From positions 41,625,745 through 41,689,744 of the forward strand of contig OX421962.1 of NCBI GenBank assembly GCA_949128115.1: 64,000 bases of DNA, given 5' to 3'. The position numbers were made by a program, and so were the translations under genes. The stretch's first letter is position 1. Every line of letters starts with the position of its first letter. The stretch is from Anaspis maculata (Eukaryota; Arthropoda; Insecta; Coleoptera; Scraptiidae). This document shows positions 1 to 64,000 of the stretch, in pieces. Below the pieces are notes generated by a model that worked only from the letters and a program-made list of their open reading frames with translations, ran no database searches and had not been told where the DNA came from.

Positions 1-1091
1 ATAATTGAACTGTTTTCACGATTTTTTTTTATCTTATAGGTGTATCTACCTCTCGAAGTTAAGGCTGAGGTAAGATATTGAGGTCAGTTAATTCTCACGC
101 CTGGATTTTGAATATGTTATTAGGTTATAAAAAAATACATCAATAACTTAACATCAAATTTTAGTAGGTACCTATCTCCCGGCTTGTAGCATTTTTAGTT
201 GCTTGGAATTCGGTAGAATCGCGCGAGAATCAGTTTGGTAGTCCTCCACAAGTTCATGACTCTTGGAAAAATGGAAAGGACCAACCCATTTTTTTCCGCA
301 GATGTAAAGCCGAAGAACTTTTCTTTATGTAGAAATAAACAGGAAATAAATGATGAGTGAGGAAAAACTCCACGCCAACTTGACTTCAAAGTTATCGAAC
401 TTTCGACGGTTATTCTATTACTTTATAAACGAAAGAAAAAGAAATTTTTAGCGAGCTTGGCTGCAGATTCTTTGATGTTCATTCAACACTGATGAAATCG
501 AAAGAAAACTTGATTGGATTTTAGATTATGAAGATTCTTTTGGGGCCACGAACTAGAGAATACTTTTAGGAGCATCTTTGACAATATCCTTACCAGTTTT
601 GACTGCGGGAATGAGAAAATCGGCCCTTATAAATCCTATTCAAGATTTACTAATTTACATAGTAACAGGAATAAGCTAGGTATAGCGTATAGGTACATAC
701 CTACCTAGCTAAAAAGTTCTCACCACAATATGTAAGCCTGAACTGAACCAATTTTTGAGCAAGTTGTCTATTTGCCGCGTAAATCCTTACCCTAAGTTTC
801 TTCGTTTCGTCATTATCATGATATATGTATCTTGCGGATCTAGACCCACCTCGGTGTCCTCTGTCAGGCATTGAGCTATGGCACATACCTACTTTTCGAA
901 ACACCCTTATAACAAAAGTCCCTACTCTTCATAGATGCTTGATGCCTTTAAAAATAAAGTCAACAGGACTACACGAAAAGGCTTCGTTGTTGATTGGCGC
1001 ATCCACCATTTGTGAACATGCGAGAAATTCGTCGTTTTTGTCGGCTGTTGAAGTCTCGACAATACAACAATACAGTCGCCTCAAGTTGTCC
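1..1091. other. Intergenic DNA, no gene recognised
   Basis: AT-rich DNA with stop codons in all frames at short spacing. The open frames here are all under about 90 codons and none resembles a known protein. There are scattered ACCTACC/GGTAGGT tracts, for example around 695-710. I see no RNA gene and no long inverted repeat in this stretch. Confidence 0.5.
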
Positions 1092-1517
1092 TAATGGACA
1101 GGAAGCTGGTGCCTCAAAAATTACGTCATAAGGTACGTTGATTTTAACCCTGTAGGTCTAATGTGCGTTGATAAGGTTGTTGAAAATTTCTTTGTCTTAC
1201 ATGTCAGACCGGGGGCTTTAGGCTGGTATAGGCTTGTCAATTTTCGAAAAATGTCAAAAATTTACGTCATAAGGTACATGAATGAAACCAACGGGCTTCT
1301 GTGTGAGAACATCCCCTCAATCAAAAATCGGGTCATAAGACAAAATTTTTGGGGGCTTCCGGTCCATAAGACAAGTTTGAAGTTTTCAAAAAAAGCCAAA
1401 GTTTACCTTCTCCTGGAGGCTTCTCCTTTGACATAATTTTAGGAACAAAAAACGACTCTTACACCATTTTTTGCGTAGGCTTCGAATCTGTTCACAAAAT
1501 TTTTAACGGTAGGTAGG

Positions 1518-1730
1518 TACAGTTGGGAGCGAAATGATTCATACGGCACCGCTAGAAAGTCGGCTGGATTTCAGAAATGTTAGCTGCTTGGATCGTTCTT
1601 GAATGCCAGTTTTGATTACGATCAATCCCTAATCAAAACTGGCATTCAAGAACAATCCAAAAAGCTAAGATTTCTGAGATCCAGCCGACTGACTAGCGGT
1701 GCCGTATGAATCATTTCGCTCCCAACTGTA
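1518..1730. mobile_element. Palindromic MITE (Tc1/mariner-like termini), nested
   Basis: A near-perfect inverted repeat with arms of about 100 bp and a short loop near 1612-1630. It begins TA-CAGTTGGGAGCG and ends CGCTCCCAACTG-TA. The uninterrupted copy of the host element (near 33691) reads GGTACATCG at this point, so the insertion duplicated TA (or GTAC, which is ambiguous because the site is palindromic). CAGT termini with a TA duplication are typical of Tc1/mariner MITEs. Confidence 0.75.
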
Positions 1731-2146
1731 CATCGCTCACAGGGTGCAACATCGAAAACTTTTTCTCAAATCGTACACCCTGTATTTTAACATGGAAATC
1801 GATTCCGTCTTCCATCGTGATTACAAATATATATCACACTTAGTGGGTTAGTCAACAAAACGCCAGTGAAAAAATTGATAAATTTTTGTTCTTTTTTGGA
1901 AATTTCGAACTTCTCTTATGGACCGAAAGCCCCCAAAATGTTCGTCTTACGACCAGATTTTCGACTATTTTCGACAAAATCCAGTTGATTTCATTCATGT
2001 ACCTTATATTATGACGTAAATTTTTGGCCATTTTTTCGAAAATTGACAAGCTCATACCAGCCTAGAGCCCCCGGTCTGACATGTAAGACAAAGCAATTTT
2101 CAACAACCTTATCAACGCACATTAAACCTACAGGGTTAAAATCATG

Positions 2147-2271
2147 TACCGTTGCGGACTTTTTAAAGTGGACGACAGTTGACAGATTTCTCGGGATTCT
2201 GGCCTGAACGTCGCGTGACAGCAAGCCAACTCGTTGACATTGTCGTCCACTTTATTTTGGCCGCAATCGTA
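2147..2271. mobile_element. Palindromic MITE, nested; family copy at 56182
   Basis: An inverted repeat of about 125 bp including flanking TA on each side; the inner arms read AAAGTGGACGAC and GTCGTCCACTTT. A related copy lies at 56182-56307, also between TA dinucleotides inside GTAC. The empty site is visible at 34107-34115 (ATGTACCTT) in the other copy of the host element. This proves it is a separate insertion and not part of the host element. Confidence 0.75.
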
Positions 2272-2317
2272 CCTTATGACGTAGGTAAGTTTTGAGGCAC
2301 CAGCTCCCTGTCCATAA

Positions 2318-3227
2318 ACATTTAGCAGGGCCCAGGAAGTACCCTGACTGTGTACTACGAAGAGAAAAATGTACAAATAGCATCAGTCGCTGAGCAATGT
2401 AGGAACACATATGATCAGTGGTCTCAACTTCGTTTTCACAGCTGTGAATTGGGCATGTAATAATTTAGCAATAATCCACAATATGAAATTTGAAGTGATA
2501 TTTTTTCCTCTTTTACTTTGCATTCTTTGATTTCAAAACCTACCAGAACAAGCTACTTTGATTAGTGAGAAGTGTTGGAAGGTGTATCAGTAGCAACAAT
2601 ATAAGTACAGGATGTGAAAGAAAAAATACAGTTTTTCAAAATGACTGAGGCAGTTCCATTTCTTGCGCCTCAGTGTGATTTCGTCGCAAGTGATTATGAC
2701 CTTTCACTATCATAACCGAGAGGCGCGGTCAGGTGAGCCTGTGAATGTATCGACAATCTATGAGTGTATCGACCCTAAATTACAAATTTTTATGCAAGAA
2801 AGTTGTCTTTTTCGCCAGGCGGGCTAGAGCCAGGGGCTTTGTTGACGCCCCATAAGAACTAGGTAATTGACCTATCAAGTCAAAAATTTGGGTTAATTCA
2901 CTCTCTGTTCCAGGATCATGATCCATGATCCTGGCCGAAAGAAAACGGCTCAGGTCAGTGAGCAAACCGGCGATGCAGTTCTAGAATGACAATTTGACAA
3001 CACAGAACACAGCGTGGTTCAGGTAGTAGCTGATGTAGTTCAGGTGAAGGTTTCATGTCATACGGACACAACCACTAAGCTAACCTTCTTGTATCAAGAT
3101 GACATCAAACATTAAAATTCAGGAACACAAACAAAACTTGAATTCATTATGACATGCTGTGATTTTTTTAAGCTTGGAATGGATAGTCCTGTCTCGTATA
3201 ATGATTTATTAGATTGATTGATAGATG
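2318..3227. other. Intergenic DNA, no gene recognised
   Basis: No coding frame, RNA gene or repeat with a second copy in the window is recognised. A small palindrome GGATCATGATCC lies near 2912. Two near-repeats of a 'GTATCGAC' motif occur near 2748-2770. Confidence 0.4.
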
Positions 3228-3324
3228 GCGCCGCTTGGAGGACTCACATATTAGGAGTCCTCTTGGGTGTATATTACCATGAGTTCTCTGACTGCCACGG
3301 CATCGGATGGTTGAGCTGATCACG

Positions 3325-3372
3325 CTGCGCACTGATGAGCCCCCAGTAGGGGCGAAACACGTGTCTGTGCAG
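3325..3372 (+). ncRNA. Type I hammerhead self-cleaving ribozyme
   Basis: All conserved core positions are present in order. The stem I 5' strand is CTGCGCA (3325-3331). The core CTGATGA is 3332-3338. Stem II is 3339-3343 with 3349-3353 (five pairs, loop CAGTA). GAA is 3354-3356. Stem III is two pairs, A3357-T3364 and C3358-G3363, around ACGT. The cleavage-site nucleotide is C3365, and the stem I 3' strand TGTGCAG (3366-3372) pairs with all seven bases of the 5' strand (one G-U). The open end lies at stem I, which makes it type I. The very short stem III is what is known for hammerheads in Penelope-like elements, where dimers may be the active form. The self-complementary ACACGTGT fits such pairing. 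Activity is inferred, not shown. Confidence 0.85.
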
Positions 3373-3623
3373 TTGTTCGGTTCGATCGTCTGGTGTTGTG
3401 GTAGTCGGAGAGCTTTGTTTCATAAAAATGCGAGGTGCCCGCTATATGGCCCTAAGAGGCGCAATATTTATTTATATTCGCGTGTTTGTTGTCTATTTAT
3501 TATTATTTTTTCAAATTATGTTTTCCTCCTTAGCGGTCTGCATTGTCTATAGGAGTTTTTGCCTTTCATTATCACTTTAACAGACCCGGAAAAATTGCAA
3601 ATTGGACGACACAATCAGACAGA

Positions 3624-3693
3624 CATTCCCGGGAATCGAACCTGGAGCCTACATGACCGCAGACAGCCACTCAACCATCTGCGCCACGGGGCC
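3624..3693 (-). repeat. tRNA-like SINE head (A and B box)
   Basis: Read on the - strand it begins GGCCCCGTGGCGCAGATGG (A-box-like) and about 40 bases later has GGTTCGATTCC, a good B box of an internal RNA polymerase III promoter. The T stem contains a mismatch and no sound cloverleaf could be drawn. I therefore call it a tRNA-derived SINE head and not a functional tRNA gene. Confidence 0.55.
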
Positions 3694-3699
3694 GTATGA

Positions 3700-5878
3700 T
3701 GATTTATGATTTTAAGGTTGGTTCCATGATCGACATATTGACTGTAAGTGAACCGATCGTGAGGAAACCCGCAGCATACTTAGGTCTCGTACAAAAATTC
3801 ATCACTGTTTAAAGTTCGATTTCACAATTTGCCGCCATCTTGGCTAGGTCGCCATGTCGAACTTTTTCGTAAGCGAACCGTTGAGAGTTGAGGTTGATTT
3901 TACGATTCACTGCCATTTTGGCCCGCCATTTCAACTTTTCCACAGGTCAACCATCATTTTCAACTTTCAAACTTGAAAGTCTTGAAACTTCCTTCTCTCT
4001 GGTCAATTAGAACTTTTTTAAGTGAGTATTAGTTAGGTATTGATCACCTTATCACATTAATTTTACTCGCGGAAAATGCACTTTAGTTACTTACCCACGA
4101 TGAGAACTTTGCTACTTATTGTTTCCAAATATGGATGAGTCACGGAGCACGGAGCAAATAGACAGGCCTATAACAATGGTTCAGTAGATGATCAGCGACA
4201 AATTTCTCCGTGGATTAGAATGGCGGATGCGCAACATTCTTCGGCGAATTTTACACTGGAAATTAACAATAATTCAATGAAAAGTCAAGCGACGAATTTA
4301 CATAAATGTTGGATGCGCGGCTAAACGAATTTGAATCTGCACTAGGTGGTTTTGTGTTAAAATTAGTTTAGGTACTAAAGTAGCTAATGAATAAATGACA
4401 GTCTTCTTAAAAATTATGTTCAACTTTTCAGTATTACGTATTTTATTTTGGATCGTTCTTGTTTATAGCCTGTTCGATCAATACTAGGAGGTGGGGAAGA
4501 AGTCGAGCATTGGTAAGTTTTCCTTAGTTTAGTAGAATTGGTGAACTGACCCTGTGTTGAAGTGATAGGTGCCTACTGATTATTTTAATAGAGCTGAAAC
4601 TCTTGTTATTTTTTATTGCCTATTCATTGTTTATTATATAGTTTCTTGATAATGTACCTATCTAAGTACTCACTACAAAAAATTGTTAAATAAAAACATC
4701 AATGTCATGATCATCATCAATCATGAAAGGCAAACCAAGATGCGATTTTATCAATAAATGACCCATCCCACGATTACTGAGCTGAGTTACCTATTAGTAA
4801 GTAATAGTTAGTACCTACCTATATAGGTACATCTTCGATTATGAAACATTCGCCGGCGAATGATGAGCGCGATAAACGATTATGGGAATACCCCAGATAC
4901 TTACAGTCAATTCATTGTAAACCTGTTATCTCACCCAAAGATCCATTGAACCTTTGCAGCATTCGTACGCATACCTACCTACCTTCAGCCTGAATCCTGA
5001 ATGCGTTGGAAGTTTTGCCGCACGTCTAGCGAGTTATTTATAGAGTATAAACTGCTGAAAATAAATGGAAGAGATTTTCATCGGCGGAAATCAATTTCGA
5101 TCGAAGCTACAGCGTTCCAGGTCGAAATAACCGTTGGACATTTGGCTGAATTTGAACGTGGATTTCCGACCTACCCAATGACATTGGCCTCGAACGATTC
5201 CGCACGGCAAAAATGATTGCAAAAACTTGCGGTAAATCCAAAACATTTTGTCGACAATATTACTTTCGCCTCGTGCAAGATGACCGAAGATTTCATCAGC
5301 CAGTCTACCAAATTTCTATGACGGCTGATTCTTTTTTTGTAATTGTTACAATGGAATGCTTACGCGACGGTTTTCATATCGTAGTGTGCAACGTCGGTTT
5401 AAAATAATTATTTTCTAGTGCGACCTTACATTAATTAATTAATTAATAATTAATTGTAATAAGTGCCCCGATTCAATTAAGTAGGTACTTGTTTATACCT
5501 AAGGTACCATCCTATTGTACTGCCAACTTCTCGCTGAAACAGGTATGTGACCAAATCTGTCGTATTTTCCTTTATCCTTCACAGTTTTATCTATTTGTTT
5601 CATTTATAAGCTAACAGGGTCTATTATTTGTCAGCCTTATATTACCCGTTGACGTTGTAAATGCAAAACTAGAACTTTTTGAATCAAATATAAAGTGGCA
5701 AGCTAGAGCTCTGGAGGCCTACGGCTAGATACAGTTGGTGGCCACTGTCGACTGGTTGCTGCTGCAGGTGCCATTAACCGTGGCCTTAGCCCCCAATTTG
5801 TCATTCTATTTTTGCTTTAAAAGACTCCTAGTTAAGCATTTGCAACGGAACGGGTAATACCTATAATACTGTTCAGGT
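3700..5878. other. Intergenic DNA with short simple repeats
   Basis: No recognisable gene. There is a (TAAT)n tract at about 5431-5455 and a short palindrome ATTCGCCGGCGAAT near 4848. Two consecutive short open frames on the + strand (5001-5216 and 5213-5407) overlap by 4 bases, but they match no family I know and are probably chance. Confidence 0.4.
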
Positions 5879-6165
5879 CAATTGAGGCGTTCTTTGCAAA
5901 AAATTTTCGAGGCCACTTGTCACTTTTCGGTAGAACTCAATTGCCGATAGGTATTTGGGACCATGCTAGACCCAATTTGCTGAATAAATTTCTGCAAAAC
6001 CAGTGTAGAAAAATTCTAGTTGTATTTGAAATTACGTCGCCTCTGCAGAAACACCACAGATCATATTGAGGTATCCAGAAGTTCTTAATGAAATACCTAC
6101 TTACATGAAGCAGATTTTTTTTTTTAAATTGACAAGTGGGGTTTTCGCAAAGAACGCCTCAATTG
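5879..6165. mobile_element. MITE with 19-bp TIRs
   Basis: Begins CAATTGAGGCGTTCTTTGC and ends with its exact reverse complement (6147-6165). The ~250-bp interior is not itself palindromic and has no coding potential. No target duplication is clear. Confidence 0.65.
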
Positions 6166-6395
6166 CATAGAATTTTGTTATTATGGGATGCCCAAAATGA
6201 CCAAATATCTAAGTTATTCATACAAGAAAATAAGTTTTTGGCCTCATAACCAGTTAGTCAGGAATACCAAAACAACATAAAATAATATGGAGGTGTGGTG
6301 AGCCTGCTCTGTTCTCCTGGTTTTGGTTAATACCTAAGTAGATCAACTACCTTAGTGGAGATAGGTGGCTAACTTATACCTGTCTACCCAAAATA

Positions 6396-6581
6396 TACCG
6401 TATGTTCGTTAAAATCATGAATTAGGGCAGGCTGTGAACTTCGAAACGTATGTCCAAAATGTATTCCATGACGACGGCTCATCATGTTGACATCAAATTT
6501 AAGTGATTATTGATAACTTCACGACATACTTTTTTACTTCCATAGCCTGCCCTAATTCATGATTTTAACGAACATACGGTA
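6396..6581. mobile_element. Foldback MITE with TA flanks
   Basis: Arms of about 38 bp starting TACCGTATG and ending CATACGGTA, bordered by TA on both sides. The termini, and an internal GGCAGGCTGTG, recur in a foldback at 52009-52132. The two are therefore probably one family with different interiors. Confidence 0.7.
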
Positions 6582-7462
6582 TGATGAAATATGACAATAC
6601 AAATAGTATTAAAAAAGTAGGTTGGATCTAGATGAATCTACCCTTTTTCTGATCAGATTGCACATTTTACATCTAACGTAAGCTGTGCGTAAAATTACAT
6701 CATGATGTTGGAATGGTAATCGCGGTTTACTTCCTTCGTGATTTGTGGAGATTACTCGTAAAAGTCTAGTGTTTCCCACTGGAATTCGGCCAAGTTTCAT
6801 TTTTATAAATGTCCATTCATTATTGTCACTCGCTCGGTGGGTCTGAACCTTGAATTTGAATAATCATGAGTCACATTTGGAATATATGTAGGTGATTATG
6901 GTTATACTTGTATCACCCTGTATAGATTCGATCGACTTAATTAAGTCGATCAAACACCTGTCTGCTGCTGCTGTCTTGTTTGCGTATTGACAGTGAAACC
7001 CATAATCAGTTATTAAAACTAGAGAGCAGGTATAGGTGGGAGAATTTCTCTGCGGTATTTAAAATTATGAGTCTATACTTATACTCGTAGTATACCTACC
7101 TGTAGATAGATAGATTAGTAATTAATAATTATCGGTGTTAATAAACTTGTAATTTGTTGAACAAACAGACAGGTACTGGGTGTCAACAAAACTATCAGCA
7201 TAATAGGTTCAGCGGCAATAAGCATCAGGTGTACTGTTACTGTTTTACATGCAATTGAAACCTTATTTTTTCCGATGACTGACACCTGTCATTCTTATGA
7301 AACTATTTGGGAATCCGATTACCGAGAGAGGGCACCACTGGTAGCTGGAAAACAGAGTGGCCATACCTTCCACCCGTGAAATTTGAGTCGTCTCATTTAT
7401 GTATGTTTTCAAATGCTTCATCATTTTTTGCGCTATGTGGCTGCATATGTTACTCGTACTCT
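6582..7462. other. Intergenic DNA, no gene recognised
   Basis: AT-rich. No coding or RNA feature is recognised. A short palindrome with TTAATTAA-type symmetry lies near 6930-6950 (GATCGACTTAATTAAGTCGATC). Nothing else stands out. Confidence 0.4.
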
Positions 7463-7807
7463 AATCGTGTACCGCTGAGCTACTGGAGCGCTGGACTGCG
7501 AACCTAAAGGTGGTGTGTGTTCGATACCACGCGGCAGCAGTGATGAAAATTTACTGCTGTCGTCAACCTTTCCGGCAAGCGATCAACCCAATCGCTATAA
7601 ATAATTGCGTACCTGCGTTCTGTGTGAACAAGGGGTAATAAAGCGGTTGGCGTTATGATCATCCCATCACCTCGGACCTCCGGGGGTCCGCGACAATCCG
7701 GCAGTGAACACAAAGAACCGAACCTCTAACCTTCCACTTTGTAAGCCAAGGCCAAGTCCCTCAATGGGATGTAGAGCCACACTATTATTGTTATAATCAT
7801 TATTACC
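7463..7807 (+). mobile_element. tRNA-derived SINE
   Basis: The 5' part has a tRNA-like head with an A-box-like GAGCTACTGGAG followed by GCGCTGGACTGCGAACC and a B-box-like GTTCGATACC near 7527. A unique body of about 250 bp follows, ending in an ATT-rich 3' tail (7785-7807). This is the classic layout of an insect SINE transcribed by RNA polymerase III and mobilised by a LINE. The 5' border is approximate, and no target duplication was found by eye. Confidence 0.65.
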
Positions 7808-7991
7808 GTGCTATGTATTTTCAATTAGAGCTAGATACCCAGTGAATGTATTCCTTCCTATTCCCAACCATGTACGGCGTTGAAGACTCTTCCAAGGCAA
7901 CATTTGTGCGAATGTGCGATAACATCAAGCGCTTTTCTTATACCACCGAATCTTTTACCACAAAACTCATCGATCTGGCCTAAGTCACATG

Positions 7992-8348
7992 CAGTGGCGT
8001 ATTTAGAGATTTGGGATGGGGGGGGGGCAAGGTGATTTTTTTTTAAATAACGCAAGATACGTGAGAAGGAGGGGGGGTGAAGAACAGAAGGCAGACAAAA
8101 TGCCTCCATCAATAAAAAAAAATTGGACTAATAGTAATTATTGTGAAGAAGGGTATTATACCCACATTTATTATATACCTACATATTACGTATTATATAC
8201 AACGGAATTAGGTATACATTTTCAAATTCACACCATTATCGGAGCGCGCCTGTTTTTTTGCCGGTATACCTTCTTCTTATTATTATCATTACAGATCGAT
8301 GGGGGGGCATATTATGCCCCTTATGCCACCCCCATAAATACGCCACTG
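7992..8348. mobile_element. hAT-superfamily MITE with 8-bp TSD
   Basis: Terminal inverted repeats CAGTGGCGTATTTA at both ends. It is flanked by a perfect 8-bp target duplication GTCACATG (7984-7991 and 8349-8356). CAGTG-type termini with an 8-bp duplication are diagnostic of hAT elements. The 357-bp interior has poly-G/poly-C tracts just inside the TIRs and no transposase; it is non-autonomous. Confidence 0.9.
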
Positions 8349-8412
8349 GTCACATGTGTAATTAACATGAGTCAGGAGAAATCTCGTGACAGCTCTTCGA
8401 AACCTCAAAATG

Positions 8413-8585
8413 TAAAGGTGCGTTCAGTCAGCTTATTTGGCCGCAAGTTTTAATTTTAGTCGTAAGCGCTGCATCGCTTATTGGCTGTTCTGAGGAGGCT
8501 GGTTCATAAAGAGCCAATGGGCGTCGCTGCGCTTGCGACTAAAATTAAAACTTGAGGCTAAATAAGCTGACTGGACGCCCCTTTA
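8413..8585. mobile_element. Foldback MITE of the 'cagcttattt' family
   Basis: A near-complete palindrome starting TAAAGGTGCGTTCAGTCAGC and ending with a diverged complement, TA on both sides. Related copies lie at 11662-11836 and, larger and SINE-interrupted, at 22460-22873 and 32130-32530. No coding potential. Confidence 0.75.
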
Positions 8586-11322
8586 CACGAGACTTCCAGC
8601 GTACTCGAATCACACTAGGGCTGAACGTATTTCACCCACCCTGAGTCTTGAATGTCAACAGAAGAATTGCTAAGAATGTTTTTGTCGATTTCTTAGAATT
8701 ATACTCAATAAAATGACGGAACTGAATCAATCAGACACGGACAATACCTAATAAAAATTTAATCAATTTCGGCAATTTGTCATTGACCACATTCAAGCTT
8801 GGCACTGTTCATAACCTAGGTGACTGCGTGACGTCCATTCCGATCGAGGTTGTGGTAATTCTGCTCGTGTAGAGTCGAGGCGTAGGTACCTACCCAATCT
8901 GGTTGCCAGATCCGTCGTGGTTCGTCCGTACACCCGCAATTCTACCGAACACCGGTAATCCCTAATTATCGGCTTTCCGCATCTCTGTTGCTACCACAAA
9001 ACATTAAAATTACAATTAGCTCACGACCTCGCAGAAAAATTGAGAACAATTCCCGTAATTGCATCCATCGGTATTTGAGTTTTACCGCCTAATGTAAGAA
9101 CCGGGGGAGTTGCATCAGCCCAACGCACGTCGTCCGTCTATGTTCTTCCAGTCATCTTTTTCTGTGAGCTATAGTAAATTTACGATGCATAGAAAAAAGC
9201 TAATGAACGAGGTTCAAATTGATGGTTGCACGAATGGCAAACAATGCAAATTCCCTGATCGATCATATGATAATTACAAAGCTCTTGTAATTAATTACAT
9301 AGATTAGAGGATATAACCGAGTTGATCGTGATTGTGTCAGCAATGGCATATCGGCATATCAATTACTTGAAACTGTTCTGAAAGCATGATTGGGGAGTTG
9401 CCATTGCCAAGTGCCAAGACGAGGCCAAACATCGATGTTCGAGTCTTGATTATTGGAACAATAAAACCAAAATACTATGATTAGGTACCAACACAAAATG
9501 AAAATAAGTACCTTAGTACCTATATAGTTACCTAAGGTACTAATAAACTAATAAGTACTAGTTGGTCCCTATACTTGATACTATTGATCTCAAAATTATA
9601 AATGAATAAGCTTCTAAGAACTTCCGATCTAAAGGAAAGGTAGAGGTAAGTAACATTTGAAGAGTTCCAAGAACTTGAACTTGACTGAGATTGATCAGGT
9701 TCCAGGTGCATATTATAATAAGTACTAAGATATATCTTTCTACCTACCTATAACACGCGGTTTGTGGAAAATAATTCGTGGTGTTACTCAAATGGAAGTT
9801 GGTGAAATCAAGGAATTATGAGTGAGTAGATATTGTGTAGGTATTTATTAGGAAGATATTAGGTAGCCATTTTTAAAAACACTTTGGAACACACTCCAGA
9901 GATTTTTTCAACATTTGAATGTATCTTGAATTTTTGTTTATCACACAGCAGGGTAGGGCGAGTCATCAATGAAAATTTAAATTTCTGCCGGTTCCTTTTG
10001 CTCGCAGCTTGTGCGCAGGTCTTCAAGTATACAAGCTCACTGGTTCAATTGGCTGTTTAACCGGAAGGGTTTTATCGATCGGGCTGGTTAGGGTTGGGGT
10101 TGGCGACGGCGCCAATATAGGTGAACCTGCGCCTCAAGCACCTCAGGTAAATGAGAATGGCTACACAGGAGAATCGTTTTATCTAATGCTCTTTATTGTT
10201 ACCAAATACCAAACAATACATATTGCCGGCACTGGAGCTAAAAAATATACTTACAGGTGTTTAACAAATACGGTTACAAACTTCTAGAGGAGATTCCTTA
10301 TAAAAAATTGACCAGGCAAGAATAGAACTCCAATGTCCTAAAATGCTCCGTTGAATATTTCCCTCATACGTCAAAAACGCGATAATTCGGACACAAATTT
10401 CAAGGATTATTAAGCGATAATCCGAAAGACCATATCGATAATTCAATCGATCTGTCATTGTTTGAACACCTACTGTCAAACAAACATGATGCGAGTCCAG
10501 TGTTAGCGTTGGACTCTGGACACTGTTCACTGTATGAGGATGCTCATGCTCAAGCGAGTACTCAAGGACCCAGAGGAATGTGCAAGAAATAGGCTACTTC
10601 GTTTGGGCAGGTGCGCATGCTTGACGGCTCTAAATTTTGTAAACTTTCGTACACCTGTCAGTTGAATGGCAACGCTGCATGCTCTGTCTAGCCGCCTGAC
10701 CAACAACTGGTTCCTGGCTGTCACTTCTATACATACCGTAAATGCATCTCTTCGTAGCTTCTTTGAACTTCCTTCTTGGTGCAGCCATTTTCAACAGGTT
10801 CTGTTCTTTCGATAAAACATGAGCAAAGGGAGTGTAGGTCAGGTAGAAACGAGAAGTGACCATAATTATTGTCACAAGTGACAGTTGGCGCCGATGTCTT
10901 GTTGTTTTCAGCGCTGTTGCCATTTTTGTTGTTCCTGAACTTCCACAAACGATCATTGAATTTAATTCCAATGAAACATTTCCTTTGAATATAAAAATGG
11001 TATCTAACATTCAACCACATTATTTGTGAAATTTTAGGTGCACTACAATATTTTTTTGTGTTAATTTTCAATATTGGTGTACGAAACTATGAAATTCGCG
11101 CCAGACATGCGCACTCAAAAAAACCGAAACGAAGGGACCTATTGAAACGATTTGGGATTGCGCATAGTCATGATGATTTCACACTTTTTACGTCAGCCTC
11201 TGGTTCTCTTTTCTGTTCTGCGGCTCAGTACAGTTAGGTGGCTATTCATGTATCATCAATTTTATTGTCGTTTGAAATAATATGTGAAGAATTTGTAAAA
11301 TGATTCGGGAAATATTCTTCCG
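8586..11322. other. Intergenic DNA, no gene recognised
   Basis: 2.7 kb without a recognisable gene. The longest open frames lie on the - strand between 10630 and 11071 (up to 126 codons). They overlap in different frames and match nothing I know, so I do not call them. There are scattered ACCTA/TAGGT tracts and partial palindromes around 9500-9550. Confidence 0.4.
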
Positions 11323-11324
11323 AA

Positions 11325-11448
11325 TACCACTCTTGCAATGAAAATGAACCAGATAATTCTGAAAAAGCGTGTTGCCATAAGAAAACCGCAGTTTTCAGGC
11401 AACACGCATTTTTCAGAATTATCGGTAATTTTCATTGCACTCGTGGTA
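11325..11448. mobile_element. Foldback MITE with TA flanks
   Basis: Arms of about 55 bp begin TACCAC and end GTGGTA, with TA at each border. The loop is near 11377-11390. The innermost arm contains GCGTGTTGCC / GGCAACACGC. Confidence 0.7.
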
Positions 11449-11472
11449 TTATACCCGAAAAGTGTTCAAGGT

Positions 11473-12798
11473 GAGTTTTTGAAATCGATTTTTTGACATA
11501 ACTCTTCAACCGTTTAACCGATTTTGTTAAAATTTGAACAAGGTTTACTAAAATAGGTCTCCTATCGAACAATACTAACGTGTTTGGAAAAAGAAATCAG
11601 GAGCGTAGATAATGGGGGGGGATTCATTTTCCACCCTATTTTGTATCAAAGGCCTAAAAATTAAAGGTGCGTTCAGTCAGCTTATTTAGCCGCAAGTTTT
11701 AATTTCAGTCGCAAGCGCAGCGACGCCCATTGGCTCTTGTGAACCAGCTTCCTCAGAACAGCCAATAAGCGATGCAGCGCTTAGATACGGCTAAAACTGG
11801 AACGGCGGCTAAATAAGCTGACTGAACTCACCTTTAGTTCCAAGAATAATGAACAGTTGATGAACTGCCATTTTTTGCTGAGAAACGAAAAGTTTTCAGA
11901 AAAAAAACAACTTGGGCTCGAAAAATGGCGATTTTGAGATGTTTTCCAAAATTTAAAACCCAAATATCTCAAAAATGAAGCTTCTTATCAAAATTTTGCA
12001 AGAGAAACTTTTTTCTTCAAATTGAACGCAGAATTCAAAAATTGGATTCATTCCCAAAAATAATTAGGGGGGGTGAAAAATGGGGGGAGGTGGAAAATGA
12101 GAACATCTCCCATTATCTACGGTCCTGACTTTTTTTGAAACGTTATTAAAGTACGGTCCGAGAGTTTTGGGAAATTTTTGAAGCTAATACCTTTTTCTGA
12201 ATAGTGTTACGTATTTCGCGTACGGGTTCGATTATAATTGAGACGATCGTTTCAAAACACACACCGTTGATTACTGCGTACTGCAATAAATACACGCCAA
12301 TAATTATCTACTTGGAATATCGCAGGTTACTACTTCGCTTTCTATTCGCAGTCTATCACTTTCAATTCATAACTGACTGTCGCGCTGAGGACGGTGCTGA
12401 TAATATGTCTCCGATTAATGTTCCCGAATTTTCTGACTGACCAAACATCTTTTATTGGTCGAGCTTGCGGTACATTAGGAAGAAGGAGCTTTGAGAAATT
12501 GATCCTGCTGTTGTCCAGAGAATGATGGAACATATATGGCAGAAGAACATTAAGATTCATCAAAAATGATGATCCATTATCCATATGCTGAATTTGAATT
12601 TGTTATTGTTGCATACGATGTTATAATTGAAACTATTCGAAAAAGTTATTAGCTTTTAAAACATTTCTCAAATTTTTCGGACCATACGTTTTTGTTCGAT
12701 ATACCTATAGAGACCTAATTCAGTGAACTTTGGTTTAAATTTGAACAAAATCGGTACAACGACTAAAAAGTTATGTCAAAAAATCGATTTTGAAAAGA
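11473..12798. mobile_element. TIR element with at least three nested foldbacks
   Basis: The outer arms (11473-11580 and about 12685-12798) are diverged inverted copies that share ATCGATTTTTTGACATAACT. Inside lies a second foldback, 11597-12128, with arms TCAGGAGCGTAGATAATGGG and complement. That one contains the TA-flanked MITE 11662-11836. A further foldback, about 12180-12655, starts near GCTAATACCTTTTTC. No transposase frame was found. Its right end touches the start of repeat copy A. Confidence 0.6.
11662..11836. mobile_element. Foldback MITE of the 'cagcttattt' family
   Basis: Same family as 8413-8585: it starts TAAAGGTGCGTTCAGTCAGC, ends in the complement, and has TA flanks. It is nested in the 11597-12128 foldback. 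The interior loop segment is inverted relative to the 8413 copy, as expected when a palindrome flips its loop. Confidence 0.7.
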
Positions 12799-14569
12799 CC
12801 CCAGCTATCTTCTTGAACTCCTGAATGGGTAGACAACCCATTATACTTCTATTTAATTCAACTTATTTGAATTAAATCACGTTTCCCGCTTTTGGAACCG
12901 CTTGGCCGGATATCATCTAGCATCAGGACAACATCCCGTTGTTCCTCTCTTCTTGTTGTTCGAGGATAGAGCTCTCGAGATTGTTGAAATAGGTCTGACT
13001 ACGAGCTTGAACACAATAAGACACAGTATAAATTTTCAACATAACAGCAATCTATTGACCTCTATGTACAAGTCAAAATGTTTAAATAATGGCTCGCTCC
13101 TCTACCTAGTCCCACCTTCACATCGCAGGCTAAAATATCTGAAAGATCTAAGCTATTCCCGAAAAGATAAGTCTCCCGAATTATTTCAGACGTCCCAGCA
13201 CCCCAGCCCTCCGATGAACACCTGATTCTACACCTTGACCGACATTTAATTCTGACTGGTTTTCGCGGTTCAAAGTTCTTTTTGTGGTTAAATCAGATCA
13301 AACATTTATGTTGGTGTTGAAGGTTATGTTAGGGTTAGGCCTACTCTGTGGTTAGGCCCGGCTTCTAGACACTGAAAAGAGAAGAGTGACTTCGACCACG
13401 AATGCAATCTGAGATTTGTGGGCCGGTGTGTGCGGTGGCCTCCTTTTTGTGGAGCCTCTTTTCAAAGGCTAACGCTCTTTTTGGGCTATGGTTCTCTTTT
13501 GCCCGTTTGGAAGGGATTGGATATGGCTGGCCTTTGTGGAGGCTTCAAACCTGTTTTCGCCGTGAATTGCTACCAAAGCTCAGAAAGATTCCCGTGATCG
13601 AGAGTGCCTATAACCCGAGCTATAACCGGAAATATTAAACCAAATTTCACTCTTCCAAAAACTTCCGAACCGATGGTGTACGCGAAACAATTGCTCAAGT
13701 CAAGGGTCAAGGTACAAATTCAATGTGGAGAACGTTTTGAGAACGTTTTGAGCACGCCCGGTATACACACTAGTTCGTTGTTGTTTAGCAGTTTGTGAGA
13801 GAAGACCGCAGTCAGGAGAATAGCAGAGAATTGACTATTCTTGACTATACAGGGTGTTCGCCAAAAAGCCGATGCGGAGAGGCGTCGAAATAATCTTTGC
13901 CCTAACGCTAAATAATCGCCGTCTACACTATAACTGATCGAGCCCTAATAACAATTCATTTTTACAAAGTCCATATCTGAACGATGGCGTCGTTGGGTAC
14001 CGGATTGAATTCATCAGTTTCGAATAAGAACGTCCTTATTCCCGGGACAAGCTCTACAAGGAAATATCAGGAACTGTCGTGGCGCTAAAACAAAATTATT
14101 AGTTTCAAGAAGAGGGGGGGATTCATCAATACAATCAACAATTACGACTCTACGGCAGGGTCCGAACCCCGATCTCATTTACATTTTCCGAATAACTAGG
14201 AGCTTCAGAAACGCAGAAGAAGCTCACCCGCGAGTTTCCAGATCTAACACACTAGGTCCGGTGCTCTGAGTACCGCAGTCACAACGCCAAGTTCAGAGGG
14301 CCCAAGAACTCGAATACCTTTCTGTGAAGGTATCCAACCAAGGACGAGACTTAACAGTGGCTGTACCTGATGGCAGACAGTAGCCCCATCAGGCATTTTT
14401 CACGGCAAAGCTCAACCGTAAGCACCAGTCTCAGCTCACCAAGACTAACCCTTCACCAGGGGCGGCGGAACCGGGGGGCAAGGGGGACCATGGGGGGCCT
14501 CCGCTCATCGAGGTCGTCACTCCGCTACACGAGGTACTGAAACGAGAGAACTCATTTCTATCGGGACTG

Positions 14570-15110
14570 AATCATTCAGGGGTTTTTCAATTCGACATCC
14601 TTGAGGTGGGTTAAAACTCGTTGTCGAGGGAACGCGATTCAGCATCCTGGAGGGGGTTTGAAACACATTATCAACGGGTCCCAACTCCACGACTTGGAGA
14701 AGGGTTGAAACTCAACACCGGAAGGGCTACGGCACAACGACCTGGCGAAGGGTTGGAACTCGTCGTCGGAGGGTTCTGACCCGACTCTTGGAGGCGGGTC
14801 AAGACTCAACATCCAAGGGCTTTGACACGACATCCTAGAGGTGGGTTACAACTCAGAGTAGCAACTCATCGGCCTCTAGGCGGGTCAAAACTCAACCTGG
14901 AGGGTTCTCGACTCAACTTTCTCCCAAGGGGACCAAAACACGAAGGGTTCCAACTTGACTTTCTCCAGGGGGCTGATACGCATCAGCCGGGGCTTTGGCT
15001 CATCATTATCCAAGTGGGCTGGGACTTATCATCGGAGCTTCGACTCTTCGGCCTCTAGGAAGGTCGCGACGCAACACCAACGGGTTCCAACTCAACTTCC
15101 TCGAAGGGGA
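14570..15110 (+). repeat. Degenerate minisatellite in repeat copy A
   Basis: Irregular GC-rich units of about 30-40 bp built on ACTCAACATCC...GGAGGGGGTT-type words (for example near 14580, 14640, 14700, 14800 and 14890). The same array occurs in copy B (28430-28825 and 29827-29990). It is open in several frames on both strands simply because of the repeat. I do not regard it as coding. Confidence 0.6.
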
Positions 15111-16490
15111 TGATACCGTTTTTAGTGCATCAGATAAAGAGGTGGACTAGCTCAGTAAGTGATTATTTCTTTGGAGCACTAGACAAATAACTAGGCTGCG
15201 TGAGTCGGCAAAGCCATATCAAATTGGCAAATTGAAGTTAAAAAAAAAGAAGAACGGAAAGAAACAATGTTGAGCTAAAATTTTGAATTATATCATGACA
15301 ATGACCGATGATTGCGCAATTCGACTGTTACAGATATAATAACTAATATTATCGACTATGAGTTTGACTTTTGTACGTTTAGATATGTCAGAATTTTGGC
15401 CAAAATTCGGTCATTTACAGAGTTTAGAAAAAAAAGAAAGTATAGTAATAATTATCCTGGAGAAAACTACTCAAATCAGGTGAGTAGAAATGGCTAAGTA
15501 AAATTTAGTTAAATGGGAAATAATACGATAAAACTAATGTAGTACAACAAGGAAATAAAAATTGTGAATTGCATGTGTTTTACAAAATGAAATTTGGCGT
15601 AGATTAAGATAGATTGGAGAATAAATTTATTGGTGATTTCGATGAGGTAAGTAGCGTTCAGATTTGGAAAACGTAAACATGCCAATTATCTGGTATTTTC
15701 GTCCGGTGGTGAGCGATGTTCAGCAACAGTAAAATATGGTGGAGGTGCTGGTGGTTCCGTGTGGAGGTAAGGGAAGATGTCGTCTGAGCTTCTTGGAATA
15801 TCTTTATAACTCGGCGATTCCCAATTATTTCCACCACGGGGGTCGGAACAGGCACAGCAAAACTGCGTAGGTACCTATCGGTGGTAGGAAGGTACTACCC
15901 GGTTCAGACGGTGTATTGAACAGTCAAGAAGAAAACCAAAAAAACCTAAAATAGAGAATGACGTTGGACTCTGTACCGTTCACTGGCAATGGGTGACTTA
16001 CCCCAAAATGTTAGGGGTTTAATTCCAAAAATGGTGTTGGGTGCTTTCTCCAAAAACTGGGGCCTTTCATCTACTTCACCGGAGCGGCTCAATCGTGGGG
16101 TGATATAACAATTTCCGACTGGAAAATTGTAGTATTTTCACGGACTTAAAACTTTACGCCGTTGTCTCACACACCACTCAAAAAGCGACTCCCGAAAATT
16201 CCGATAAGAAAACCCAGTCCGGTAAAAAAAAGTACCATCGCCAGTTAAACGGACATGCCCGCCCATGCCCTCTCTTATCTCTTTACATGAACTTGTGCGT
16301 GTTAATAAAGATTCCGCTGCCTTTGTTCCTCTGCGGTAAAATTTAAATTGAGACCTTTCTCCCATACTCGACGCCTCTTCCCAGCCTCCAACAGAACCAC
16401 CAAATAATTCAAATTATGACGCCTACAAAAAATCTCACTCAACATTTCCCTTGAAGCTGGCTTTAATTGATAGGCAACTTTTGTGTAACA
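15111..16490 (-). repeat. Putative 3' LTR of the Gypsy element
   Basis: On the - strand it starts TGTTACACAAAAG right after a purine-rich tract and ends GGTATCA at the exact junction with repeat copy A. The TG...CA termini fit an LTR of 1380 bp. There is no second LTR to compare, so the LTR status rests on position and termini only. Confidence 0.55.
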
Positions 16491-16709
16491 AATCTCCCCC
16501 CTACCTCTAGAGAAATTTCCAGGAAGAAATTTCGACACAAAAAAAAATAAAGAGAAAGAAAAATTTGTTTGGACCTGTGAAGTTACTCAATCAGTGAATA
16601 TGTACGTACATTTCAAAAAGAAAACAAACAAAACTTGTGCAATTACTTGAAAAAAAGAAATCAGGATTTGTAGCTGAGGGCCAGTCTAAGAATTTTGCAT
16701 TCCAGTGAC

Positions 16710-18677
16710 TTACGACGTAGTATCAGGTTTTAGGTCCTTAGCATGCCACACACCGTCTGGTGAGCCATCCAACAAAGTTAGTCGGTACGTCCATGGCGAA
16801 ACCTTTTCAGCCACGATTCGGGGTCCCACGAACTTTGGTGCGAGCTTTGCTGTGAAGTAGCGTCCTGCATCAGAGTTCGCAAAATGCCTCCGCCAAACCT
16901 TATCACCAATCTCGTAAGACACGTCACGCCGTCGTAGATCGTAGACCCGTTTGCTTTTCTCGTGTGCCTTGGCCAATCTGGTTCTAACCTTTTTATAGAT
17001 TTGCGCGAATAATTCTTCGTTCGGAACCGGCACTTCACAATCCGGATCACTCAGCTTGGCCGCCATCTCATGATCTCTTCCTTCAACACACATTTGCCGT
17101 CCAAAATTAATGAAGTATGGCGTCTGACCAGTGCTTTCTCCTCGCGATGTACGCATGGCGCAGGCTACTTTTTGCAGATAAGACTCCCATTCACGGTGGT
17201 TGTCCTTCACAAAGCTGGACAGCATCTGCTTGAGAGTTCGGTGTTGTCTCTCAACGGCGTTGGCCTGAGGATGGTAATTCGCAGTCTTCCGGATCTCCAC
17301 TCCATACTTCTTCAGCAACGCCCCAAATTCCCCACTTACAAACTGCCTGCCATTGTCGCATACGAGTCTTTGCGGGACACCAAACAAAAGGAAAACATTA
17401 TCCTCGAGGATCTTTACGATGGTCTTGGCATTGGCGGTCCGAAGCGGGAAGAATAAAGAAAATTTACTGAAGTAATCAGATACCGACAGGATGTGTATGT
17501 TTCCTGACTTGGATTTTGGAAGAGGTCCAACCAGATCTACAGAAATTACTTGCCAAGGCATGGTCACATACACGCGACCGCACATAAGTCCAGCCGGCGG
17601 CTTCTGCTCAGGCTTCTGCTCGTGACAGATCTGACACCTCTTCACAAAGTCAGTTATATCCGCTGCCATCGACGGCCAGTAGTACTTCAGTGCAACTCGG
17701 TGGTAAGTACGTGATACTCCTCCGTGACCTGACGTTGGCAATTCGTGGGACGATTTCAAGATATCAAGTCGGTGATTTCGAGGGACCACTATTCTCCAGC
17801 TCCGCATGTATCCTGTCATCGAGTCAGGATTCTTACAATTCTTGTAAAGAATACCATCTTGGACTCGCCATAAAGGAAAATTGATTGGATCATTAGTGAC
17901 CCTACCCACCATCGCCAAGTACCAGTCATCGTCCACGTCCACATTGGAAAAGTCAATCGCAGAAATCTTCGGAACACTACGGCTGAGAGCGCCAGGGACT
18001 ACATTGTCTTTTCCCTTTCGGTGTATCACATCGAAGTCATATTGTTGTAACCTGACGCTCCATCTCGCAAGTCGACCGTTTGGGTCCCGCAGATTATTCA
18101 GCCACTGTAGAGCAAAGTGATCGGTTATGACAGTGAAATGCGTAGCTTCGATATATGGGCGCAGCTTTTCTATCGACCACACCAAGGCCAAGCACTCTTT
18201 TTCTGTAGCGCTGTACTTCCTCTCGCTTGCGCTCAGAGATCTGCTGATATAGCATATGACATGCTCTCCGTCTTCCGCTTGCTGAGTCAGAACAGCGCCG
18301 AGCCCGTAATCACTGGCGTCAGTCTGCACCTGGAACGGCCGGGAAAAGTCTGGACAAGTTATCACAGGTGTGGTGATCAGGCATTCCTTCAGGGTTCTCA
18401 AAGCCTGCTCGCAACCCAACGTCCACTCGAACTTCACATCTTTCTTCAAGAGCTTGGTGATTGGAGCGACGACCGTAGAGAAATTCGGGATGAACCGCCG
18501 ATACCAGCTGGCCATTCCAAGTACTCGCCGAACTTCTTTGGTGGTTTTCGGTGTGGGGACTTCGATAATCGCTTCGACCTTTCCGGGATCCACGTGCAGT
18601 CCACGACCATCAACAATGTATCCCAAATAGCGAAGTTCGGGACGACACAGGTGGCATTTCCCTCGACCGACCATCAA
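16710..18677 (-). CDS. pol: Gypsy pol fragment: RT end, RNase H, integrase
   Basis: An uninterrupted frame of 655 codons, part of a retrotransposon polyprotein. Residues 1-80 are the distal part of reverse transcriptase (YLGYIVDGRGLHVDP, then WYRRFIPNFS); the catalytic YxDD block is missing, so the 5' end is a truncation point and not a natural start. Residues 115-235 are RNase H (D120 in QTDAS, E161, D186 in ITDH). Residues 311-351 are the integrase HHCC zinc finger (H311, H318, C348, C351). Residues 375-500 are the integrase core, with D381, D441 (CDNGRQF) and E476 (AVERQHR). Residues 560-655 hold a C-terminal GPY/F-like part. With no stop codons, the fragment looks fairly recent. It cannot be mobile by itself. 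Confidence 0.93.
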   Translation of the reverse strand: MMVGRGKCHLCRPELRYLGYIVDGRGLHVDPGKVEAIIEVPTPKTTKEVRRVLGMASWYRRFIPNFSTVVAPITKLLKKDVKFEWTLGCEQALRTLKECLITTPVITCPDFSRPFQVQTDASDYGLGAVLTQQAEDGEHVICYISRSLSASERKYSATEKECLALVWSIEKLRPYIEATHFTVITDHFALQWLNNLRDPNGRLARWSVRLQQYDFDVIHRKGKDNVVPGALSRSVPKISAIDFSNVDVDDDWYLAMVGRVTNDPINFPLWRVQDGILYKNCKNPDSMTGYMRSWRIVVPRNHRLDILKSSHELPTSGHGGVSRTYHRVALKYYWPSMAADITDFVKRCQICHEQKPEQKPPAGLMCGRVYVTMPWQVISVDLVGPLPKSKSGNIHILSVSDYFSKFSLFFPLRTANAKTIVKILEDNVFLLFGVPQRLVCDNGRQFVSGEFGALLKKYGVEIRKTANYHPQANAVERQHRTLKQMLSSFVKDNHREWESYLQKVACAMRTSRGESTGQTPYFINFGRQMCVEGRDHEMAAKLSDPDCEVPVPNEELFAQIYKKVRTRLAKAHEKSKRVYDLRRRDVSYEIGDKVWRRHFANSDAGRYFTAKLAPKFVGPRIVAEKVSPWTYRLTLLDGSPDGVWHAKDLKPDTTS

Positions 18678-18824
18678 ACCAGCTCTTAAAACTCTTCGCT
18701 AACAGATCCGCAGAAGCACTCGGCAACGGACGTGACAGGTCAGAAGCGGACGGCAGCCCAGGCGGATTGGTCCAGTCACAACGGTCAATCTCCGGCGATA
18801 TCCTCCATTCCCAGCAAACATTTA

Positions 18825-19408
18825 ACTTTTCAACTTATAACATCGAAGTTATATTTTTTCCTGGTCCATTTTTAATGCGGAATCTCCCCTAGAACCTAGA
18901 AGTGTGTAACCGTAATAGTGAAACACCCCGTATATTTGGATGTCCATTTTCATTTGAGGAGTCTGCTTACTCACCCTGAGTATAGGCGGTAAGCTCGCAA
19001 GCTTACAAACGCAGCGGGAAATATGCCAACTAAACAGAGGCTCGACACTGGGGTTCTCCGTACATAAGGCGCACTATGCCCTGCAGTGCGGCGCTAGCCA
19101 CGTCCACCCAAGGCTCTTGTAAGCTCGGCACACCTATAGCTTTGTTTCTTTGTCCGTTCGGAGCAGTTTGGAGTGAGTTTGGGCTTTTCTCTGACCCAGA
19201 GCGCATGATATGCATTCATATCTGTGTATACCTACAGTATGGCGGACAAGAGAATGGAAACACCTTAAAAATTTATCAGTTTTTCAATTCAAATCACGGA
19301 CGCACGATTATAACTTGAGAAAACAAGCTACTCCCAAAACATGAAGGAGATATCCTCAAAACTGTTAAGGGAGTAGTTTCCTCAGGTCATTTTCACAAAG
19401 TTAGCGAT
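18825..19408. other. Spacer DNA, no gene recognised
   Basis: About 580 bp between repeat copy A and the THAP-bearing TIR element. It contains an ACACCCCGTATA motif (near 18923) resembling the ends of foldback elements elsewhere in the window. Nothing else is recognised. Confidence 0.4.
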
Positions 19409-19755
19409 TTGGAATAGGGTCCTTGCACAAATTTTCAAAATCAGAAATTTCTATGTAGGAACCTGCGCTATGTTGTACATAGTCATATAGTTCAAGGAAA
19501 AAAGTGAAAAAAATTTTTGAAGCTTTTTATTAAAAAAGTAAAGTTTCCAATAATTTAAATTTATTTTCGCGCCTAAAAACAGCCATGACGTCAGACATGC
19601 TGGGGATATTCTGGGGATATTTAGAACGACAGCGCAGCTGTGTTGTTTGTGCATTAGACTGACTTGGCACTTCTATGCTTGGCACTTTTTTTTTGTCACT
19701 GTCAGCTGGAAGTGATTGTCACTTTAGAGCTCCTTCGCGCAGCTATATCTTCAAC

Positions 19756-19971
19756 ATGCCTTCCAGAGTTGTTGACCTCAATGAGTGTTGCTTGATGAGT
19801 TGGTGGCGAAACGATTCAACTTCCACACCTGATAAGGGTTTAATTCAAATGCCCCAAGATTCACCACGAAGACAACGTTGGCTCGAAGTGCTAAAACGCC
19901 AAGATCTGTCGCCTTATACCACTTTTGCCTCGACTTTTGCCTTTGTGAGGATCATCAAAATCAAGCTGTAG
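19756..19971 (+). pseudogene. Decayed THAP zinc-finger fragment
   Basis: A frame of 71 codons from an ATG at 19756. It starts MPSRVVDLNECC and continues with DSPRRQRWLEVLKRQDLSP, which follows the THAP pattern (MPxxC start, then FPxDPxxRxxWLxxxxRxxxxP). The Cys pairs and the 'vCxxHF' ending are eroded: where CSxHF is expected, the sequence reads FASTFAF. I infer a damaged DNA-binding domain of a transposase-like protein. No downstream exon can be joined with confidence. Confidence 0.45.
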
Positions 19972-20176
19972 GTACATATCCAACGGCGGAGTTCGCATAG
20001 ATGTCTCTACCAGCTCTAGAAATACAAAAAATTACAGAATAGATCTAAATCGTTTTCACTTAGGCGCCTTCCAGGCAACTGATTTCACAACTACTAATCA
20101 TGACTCCGTTGAGGTCACCCGATCAAATCTTGTTAAGGGTATCTCATTCTGCTCATCTGAAAAGCGGCTAATGATA

Positions 20177-20347
20177 TCAAAGAAATCGAACATCTACCTG
20201 TGAGCTTCGCTGTGAGGCTGTGAGCTTTGACTCTTCTTCTGCTGCTTTTAATTTGTTGTTCTTCGCGAAGAACTCTTCCTCCATCACGAAGTTAACCATC
20301 GGCAAATGGTCGGATTCCGCCTGAACAAAACCTTCCTCCATCGTCAT
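20177..20347 (-). pseudogene. Exon-like fragment, TE-associated protein (tentative)
   Basis: On the - strand an ATG at 20347 opens 56 codons (MTMEEGFVQAESDHLPMVNF..., then EEEFFAKNNKLKAAEEES) with a possible splice donor CAG|GTAGAT after SSQ. The pattern 'ESxxLPMVxxxMxxEFFxxNxxxxAAE' resembles, from memory, a segment of insect uncharacterised proteins that carry YqaJ-type nuclease domains and often THAP domains. I could not confirm this without a search. It lies within the TIR element, convergent with the THAP fragment at 19756. Confidence 0.35.
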
Positions 20348-20736
20348 CCCATTTTACACAAAACACAACACAGCGATTACGGCTTTCAAATTTTGCAACT
20401 TGACGTTTCGTTTGGCGGCTGCTGTCATGCTGCGTATTTAGGTTGAAGAGGTGTGCGTTTCACTTAATTTCAAGTCGTATCAATGAATTTGAAGGATCTT
20501 CAGAACAAATAGTCAAACCCTGTTCTATTAAAATATTTTCATAATGAGGTAAAATGGCATTTTCATACATTTTACACATTGAGAATTGTGAAGTAAATTG
20601 AAGCTTCTAAACTTCTTCCAACCGGTGTAAAGGAGGGCGTAAACTTATGCATTTGTAAAAAATGTAAGGATGTTGCCTACACTCAATTTTTTTAAACTTT
20701 AATTGAAAATTTAAACAAAAATACAAAGGTATATCA

Positions 20737-21559
20737 CAATTGACCTTTCCAATTTTAGGAGATAGAAAGTACATGGTTTTTCGAGGTCACCTTTGACGTT
20801 TTGACGTTTATGACGTTTGGACGTTTCGTTTCTGACTTTTGCGGGAATTTTGAATCGGTTAGCTATACTGTTTCCATTATCATGTGGGGAAAGTCACTAG
20901 AACCCATAAGGGAGTTTTTAATGGACGAAGTAATAGAGTTTTTTCGTAGTAAGATGCACGTGTCTGGTGCAGCGTGATCCCTGGTGGTGCTGGTGCAGCC
21001 ACACTTCCATCAAGTTTGGGTCTTTCGTGAACCGGGGCATGCCGGGCCGGGTGTATTCGTCTTATTCTCGCACTCGCATACAGCGACACAACACCCTTGA
21101 ACCATTTCTGTAAGTATCTTCAGTATCTTCTCAGTTTTCCACTACATATAACACACTTATTGGCAAGAACGAGGGTAAGAACAAGTGAAATCATGAAATC
21201 CATGCTGAAATCAAATAAATACACGACAGAGCGCTTGTCAGATTCGAAAAATTTCCCATTGTCAGAAACGAAATGTCATATCTCAAGAAACATAGGACGC
21301 TTTCCAATAACTGCGACAAGACGGATACACAATGTCAAAGTGCACTTGCCAGCTCAATTCTAAACTCAGCCTCGCCAATGTTTCGATTGTGTCGACATGT
21401 GGTGCTATTACTGCTATTGGAACGCTAGCTGTGTCAAATTGTGTCGAATTGTGTCCTTATACGCCTTATTGGGAAGCGCTCAATGACCTCGATTAACCGT
21501 ATCTTATACGCATGACGTCACAGTAAAGAGAGACAACGGAAAATTGGAGACCTCAATTA
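20737..21559. mobile_element. THAP-bearing repeat, copy 1 (frame-disrupted)
   Basis: About 820 bp nearly identical to 47022-47844. Both begin CAATTGACCTTTCCAATTTT and end AAAATTGGAGACCTCAATT, which are inverted relative to each other. On the - strand an ATG at 21105 opens a THAP-like start (MVQGCCV...). Near 21040 this copy has one base fewer than copy 2, which shifts the frame before the tryptophan. Copy 1 is therefore a pseudogene for this domain. It sits inside the larger 19415-21632 element. Confidence 0.7.
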
Positions 21560-21632
21560 AGATAGAACATATTATTAAGTGACTCAAGGGCATTCTATTG
21601 GAGTGGGAAAAAAATTTCATGCAAGGACCCTA

Positions 21633-21904
21633 TTGGAATAGGCCTTCGCCGTTTCTTTGCCACAACCAAAAGTAAGCTGCTCGGAGTAAACTGTCGGTTC
21701 CGTGACGTCATAAATGTCAGATCTGGTTCACTCTAGAGTGCTCCAGAGCAGGACAAAGAAACAAAGTTTATGTAGCAACAATACCTAATTATTATAATTT
21801 TAGTTTTCCATCACACCGTAGGGACTTTCCATCTAGTGTGTTGTTGATGTTCCTTCGCAAGCTCAGAAAATAAATCAATTTATTTTAATTATTTATCAAA
21901 GTTA
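21633..21904. other. Spacer DNA
   Basis: Short AT-rich stretch between the THAP element and the start of the large inverted duplication. No gene or second copy is seen. Confidence 0.4.
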
Positions 21905-22459
21905 CGATCTACTGTCTAATGAGATTTTATTTGACAATGGTTATATTTTCGAGAAGAGGGCATTATGGCATAATGGAAGTTGGAGTGAGACAACAAAATT
22001 ACTGCCTAATTAAAATAAATATTATTTTTGTTTGCGTATACTTATGAGACTGCACGTGCACACTATACTGCGCTTGATTTCTTCGATTCAAAGCACAATA
22101 ATTTTGTTCTTGAATATTAGTGGTTTCTATAGATTTTGCCTTCACGAAGTTGCTTATTGACTGAGTAACATGATACAAGTGGGTGACTATACGACTGCGG
22201 GCAAGAAATTTATTTGAATAGAACTAATAGCAAACTCTTCTTTAGATAGAAAAAGCTAAAACTGATGCAAGGCGCAACAGGAATACGCTAGCGCCTCCGC
22301 CATTTGCGCATGGTTTCGCTGCTTAGCCGCCTATTGAAGAACGATGAAAAAGACATTTTAGCGATCTGTTTCCTTGTTATAGCTCTGCTGATGTACTTAC
22401 CTATTGCTTGATATGATGATATGACTATCTAGATATAAACTGAATGAGTATAATCCCAG

Positions 22460-22873
22460 ATAAGGTAAGGGTGGGATTTAGCCAGCTTTTTTAGCCGAAT
22501 TTTTTTAATTTTTTTTTGCCTGCATCAATTACGTGGTTATTAACAGGCTTTTATTCTGTGGGGGTTTTTCAGTAATGATAACAACGACGATGGCAACAAA
22601 GTAGTATAGATTACACTTTTGGATCAGTGCATGGGGGATTTAAACCCGGGACCCGACTTTTGAAAGCGGGGGCCGAGCTCACCGAATCACCGGCTACCGA
22701 CGGAGTTAAAAAATGTTGAAATGGTTTGAATCTTAGCCGTAAGCGCATCAGCATCGCTCAACGGCTCTTGTGGCACAACGCATGGCATGAAAGCCAATGA
22801 GCGATGCTGATGCGCTTACAGTTAAAATAAAAATTGAAACCATGGCTAAATGAAGCTGACTTAACTTACCTCA
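22460..22873. mobile_element. Foldback MITE interrupted by a tRNA-derived SINE (left arm)
   Basis: The termini AAGGTAAGGGTGGGATTTAG and its diverged complement near 22873 are of the 'cagctt' foldback family. A - strand tRNA-like segment (about 22632-22698) has an A-box-like GATTCGGTGAGCTCGGCC and a B-box-like GGGTTTAAATCCC. The mirror copy in the right arm is 32130-32530, with its tRNA-like part at 32309-32372 on the + strand (GGGTTCAAATCCCC). Confidence 0.6.
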
Positions 22874-23642
22874 AGTGCTTACTTTTATGCACAAGGATGC
22901 ATTCTCCACGGAACATTCTTCGGCAGCTCGCGGTTTATTCGAAAGTCAGACTGCCTTTACAACGCAGCTTTGGATTCGATCGAAACTATCGTCGATCCGC
23001 TTGAAATTGCAGATATAAATTTCAGTCAGATCAAGCAGTTCAAAACGAGTTTTGTGTGGCTTACCTACTTGAAGTCAAGCGGATCGAGACTGGCATCTGC
23101 TCGTTTTTAGCGTATACGTCTCCAAACAGGAAGGCGTTTATGCCTTCGCTTTGCCCGTCCGCCTGGCCGTCTGTCTGGCCATCTGTCTGCGCTTCTGTCT
23201 GTAACAGATTTTTCTAAAAAATTGAAACTCCAACTAGGAGAATATGAGAATAGGGCGCGAATGACCTTGTAGTCACTTAACTGTCATCTCCAATTATATG
23301 AACTACGCCCAACTATTGGATCATGGTTTTCTGATAATTTTTGCGCATGAAATCTTCGAATTGAATCGATGGAATCAGTTTCATAGCGATAATTGATATA
23401 AAACTGCGCATTCCTTTTAGAATTTCTTTTTGGATACGGGGTGGATTTGGGTTGAAACCAAGGTTGATACGCTTTTATATTTTAATAATTTTATGTTTTG
23501 TGGAATATTTTCCGCATATACCATTCTAACTATTTATACACGTTAGTTCTTTAACTTTTCTATGTTTATTTACCTATTTGTATTGTATTCTTTGTTATTC
23601 AGCAGCTCAATGTGTCAAGAAGATGTTTTAATAAAAACTATA

Positions 23643-24728
23643 TACCGGGTGATCATTTGAATTTGAAAACTATCCACCTGCAATAACTCCCGATTCCTAG
23701 TCAATATTTACTCCAGCAAAAACAGGTCGATTTTTATATCGAGGGGGACATCTAAAACATACATTGGCAAATTTCTATCTTCAGCCCCGTCGCCCCCACC
23801 CAGCCCAAAATAAAATTTCAAATGACACTACCTATCTTGCGATACATCAAATTGAAGAAAATTAAATTCTCTTTTTGAAAAAGATATTTTCTAAAAATTA
23901 AACTTCACCCCCCTTCTCCCTAAAAATTCTCTGAGTGTCCCTTTCAATATTCTGGACCTCTCAATTCTCTTCAGTTTAGTCAGCATCATCCTGGATAGCT
24001 TCAAAGAAGAGAATTTTCGGTGGAAAAAGTGCCACCCAAATTGACCCTATTGCTCTCCCCCACCTCAACTTTGGAATTTAACAAAATATCACCCACTTTG
24101 TGATACATCAAATTAAGGAAATTAAATTCTCTTTCTAAAAACAATTTTTTTTTAATTTTCAACCCCTCTCCCATTCAATTGGACATAGGAGTATTTTAGT
24201 AGAAAAACAGGGGTTTTAAAAATTCCGAAAAAAATGTGTTCAAGGGAGAGAATTCAATTCTCTTCAATTTGATGTATCACAAAGTAGGTATTGTCATTTT
24301 TGATTTTGAAGGTGAGGAAGGGGAAGCGAAGGGGTGAATTTGGGTGGCACTTTTTCCATAGAAAATTTTCTCTTTCAATGCTGTGCAGGATGACGTTGAC
24401 TGCATTGAAGAGAATTGAGAGGTCAAGAATATTTAATTGGACACTCAGAGAATTTAGAGGGAAAGAGGGGTGGGGTTAAAAATTTTAGAAATATTTTTTC
24501 AGAAAGAGAATTCAGTTCTGTTGAATTTGATGTATCGCAAAATAGGTAGTGTTATTTGAAATTTCAAAGTTGGGGTAGGTGGGGGCAAGGGGGCTAAAGA
24601 TAGAAAACCGCTAATGTATGTTTTAGATGTCCCCCTGATATAAAAATCGACCTGTCTTTGCTCGAAGACATTTTCACTAGGAATCGGGAGTTATTGCAGA
24701 TGGATAGTTTCCAAATGATCACCCGGTA
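23643..24728. mobile_element. 1.09-kb foldback element with TA flanks
   Basis: Almost wholly palindromic. It starts TACCGGGTGATCATTTG and ends CAAATGATCACCCGGTA, with TA at both borders and arms of roughly 500 bp. It is absent from the equivalent place in the right arm (near 31405-31415), so it inserted after the inverted duplication formed. No coding potential. Confidence 0.8.
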
Positions 24729-25592
24729 TAGGGTTTTATAAAAATTTTCGAACTGTTTCTCAAGCTTTGTTTTCATGAAGCAATTCAATTCGTGCAAATG
24801 GTCACTTTAATAATCAAAGATAAAAACCCTCCAGTTAACGCTCGGTGAACTTCTTGAGAACAAAGCTTTCGAAACAGTTCAAAAATGTTATCTTTAAAAT
24901 TCTTAGGTTTTTTTTAGTTTGAAAAGTTCATTGGACTCGGTAACTACAGGTCTGAAAGGTGACTGAGGTCTGATTTCAAAAAATTAAAAATGATCTCTTG
25001 GTGCTGTGACAGGTCCATTAATGTTTATGATTTGTGATGAATGACGACGCCTTATTGATGGGTAACTTAATTATGACATGGCGGTGATCCAGTGGTGAAG
25101 TCAGGAAGGCGCGGTAACTTTTTAACACCGAAAATTGATACTTTCGGAAGCTCTAATTCAAGAACACCGAGTCGCGCAAAGATGGTTCAAATTGTGGAGA
25201 ATTCAATGAGCTTTTCGAGGTGCTTTTATAAGTTTTATATTTCAACATTTTCTCATTCCAAAGCATTTGTCCTGGAAAGGATGTCCGGCATCTTCACACC
25301 GCCAAAAAATCCAGTGCGTTGAGTTAATGATAAACTTCGGCATAGTATCTTTGCCACAATTCTACTGGTATGCTACATGCCCCCCCCTGTTGCTCCAAAC
25401 CTAGGGTTGACCATTCTTATGGCTTTGCAAAATGGTGATGGATTTCTCACGTTAGGTAAATCTGATCTTAGCCGTTTAAAGTGATCTCGCTTTTTTACTT
25501 CGCAGGATTTCACGGTATCTTGTTTTTGTGACTATACAAAGTTTCTAGAGACTCGCGAGGAAAGTTGGCTTTCTTACAGAATTGATATTTCA

Positions 25593-26836
25593 GCCATAAC
25601 TCCCTCTTCGCCACCACCCAGTCACGATCAAGCCATCGCTTCGAGTAAGGGAACCTCGGCGGGCCCAAGCGCTTTATCCTGACAAACAGGGCCGGCAACT
25701 TTGGATTTGAACGTGTGGTGCTGACTGTTGAATATTTCAGAAAAAGGATTGGGGGGGGGGTATTAGCATCGCAAGCAATTTTTTTTGAAGTTAAATAATG
25801 AAACTTACAAAAAAAACTATTTTATTTACTTTGCGTTACCAATGGATTCATTATAATATCAGAAACAGTGCTGTAATGGAAAATATTATTAAACTCTTTT
25901 CCAACCATCAATAGAAATAATTGATTGTCAATGAGCTTGTTTACGCGAAGCTTAGCAGAGATTTTAACAGTGGTTAGTTAGGAGTGTTTACGCGCGCCGA
26001 CCAAAATGACAGCCGACAGCCCCTTAACCTAGGCCGCTATTCTTGAATCGTGTGAGAAAAGTCCCTGGCAGTAAAATACATTCCGCAGTACACTTCTGGA
26101 GTGAAAGTTGCCTAAAAACCACGATTTTAGGCAACATTCGCTACATCAGTGTACTGCGGATGGGCATAGGCGTTTTCGTGCGATTGCCAACACTTGTTTG
26201 CTTACTAAATGCAATTTAAAATCACATTTAGCTAAGCTTAACAGCTGTTGCGAAACTTGCGTTTAGAGGTGTTTATGCGGACGATAACATTGATGTTACG
26301 GACCTTAACACCAGTTTTAAGCCTCGCGTAAACAAGGCCAATAGAAGCTAGGCAACGTCAGTACGGAAGAGTCACCTGTCAAACGTTTCTATTTTTCGCA
26401 GCCAGAATGGACAATTTCTGGGCAATTTTCAGAGTTCAATAGATAAAATAGTATATTACACTCGTTTGATAAGACGTATTGTCATACTCCTTTCTTTGGA
26501 GCACTCCTCGCAAGCTCGTCGTGTCACACGACTGGTTTTGTGGCACGACGAGCTTGCGAGGAGTGCTCCAAAGAAAGGAGTATGACAATACGTCTTATTA
26601 AACGAGTGTAATATACTACATTATCTACTGAACTCTGAAAATTGTCCTGAAATTGTCCATTCTGGCTGCGAAAAATAGAAACGTTTGACAGGTGACGCTT
26701 CCGTATTGCCTACCTTCTATTGACAATCAATTATTTCTATTGATGGTTGGAAAAGAGTTTGATAATATTTTCCATTACAGCACTGATGGCTTGATCGTGA
26801 CTGGGTGGTGGCGAAGAGGGAGTTAAGGCTGTGAAA
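25593..26836. mobile_element. Long hairpin element at the centre of the duplication
   Basis: The outer arms CATAACTCCCTCTTCGCC (25593 on) and GGCGAAGAGGGAGTTA (near 26809) are inverted. The inner arms from about 26341 to 26715 are nearly perfect around a centre near 26541. Two insertions lie in the left arm: about 25635-25866 and 25933-26338. A diverged relative of the inner right arm occurs at 37558-37860. No coding frame. Confidence 0.75.
25933..26338. mobile_element. Nested foldback with CAAT target duplication
   Basis: The termini GCTTGTTTACGCGA and TCGCGTAAACAAGGC are inverted, and CAAT is repeated at 25929-25932 and 26339-26342. The opposite arm of the host hairpin gives the empty site (complement of TATTGACAATC near 26710). 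A further small palindrome (26093-26159, CCGCAGTACACT...AGTGTACTGCGG) lies within it. Confidence 0.7.
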
Positions 26837-28825
26837 CGACCCCAGCTATCGTCTTGTACCCCTGATTGGGTAGGCAACCCATTATACTGGCATTTAATTC
26901 AACTTATTTGAATTAAATCACTTTTCCCGCTTTTGGAACCGCTTGGCCGATGATCATCTAGTATCAGGACGACATCCCGTTGTGCCTCTCTTCTTGTTGT
27001 TCGATTATAGAGCTCTCGAGATTGTTGAGATAGGTCTGACTATGAGTTTGAACGCAATAAGACACAGTCAAAATTTCAACACAATAGCAATCTATTGACC
27101 TCTATGTACAATTCAAAATGTTTAAATAATGGCTCGCTCCTATACCTAGTCCTACCTTTACATCGCAGGCTAAATTATCTAAAAGATCTAACCTATTCCC
27201 GAAGAGATAACTTTCCCCTAATTATTTCCGACGTCCCAACACCCCAACCCTCCGACGAATACCTGACTCTACACCTTGACCGACATTTAATTCTGACTGG
27301 TTTTCGCGGTTCAAAGTTCTTTTTGTGATTAAATCAGATCCAACATTTATGTTAGTGTTAGAGGTTATGTTAGGGTTAGGCCCGGCTTCTAGACACTGAA
27401 AAGAGAAGAGTGACTTCGACCACGAGTGCTATCCAAGATTTGTGGGCCGGTGTGTGTATGGTAGCCCACCTTATTGTGGCATTCCAAAAACTTTCAAACC
27501 GATGGTGAGCGCGAAACAATTACTCTAGTCAAGATACAAATTTAATTTGGAGAACGTTTTGAGCACGCCCCGTATACGCGCTAGTTCGTTGTTGTTTAGC
27601 AATTTGTGAGAGAAGGCCGCAGCCAGGAGAAACAAAACGCAGAGAAATGACTATACAGGGTGTTCGCCGAAAAGCCGATGCGGAGAGGCGTCGAAATAAT
27701 CTTTGCCCTAACGCGAAATAATCGCCGTCTACACTATTCCTGATCGAGCCCTAATAACAATTCATTTTTACAAAGTCCCTATCTGCACGATGGCGGCGTT
27801 GGGTACCGGATTAAATTCATCAGTTTCGAATAAGAACGTCTTCATTCCCGTAACAAGCTCTATATGGAAATAACCGGAACTGTCGTGGCGCTAAAACAAA
27901 ATCATTAGTTTCAAGGAGGGGGGGGGTCCATCAATCCGATCAACAATTACGACTCTACGGCAAGGTTCGAACCCCGATCTCAACGTGATGCTATTTTATT
28001 TCAATTACTTGATTTTTCACGTAGTTCTCAAACTTTACTTTTTCCGAATAACTAGGAGCTTCAGAAACGCAGAGGAAGCTCACCCGCGAGTTTCCAGATC
28101 TAACCCACTAGGTCCGGTGCTCTAAGTACCGCAGTCACAAAGCCAAGTCCAGAGGGCCCAAGAGCGCGAATACCTTTCTATGAAGGTATCCAACAAAGGA
28201 CGAGGCTTGAAAGTGGCTGTACCTGACGGCAGACAGTAGCGCAGATACCAGCACGTGCAGGCAGATTCAGAACGCACGCGTGAGCCCCATCATACATTTT
28301 CCCGACAAAGCCTAACCGTAAGCAACTATCCCAACTCACCAAGACTAACCTCCCGCTCGTCGAGGTCATCACTCCGCCACACGAGATACCGAAACGAGAG
28401 ACCTCATTTCTATCGGGCCTGAATCATTTAGGGGTTTTAACTCGACATCCTCGAGGTAGGCTAGAGCTCATCGTCGAGGGAACGCGACTCAGCATCCTGG
28501 AGGGGGTTCGAAACACTTCGTCAACGGGTCCCAACTCTACGACTTGGAGAAGGGTCGAAACTCAACACCGGAAGGGCCTTGGCACATCGACCTGGCAAAA
28601 GGGCTGGAACTCGTCGTCGGAGGGCTCTGACTCGACACCTGGAGGCGGATCAAGACTCAACGTCCAAGGGCTCTGACACGACATCCTAGAGACGGGTTGC
28701 AACTCAACGGGGGAAGCAACTCATCAGTCTCTCGGAGGGTCAAAACTCAACCTGGAGGGTTCTCGACTCAGCGTGCCCCCAAGGGGACCAAAACACGACT
28801 CCGAAGGGTTCCAACTCGGCTTTCT

Positions 28826-28985
28826 TGTTAAAGTAATTTGGTCTACCACTGTTGTTTTGTATTCTTTATGAATGTAACTATGGTTTTGAAATAAGTGACT
28901 GCGTTCAATAAAAATATTGTTCGAAATATAAAAGTCTTCCTCTCTCAAAAGAACTACGCTTTGCTATCAAACTGCTACTCTGTTA
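28826..28985 (+). repeat. Copia 5' LTR
   Basis: 160 bp, starting TGTTAAAGTAATTTGG and ending ACTCTGTTA. It contains a TTCAATAAAAATATTG segment that may hold the poly(A) signal. The 3' terminus is TA and not the canonical CA. Confidence 0.9.
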
Positions 28986-28994
28986 GGTTATTAA

Positions 28995-29672
28995 CAGAGT
29001 AGAGAAGTTGTCGGGGCGCTGCAGTTCCTCACCACTGGAACTAGGCCAGACATCGCCTACGCTGTTAGTGTTGCAGCATCGGCTGTTAGTAAACCTACAC
29101 GGAGAGATTGGACCTTAGTAAAACGAATCCTGAGATACTTGAAAGGAACAATGAATCAGTGTATCACATATAGACGGGATTGCAAGATGGAAGGAATCGA
29201 AGCCTATAGCGATGCTGATTTTGCGAATGACAAGATTGATCGGAAGTCGCGGACCGGAATCTTGTGCAAGTACGCTGGTGGTGCAGTAAGCTGGAAGAGC
29301 CAGAAGCAAGCATGTGTGACGCTTTCCACGTGTGAAGCTGAATATGTAGCTGCAAGCGAGGCTGCCAAGCAAGTCGTGTGGTTTCGAAAACTCTATACCG
29401 AACTGACTGGCACAGAGTTCACTCCTGTCCTTCATGTTGACAACCAAGGTGCAATCCACCTGGCACATAATCCAGTGTTTCACAAACGAAGCAAGCATAT
29501 TGATGTTCGATATCACTTTGTTCGAGAACAGATCAGTAATGGAATACTTGCAGTGAAGCATATCCCTGGCGAGCTGCAGATTGCAGATATGCTCACAAAA
29601 GCATTGTCATCATTTAGACTGAAGAAACTTCTTAGTAATTGTGGTGTCCAAATTGAGGGAGTGTTAAAGTAA
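28995..29672 (+). CDS. pol: Copia pol fragment: RT end and RNase H
   Basis: The open frame runs from just after the stop at 28992 to a TAA inside the 3' LTR, 225 codons. It enters pol in GALQFLTTGTRPDIAYAV, the conserved segment after the reverse transcriptase catalytic core. It then follows the Copia RNase H: YSDADFA (D73), STCEAEYVAASEA (E114/E116), VDNQGAI (D149) and KHIDVRYHF (D170), ending in QIADMLTKAL. These are the expected acidic catalytic residues. There is no natural start codon at the front of the frame, because the frame is what remains after an internal deletion joined the 5' leader to the 3' end of pol. Whether it is translated is unknown. Confidence 0.92.
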   Translation, partial: QSREVVGALQFLTTGTRPDIAYAVSVAASAVSKPTRRDWTLVKRILRYLKGTMNQCITYRRDCKMEGIEAYSDADFANDKIDRKSRTGILCKYAGGAVSWKSQKQACVTLSTCEAEYVAASEAAKQVVWFRKLYTELTGTEFTPVLHVDNQGAIHLAHNPVFHKRSKHIDVRYHFVREQISNGILAVKHIPGELQIADMLTKALSSFRLKKLLSNCGVQIEGVLK

Positions 29673-29821
29673 TTTGGTCTACCACTGTTGTTTTGTATTC
29701 TTTATGAATGTAACTATGGTTTTGAAATAAGTGACTGCGTTCAATAAAAATATTGTTCGAAATATAAAAGTCTTCCTCTCTCAAAAGAACTACGCTTTGC
29801 TATCAAACTGCTACTCTGTTA
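29662..29821 (+). repeat. Copia 3' LTR
   Basis: Apparently identical to the 5' LTR at 28826-28985 and directly followed by the TTTCT target duplication. Confidence 0.9.
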
Positions 29822-30113
29822 TTTCTCCAGGGGGCCTTTGAGACACATCAGCCGGGGGGAATCGACTCGTCATTTTCCAAGTGGGCTGGGGCTCATCATT
29901 GGGGCTTCGACGCTTCGGCCTCTAGGAGGGTCGCGACGCAACATAAACGGGTTCTAACTCAGCTTCCTCGAAGGGGACCAAAACTCTTCGCTAACAGGCC
30001 CGCAGAAGCACTCGGCAGCGGACGCGACAAGTCGGGAGCGGGCGGCAGCCCAGGAGGATTGGTCCAGGTACCACGGTCAATCTCCGGCGATATCCTCCAT
30101 TCCCAGCAATTCG

Positions 30114-30551
30114 GAATATTTTATTGCATCCAAAACGATCGCGAACGGTGTATAGACGGCTCAGGTAAACTGAGAGGCTGCTGGAGAATGCGACCGGCGG
30201 TGCTAACACGTGTGAATCGGATGGTAGCGGGCAGCGGGCGGTGGCACGGCGCGTCATCACAGCGGTAGTACGGCAGCAACTAGCTGGGTCAAAGTGCGGG
30301 TGCTTTACTTCATATGCACCAATTCACCATTTCGTCGGACGTCGAGCAGGAGCGATTGTTGAATTGACGATGAGAAGCAAATAAATTATGTTGTAGAGCT
30401 TTGCGGGATTTACACGAATAAATTAAATAACTAGCGACATCTTTTAATGATGCCTTGACTCTGAATATTCACATTCTCATACCTCGATTTCACGGCTTTG
30501 AATTATTTTCCTCCGGATTATTTTCGGCCCGCCAAATGCGGGTGGCTTCAG
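30114..30551. other. Spacer inside the inverted duplication
   Basis: About 440 bp between repeat copy B and the right arm. No gene or second copy is seen. It is GC-richer in its first 150 bp. Confidence 0.4.
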
Positions 30552-33094
30552 CTGAAATATCAATTATGTAAGAAAGCCAACTTTTCTCGCGAGTCTCCAG
30601 AAACTTTGTATAGTCACAAAAAGAAGATACCGTGAAATCCTGCGAAGTAAAAAAGCGAGATCACTTTAAACGGCTAAGATCAGATTTACCTAACGTGAGA
30701 AATCCATCACCATTTTGCAAAGCCATAGGAATGTACAACCGTAGGTTTGGAGCAACAGGGGGGAGGCATGTAGCATACCAGTAGAATTGTGGCAAAGATA
30801 CTATGCCGAAGTTTATCATCAGCTCAACGCACTGGATTTTTTGGCGGTGTGAAGATGCCGGACATCCTTTCCAGGACAAATGCTTTGAAATGAGGAAATG
30901 TTGAAATATGAAATGTTTATATACATATAAAAACACATTGAATCCTCCACAATTTGAACCATCTTTGCGCGACTCGGTGTTCTTGAGCGAGAGCTTCCGA
31001 AAGTATCAATTTTCGGTGTTAAAAAGTTACTGCGCCTTCGTGACTTCACCACTGAATCACCGCCATGTCATAATTAAGCTACCAATCAATAACGCGTCGT
31101 CATTCATCACAAATCATAAACATTGGTGGACCTAGCACAGCCCCAAGAGGTGATTTTCAATTCTTTAAAGTCAGACCTCAGCACCTTTCAGACCTGTAGT
31201 TACCGAGTCCAATAAACTTTTAAAACTAAAAAAACCTAAGAGTTTTAAAGATAAAATTTTTGAACTATCTCGAAAGCTTTGTTCTCAAGAAAATCACCGA
31301 GTGTTAGCTGGAGGGTTTTTATCTTTGATTATTAAAGTGACCATTTGCACGAATTGAATTGCTTCATGAAAACAAAGCTTGAGAAACAGTTCGGAATTTT
31401 TTATAAAATCCTGTTAACTAGCTCAAATGGTATTTGCAGAAAATATTCCACAAAACATAAAATTATTAAAATATAAAAGCGTTTCAACCCAAATCCACCC
31501 CACATCCAAAAAGAAATTCCAAAAGGAATGCGCAGTTTTATAGCGATAAAACACGTCCTTCGTGTTTTATCGCTATGAAACTGATTCCATTGATTCAATT
31601 CGAAGATTTCATGCGCAAAAATTGTCAGAAAACCATGATCCAATAGTTGGGCGTAGTTCATAAGTTGAGATGACAGTTGAATGGCTACAAGGTCATTGGC
31701 GCCCTATTCTCATATTCTCCTAGTTGGAGTTTCAATTTTTTAGAAAAATCCTTACGTTTAGGACTAGATGCTGTTACGGACAGAAGCGCATCAGACAGAT
31801 GTCCAGACAGACAGACGGCCAGGCGGACGGGCAAAGCGAAGGCATAAGCGCCTTTCCGTTTGGAGACGTATACGCTAAAAACGAGCAGATGCCAGTCTCG
31901 ATCCGCTTGACTTCAAGTAGGTAAGCCACACAAACACAAAACTTGTTTTAAACTGCTTGATCCGACTGAAAATTCTGCAATATCTGCAATTTCAAGCGGA
32001 TCGACGATAGTTTCGATCGAATCTACAGCTGCGTTGTAAAGGCAGTTTGACTTTCGAATAAAACGCGAGCTGCCGAAGAATGTTCCGTGGAGAATGCATC
32101 ACCTTGTGCATACAAGTCAAGTAAGCACTTGAGGTAAGTTAAGTCAGCTTCATTTAGCCATGGATGGTTTTAATTTTTATTTTAACCGTAAGCGCAGCAT
32201 CGCTCATTGGCTTTCATGCCATGCGTTGTGCCACAAAAGCCGTTAAGCGATGCTGATGCGCTTACGGCTAAAATTCAATTCATTTCAACATTTTTTAGCC
32301 CCGTCTGTAGCCGGTGATTCGGTGAGCTTGGCCATCGCTTTAAAAAGTCGGGTCCCGGGTTCAAATCCCCAACTGATCCAATAATAAAAAAAAGTAATAT
32401 ATACTACTTCGTTGTCATCGTCGTTGTTATCATTACTGAAAAACCTCCACAGAATAAAAGCCTGTTAATAACCACGTAGTTGATGCAGGCAAAAAAATAA
32501 AAATATACGGCTAAAAAAGCTGGCTAAATCCCATCCTTACTTTATCTGGGATTATATTCACTTTCTATCTAGATCATATCATCATATCAAGCAATAGGTA
32601 AGTCGTAAGTACATCAGCAGAGCTATAACAAGAAAGCAGATCGCTAAAATGGCTTTCTCATCGTTCTTCAATAGGCGGCTAAGCAGCGAACCCATGCGCA
32701 AATGGCGCTAGCGTATTCTTGTTGCGCCTTGCATCAGTTTTAGCTTTTTCTATCTTAAAACAGTTTGCTGTTAGTTCTCTGTTCCAAATAAATTTCTTAC
32801 CCGCAGTCGTAGTCACCCACTTGTATCATGTTACTCAGTCAATAAGCAACTTCGTGAAGGCAAAATCTATAGAAACCACTAATATTCAAGAACAAAATTA
32901 TTGTGCTTTGAATCAAAGAAATCAAGCGCAGTATAGTGTGCACGTGCAGTCTCATAAGTATACGCAAACAAAAATAAGATTTATTTTTATCAGGCAGTAA
33001 TTTTGTTGTCTCACTCCAACTTCCATTATACCATATTACCCTCTTCTCGAAAATATAACCATTGTCAAATAAAATCTCATTAGACAGTAGATCG
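30552..33094. repeat. Right arm of the 11-kb inverted duplication
   Basis: The inverted counterpart of 21905-25592. Aligned landmarks include the CCGAAGAATGTTCCGTGG segment (near 32073; left arm near 22905), the AGACAGACAGACGG run (near 31807) and the tRNA-like SINE (32309-32372). It lacks the foldback present in the left arm. The outer end stops at 33094, where a truncated MITE begins, so the original outer border is lost. Confidence 0.88.
32130..32530. mobile_element. Foldback MITE interrupted by a tRNA-derived SINE (right arm)
   Basis: Mirror copy of 22460-22873. The SINE head at 32309-32372 (+) has GATTCGGTGAGCTTGGCC and the B-box GGGTTCAAATCC. A body and an A-rich region follow. Confidence 0.6.
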
Positions 33095-34203
33095 GTTTGA
33101 GCCCATTAGCATTACCAAATTCCCAAAATCAAAAAAAAAATTTATCCCAAAATCAAAAATCCAAAAATCAAAAAAAAGTTCTTGGGTTTTGGAAATGCCA
33201 ATGGGCTCAAAACCAAAGTACGTTTTTGTAGCTTTCAAAAGAGACGAAAATGGTAAGAATCCGTCAAGGAATAAACCCACATGGACAGGGAGCTGGTGCC
33301 TCAAAACTTACGTCATAAGGTACATGATTTCAATCCTGTAGGTCTAATGTGCGTTGATGAGGTTGTGAAAATTTCTTTGTCTTACATGTCAGACCGGGGG
33401 CTTTAGGCTGGTATAGGCTTGTCAATTTTCGAAGAATGTCAAAAATTTATGTCATAAGGTACATGAATGAAACCAACAGGCTTTTGTGTGAGAACAAAAT
33501 CAAAAATCGGGTCATGAGACAAAATTTTTGAGGGCTCTTGGTCCATAAGACAAGTTTGAAATGTTCAAAAAAGGCCAAAATATACCTCCTACTGAAGACT
33601 TCTCTTTTGGCAAAATTTTAGGAATGAAAAACGATTCTCACATGATTTTTTACGCAGGTTTCGAATCTGTCCACAAAAATTTTTAATGGTACATCGCTTA
33701 CAGGGTGCAACATCGAAAATTTTTTCTCAAATCGTACACCCTGTATTTTAACATGGAAATCGATTCCGTTTTCCATCCTGATTACAAATACATACACTTG
33801 GTGGGTTAGTCAACAAAACGCCTGTGAAACAATCGATAAATTTTTGTCCTTTTTTGAAAATTTCAAACTTGTCTTATGGACCGAAAGCCCCCAAAAATTT
33901 TGTCTTACGACCAGACTGATCAAGGGGATGTTTCCACACAAAATCCAGTTGGTTTCATTCATGTACCTCATGACGTAAATTTTTGGCAAATCGAAAATCA
34001 AAAATTGACAAGCTCATACCAGCCTAAAGCCCCCGGTCTGACATGTAAGACAAAGCAATTTTTAACAACCTTATCAACGCACATTAGACCTACAGGGTTC
34101 AAATCATGTACCTTAGGACGTAAGTTTTGAGGCACCAGCTCCCTGTCCAACAGGGATTGATTTCGCAACGCTCATTTTATCAATAAATTCAACTCTGTCC
34201 TCA
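33095..34203. mobile_element. Truncated foldback MITE of the 'gagcccattggcat' family
   Basis: The pieces 33095-33281 and 34150-34203 together match most of the foldback at 55701-56027, sharing AAATGCCAATGGGCTCAA and ATTTCGCAACG. The first half is missing and the middle is split by the 868-bp TIR element. The truncation coincides with the outer end of the big inverted duplication. Confidence 0.6.
33282..34149. mobile_element. Long-TIR foldback element, copy 2
   Basis: 868 bp from TGGACAGGGAGCTGG to CCAGCTCCCTGTCCA with arms of about 400 bp, the uninterrupted relative of 1095-2314. ACA on both sides (33279-33281 and 34150-34152) is a likely 3-bp target duplication, matching the 3-bp TAA of copy 1. 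It is inserted in an older MITE. No protein is recognisable. Confidence 0.75.
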
Positions 34204-34209
34204 AATCAT

Positions 34210-34976
34210 ATTTTTCAGATTTTACAGTTGAGTTGAGGCTAGCTCCGCATTAAACGTAAAAAGCTTGGACCAGACACATGGATAGACAGGATATTTTGAT
34301 TCTGTGGTATTATTAACAATATTATGGTTGATGTCAGGAGTAAACTAGAATTTATGTAAGATTTTCTGAAAAAGCGTATTTTATACAGATGATGGTAGTC
34401 GTATCCTATTGAATTTTCTGCTTGCCAGATTTCTCTGTCTGACTTAATATTTTAGCAACCACATGTTTGCAGTAGTTGATAATCATGTAATTAAAATGTG
34501 CTATTATAGTTTTTAATGTTTTTGCTTCATGATGTGCACGAGCACGGCGGCGTATCTAGGTATACTTATCTATAAAGCGCGACATAAATTTTCTGCAGCA
34601 TTTATTTTATTGGTTGTGATAGATGCATCTCTCTATACACATTTATTGACAGCTGAAAATTACTTATAGATATACATTTCATTCAGTTCTGAATTCTGAA
34701 AGTTTCAAGTGACTTTATTAATAAAAATAAGCAGAGTATTCATATAGTATACTCTATACAGTATTATATATACAATTGTGATCGTGCAGTGGCTATTACT
34801 CATTCGGATGCTTCACGACACTCGTCAAGGCTCGTGTCGGAGAACTGGATGCTCTCGAACATTACTAAGTCGTATATACTATTTCTTCATCCATATGGAA
34901 ATGATGATAATATTTTTCGAACGACTCCTTTGTCTGCAGTTTCTTCAAGTTGTCTGAAATGTTGGTTTCCCTGGTC
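34210..34976. other. Intergenic DNA, no gene recognised
   Basis: AT-rich, with a TATA-repeat-like stretch near 34740-34770. No coding frame of note and no second copy. Confidence 0.4.
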
Positions 34977-35271
34977 CTCTTGATCAGTGCCGGATCAACG
35001 GATTTGCCGCCCCTAGGCTAGGCCTGCCTCAAGTTTGCCGCTCCCCCCCCCTCCATAGTAAGGTTAGCAAGTCATACCAACGCATGTTTACCGGTCACGA
35101 GCTCCTTTTTTAACAAAAACTTTTATTATCTAAATAATTGCACAAATATGTATCACAAAAATCAAACTTCAAGATAAGAAACTGAAACTCACTGAAATAG
35201 AAAACAAAAGAAAATGCTAAATCAACAATAGGCGATTGACCTTATTGGGGAAAATGGCATCTTCTCTATTA

Positions 35272-35499
35272 TACCCTGAGCATACTAGAATAAAGCTTGA
35301 TAATCATTAACGGATCGTCATTTAGCTTCCCTTGCTGTCTTGGCGACAGCAAGGGGAAAAAATTATGACGTTTTCTTGGTTAATGATCATTAAGCACGAA
35401 CGTAATTACGTTTCCCTTGCTGTCACCAAGAGAGCAAGGGAAGTTAAATGACGATCCATCGTTAATGATCATCAAGCTTTCTGTGGTGTGTCCAGGGTA
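35272..35499. mobile_element. Foldback MITE nested in the hAT element
   Basis: TACCCTG at the left and CAGGGTA at the right with TA borders. The inner arms contain TTCCCTTGCTGTC and its complement more than once, giving a complex multi-branched palindrome. No coding potential. Confidence 0.7.
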
Positions 35500-35563
35500 T
35501 TAAGGGAATTATTAATTTGAGGAGGTCCAAGTTGCCGCAGGCAACGTCGGCTGTTACGTCAAT

Positions 35564-35893
35564 ACGCTCAATTAGTGATAACGTCAAAAGTTGAGTTTTG
35601 TATGAAAACAATCTCTGCTAGGTTGGCAGCACTCACTGTCACTCCGGATTTCCACCCTCTCCCCTTCCCACATCCTCCACTGCAGCTGTCAAACAAAATG
35701 TAAAATGTATTTAACCAGCACTATCCCACCCTCGAAGGCCTTTTTGGTTACGAAACACCCTACAGGAAGGTCGTTGTATCTGTTGATCCGTAAATATTCC
35801 ATTGGCTGGTACTTTGACAAGAAGTGTTGCCAACTTACGTGTTCGTTGTTTTCATACAAAACCCACGTTTTGACGTCACACTAATTGAGCGTA
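35564..35893. mobile_element. Second foldback nested in the hAT element
   Basis: Starts TACGCTCAATTAGTG and ends CACTAATTGAGCGTA-type complement, with arms of about 50 bp (GTTTTGTATGAAAACAA inward) and TA borders. The interior is about 230 bp of single-stranded-type sequence. Confidence 0.7.
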
Positions 35894-37557
35894 TTGGTGG
35901 CACGTCAAAACTGTCACTTCGTTGCTGTCTTGTGCAGTCCACTAGAAGCAAATATTTGTTCCTGTGAACCCTTGGGACCCTGTAGGCTGTTTATTGGGCC
36001 CTATCTCGGGCCCTATGTTGATGACCAGCGTCGTCGCAGACCTTTCTCTAGATCATCCATAGCTTCCGTCCAAGGAAGAGCAACAGACTGTCACATCCGC
36101 ACGGAGGAAAACACACAACAAGCCAGCCTGCCAGTCAAGACAAAGTCACCTCGGGCTGGCCATGCAGAGTCAACCACCACCTACCTTTTTTCCTCGCTTT
36201 TTACTAAAGATTTTCTGCTTGGACTTTAGCTGGAGATCTGCATTTTTCATTCTAATAAGCTCGCTGTAGCTACCTTTGTGTTCGGGACGCAAACGTTGTC
36301 TTTTTTACCGCAATCGCAATGTAGTGCATTGCTGGAGGCGTAGTCTTCAAAACAACAACAACAAAAATCTTCCACGATCAAGTACCGAGCTCTACACCAG
36401 GTGGCGTTTTTTAACTGTGAATCGCCTACACATGGCAATGCAGAATGTCACAATGAAATTTTTAATAAAAAAAGATTGCCTTGATTTTGCCGCCTCTAAA
36501 ATTTTGCCGCCTTAGGCCCGGGCCTTGTTGGCCTAGGCGTTAATCCGGCACTGCTCTTGATAACAGCTGCTTTTATCAATGACCATGGAAAATTGTTAAG
36601 AAGGATGCTTAGGAATATTTGGATTTTGTTCTTATCCGTAATTTTAATACTACTTAATAATAAATTGCATAAATTTTATCGTATTATTGAATAATAATAT
36701 AATTGAGAAAGAAGTTATCGCTTAGATTACTAATTACTTAATTTGGGTGAGTAGGAGAATGTGCGGTGTCACAGTGACAATGTAGCCAAAATTAATCAAA
36801 TCAGTACACTCCGTGTCAAAAGCTTGTACGCGTTTTTCATAGGCAATGACCGTACCCACAATGATCTATTTTAGAAGATTTTTTTTCGAAAAATAGAATT
36901 TTTTGTTTCTTCATTAGTTCATGACTTATCCTATGTAGTGAATAGTAGTCAAATGTGTACCCAGTAGTTGATACTTATAGTTCTGCCACATAACCAGTTA
37001 AACACTACATGTGGAATTAAACACTTTTAAGGAATCCGCAGTGAATTTTTTTTTAATACGAAATTAAAAGGAGGCTAAGGACTACTCTTATATCCTTCAT
37101 AATTATCTTTGAAAATTGGAGTCAAAGAATTTTTTCATTATTATTAGAGGACTTTATAGGAGACTTAGAATACTGTGATAGATACCCATTATTGGCATTG
37201 TCTATTGGCGATACGATATTTTTGGGACATCTGGTAGGTATGTGTGTTCAGTTCAGATCAATTTGTGGTTAAAATTATTTCAATAATAATGCGATTATCA
37301 AGTAGGTATTGCATGATTACCCTGATTTTCCACAGAACGAACGTATGATTTTTCTCTGGGGAAATACCTATACACACAGGCGCCTGCTACATTACGCAAA
37401 TCTGTATCCGTCACTGATGTTTTGTTTATCAATAAAACTCAGTAGACGTCACAGCAACTTTCAAATTGTTAATTTTCAAAAATAAGCGTCATGCACATCT
37501 ATATAAAAATTTAAATAATTAGTTCAAATGTCGATACAGTATACCTATCATTATACC

Positions 37558-37860
37558 ATCAGTTTCATAAGACGTGCTAGCACTGCTAGCATATTGTTCT
37601 TTTATTTAGCTTGAGCTTGAGAGAAGTGCTCTAAAAGAGGGGGTGTGCAAACGTCTTATTTTATAACTAAACGAGTGTAATGCATCTATTATTTTGTCTT
37701 TATCTAAATACTTTACCTCAATAATCGCCCAGAAGTTGTAAATTCTGACTGCTACAAATAGAAATGCTTATGACAGTGACACTTCCGCACTGACGTTCGC
37801 CTACCTTCTATAGGCAATAAATCATCCCTAGTGGTTATGCGTCATTAGAGCACTGTTTTC
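37558..37860. repeat. Diverged relic of the 25.6-26.8 kb hairpin element
   Basis: It shares ordered blocks with 26520-26785: AGTGCTC then AAACGAGTGTAAT, a CTGCNACAAATAGAAA-like block, CACTTCCG, CCTACCTTCTAT and AGCACTG. It is an old single-arm copy, too eroded to fold. Confidence 0.55.
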
Positions 37861-40800
37861 GATATAATAATAAAATTAATCCATCAGTAACGCAAAGTAG
37901 ATACTTAAACATTTTTATTAGGTACGTATTAAAAGTATGAATTTCAATTTTCAGCAAGATTTCAAGCTAAGTATCTATACCTACCTATAACAGGTGGGTA
38001 ATTGGGTATACAGAACTATGAAAGTCAGTGTAGGTATGATAGACCTAAATTCTTTCCAAATAGGCGCCACATTTTATGGAAAATTTCCACCACGCCGTCC
38101 TCGGTTAGAGGAATTCCACCCTCTAGTTTCAGAGGTCTCGCTCCTTTGTCGGCTTTTGTATTGTAAAATCACTAGGGTCGAAGTGACGAGGGATGGCCTT
38201 CCGAGAAATGCATCAAATTTATTTATGTTGTTGAATAGATCCGGTGCTGTTCACAAATCCTTTTATATACGCACGCGAGCTTTTGAAAAGTAAAAAAAGA
38301 TTCTTGAATGAATCTTTAAAATATGCTAACTAGGTTTTTTCTCTAATAAATCAGGTTACGCAATTCACAGTATTTTTACTTTTTCCACGGTTAAATGTCG
38401 AATGTTTCAATCGAGGTTTTAATTATAGAAATAATTATGTTTCAACCTGGTCGGTTATTAGGTATAATCGAAAATTTCTAAGAGCTTTCGTAAAAACGCA
38501 ATAATGTTGGTTTATCAAGAAGCAAACATGTTACCAATACACTGTCTGGTTCAAATATCAATTGTGTCAATATTATATTAAACAGATAGGCCTAAATGGG
38601 TCGAAATCTGCCACTTCTTATTATAAAATCATTGTCTGTGTAGGTTTAGCCACTCAGAATTCATAATTAATATTCCAATTCACCGACAATAATATTTTTC
38701 TATTTTTTACGCATTATACATGTAAGCATTAAAGACGCAGTTATTTTCTGATAATGCTGAAAAAACATTATTAATTAGTATATAGACTTATTTTCAGCAC
38801 TGCCTAATTAGAATTACATGAGCATAAGTGTGAATAAACGTCAGTTTGTGAAACTGCTGAAATCCGTTAGGCACTACTACCTGCTCGAATAAAATTCAAG
38901 TTGTTTCACTTTATTATCAATAAATTACTAAATATTGTAATCACGGACTTTCACAAGTCTCTGAGCCCTATTGTTTTTAATTTCAATCATGTGCTTTTAT
39001 TTTTGCTTTCCAGTTTGCCAATTGACAACAAATTGAGGAGTTATCATCACTTTGTGTAAAGTTAAAGTTCAGGTCAAGTGATATAGAATTGGTTGATGGA
39101 TTTGTTACAAATAAAAAACTTTTTTCAAAGAGGTTTTGTCGGTATTTTAGGTATAATTCTGGTCTATAAATCAAGTCAGCATGCATACCTTGCTATTGTG
39201 TAAGTATATACCCTAGCCCCTGTGCCCTTTTCTTCTACCTAACATCTAACCTAATATTATCCGTACTGACCTTTCAATTTCCTGGCACTGAAAAGTTAAA
39301 AAAAAATGGTGCCAGTATTAGCTCATAACTTAGATGCTGTTATCTTTATCACCGGGTTTCTTCCCATTGGAAATTAAATTTAAACTTTGTATAAATTTAG
39401 TTGGCTGCATTATCATATACCTACTAGACGAGATGTTTTTTTATTGTCCAGGAATTTCTTAGCAACCGATACTTTTAATATCACGCTTTTCTATATTGAA
39501 AAAAAAAACAAAGCAACAAGACAAAAATTGAAAGGAAACTGGAAATTTTTGTTGCTAGAAATTGAATTTTTCATTATAAAAAAGCTGGATAGAGTGAAAT
39601 TAAATCGAGTGGTTCATATTGACTCTTATAAAAACTAAGTCATATTGAAAGGGTAAGGTAGGTGTAAGATGTGACTGATAATTTTTGTTTATTATTATCC
39701 AAGGTCTAGTAGTGACTAGAAATGCCCTAGTTTTCGACACTAGAACAGAGCACACTTATACGTCTCTAGATTTTTGAAGAATGAAGATTGAAGTGCTTTT
39801 TTTCCATGTTCATAAAAATAAAATCCAAGCGCTGAAAGAAAAATCATGGTGGGGGATCTCTGTGATTCTGTTGTAGAAATGTATAGCAATTCTTAAACGC
39901 GCCAAGTTTGCTTGCTTCACGCTTTCCAGTCCAGTCGCAGTGGACGCAGCAGTCAAAGTGGTGTGAAGTGAACGCGCGAAAACAAACTTTGTTCGTACCA
40001 TAATAGTGCCTTTCTGTTTAAATTTCCCAAGTTTATGATAAGGTATGGATTTTCTTACGACTAAGACTAAGCTTACCTAAAGTGTTACTTTGTCTAAAAA
40101 AAAAGAAAAAAAACGGGAAATATACTTTAGTACCTACCTTCCTACTTACCAATAATAGAAAGAATAATGCTTATTTATTGCAAATATTTGAATAATAAAA
40201 ATCACGTTTGAACTACAAGTTGCCTAGGTCAAGAGAATTGCAGCAAAACAATAAAGGTGGCAAAGTAGGTACCTATACCTCTGGCTCCCCATAATTATTA
40301 ACGTTAGCGCCACCAAAATGCCTCACAGGTAAAAATTGTATGGCGCTCTGGTAAACCACATAAAATGATGTTCTTTTGTATGTTGCATTGTCTTAGAAGG
40401 GATTTTTTATTGAGGCTTATTGACTATAACTTCAAAATATTTCTATACTACCTACAAGTGGAGGAAGCCTATGTTTTTTGTGAATAGGTAGGTGGGTAGC
40501 TAACCAAGTACTTCAGTTTCTAAAATCGACATACCTACCTAATTAACATCATCATCGAATTGCCATTTTGAAAAGTTTTGATTTCCGATGATTTTTTCAA
40601 GACAATTTTTGCTATTTTTATGAAACATTCAGTTGAATATATTATGAATATTATTATTGCCAACAGTAACATTATTATTTTTCGATATTCCGGAAATAAG
40701 GTTGACCTGAAACTTGATTAACGTCACTCACAGATTAGGTATCTCTATCTCTTTATTGCTTGTAATTTTTTAATAAGTCGACTGGTTTCCTTCATAGGCG

Positions 40801-41824
40801 TACTATTCTTGTTTTCCGTTCATTCACTTGGATTACACAATATTCATTGTGGATCGTAAGATAGGCGTACAGATGAATGGATCATTCGTTCATTCATAAT
40901 AATTATTTAGATATGGGTTACCCGATCGAAAGACCTACCTCTACCTGCTGAAATGAGTAGCTGAATAGATCTAGTGTAGAAGGCTATTAGGTCTGATTGA
41001 AGGTGAAATATACCCATTAGAAGAGGATCCAAGCTCGTGCTCGTTGTGGAGTTGTTTGACAATCAACAGTAACATCAAAACTGATTAGATTTTCACGATA
41101 ATTTTGGCCAAGCGATCGCGTGTGCTGGTTATTGTATAACGATAAGCGCCCGATTCCGTGGGAGGAGGGCATTTATCTAGGGACAACCAGCCCAAGGGAA
41201 ACGCTTGACCAAATAATTATCTGGGAGAATTTTAAGCACGAGTGATCTTTTGCTGATTATTGCAAAAGAGAAGTCCGAAGTCGCAGCGTTAAAATTTTGT
41301 TGTTTGTATCCAATTCATTCGTTTGCCCTTGGCAGTGAGAAATAGATAAGTGGTTATTGTTGAGTAGGTCAGTTCCCGAGATTGAATTTTAACACTGTTA
41401 AATTACCAAAAACGCATCCAGAACCAACATCAGAAACTATTTACAAATTAAGTCATTGCTGGTTATTTATTCAGATCCCAGAGTTGGGAGATATCACCAA
41501 AAATTTCAAAAATATCAATATCAAAGACTCTACAAATTTGTTTTTAACTGATGTCAAGCTGGAGAAATCATTTTCAATCAATAATAAACGTTCGCAGAAA
41601 AAGCAGTACAAAAATCATGGGACTTATTACTTCCGTGGATTCCAAGGTCACCCTTCGAGTCAGTGATTTCGAGTTCCACGTATAAGTCACAAGATTTTTT
41701 TATTATTATCAACAGCCCAGAGACAGTTTCTTAGTCTTGCATCCATCATAATGCGAAAAGAAAAATTAGCTATGAGTCTTTGCATTTTTGCTGATATTTT
41801 CGGCGATATTTCTTGATTCTGGAT

Positions 41825-41905
41825 TACTACTTATTAGTAGTACTACTACTACTAGGTATACTACTACTATACTACTAGGTATACTACTACTATACTACTT
41901 ATTAG
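41825..41905. repeat. (TAC)n-type microsatellite
   Basis: Imperfect array of TAC/TACTAC units broken by AGGTATAC, about 80 bp. Confidence 0.8.
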
Positions 41906-43355
41906 GTTGAGGTGATAGGTGATGCACAGAAGCTTCTTGTGTATTTTTGGCAATTCAACTACTTACTTGGGATGCAAGCTCAAAGATTAATTTCATCATC
42001 TTACGCCGGTCTTAAAACTGATATCTTAGGTAAAAACTCAAAATAGGCAAGCACCAAAAATTAGCGCTATGAAGTTCTGTTACTGTAAAACTTACTCTCA
42101 GGGCCTTAGGAAGACCTCTAATTGCACGCTTCCTGCAATTTTTTGAAGAGGGTGATGTTTATCAACGACTCTTTCCTCAACTCATCAACGGATCAACGGT
42201 TCGGTAGTTATCGTGGGACATTGAGGACCCCTTCATGTGCTGAAGTAGTGAGAAAGAGGGCTCCGGGGAAGCAGAGATCCTCGGTTCAGGGCCACAGGTG
42301 AAACATTTTCCGCAATTTGAGAGTGTCAACTCTTAAACCGAGCTTGAAACGGCCCCTCCTTGCCCACTGAAGCTTAAACTTATTTTCTGCTTTTTTAGAA
42401 GCTGTTATGTTCTCGCGATGGAAGAGCATTCCAGCAAAGAGTTGTCTCCAAAGTATACTCTATCTGAAGAATTGCAAGTAAATGCGCGCGCTTCATATCG
42501 TGGCCAAAGCTCGTGAACAATCTCTCCACAATAATAAATTGGTAATTGATTCCTGTTATCTGAAAAAGAGCACTTTAATGTACAATCCGCAAGCCGATGG
42601 CTCCATCATCTATCCACTAACTATTCAGCTTTAGTAGTAGTTAGGAAACAATAACTGTACTTACTTTACTAATAAGTTTCAATCACAAGCCTTGGAATTT
42701 CATAAAACTAAGTAGAACAATTAATATATCGATAATTTGTGAAAAATTTGACCATTTCCTTCTAGAAGTTGTAGAATACTGTACTAAATAGGTATGTAGT
42801 ACCTATACTAATAGTCTCAAGTACCTAGGTATTAATGAATTGCAACATTATGTATTTCATTTGAAGGTAGGTAAATCCCAAATTTCCAATAACTTATCAT
42901 AATTTGTAACGGATCAATCAGCAAATACTCTCTCTGATAAAAGGAAATTACAGAACATCTACCTGCTCTGAAAATTCAAATTGAACATGTGCTCTGAAAG
43001 TTACATATATACCTACAATGGTTATACCTACTGACTCGTATAGGTATAGAAAAAGTAAAAATATAAAATTATATCCAAAGTATTTCTTCACGTCATCGTC
43101 AGCTTCATCGACTGTAGCTATAACGACTCCTTGCACACGTTCCAATATTTATAGAGCACCTCTATAAACAATTAAAATGTTAATTATTCGCAAAATATCT
43201 TAGATTATTTAGCATAACTGGTACTACAAGACCTTATAGTGACACTGGCAGAATGACCGTGAAATGATACAGCTAAAATCCCCCTCTCGTCCGCATTTTT
43301 CCCCATCTGCAAACAAACCCATCTACGTAGATAACACACCTTTTTGTCATTGCAG

Positions 43356-43369
43356 GTGACGCTCGAAAC
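43356..43369 (+). promoter_or_regulatory. End of 5' UTR after a splice acceptor
   Basis: TTTTTGTCATTGCAG ends at 43355, followed by 14 bases and the ATG. The 5' UTR is therefore split by an intron, and the transcription start lies further upstream. Confidence 0.6.
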
Positions 43370-46300
43370 ATGTCTCCTCCGAACAGCGTCCCGCCGGGGA
43401 GCGAAGAAGCGACCCATCTCCAAGTTCCTACGCCCTCACGGAAGGACGACCATCATCATTGCGAAACATCGGATAACGAGGAGGCGCAAGCTTTGAAGTC
43501 TGAAGAGGAAGACGCGGTGGTCGAAGACGATGAGGCTGCCGAGGTCGTGGTGCCTCCGGACGGAGGATGGGGCTGGGTGGTCGTCTTCGCCTCGTTCATG
43601 TGCAACATGATCGTCGATGGCATCATCTTTTCGTTTGGCAGCTTCCTGCATCCGATTGCCATCACGTTCAACGTCTCGGAAGCACATGTGGCCCTTGTCG
43701 GATCCCTCATGTCCGGATTTTATCTTATCGTGGGACCTTTCGCCAGCGCCTTAGCCAATCGGTACGGATTCCGCTTGGTTGCCATTGTGGGCAGCGTCAT
43801 GGGAGCTGCCGCATTCGCCTTATCTTACTTCGCCACCAGTGTTCAGTACTTATGCATCACTTTTGGAGTTCTAGGTGGTAAGTTTCAATCATTCAATCTG
43901 ATCTTCTCTAATGACACTGATCAATTATCTTGCCGCAATCATAATCAATAATTCTATCCAGCGAGCCCTCAAATTCTATATACAATTCCTAATGAATTCT
44001 CAAAAACTTAAAACTAGAAAATAGATATATAGATATAGCCTCTAAACTATAGCTTCGAGAATTATTACAAGAATTTAAGAATTGTGCTTGAGAAACAAGT
44101 AAAAAGATTGCGAACTTGTGGAAATGATCACGAAGTCTATCCATACCTAGGTAATAGGCACCTACAATGCAAGATTAATATCAAAAGATTATGGTGTCAC
44201 TTTCCAATAAGTATCCAGATAAATTTGGTTTTTGGAATAAAAAAAAATAGTTTGGAGAGTACCTACGTACTTGACAACACCTGAAAAACGACTAGATACT
44301 TTATTACTTATTTTTAGTAAAACAAACGTTTTCTTTCTCGGCAGGTATTGGATTTGGCTTCATTTACGTGCCGGCTGTGATAACTGTGGGCTTCTATTTC
44401 GAGAGATGGAGGGCACTAGCCACTGGTATCGGAGTCTGCGGTTCTGGAATAGGGACATTCCTTTTCGCCCCCATCAGTTCGAGCATGATCAAAAATTTGG
44501 GTTGGAGAACTGCTTTATTATGTCAAGGAGGCATAGTCATCACTTGTGTTCTATTTGGCACTTTATATAGGTAAGCGTGGCTTTAAATAGCTTTTTTACG
44601 GTCGATCAGTCTTTCGGTTGAAAAACTGTGAGAAACTTTGTGATAGCCCAAATTCTTATGTTCAGAAGAAAATCAACAAATTTAATAAAATAACAAAATA
44701 ACTGGTATCAACTGAGGCGTATTTGACAAGTTGAGTCATACTGAGTTTACACCTTGAGATGTGCAGATAAATTGATCGCACAGGTTAGATTAGGATTCAA
44801 AATTTGCCATAACTTGGGTATAACTATAATTAAATTATTATTATTTACTAGTACCTACCTAGAGATATTTATCCACCAAAAAGTAATTGCCATGGATGAA
44901 CTTACCTGGTCCAGAAACAGAGAAAATCGGTTGTGTCACCCCAAAACTTCCCCGGCGAGTATAGCAAGGAATGGACGGAAATTTCCTTCGGGTGGGGAGT
45001 TAGAATTTGAGAAAAAGATTGAAGAATTGAGATATTTTTTCTAATAAGGGACTCATTTTGAGCTCCATCATTTGAAACTGGTCTCGATAAGTTGAAAATA
45101 ATTTGCAGAAAATTGATAATTTGAATTTTCCGGGAAAACCTCAAATCTTTTTCCAAATCATCTTATTATGAAGATCGTCAATTACAGCTTCACTTTAAGC
45201 TCCATCATTCAAGTCCGGTTCCAATATAACCCAGGCCTGTTTTACATTCTCAACAGAGAAATTCCCAGGAAATTAGGAAGAAAATTATTGGAAAATGTTA
45301 AAGAGCCAGTTACCTCTTCTTAAAAAAAATTGGTGAAAATCTGTTTATGGGATAAAAAGTTGGAAAATTTGTAGTTTTTCCAGATGAAAACTCGGAAACC
45401 GTGATAGTGGGAGCGGTACGCAAAAGCATACCGCATTTTGGAGTGCAGGAACGAAATTTTGCATGGGCGTACTTTATACCGAGATAAGCGATTTGACCCG
45501 CAGCACTCGATATTTTGTCCCTTAGGAGGCCAATGGGGGCCCTCCAAATTTTCAAGATGCAAGAACTTTCACAAAATGATCATCGAGTATCGTCATGTAT
45601 GTCATAAGTGAAGCTTACAGGTCTATTGGAAATGTTTTCATCAATTGTCGTCGTGTCCGATTCATTCTTCACACTTGAAAAAAAAATTCTTTCGCAGAGG
45701 TCAAAAAAACTGTTTTTATTTTTTCTGCTGTGCAAGGAAACGATAAATTTATATCTTTTGTTGCGTTCCCAATTAAATCGCGTTCCGTAAGCCCAAATCT
45801 GAAGACTATTTTTTCGCAATATCATTTTCCCAAGAAGAGGTGACCTCTTCAGTATACCTTTTTCAACAGCATTTTTTTCAATGTTCCTACTGGATAAGAC
45901 TGTCAATTTTCGCAGATATGAGAAGCTTGAACTCTTTTCTTAGTAATTTCCATGCAACATGGCTTCAAAACGCATAAGAGAGCCCTAAAACTTTTTTTTT
46001 CTGCTGGGCTGTCAAATTTTTGGCATGTTGATTTTGTAGTAGGGGAGACGCGCAAATAAATGAGATCTAGTCCAGGCGAATAAGTTCTACCGGAAAATAT
46101 ACCTACTAATACGTAACGATTCTGCGTTTTGTTGTACCACAATAAAACACGGCATGGAAGAATATTTTTTGTTAAAACCAAATCGCCTGCGCCTGCAGCC
46201 TGGATTGAATATTGGTTCGCGTCTCTCCTACTATAAAATCAAAATATCGTTAGTTGGACGGCCCAGCAGAAAAAAATTCTTTTTGGGCTGCCTTGAGCGT

Positions 46301-49300
46301 TTTAGAGTCATGATGAGTCAGATGACTTTTGACAGATTTGAGCGGTCATAGGTCATAGCAATGTTATGAAGTTTGTCAAACTGCGACACTAGTCAAAATT
46401 TGAAAATATTCACTCATACATATATCCCATACACTTTCTATTTTAAGTGACTAATTGAGGCAAAAATAAAGTGACAAGCTGAGGGGCTACGACTACGGCT
46501 GATGGCACCTGCAAAGTTTTGGAGCGAAACTTTCAGCGGGTATCGGCTGTTTTCTCCCAGCGCTCCAGCTTGTCACTTTATTTTTGCTCAAAAAAGTCAT
46601 TCTATTGAAAATAGAAAGTGTATGGGATATAATAATCAATTTTACGGCTTTGTTCATTAGAGCAAGCTATGGACAAAATTTCGCAAGTAGAAATTTCCGA
46701 GACTGCGCAGCGAAAGCAGGGAAACGTTAGTCCCCATACAGTGGAAGTTGAGTGCTCGGCAACGGACATCGTCTCTACCATGGTTGGCGGCTTATCATCT
46801 TCCATGTTTGAAGCCTCTGGGTAGTGGGCATTTCATTCCATTTGTCTCCGGTAGAGACAATGGCCGTTATCGACCACACTGCGAAGAACTCCAAGGAAAC
46901 TCACTATTCCTGGCGTATTCTCGAAAATTTTCACTGACGCGTGCATGACGCCCCGACACGGTGACAGGTGCCACATTATTGGCTGCGTTTCTTTTATCAT
47001 TTGAACTGAGAATCCTCACTTCAATTGACCTTTCCAATTTTAGGAGATAGAAAGTACATGGTTTTTCGAGGTCACCTTTGACGTTTTGACGTTTATGACG
47101 TTTGGACGTTTCGTTTCTGACTTTTGCGGGAATTTTGAATCGGTTAGCTATACTGTTCCCATTATCATGTGGGGAAAGTCACTAGAGCCCATAAGGGAGT
47201 TTTTAATGGACGAAGTAATAGAGTTTTTTCGTAGTAAGATGCACGTGTCTGGTGCAGCGTGATCCCTGGTGGTGCTGGTGCAGCCACACTTCCATCAAGT
47301 TTGGGTCTTTCCTGAACCGGTGCATGGTGATGCCGGGTGTATTCGTCTTATTCTCGCACTCGCATAGAGCGACACAACACCCTTGAACCATTTCTGTAAG
47401 TCTTCTCAGTTTTCCACTACATATAACACACTTATTGGTAAGAACGAGGGTAAGAACAAGTGAAATCATGAAATCCATGCTGAAATCAAATAAATACACG
47501 ACAGACCGCTTGTCAGATTCGAAAAATTTCCCATTGTCAGAAACGAAATGTCATATCTCAAGAAACATAGGACGCTTTCCAATAACTGCGACAAGACGGA
47601 TACACAATGTCAAAGTGCACTTGCCAGCTCAATTCTAAACTCAGCCTCGCCAATGTTTCGATTGTGTCGACATGTGGTGCTATTACTGCTATTGGAACGC
47701 TAGCTGTGTCAAATTGTGTCCATATGTGTCGAATTGTGTCCTTATACGCCTTATTGGGAAGCGCCCAATGACCTCGATTAACCGTATCTTATACGCATGA
47801 CGTCACAGTAAAGAGAGACAACGGAAAATTGGAGACCTCAATTGCTAGTTGTGTCTCTCTCCCTCTCATGCAATTCTCGCTTTTTCTCTCTCTAACTGAG
47901 GCTAAATTATCTGAGATTTCGTGTAAAAGGAATGCAGCTATTATAGCACATTACATGTAGACAACTAGCTGCCAAGACGTTTACCATAAAGTCGACATTG
48001 TACCATCCGTAACAACCATGTACTTGGTAACAACCCAACACAGTTTTTCAATAGCTATGAAAAAACCCGTCGTCTAAACTTTATGTTTTCGATTGAAACT
48101 GAGCCGTGTACAAATCAATTTAACTACAACATTTTTATCATTGCAGGCCGCTGAAACCAACTAAAGTTAAAGATATCAAAGACGACGGAGAAGAAAAACC
48201 AAAGCTCAAAATGGATCCCAACGAACTGCCTCCGCAAACTAAACTCAAAATGGAAAAGGCCCTCGAATCCATGAACAGTGCCAGCTACCAAAGCCAAAAC
48301 TCGATCCAACGCATGCTCGGAGTCAACAACAACTCAAACTATCCACGACTTTCCGACGTCTACCATACCATCAGCATTCCGCAGCCCAGAGCCTCCGATA
48401 TTTATAACAACTACGAGAAAAGACGTTCCGTCCCCTTCATAAGCAACGAAGACAAACCGAAAGAAGTCAAAGAACGCCTCCTCCAAGAACACGACAAGAG
48501 TGCCACCATAGTTCCCAAGTCCGTTCAACGCGACACTCTAGAACCGGAAGTCAACAGACCCATGTACAGGGATGACATTTTCTTCAGCGCCAGCTTGACC
48601 AGACTACCTCAGTACACTTCTAAAACGTCCATAGCTTATAATTTGTCAGTGACGAGGCTGCCGACCAAAAACGACATCGAGGAAGAAAAGAAGCATTCGT
48701 GTAAAATATGCCCGGAGGCTGTGAAAAGGACGTTGGCGACTATGCTGGATTTTAGTTTGCTGAAATCACCGTCTTTCCTTCTGCTGGCGTTCGGAGGTTT
48801 TTTCACGATGATGGGATTCTATGTGCCGTTCATGTACTTGACTGACCGTGCCAAGATCAGCGGCATGGATGAAAGCTCTGCGATATTCTTGGTGTCTGCC
48901 ATAGGAATTGCCAACACTATTGGAAGGGTGCTTTGTGGAGTTTTAAGCTCATTCCCAGGGGTCAATGCGTTATTCGTGACCAATGCGGCGTTAACTATAG
49001 GTGGATTGGCCACAATACTCAGCGGGTTTTCCATGGGACTCGAATTTCAATTTACTTACACGGCTGTTTTCGGTCTGTCCATTTGTAAGTATAATTTTAT
49101 AAATTTTACGTAACAGTTATCGCTTGGTGATAACATTTTAGTTGTTTAAAATGTTCGCGAAAGATCAAAGTTATGAATTTGGGAGTAAACAGTAAACATG
49201 ACATGATATTTTGATTCCTTGAAAATAAGGAATTAATAAAAATAAGAACGAGTTTTACCGGTCTAATCTAATCACATGTCTTTCTTTTTCCAGCATGTTT

Positions 49301-49577
49301 CGCGTCGCTAAGGTCGATCATAGTCGTCGATCTTTTGGGCTTAGAAAAACTGACGAATGCCTTTGGACTGCTTTTACTATTCCAAGGAGTGGCTGCTGCC
49401 ATTGGAGCTCCACTTGCAGGTGCCTTCAAAGTCGCCACAGGAAGTTACGACGCTTCCTTTTACTTATCAGGAGGTCTGATTTTGGCCTCAGCAATCATGT
49501 GCTATCCATTGAATTACATAAGCAGGAGGGAAATAGAAAAAAGCAACAAGCTGAACGACAGATCAGTACCAGTTTAA
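43370..49577 (+). CDS. SLC16 family (monocarboxylate transporter-like) protein, 4 coding exons
   Basis: A 12-helix major facilitator plasma-membrane carrier. MCT relatives move monocarboxylates or other small organic acids; the substrate here is unknown. Coding exons are 43370-43877, 44345-44570, 48147-49084 and 49294-49577. All introns are GT-AG and the reading frame is kept (phases 1, 2, 1), giving 651 aa. The SLC16 signature PDGGWGWVV lies at residues 63-71, after an acidic N-terminus (residues 32-60). FYFERWRALATG (186-197) is the second family motif. A long cytosolic loop (about 246-450) contains NRPMYRDDIFFSASL (381-395) and CKICPEAV just before helix 7. The second half (helices 7-12) follows. 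The start is chosen at the only ATG after the acceptor at 43355 that keeps the frame; the acceptor implies an upstream non-coding exon. A poly(A) signal lies at 50126. It is complete and looks functional. Confidence 0.95.
45962..46308. mobile_element. Foldback MITE in intron 2
   Basis: Inverted arms: CTGCTGGGCTGTC near 46001 against GACGGCCCAGCAG near 46258, and GTAGTAGGGGAGACGCG near 46037 against CGCGTCTCTCCTACTAT near 46218. The outermost parts are diverged. No coding potential. Confidence 0.65.
46421..46630. mobile_element. Foldback MITE in intron 2
   Basis: Starts TATATCCCATACACTTTC and ends with the exact complement. The inner arms AATAAAGTGACAAGCT / AGCTTGTCACTTTATT lie inside. The borders are TA. 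Confidence 0.75.
47022..47844. mobile_element. THAP-bearing repeat, copy 2, in intron 2
   Basis: About 820 bp, nearly identical to 20737-21559, with the same inverted ends (CAATTGACCTTTCCAATTTT and complement). It lies in an unrelated context, inside a host intron, so it is an independently inserted mobile unit and not part of the 19.4-kb element only. The insertion is oriented so that its THAP frame is antisense to the host gene. Confidence 0.75.
47203..47391 (-). pseudogene. THAP zinc-finger N-terminus in the repeat
   Basis: On the - strand an ATG at 47391, preceded by TTACAG, opens 62 codons starting MVQGCCVALCE and continuing PGITMHRFRKDPNLMEVWL. This fits the THAP start: a C-x(4)-type Cys pair, then the 'FHRFPKDPxxxxxW' block. 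The later CxxH pair is degenerate and the frame ends soon after. It is a partial DNA-binding domain from a transposase-like gene. Copy 1 of the repeat has lost the frame by one base. Confidence 0.6.
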
Positions 49578-50131
49578 TGCATAATTAATAGTTTTATACG
49601 TTCCTATTTCAATTGGTGCTACGTCACAGAGCTTATATTATAAATATTTAAATTATTAAGCCGCACGAATGTAAATATTGTGCTAGCAGCAATAATAATA
49701 CTCATCGAATTTTGAGCTGTATAGACAATAGTTTTTTACAGGGTTCCTTTTTTTTTTCTTAGATTTTACAACATAACGATCAAAAGACTGATACCAGTAA
49801 GGTTAATAAGGCGAGCAAATGCAGGTTCTGTATATTTTCCCGCATTGTGTGATTTGAATCCTTGTTGTTACAATAATTATAATTGACTAATTATTATTGA
49901 GCAACTATAAATTATGGAAAATTATGGAATTTCCTTAATTGAACTGCATTTTAATGTTGCAGGTACCTACATAATTTATTTGATTGTTGGACATTCCAAT
50001 CGTTTTAAATTAATTACAAAATTTTGTAAGTACTAGAAGTGTTTGAATTATAGTACGAACTATATATAGCTATAAACCAAAATATTATAGGTAAACTATT
50101 TTATATATTGTTTTTTCTCAGTGAAAATAAA
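49578..50131 (+). terminator. 3' UTR and poly(A) signal of the first SLC16 gene
   Basis: AT-rich DNA after the TAA stop. AATAAA at 50126-50131 is the clearest cleavage signal, giving a 3' UTR of about 570 bases. Confidence 0.55.
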
Positions 50132-51330
50132 GATTTGTATAATTTTTTTAAATCGTCTTTAACTTATAACCTGTCATTTTTGGAACTCAACTTGCACGAA
50201 CCTAATTTCTAGAACACGGATACTTGCATAAAATCACTTATTCACTATTCACTTATAAATGTTGTGCACGACTGACATAATATCCGATCATAAAAAATAC
50301 CGTTTAATAATCTGTCTTTCATCTAACTGACGACAAAAGTATGAAATAACTTTTAAAGCCAAAAACATGTTGACTTTTAGTGACGTCATCCCGCGTGAAA
50401 TCTTTTTTGGTTGCAAGGTTTACCGCCCTGTGCCTGTGACGCAACCTTGAGTAATGAGTACTACCTTGATTTATCGCTGAATTGAATTTTGATAGCTGCA
50501 CAATGAGAACATCACATTTTGCTTTCCACGTGAAGAATTTTCCGCTTCTACGATGAACGCAGGGGTTGTGGAGCCCAACGCAATGACCTGACGCATTTGG
50601 CACGAATCGAGAGTGGATTAGGGTGCTGACACTGCTGACTGAACAGTAAATGCTCCAAAGACGCGTCATCAGTGACATTTATCGAACCTGACATTGGCTT
50701 TGGCAAGATATTCGCTAGATGTAACCCAGTGAGTGAGGAGGAACTGCGATTTTGGATTGACGAATTTTTCAGAAGTGAGTAAAAAGAAAACTGGCATGAG
50801 AACAAAGCCCTTCCCGTACTTCACTATTTACTCGTAAGTATGTCAAAAGATTACGATGGCATATACTGTCATGGTCAGTAATTAGAAATACCCTGAAAGA
50901 AAGGATCGCACTAGTAGAATAGTGATTGTCACAATTTTAATCAAAGACCTATTTTAGTATCGAAGGTTAAAACTGAATCACCATCGTCTTCAAATGCGAT
51001 AGGTGTAGGGTTGATAGATAAGATTCAATTATCACAAGAACTATCTCGATAATGTCAAATTATAATAATATAACGCAAGATTTTTCCGATATTCATCGGA
51101 GACTCCGACTCGAGGGTAGCCAAGAAACCCAGAGACTTCAACGTGGGGATAAGTCACAAACGCGTGCAAGTGGCGGAGGAGCCGTTCAAGACCGTGCCGG
51201 ATCCATAATGGATTTATTTAGGGCTCTCCCAATTGAACGAACTACATAAATTATATATGTGGGTACATATTTGTATTTGATTATTTGAAATTGTTTATAT
51301 TTAGTTGACCCATCTTCTTCCCATTCAACA
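50132..51330. other. Intergenic DNA between the transporter genes
   Basis: No known gene. A + strand frame of 65 codons (51052-51249, MSNYNNITQDFSDIHRRL...) is polar and somewhat GC-richer than its surroundings. It has no recognisable domain, and I do not call it a gene. Confidence 0.4.
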
Positions 51331-51344
51331 CATAGCCCAAAAAA

Positions 51345-52455
51345 AAAAAGGTTTTGACCTCAAAAAAAACTGTAGTCGTGAAAATCACAGGTTTTGTTCA
51401 GATTTTTATGCTCTTTCCAAATTTTTGGGTCTCAGCAAAATCCAAATGGAGGCTTTATTTCTTCGGGGACTGCAAATGTCCGGGACGATGAAAAATTTCA
51501 TAGTTCTGATAGAATATTTCGATTTTTCCGTCAAATGCATATGATACAGGAAAGATAGCAAAAAAATCGCGAATACCTTGGAAAAAATATGATGGACGTC
51601 CTGAAAATTTGATATTCTGTTCAAAATTGAATGTTCTGCTACATATCTAAGATTGCGAAAAATCGCACTCCGGGGTTTCAAGTTATTGGAGAGGAGGTAA
51701 AAGAATATAACTCAGAATGGAGGAAATGAACCCCGTCCATCCATTGGATGCAAAAAAGTCGTAATTCGCGTAGGTCGTAAGTCGAAGCTCGGCTAGGTGG
51801 TTCTTTTTGTTTTTCTGGTCATATAGAACCTTGTCGATCACGACAAGTTTGTTATCTTTCCCGACTAAATTCAGTCTGCTGAACTCGAATCCATCAAGGT
51901 GTAAATTTGGATGGAAACAAGTTCGAATAAGTTGACTTGAAAAAACTTGTTCTCTTCTTCGACAATCGGTTTTGGTGATTCTTTTTACAATTTTCCCTGT
52001 ACTAAATGTACCGTATGATCAAAAACTTTCCTCCTCTAGGCAGGCTGTGGCCTGGCCAAAATCAGCCTCGTTTGCCTGCCAATGGCCAGACCACAGCCTA
52101 CCTAGAGGAGGAAAGTTTTTGATCATACGGTACTTCACGGAAAAAATCGAAATATCTAACAGTACTCAGCAATTTCTCATCGTGTTTGGTTCAGAACTGT
52201 CCAATTGTGTATTCTCAATATTTTACAGCCTCCAGAAAACATGGTATATTTGAAGTCTGATTAGGGCGTCATTTGAAGATGTTCAAAATTTTCGCTTTTT
52301 AAACTTTTGACAGCTCTAGCAAAAAATCTTCCATTGGGATTTTCCTGAAACTCAAAAATTTGAGAAGAGCACAAAATTCTGATCAAAATCTGCGTGATTT
52401 TCACGGACGGCTACAGTATTTTTTTTGAGTTTGGAGTGATATTTCAGCTAAAATT
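51345..52455. mobile_element. 1.1-kb foldback element upstream of the second SLC16 gene
   Basis: The arms about 51345-51560 and 52140-52455 are inverted and diverged: GTGAAAATCACAGGTTTTG near 51377 against the complement near 52395, and ATATTTCGATTTTTCCG near 51512 against the complement near 52138. A second palindrome is nested at 52009-52132. It ends about 220 bp before the next ATG, so it abuts the promoter. Confidence 0.65.
52009..52132. mobile_element. Foldback MITE with TA flanks
   Basis: TACCGTATGATCAAAAAC at the left and its exact complement at the right, arms about 55 bp. The TACCGTATG terminus and GGCAGGCTGTG word are shared with 6396-6581. Confidence 0.8.
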
Positions 52456-52674
52456 CCTGGACAAACACTGTACTTGTTTTTGTACCTTGCTTGAGGCTGG
52501 AGTATGATTTGAGTAATTCGTCGTCAAAATTTGAAAACACTCTGTATAATATCACAGTTTTCCACTGTCCCGTTGTCTTGGCTTGTCTAATTTTGACGTA
52601 TTCTGTGTCAGTTGAAAACGCTCGTATTTCTGCTTTTTCCAATCATATAATCATATACAACCAAAAACCTCAAT

Positions 52675-54914
52675 ATGTCTCGAATGAACATTATGAGCAA
52701 AACCTCCACTGGAGCTACTCAAAGCAGCATGAACGTGGAAAGCATCTCAATCAGTAGGAGTATCAGAAGTTCAAAAAGTACAAGAGCTTTAGAAGACCTC
52801 GCCGATACACATATAGCCATAGCCCCAGATGGTGGATGGGGATGGGTGGTACTTTCTGCTGCATTCTTGTGTAATTTTATGGCTGACGGTGTCATATATC
52901 CCTTTTCTGCTTTCGCTGATGATATCGCTGGCGAATTTCAGGTCGAAGTGCCTGATGTCTCGATGGCAAGCTCGTTAATGTCTGGATTTTATTATCTCGG
53001 TGGTAAGTTTATCTTGTGATTCTTCGCAACTGAAACCTACTACGATCAAAATTTCTAGGGCCAGTTGTATGCGCGCTGATCAACCGCTACGGCTTTCGAA
53101 TCATTGGAATAATAGGTGGAATAACCTCAGCTCTTGGCATATTCGTCAGTTCGCGTATGAAGGTGCTACCAGCCTTTATTTCAATTTATGGCATGCTGGG
53201 CGGATTAGGATTTGGAATGACTTACGCAGCTTCTGTAGTGGTTGTTGGATTTTACTTCAGCCGATGGCGAGCCCTTGCTACGTCAATAATGGCATGCGGT
53301 TCAGGAGTTGGTATAATTGTTATGCCGCTACTTGTTCAACATGTAATGAATGCACTTAATTGGCGGACACAGTTCATAATATTAGCATCTATGTGCTTAG
53401 TAACCGCTATTCTTCCTTTTGTCTATCGTCCCCTACATACCGTAAAGGTCACCATCGCCGACAAGCAACCGACTGCTCTATCCAAACAATTCAGTGAAGC
53501 TTTATCAGGAACCAGTGCTACGAGCGAAACTAAGAGCAAAGAGAAATTCATCCAAAAAATGAAGAAATATCATAATGAAGAATTTCCTAAAGCATCCGAA
53601 TTGCGCATGGCTTCTACGATATTCGTTAAGGTACCCAAAACGGACAGCAGTGAATCTGTTTTAATAGGAGGAGAATCTATATCCACACTAAGGAGGCCGA
53701 CCATCACTGTTAAAGATGATCAATCGAATATATTGAGTGTACAGACGATGGAAGCAGCGTTGAATTGTTGTACACGTTCGTGTAGACGTTGCCAAAGATG
53801 CTGGAGGTGCGGCAAGGCTGCGCCAACCAACAGACCAATGTACAGAGAAGATATTCTCTACGGTGCTTCGCTCGCCCTGCTTGAACCGTACAGAACTGAG
53901 AAAACGGAAATGGAAAGAGTTCAAAGCATGCCACTGTCACATGAGCTCTCGTACGTTTCCAATATGGAAGGAAGCATCCGCGAAGTAAGGAACATGTACA
54001 CCTAATTTTTTTTGTGAGTGAAAAATCAGAATATATAGTTTCCAGCTGGATGTTGAGGCAATCGGCTTCAGTATGTCCGTTACCAGAGCAGCTACCCAAC
54101 GTGACATAGAGGAACAATTCAAATGCAAAGTGTGTCCTGAAGCTGTTCTCAGAACTTTATCTACAATGCTGGACTTCTCGCTGATAAAATCGCCTGCCTT
54201 TTTATGCATAGGGTTCAGCGGGTTTTTCACAAATCTGGGCCTTTTGATACCATACATGTACGTCAATAAACTGGGCGAACAGGCGAACTTGTCAGTATCA
54301 GATTCGAAATATCTACTGCCAATTTTGGGAATCGCAAATTTGATCGGGCGCATTTTGTGCGGATTGCTTTCGGTCATACCTCGCTGCAACGTTGTTGCCA
54401 TTTCCTACATTAGCATTTGTTTATGTGGAATTGCTACGTCGATTTCATGTCTCTGCTACAGTTTGCTGACCTTTTACTTGTATGTCACTGCATTCGGGCT
54501 AACTATCGGTAATTTCGCGAAGCAGAGGAAATGAAAATACGTTTAACTTTCTCTTTTATTTTTATTCCAGCTGCATTTGCTACATTGCGAGCACCAATTA
54601 TAGTAGAAGTGCTGGGAATTGAGAAGTTGACAAATGCATTGGGAGTCATAATGTTGCTTCATGGAGTCGCTGCTTTGTTGGGACTACCACTTGCTTCGGC
54701 AATCATAAAAGCTCAAAATTATCGATATGATGGAGCTTTTATTTTCGCTGGTGTTTGTTTATTGATCAGCGGGCTCATGCTCGTAATAGTCAAGCCGCTT
54801 TCCCGTTGGGAAATGAAGAGGCTGCAACAGAAACTAGGGAAAGAAACTAAGAATGATCCCAAGAAAAGACTACGAAAAGCGAAAAAACGAAGTAGAAATA
54901 AAATAAAAGTTTAA
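52675..54914 (+). CDS. SLC16 family (monocarboxylate transporter-like) protein, second paralogue
   Basis: A 12-helix major facilitator carrier, a tandem paralogue of the gene at 43370. Coding exons are 52675-53002, 53059-53984, 54046-54508 and 54571-54914 (GT-AG, phases 1, 0, 1), giving 686 aa. The introns are only 56, 61 and 62 bp. PDGGWGWVV is at residues 51-59 and FYFSRWRALATS at 174-185. The long cytosolic loop has a cysteine cluster (CCTRSCRRCQRCWRC, 346-360) absent from the first paralogue, then NRPMYREDILYGASL. CKVCPEAV precedes helix 7, and the C-terminus is strongly basic (KKRLRKAKKRSRNK). If intron 2 is retained, translation stops 6 codons later. The start chosen is the first Met in frame; Met4 and Met7 are alternatives. 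The substrate is unknown. Confidence 0.95.
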
Positions 54915-54995
54915 CTTTTAATCACTTCAGTTTAGTACTCACCTTTTAGACTAGAGCTTTAACATACCCACTCATAACAAAATTGAGCAACTTAA

Positions 54996-55001
54996 AATAA
55001 A
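54996..55001 (+). terminator. Poly(A) signal of the second SLC16 gene
   Basis: AATAAA 82 bases after the stop codon. It would give a short 3' UTR of about 100 bases. Confidence 0.6.
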
Positions 55002-55410
55002 AATATTTGATCCGATGTTTTACTTTTCACTGTGTTCTTGTGTGTATGTAAGTATGTAATCTTCTACGATAAACTGCGAACGTTAATCTAATCGAGTTTA
55101 AATTTGGTATTCTGGGACAGGTTATGAGATTGCTAGAGACCATGACGCGCAACTAAGCTTGCTCGAATATTCCCGAAGATACTAGACTTCTTGAGCTCTC
55201 GCGAATAAACTAGCAACGGATGCAGGAACCTGCCGGTATAATAATAGAAGCGACAAGAACCTTCGAGGCCTTTCCAGGGGAGGTCTGGAGTATTCTGTAT
55301 TACAAGAAGCCGGCATATGAATGGAGTGGCTCGCCAATGGAGAAGGCATCAGAGTAGAGCAAGGACAGTGCGAACACAGCGAAATAAAGAAGGGCGTTGT
55401 TACCTAACAT
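55002..55410. other. Intergenic DNA, no gene recognised
   Basis: Nothing recognised in this 400-bp stretch after the second transporter gene. Confidence 0.4.
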
Positions 55411-55641
55411 CCAGTTCCACCAGCGAATTTAATTATTGTTAACTAATTGAGACATTTTCTCTAATGGATTTAAGGACAGTGCTGGTTGAATGACCACGTA
55501 AAATGCATACAAGCTGTCGTGGTCTAAACATTTTCCCATAATCTTTCGTGAAACTTGCGTTTCCTGTGGTCACTAGGCCAATATTCACCAGAGAAAATAT
55601 CTCAATTAGTTCACAATGATTAAATTCGCTGGTGGAACTGG
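55411..55641. mobile_element. Foldback MITE
   Basis: CCAGTTCCACCAGCGAATTT at the left and its complement at the right, with inner arms AACTAATTGAGA / TCTCAATTAGTT. About 231 bp, no coding potential. Confidence 0.7.
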
Positions 55642-55700
55642 CTATAAGTATGATCATTCACAGCTCAATGGCGTAGATATTGGGAGGGTTTCACTACCTT

Positions 55701-56027
55701 TAAGGATGGAGTTGAGTTGGTGAAATCAGCCGTTGCGAAATCAAGTGTTAGGGGCTAATTCCTTGACAGAAACTTATCATTCACATCTCTTTGGAAAGCT
55801 ACAAGAATGTTGTTCAGTTTGAGCCCATTGGCATTTTTAAAATAAAAAAACAATTTTTTTCAAATTTGAAAGAATTATGATTAGATTTTGGAAATGCCAA
55901 TGGGCTCAAACCAAAGTACATCCTTGTAGCTTTCCAAAGAGACCTGAATTATAAATTTCTGTCAAGGAATAAGCCCGTATCACTTGATTCCGCAACGACT
56001 GATTTCACCAATTCAACTCCAACCTTA
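55701..56027. mobile_element. Foldback MITE of the 'gagcccattggcat' family, full copy
   Basis: Palindrome starting TAAGGATGGAGTTGAGTTGG and ending with the complement, TA borders. The inner arms are TGAGCCCATTGGCATTT / AAATGCCAATGGGCTCA. A truncated copy surrounds 33282-34149. Confidence 0.75.
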
Positions 56028-56181
56028 ATATCACGTTTGACTTTAAAAGATGGTCAATTACGTTACGTCAAAAAATTGTTAGTTGAGAAACTGATTGCTC
56101 GCTCCTCCACATTAGTCGGGATGTTAGGCACCAACCACCTTGCATTTAATGATTAAGCAATGCCGTTTGGTACGAATGTTG

Positions 56182-56307
56182 TACCGTTGCGGCCTTTTTA
56201 AAGTGGACGACCGTTGACAGATATTTCAGGATTCTGGCCTGAAAGTCGCATGACAGCAAGCCAACTTGTTGACAATTGTCGTCCACTTTATAATGGCCGC
56301 AGCCGTA
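56182..56307. mobile_element. Palindromic MITE, second copy of the 2147 family
   Basis: Same arms and layout as 2147-2271 (AAAGTGGACGAC / GTCGTCCACTTT) and the same GTAC/TA flanks. The inverted arm near 61068-61080 (GTACAACATTC) gives the empty site. Confidence 0.75.
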
Positions 56308-56742
56308 CATACCCATGCCATAATTTTAAGAGGTGTTGCCAAGATGTCGGTCCGTGCAGACGCCGTATACAGGGTGATCAAAAATTCAAAAATTCCAACT
56401 CATGCACCAAACAAATTGCGAGTCATGAAACACAGCACGTTCATTCACAATTCAATGCTCATTAAGGTGAAACAAACCGCGTCTGAATATTCTCAGCCGT
56501 TTCTTTAATATTTTCAATTTAGTGATCGATTTCATGGAAATGGACATTTTCCAAAAAATCAGTGATTTTCCAAGATATTTGGATAAAACTTAGCATTTCC
56601 ACAAAGAATGACCTCATTTATGAAATGTGATGTGTTGCCACCATCCCCGCCTATACTATTTTCGAAAATATGACAGTCGACTCCTTTTTCTGTTATGGCC
56701 GCCATCTTGAATTCGCCCTTTATGGAATAGGTGTAAAATCAA

Positions 56743-57332
56743 TTGGTACTTGCAGTAATGGTCATAGTCAATGATACAAATGCAAAAATAATCATTCTTG
56801 GTGAGTAACTTCTTGTAATTGGCGACTTGGAAATGTTCAACCCATTTTTACCAGTTTTATAGCACTTCGGCGCTTAACACGACCAAAATGACCATTGTAA
56901 AGATGAATATGGGTTTCAAAACAATTCATCATCTTGTTTGATCTCTTTGGCGATTTTGCGTATTTAAAAAAAAATTCTAATATCAAAAATGACCCACAGA
57001 GAAAAAAATGGCGATTCAAAAACAAAAAATTGATCCGATGAACGTATTTCCAAAACATCCTATTTTTTTCCAGGATATTTTCAGTATATTTCGGGAATGA
57101 CTGATGATGAATCAGAATGATTCCGTAATTCATCTTGAACAAGACATTGGATTGTTTTAATAGTCCATATTCATCTTCGCAATGGTCATTTCGGTCGTGG
57201 TGTGGTAAAGGCTGAAGTGCTGTAAAACTCGTAAAAATGGGTTCACATTTCCTTATGGTCAATCACAAAGAGTTACCCACTAAGAACAGTTATTTTTGCA
57301 TTTAGATTATTGACTATGACCGTTACTCCTAC
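56743..57332. mobile_element. Foldback element nested in the left arm
   Basis: Diverged arms GGTACTTGCAGTAATGGTCA and TGACCGTTACTCCTACTTCC. The opposite arm (near 60628) reads CTAATTGATTT without it, and AATT appears on both sides, so a 4-bp AATT duplication is likely. The inner arms pair 56830-56910 with 57160-57250. Confidence 0.6.
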
Positions 57333-57783
57333 TTCCAATTAGGCATTTCAATTGGAAATGCATTTCATAGCAAAAAAGTGTTAGGGAACAACCCGCGTTG
57401 TCATGATTGTAAAAAAAGTACTTTTTTGAGATTTTGGATACAGTAGGAAGCAAGTTTGTGCGTGATAATTGTTCACGAAACTCTGGCGCTTCGATCAATA
57501 CTGATAGTTGGAGATGTGCTGCCCCAAATAGCTCAATAAACAAGAAAGTTTGGTGGAGTGCTTAAATCATTTTCGTCGAAAAAAAAAGAAATCCGTGGCT
57601 TTTTCGGAAAACTAAACTGCGCACAAAATGAAGTGACAATTTTATTTTTGGAGGTTTTTTCAAATGTCCTTAACTTTTTGAAAAATGATCGGAATCTGAA
57701 GCAGCTTTCATCGTTGTGAGGATACATTCTTCTATTTTACAAACCCTACATATTCAAGCCATTCACAGTAAAGATATGTCCCA

Positions 57784-58772
57784 TACAGGGTGATACAAAA
57801 TGGCATGCAACTTTCTGCTCTTTTCATCTTGTCACCGGAAATTTCCACGGCATCCTGTATATACGAATGTGACTTCGTCTTGTAGCTTGTAGTATCTGTA
57901 ACTAACACCTATTCAGTTTTTCACTCTACGTTGTATACTTGGGGAGATATGATTTTTTTTTGTATAAAGTACCAATTATTTCATCGAGGAGTATTAATGG
58001 TACGGAAAGGTTCCTTAATTCAACGATAATCATCTCAAGATTGGATGATTTGTTTCCTCTCCAGGAACCACAAATTTCAATGTCAATAATAACAAAGAAA
58101 TAAAACATACAGGGTGATGAGAAAAGACGGTGTTTTTTTCTTGGCGCAGGCGGGGATAGTTCTATTACTCGGTTTAGGTATTTGAATTGACTGTATCTTG
58201 TAGCTTGTATTATCTGTAACTCTAAGAGGTTGCCTTTTTGCTCTGCATTACGTGAGTTTCTCCATTGGTCAATCGTCCGAGTCGCATGCTGCAAGTCCAT
58301 GTTCACCTGTCAACCCGATGAACCTGCCGTCACAGGATTATTCCAGGGCACTTGAAATATCTCCGGGTCCGTAGTCAACTCTGGTGCAGTGATTTTTTTT
58401 ACGGTACAGGCCAAAATCTAAGTTCCTGATCTGTGCCTCAATCTTCTTGAGCTTTGATCAGATTGCCAACAATTGCCAAAAATCCATTGCCTAGATACAG
58501 AGATACGACTTTTTATTGTTAGCTGTTTGTTGGTGACAGTTTCATGTGACGCAATTGTTGCCGTTGAAAAGATTGCAAATTGGCATTTTTTTTACAAGAA
58601 AAATCATATTTCCGTCAATACATAACGTAGAGTGAAAAACTGAACGGTTCTGAGTTAAAGATACTGCAGGCTACAAGATACGGTCACATTGGTACATACA
58701 GGATGACGTTAAAATTTCCTGTGCCAGGATGAAAAGAGCAGGACTTTGCAGGCCCCTTTGTATCACCCTGTA
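57784..58772. mobile_element. TIR element with ACAGGGTG termini
   Basis: Starts TACAGGGTGATACAAA and ends TTTGTATCACCCTGTA, with TA borders. It also carries an internal TACAGGGTGATGAG near 58109. ACAGGGTG-type ends are seen in several foldbacks of this window. About 990 bp, without a transposase. Confidence 0.6.
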
Positions 58773-58945
58773 TGAGGCATTTCTCTGCTTTGGATGACCT
58801 AAATATGTATGGTTTACAAAAATAGAACAATGTATCTTCAAAATAGTGCAAGCTGTTTCAGATTCCGATCATTTTCCAAAAAGTTATGGATATCTGAAAA
58901 AACCTCCCAAAATAAAATTGTCACTTCATTTTGTGCGCAGTTTAG

Positions 58946-60010
58946 ATTCCTGGAAGAGAAGAGCATCTCAGAGAGTATCTCAAAGTGCCAAGAAATGCGA
59001 TTCAAAGACATCTGGGAAGGAGAAAATATGCCAGTTTATTATTCTGCCGATAAGGTAAAAAGCTGACTAAATTGTTAGAATACAGAATAAATGTGAGATG
59101 ATTTTACAAATTATCCATTACTAAGCGCCCTTCTGATTTCAGAAAGTATGGCTGTGGCAAAAACTGACACCTGTGGCGATCGTGAAATGGGAAAATCCAG
59201 CGACCAAGGAATTTCTAAGTTGACCACAATGTTACCTCGAATCCTGCTTACAAGAAGAAATTTCAGGATTTTTTAAGCAATGTGTCTTGCCGCGATGAAG
59301 CCATCAACTGAAAATTCAAGATTGTCAAGTCAGGTGTACGATTTGGTCAACAGAAGATGAAGATACTCGGAGCCGATCCCATGTGGTTCACATGTGCTTA
59401 TATCACAGCAAATATTACAACTATAGTGAAGTAGAAAATGGAAACTATTGTCAATTCAAACATCTAGGCTTGTGAAAGCAATGGAGAAAGCATGACTAGA
59501 GATGTAGAGGGCTCAATGAACGTGAACGTTGGGTTGGAGTTTGGAGTGGTTGAATCTTTTTTTTGAGGAAAAAATGAGAAATTCATGGTTTTCTCGAAAC
59601 GCTGGGGCTCGTGGAAGTACGAGGCATCACAGAATGTATCCCAAAGCGCCAAGAAATGGAAAGGAGGAAGGAAGGAATACACTTGAAAAAATATACGGAG
59701 GTTGGACCAATAACAATTAGGATGGGTAACTAAATTGCTGTAATACAGTTATGATGTTTGCACAAAATTATCTGTTGCTAAGCCTATCTAGTTTCAGGAA
59801 GTACCTGTGTCAAGAATTGTGGCCTTCGGCAATCTAAAAATGGGAAAATCTATGGACTGAGGAATTGCTACGTCGACCACGATTTGGAGCCTAGAATCCT
59901 CAAAAGAACAATAAATATTTGTATTTTTAAGAAATGTATCTTGACACAATCAAGTTGTAGTTGAAAATTCAATATCGTTAAATCAGGTGTAAAATTTCTG
60001 TCAAGTAGGG
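58946..60010 (+). repeat. Two diverged direct repeats of ~420 bp
   Basis: 58946-59360 and 59592-60010 share ordered blocks: CAAAGTGCCAAGAAATG / CAAAGCGCCAAGAAATG, then AAATTATC, TAAGC, GAAATGGGAAAATC / AAAATGGGAAAATC, and TCAGGTGTA near the end. Repeated frames are short and broken. Probably an old tandem duplication within the element. Confidence 0.55.
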
Positions 60011-61179
60011 CTCCGGTGACCGATTACATCTTCGGTGGCCGAACAGCTGTTCGAGTTAAACTTCCATGTTTTGCCTCTGTCCATATTCCACAACCGAAGT
60101 TAAGACATTCCTGCACTTTGAAAATATAAAATATAATCAAAAACTATTGTTTGTTTCTTTAATCCAGCAGTAAAAGCTGGGCCTCAAGTATTTGGGTGAT
60201 TGGGAAGCACAAACCGAAGAGGTACATACCTAGCCCCACACAAGGCATATCACTCCAGCAATGCCGGGAACGTAAACCCCCAACATTCAGGTGAGGTTTG
60301 GAGGCAAAGTTCATGCCCAATTTTGTCGGAAAATATGAATTTTCACCACTACCCTGTGTAGTTAACCTAACATGTTTGGCTTGCTTTTTCACAAAAAAAA
60401 AACACTTTTCCACGAGAACTTATTTTGTAGGCGCATTAAGGACATTGCTTTGAACTTGATACAAAAGTTTCAAACTCAAACTCAAAAAGGTAGCCGAGGA
60501 AAAAAATGCAGAAACTGGAACTCCATAAGCGCCCTGTAGTTTGGTTGTTCCCAAACATCATGTGGTTCAAATTTGGCGGGCAATTCTGGACAGTTGGCAA
60601 CACTGCTGTGACGTCAATGGAAATGCCTAATTGATTTCTCACTTATTCCATAATGGGCGAATTCAAAATGGCGGCCATAAGAAAAAAAGAAGCCGACTCT
60701 CATATTTTCGAAAATAGCAGGCAAGGAGTGCGAGGACGGTGGCAACACATCACATTTCATTCTTGAGGTCATTCACCGTGGAAATGTAAAGTTATATCCA
60801 AATATCTTGCAAAGTCACAGATTTTTTTGAAAATGTCCATTTCCATGAAATCGATCACTAAATTGAGAATATTTTAGAAACGGCTGAAAATATTCAGACG
60901 CGATTTGTTTCAGCTTACTTAGCATTAAATTCTGAATCTACCTGCTAATTTTCATGACTCCAACTTTCTTGGTTCATGAGTTGGAGTTTTTCCATTTTTG
61001 ATCACCATGTATACGGCGTCTGCACTGACTGATCTTGGCAACACCTCCTGAAATTAAGGCATGGATATGTACAACATTCATACCAAACGTCACCTCCTGA
61101 TCATTAAATGCAAGGTGGTGGTGGTATTATGGCTCTTAACCTCCGGACTACATTGAAAAGATGGTTCCGAAGGACCCAA

Positions 61180-61540
61180 ATAGAACCATACTTTTTACCA
61201 ATACACTCCTTATTAGTGCGGTCGGTACGCTGAATGATACTGCACTTTTGGTTAATGGAATGAAACTTGGCACAGAGTTTTTTGAGACCAACTTGAGCCA
61301 GAAAAAAAATCGGTGTGGGGCGCTGTAGGTACAGCCCCCTTCTTTCAAAATGGCGGCCTGGTTTGAAAAAATCACCAAACTGGTCGTACAATTGCCGGAT
61401 AAGTACCATTTCAATCTATTTCGAGGTTGCTGGATCGATTGGCAGCAACATTGACTTGATTAGACCAACGTGGTAGTCGAAGAACCGTCATTTTGGATCC
61501 CAATTGTCTAAAAAAAGCGCTTCGGTTAGGTAAGTATCAA
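61180..61540 (+). repeat. Repeat unit R, copy 1
   Basis: It shares blocks with 61905-62250 (same strand) and 63735-63935 (opposite strand). The common words are CGTACAATTGCCGGA, ACATTGACTTGA and CAACGTGG. A possible splice-donor-like GGTAAGT closes copies 1 and 2. The function is unknown; it might be the subterminal part of an element running out of the window. Confidence 0.6.
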
Positions 61541-61541
61541 G

Positions 61542-61828
61542 ATTATTGTAGAAACTTAAAAATCTTGTCTCTTCACTTGTATAATATTTTATTTTGATCG
61601 ACGCGTTTCGAAACTCTAATTTATAGTTTCATTTTCAAGAGCAAGTAAATGGTGAATTGATATAAAATGTAAAAAGTCATGAGTCGTACATACATACATA
61701 CATTTTATATCAATTCACCATTTACTTGCTCTTGAAAATGAAACTATAAATAAGAGTTTCGAAACGCGTCGAGCAAAATAAAATGTTATACAAGTGAAGA
61801 GACAAGATTTTTAACTTTCTACAATAAT
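61542..61828. mobile_element. Foldback MITE between repeat units
   Basis: Very regular palindrome: ATTATTGTAGAAA... to its complement at 61828, arms about 130 bp, with a TACATACATACATAC run in the loop. It contains TTTCGAAACGCGTCGA-type words. Confidence 0.8.
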
Positions 61829-61904
61829 TTACAAAGACTTCACATACATTATGGAGAACTTCATCAGAAGATATAAGTATCAAGAGAAACCAATTTTTTT
61901 TTCG

Positions 61905-62250
61905 GTCGGTACGTTGAATGATATTGCATATTTAGTGAATATTTAGAATGAAACTAGGTTTTTTGAAACCATTCCAAATAATTTCATGCGATGAGCCATA
62001 AAAAAAATCGATGGGGGTGCTGTACAGCCCCTTTTTTTCAAAATGACGCCCAAATTTAGGAAAAATCACCAAATTGGTCGTACAATTGCCGGACAAGTAT
62101 CATTTTTATATCTTTCGAGGATGCCAAGCCGCTTGGCGACAACCTCGGCGACAACATTGACTTGAGTGGACCAACGTGGAGATCGTAGCGTCGTTATTTA
62201 GGATTCAAATGATCTAAAAAAAATGCCATATGGTCAGGTAAGTCTCAAGT
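61905..62250 (+). repeat. Repeat unit R, copy 2
   Basis: Diverged direct copy of 61180-61540, including the closing GGTAAGTCTCAAG. Copy 1 reads GGTAAGTATCAAG at the same place. Confidence 0.6.
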
Positions 62251-62259
62251 ACAACAGAA

Positions 62260-63090
62260 TTAATGTTTCGTCGGGGCGTCTTATTGTTTGATAGTAATCG
62301 GGAATCGATGAGAGCCACCAGATCGGCTGGAAACGATTGGACATCCTGTCGCAGGGTTGTCTTGTGCTGATTAGAATTATGGCTCACGCAAAAGATATGA
62401 CTGTCCATGGAACTCAATCGATCCTCATTTGCACCGTTGATTCCGATGTTGTTGTGCTTTCCTTTCAGTGATCTATTGTTACGGATGAAAACATCTTGGA
62501 CTGTGTTAGCTTTCGATCCTGGTCGGCCCAGGCCGTACAAAGCAATACATAACAGTACTTACACCAGATTGCCTGCCATGAGACTCATGAGAGTTTTGGC
62601 GAGAGGAAAAGACCACTGCGATACGAGGATTCCGCGGAGGATACCATTCGTTTACCGGTTTTGACACCGTCTCATCTTTCATGGGAAAAGGAAAGAAGTC
62701 GACAGTGAAAGTGTGGGAAAGCTTTCCAGGGGGTACTGACGCTTTCATTGCCAGTTCTTTTACCCCTTTTATCACCGATGCTACAGTCAGCGTCCTAGAA
62801 AAGTTCGTGGCCTTTCTATACCGCGCGAACAAAAGCAAAAGATTTATTTGTGACAAAAACCAAAACCCTTAACAAGTTACCACGGACTCAGTCTGCATTG
62901 CGCCAACACATTTTGCGGGCGCTGTTCTAGGCTGGCAAGATCTGTGAACGTAAACTGACGTAAACTCCCAACATCCCATCCCTCTCCCTTCAAGTGGGGT
63001 TGAGAGCAGACGACAGCACTATGGTCCAGGGATCACGCCTGTGGACACCGCTATGGACAGATTTGCTAGATCAGCATAGCTACTCCCTCG
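62260..63090 (+). pseudogene. Decayed transposon-type ORF (TGxDTxSxFxGKGK family)
   Basis: Three collinear fragments in different frames. The first, about 62368-62455, reads RIMAHAKDM...SILICTVDSDVVVLSF. The second, from about 62641, reads HSFTGFDTVSSFMGKGKK, then a tail ending near 62870. The third, about 62871-62936, reads LPRTQSALRQHILRA. This order is that of a widespread, poorly named family of insect TE-associated proteins ('ADTR..HA', 'DTDVVVL', 'HAxTGCDTTSxFxGKGK', 'LPPTxxALxxHxxRA'), as I recall it. Stops and frame changes between the parts show that it is broken. The usual Cys of TGCDT is Phe here. Confidence 0.6.
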
Positions 63091-63734
63091 AAATGCTCGG
63101 AAAAAATGATAGGTACATTCGATTTTGCTTGACTTTTGACTTTTGAAACTCTCCTTTAAACCACTTGAACACAGAAGAGCGGCGTTACGTCTTTCTGGTG
63201 ATCCAGTTGAGTCAAATTAGCTTTCAATTGATCCAGTATCCTTAAAAATATTTATATAAATTATACGCCTTCCAACTATCCAAGATGGGAGTTGATGCAA
63301 CAAGAATAAAAAATCAGCATTCCGATATAATTTGCCATTCTAAGGTAGGATGTAGGGCCCTAGGGACAATATAGTGACTCTGGTAACGCCCTTGGGGGAA
63401 CAGTTCTACTGGGCACCATCTTGAGTTTTCTTTGTGATACCTTAAAGAGTAAGGGATACCAAGTAAATATAATGCTTGTATCACAATGTGCAATAACTTA
63501 TGAACATATTTTGGTTCTCAGCTGCTGCACTCCGTGCTGCTCCTCTGCATTACCTGCTCGATTGCCTGCAATTTGGAGAAATTCAATGGTATCCATTTTA
63601 TGTTAACCTCATCGATTCCGAAGCACCACTAAACAACAAGACGCCCCCGAAATACCCAGATAATGAATCGGTTTTGCTTGAAATTTTCAATCCGAACGCT
63701 TTTTTACAATTTAAGTCCAGAGTAACAGTTCTAC
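63091..63734. other. Intergenic DNA, no gene recognised
   Basis: No protein family recognised. A + strand frame at 63500-63832 (110 codons) overlaps repeat unit R at its end and matches nothing I know. Confidence 0.35.
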
Positions 63735-63935
63735 GACCTCTACGTTGGTCTAGTCAAGTCAATGTTGCTGCCAATCGATCCAGCATCCTCGAAATACATG
63801 GGAATGATGTTTTTCCGACAAATGTACAATAATTTGGTGATTTTTACAGAATTCGGGCGCCATTTTGAAAAAAAGGATACAGCGCCCCCCATCGATTCTT
63901 TTTTTGGCTCATCGGCTACTAAGGAGAATATAGCA
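63735..63935 (-). repeat. Repeat unit R, copy 3 (inverted)
   Basis: Opposite-strand copy of 61180-61540, sharing TCAAGTCAATGTTG and GGCGCCATTTTGAAAAAAAGG. With copies 1-2 it could form the TIRs of an element that includes the broken ORF at 62260-63090. Confidence 0.55.
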
Positions 63936-64000
63936 GAATCCTGATGGAGAGAAAACAAAATCGACCTGTTCGAGGAATTTTTGAGAAAAGAAATGCGAAT

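Follow-up and report, generated by a model that had tools for sequence, protein, structure and literature searches.

Paired 3′ ends in head-to-head retrozyme insertions of Anaspis maculata point to probable mobilisation by a Penelope-like enzyme

Is the hammerhead-like motif at positions 3325-3372 of this window (the whole stretch of 64,000 nucleotides of Anaspis maculata DNA that was analysed) a genuine ribozyme, what kind of element carries it, and by which route did that element spread? A first-pass annotation had described a complete type I hammerhead with seven paired stem I positions, one of them G-U, and a minimal, self-complementary stem III, carried by a ribozyme-bearing retroposon of ~470 bp, and had noted that such hammerheads occur in Penelope-like elements and SINE-like retroposons. 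On inspection of the letters all parts of a full hammerhead are legible, that is the core, stems I to III and the cleavage site C3365, and a long hairpin is predicted beneath them.

3325..3331, + strand: stem I, 5′ strand (letters; helix covariation)
3332..3338, + strand: CTGATGA hammerhead core (letters)
3339..3353, + strand: stem II GCCCC/GGGGC with loop CAGTA (letters; covariation set)
3354..3365, + strand: GAAA, stem III ACACGTGT and predicted cleavage site C3365 (letters; Rfam alignment)
3366..3372, + strand: stem I, 3′ strand (letters)
3281..3415, + strand: long hairpin of ~40 pairs with the hammerhead at its tip (predicted fold)

The description as a complete type I hammerhead was correct: core and three stems are in place, stem I is open, and the topology is that of the Rfam family RF00163 (Hammerhead_1). 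The seven pairs between 3325-3331 and 3366-3372, including the G-U, are borne out by the letters. Alignment to the Rfam type I model, proposed by the annotation as a check, is favourable in that it spans 3326-3371 and the entire model (E=0.0011 on 1.1 kb), and unfavourable in that the window copy, at 25.6 bits, falls short of the gathering score of 34 bits; because of this shortfall an automatic scan of the 64-kb window at the Rfam gathering threshold reports no hammerhead. The palindrome in stem III is present but not special, as the aligned Rfam consensus is also palindromic there, and a palindromic tetraloop in stem III has been described for axolotl retrozymes (PMC7229834). The window copy resembles Hammerhead_1 in core, topology and palindromic stem III, and differs from it in its low score and in sitting on a hairpin of ~40 pairs. 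Neither tandem copies nor a second hammerhead were found within the 64-kb window.

The element around the ribozyme is shorter than had been proposed. Repetition elsewhere in the genome is restricted to 3218-3494 of this region, and these 277 bp are the part homologous to a repeat unit, here called R1, which is 418 bp long when complete; 3218-3492 matches that unit at 98.6% in alignment.

3218..3494, + strand: R1 retrozyme fragment, 5′-truncated, ending at site B, 129 nt past the cut (repeat alignments)
3204..3211, no strand: candidate left target-site duplication ATTTATTA, 8 bp
3212..3217, no strand: filler of 6 nt separating duplication and element (end mapping)
3495..3502, no strand: candidate right target-site duplication ATTTATTA, 8 bp
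3419..3429, + strand: position of site A, 54-64 nt past the cut, an outer end in R1 head-to-head insertions and not the end of the window copy
3223..3234, + strand: AGATGGCGCCGC, common to R1 and the otherwise diverged R3

R1 is a small genomic parasite of recent multiplication and is dispersed, with at least 44 matches in the genome (40 of 1934 candidates scored); its tandem units are spaced 418-425 bp, and the unit has a GC content of 49% and a longest ATG frame of 52 aa over three laps. Judged by sequence, R1 fits the metazoan retrozymes in being short, devoid of an ORF, present in tandem copies and equipped with a type I hammerhead, and the window element is probably a 5′-truncated, dead-end fragment of it, as part of an explanation that we consider likely as a whole. 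The annotation was right to see a ribozyme-bearing dispersed retroelement, of which 312 exact hammerhead cores are present; the family, however, consists of tandem and head-to-head arrays of a 418-bp retrozyme and is not a tRNA-type SINE. At 8 bp the candidate duplication of the window copy is short, which counts against this explanation: 4.4% of mismatched flank pairs share as many. The sequence AGATGGCGCCGC lies upstream of the hammerhead in R1 and recurs at position 301 of the R3 unit; it resembles a YY1-type promoter motif, and to call it promoter-like is a guess.

A tRNA-derived SINE was considered and rejected, as ARAGORN finds no tRNA in the window; letters resembling Pol III boxes near 3308 and 3380 (by eye) fall inside the hairpin strands. 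Several further features lie in the window. On the minus strand, 3620-3695 reads like a tRNA (cgtggcgcagatggttgagtgg ... ggttcgattcccggg) and may represent the head of a tRNA-derived SINE; ARAGORN reports no tRNA there. Nested inverted repeats at 1094-2315, with further pairs inside and outside and with 113-nt arms that are 96% complementary (1139-1251/2032-2144), resemble a fold-back or MITE-type element, and modules of 77-87 bp repeated in direct and inverted orientation at 8407-8587 and 11656-11839 are probably related short transposons. Translations read from the frames at 16710-18677 (−) and 29139-29672 (+) resemble a Gypsy-type pol and a Copia-type RNase H end, respectively, and exons at 43370-54534 (+) resemble a monocarboxylate-transporter (MFS) gene, for which two protein-search matches carry PF07690.

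The annotation had called for a search for other copies of the hammerhead, and these are plentiful: the 757.8-Mb genome contains 312 exact copies of the 34-nt stretch made up of core, stem II and stem III (174 on the plus and 138 on the minus strand) and 0 copies of the reversed sequence, and a pattern for the sister families R2 and R3 occurs 101 times. Among 118,498 first-look candidates in the genome, 74 were scored against Rfam, a set that does not include the window copy, and 73 of these pass the cut-off with 39-51 bits. Covariation was assessed on 30 distinct hammerheads from 26 loci (the window and 25 others), two of the 30 being R1; because the pattern used to choose the set holds most of the core, GAAA and stem III constant, change is visible only in stems I and II. 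Within these limits both sides have changed in six of the eight pairs of stem I and in one of the four pairs of stem II (7 of 16 pairs overall), standard pairs occupy 89.4% of the pair cells compared with at most 44.1% after sliding one strand, and the covariation score is reached by 0 of 500 shuffles, a result that is not a probability because the 30 sequences are related. The outermost stem I pair is broken in 24 of the 30, and core, stem II and stem III are kept exactly in 78 of 91 copies of a 181-bp segment. We conclude that this is a genuine hammerhead whose sequence has a functional appearance. One locus (L076) shows decay at the cleavage site, where the C reads T in the R1 units at 990 and 1410 and is retained at 570.

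The R3 unit is 406 bp long, has a GC content of 52% and differs from R1 over most of its sequence, yet the hammerhead of R1, R2 and R3 is probably common by descent. The stretch 3280-3420 folds in RNAfold with an MFE of -88.5 kcal/mol (z -10.2), and the corresponding stretches of R2 and R3 give z values of -6.4 and -2.8. Stem II is retained in these predicted folds and the hammerhead's stem III appears in none of them; its absence from the best RNAfold structure of the window hairpin counts against the explanation proposed here. Folded as a circle, the R1 unit reaches -164.0 kcal/mol compared with -126.6 +/- 6.6 for 60 shuffles. On the plus strand of locus L008, at ~770-830, lies another form of the hammerhead, in which the stem III region is longer (cagtacagtacagtatc) and stem I differs.

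The arrangement of the copies is more telling than their number. Among 200 listed places, 100 for each pattern out of 312 (R1) and 101 (R2/R3), neighbours in opposite orientation less than 1.5 kb apart (22 R1 and 12 R2/R3 pairs) face away from each other in every case, that is 34 of 34 are head-to-head and 0 tail-to-tail. The outer ends of R1 were mapped in three samples comprising 50 insertions: the first, with the window segment as query, gave 21 insertions, ten of them head-to-head with both ends visible; the second gave 17 loci, seven of them head-to-head and fully visible, and is less end-biased because its query was the part of the unit that is missing from the window copy; the third consists of 12 loci picked for two exact hammerheads facing apart, which supply 12 of the 29 head-to-head insertions. 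Insertions with one end beyond the fetched stretch (L021, L069, L070 and L081 of R1, all four head-to-head, and L102 and L128 of R2/R3) were excluded from the end counts.

Each of the 29 R1 head-to-head insertions with both ends visible has site A on one flank and site B on the other, and none has two equal ends. Site A lies 54-64 nt past the cut (median 58) and site B 124-136 nt past it (median 130); L118 aligns only to +107 and was counted as B, as its further letters match site B by eye after a deletion. R1 insertions in one orientation (17) end at A in six cases and at B in 11, while their 5′ ends are variable; if ends were chosen independently with pA=6/17, the uniform A/B outcome would have a probability of 1.4e-10. 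The sister families follow the same pattern less strictly. R3 ends at about +61 to +69 (+55 in L095) and +123 to +135, and 12 of the 16 R2/R3 head-to-head insertions with both ends visible combine A and B (L004, L105, L090, L091, L095, L103 and L122-L127), with L095 scored as A+B despite its short A end and the two R2 cases, L004 and L105, read by eye. The remaining four speak against a Penelope-like origin: L008, L096 and L129 look A/A and L006 has one undefined end. L008 carries an inverted flank duplication of ~50 bp, L096 is old, and a clear target duplication is absent from all four as well as from L004, L105 and L095. It is important to point out that the similar end distances in the three families are not independent observations, because the hammerhead is probably shared by descent.

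Target-site duplications accompany these ends. Duplications of at least 10 bp were found in 26 of 33 insertions, compared with 0.85% of mismatched flank pairs in that same search; a search of slightly wider flanks, to which this control does not belong, gave 25 duplications of 12 or 13 bp for 36 head-to-head insertions (28 R1, 8 R3), and the duplication of L019 lies beyond the range of the former search and is visible in the end alignment. The duplications show a cut in each target strand at an A/T-rich site, with a stagger of mostly 12-13 bp. With B oriented to the right, the left edge prefers A-N|T and the right edge G|TT; these edges are roughly mirror images, which suggests two like subunits cutting both strands. 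In a comparison of 91 copies from 38 insertions, copies inside one insertion differ by 0.43% on average (139 pairs; maximum 4.7%, in L072) and opposite arms by 0.50% (51 pairs), compared with 2.76% for copies from different insertions (3956 pairs, some identical); both arms therefore probably derive from one RNA or one source locus. The homogeneity of the arrays could alternatively reflect copying of an already homogeneous tandem transcript, or later conversion.

Which enzyme leaves such insertions? A genome search for GIY-YIG domains found at least 29 matches (150 of 378 candidates scored), and four of ten frames tested match both RT and GIY-YIG, with the RT above the Pfam cut-off in two of them. 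Five places of Penelope-like elements (PLEs) with long frames were examined: PLE-1 (three places, ~98% alike across long stretches, one with an 848-aa frame) and PLE-2 (two places, ~98% alike) are both head-to-head. All four PLE insertions with readable ends (L047, L061, L065 and L063, from both families) are head-to-head with paired ends, one reaching 37-50 nt further than the other; L040, whose ends did not resolve, was excluded. By eye, PLE-2 contains a hammerhead-like motif: CTGATGA is followed by an additional base, GAGG/CCTC stand one base out of register, and GAAAC and ACAATTGT complete it. The ends of PLE-2 in L063 lie +57 (A) and +95 (B) past the expected cut. PLE-1 has a relic-like GAAAC stretch lacking CTGATGA, with A at +65 from the presumed cut, to which we give little weight. 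A strict hammerhead pattern was absent from the 29 GIY-YIG loci, and no Rfam hammerhead appeared at E 3 in 20 of them.

The published record on PLEs, as far as the consulted parts of these papers go, describes duplications of 9-10 bp and an inverted head-to-head copy in which one inverted end carries a 31-bp tail (PMC3846280). With a purified PLE, cDNA begins at two adjacent internal RNA sites, both target strands are cut and extended, and the hammerhead is cleaved only with the protein present (PMC11167929). Two of the findings reported there count against a simple transfer to R1: the start sites are the same on either strand, and the ribozyme is dispensable for insertion in vitro, mutants still being inserted (PMC11167929). 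The strict A/B pairing of R1 is thus either an addition to the purified-PLE result or a difference from it, because in that system the start sites are indifferent to the strand.

Taken together, the A/B ends and duplications of R1, the paired ends of the PLEs and the hammerhead-like motif of PLE-2 argue that a PLE-type enzyme probably mobilises R1 retrozymes; this is the best reading and one that we hold with some confidence, and the Penelope-like link drawn by the first-pass annotation is better founded than its reader could know. What counts against it is that the R1 unit has no blastn similarity at E 1 to the 29 GIY-YIG loci, so that none of these can be named as its partner. Two-site priming is perhaps twin-primed reverse transcription of one RNA. 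In the proposed cycle, by analogy with published retrozymes, transcripts of tandem units would self-cleave after the hammerhead C and be ligated to circles, and a Penelope-like RT-endonuclease would bind the RNA 3′ of the hammerhead. The enzyme would cut both target strands with the stagger seen in the duplications; one 3′ end would prime at site A (~58 nt past the cut) and the other at site B (~130 nt), the two ends seen paired in the insertions, presumably on the same RNA molecule. Each cDNA may circle its template several times before the two join head-to-head, the structure seen in the insertions. The window copy would be a one-orientation insertion begun at site B and halted early.

A more specific version, in which one enzyme dimer works on one ribozyme-made circle, the cut strands prime at different fixed sites, the cDNAs lap repeatedly and join head-to-head, and the hammerhead sets the first start, is offered tentatively, as a proposal to which we give somewhat less than even chances. 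If it is true, the hammerhead positions the first start (median +58 in R1, +57 in PLE-2), and retrozymes are to PLEs as SINEs are to LINEs. Compatible with PLE mobilisation, and somewhat unlikely in our estimate, is a template that is not a circle but an unprocessed multi-unit transcript, with the hammerhead acting elsewhere, in transcript release or silencing. Homogeneous arrays would give homogeneous copies in that case too, and for the purified PLE unprocessed RNA is considered the main substrate and ribozyme mutants inserted (PMC11167929); however, published animal retrozymes pile up as monomer circles, plus linear forms (PMC7229834), and the ribozyme is exact in 78 of 91 R1 copies.

LINEs also yield head-to-head inversions, 5′ truncation and target duplications, features that would be shared by a SINE-like element for which a LINE supplied ordinary target-primed reverse transcription and twin priming. 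Such an origin is nevertheless improbable: the mapped ends show no long poly-A or simple-repeat tail, the window contains no tRNA according to ARAGORN, and the use of two fixed 3′ ends, with a different one on either flank of 29 of 29 R1 insertions, is PLE-like. If the repeats were satellite-like DNA whose spread and inversion took place at the DNA level, by unequal exchange or rolling-circle DNA transposition, the hammerhead would be a passenger; this would account for the homogeneous tandem arrays and the inverted flank duplication of ~50 bp at L008, and animal hammerhead satellites are known (PMC7229834); we regard this as very improbable in view of the dispersed short insertions with 12-13 bp target duplications, the two fixed 3′ ends with variable 5′ ends and the stem I covariation between families. 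A chance or decayed hammerhead lacking any family function, to which the sub-threshold Rfam score of the window copy might have pointed, is refuted as to chance by 312 exact copies and compensatory changes across families and deserves next to no credence.

How does R1 compare with known systems? Metazoan non-LTR retrozymes (Cervera and de la Pena 2020) are described as units of ~150-450 bp with a type I hammerhead, in tandem as well as dispersed, non-coding, with GC below 50% and target duplications above 4 bp, lacking LTRs, primer-binding site and polypurine tract; they are expressed as linear and circular RNA, the circles are self-paired by prediction, and PLEs co-occur (PMC7229834). R1, with its 418-bp unit, type I hammerhead, tandem and dispersed copies, duplications of mostly 12-13 bp, non-coding sequence and GC of 49%, falls within this description, whereas R3, at 52%, is slightly outside in GC. 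Non-coding tandem units, multiple copies, duplications and a self-paired predicted circle are thus common to R1 and the published retrozymes. The head-to-head inversion, the two alternating 3′ ends and the fixed distance from cut to end lack a counterpart in the portions of that account drawn on here; neither 'inverted' nor 'head-to-head' appears anywhere in its main text, and no description of paired retrozyme ends was found in the titles and abstract openings of a mostly open-access literature.

Animal retrozymes, their circles and a suggested mobilisation by PLEs are already published (PMC7229834, PMC7761336, PMC8969392, in the parts consulted), the last idea being based on shared hammerheads, tandem copies and co-occurrence (PMC7229834, PMC7761336). 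The novelty lies in the insertion structure; copying of retrozymes by PLEs was suspected earlier, and no earlier demonstration was found. Together the A/B ends and duplications serve as a fingerprint of the junctions that lends itself to counting in any genome and makes the PLE question testable with a purified PLE enzyme, and the use of different RNA ends by the two flanks, in 29 of 29 R1 head-to-head insertions fully in view, constrains the mechanism. As far as the available descriptions of GIY-YIG PLEs reach, R1 resembles them in the head-to-head inverted copy, the short duplication and the tail on one end, and their two internal RT start sites downstream of the hammerhead are like the R1 ends. 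R1 is unlike them in having a unit that codes for no protein, and in the interval between its two ends, ~72 nt compared with 30-40 nt for published PLE tails and 38 nt for PLE-2.
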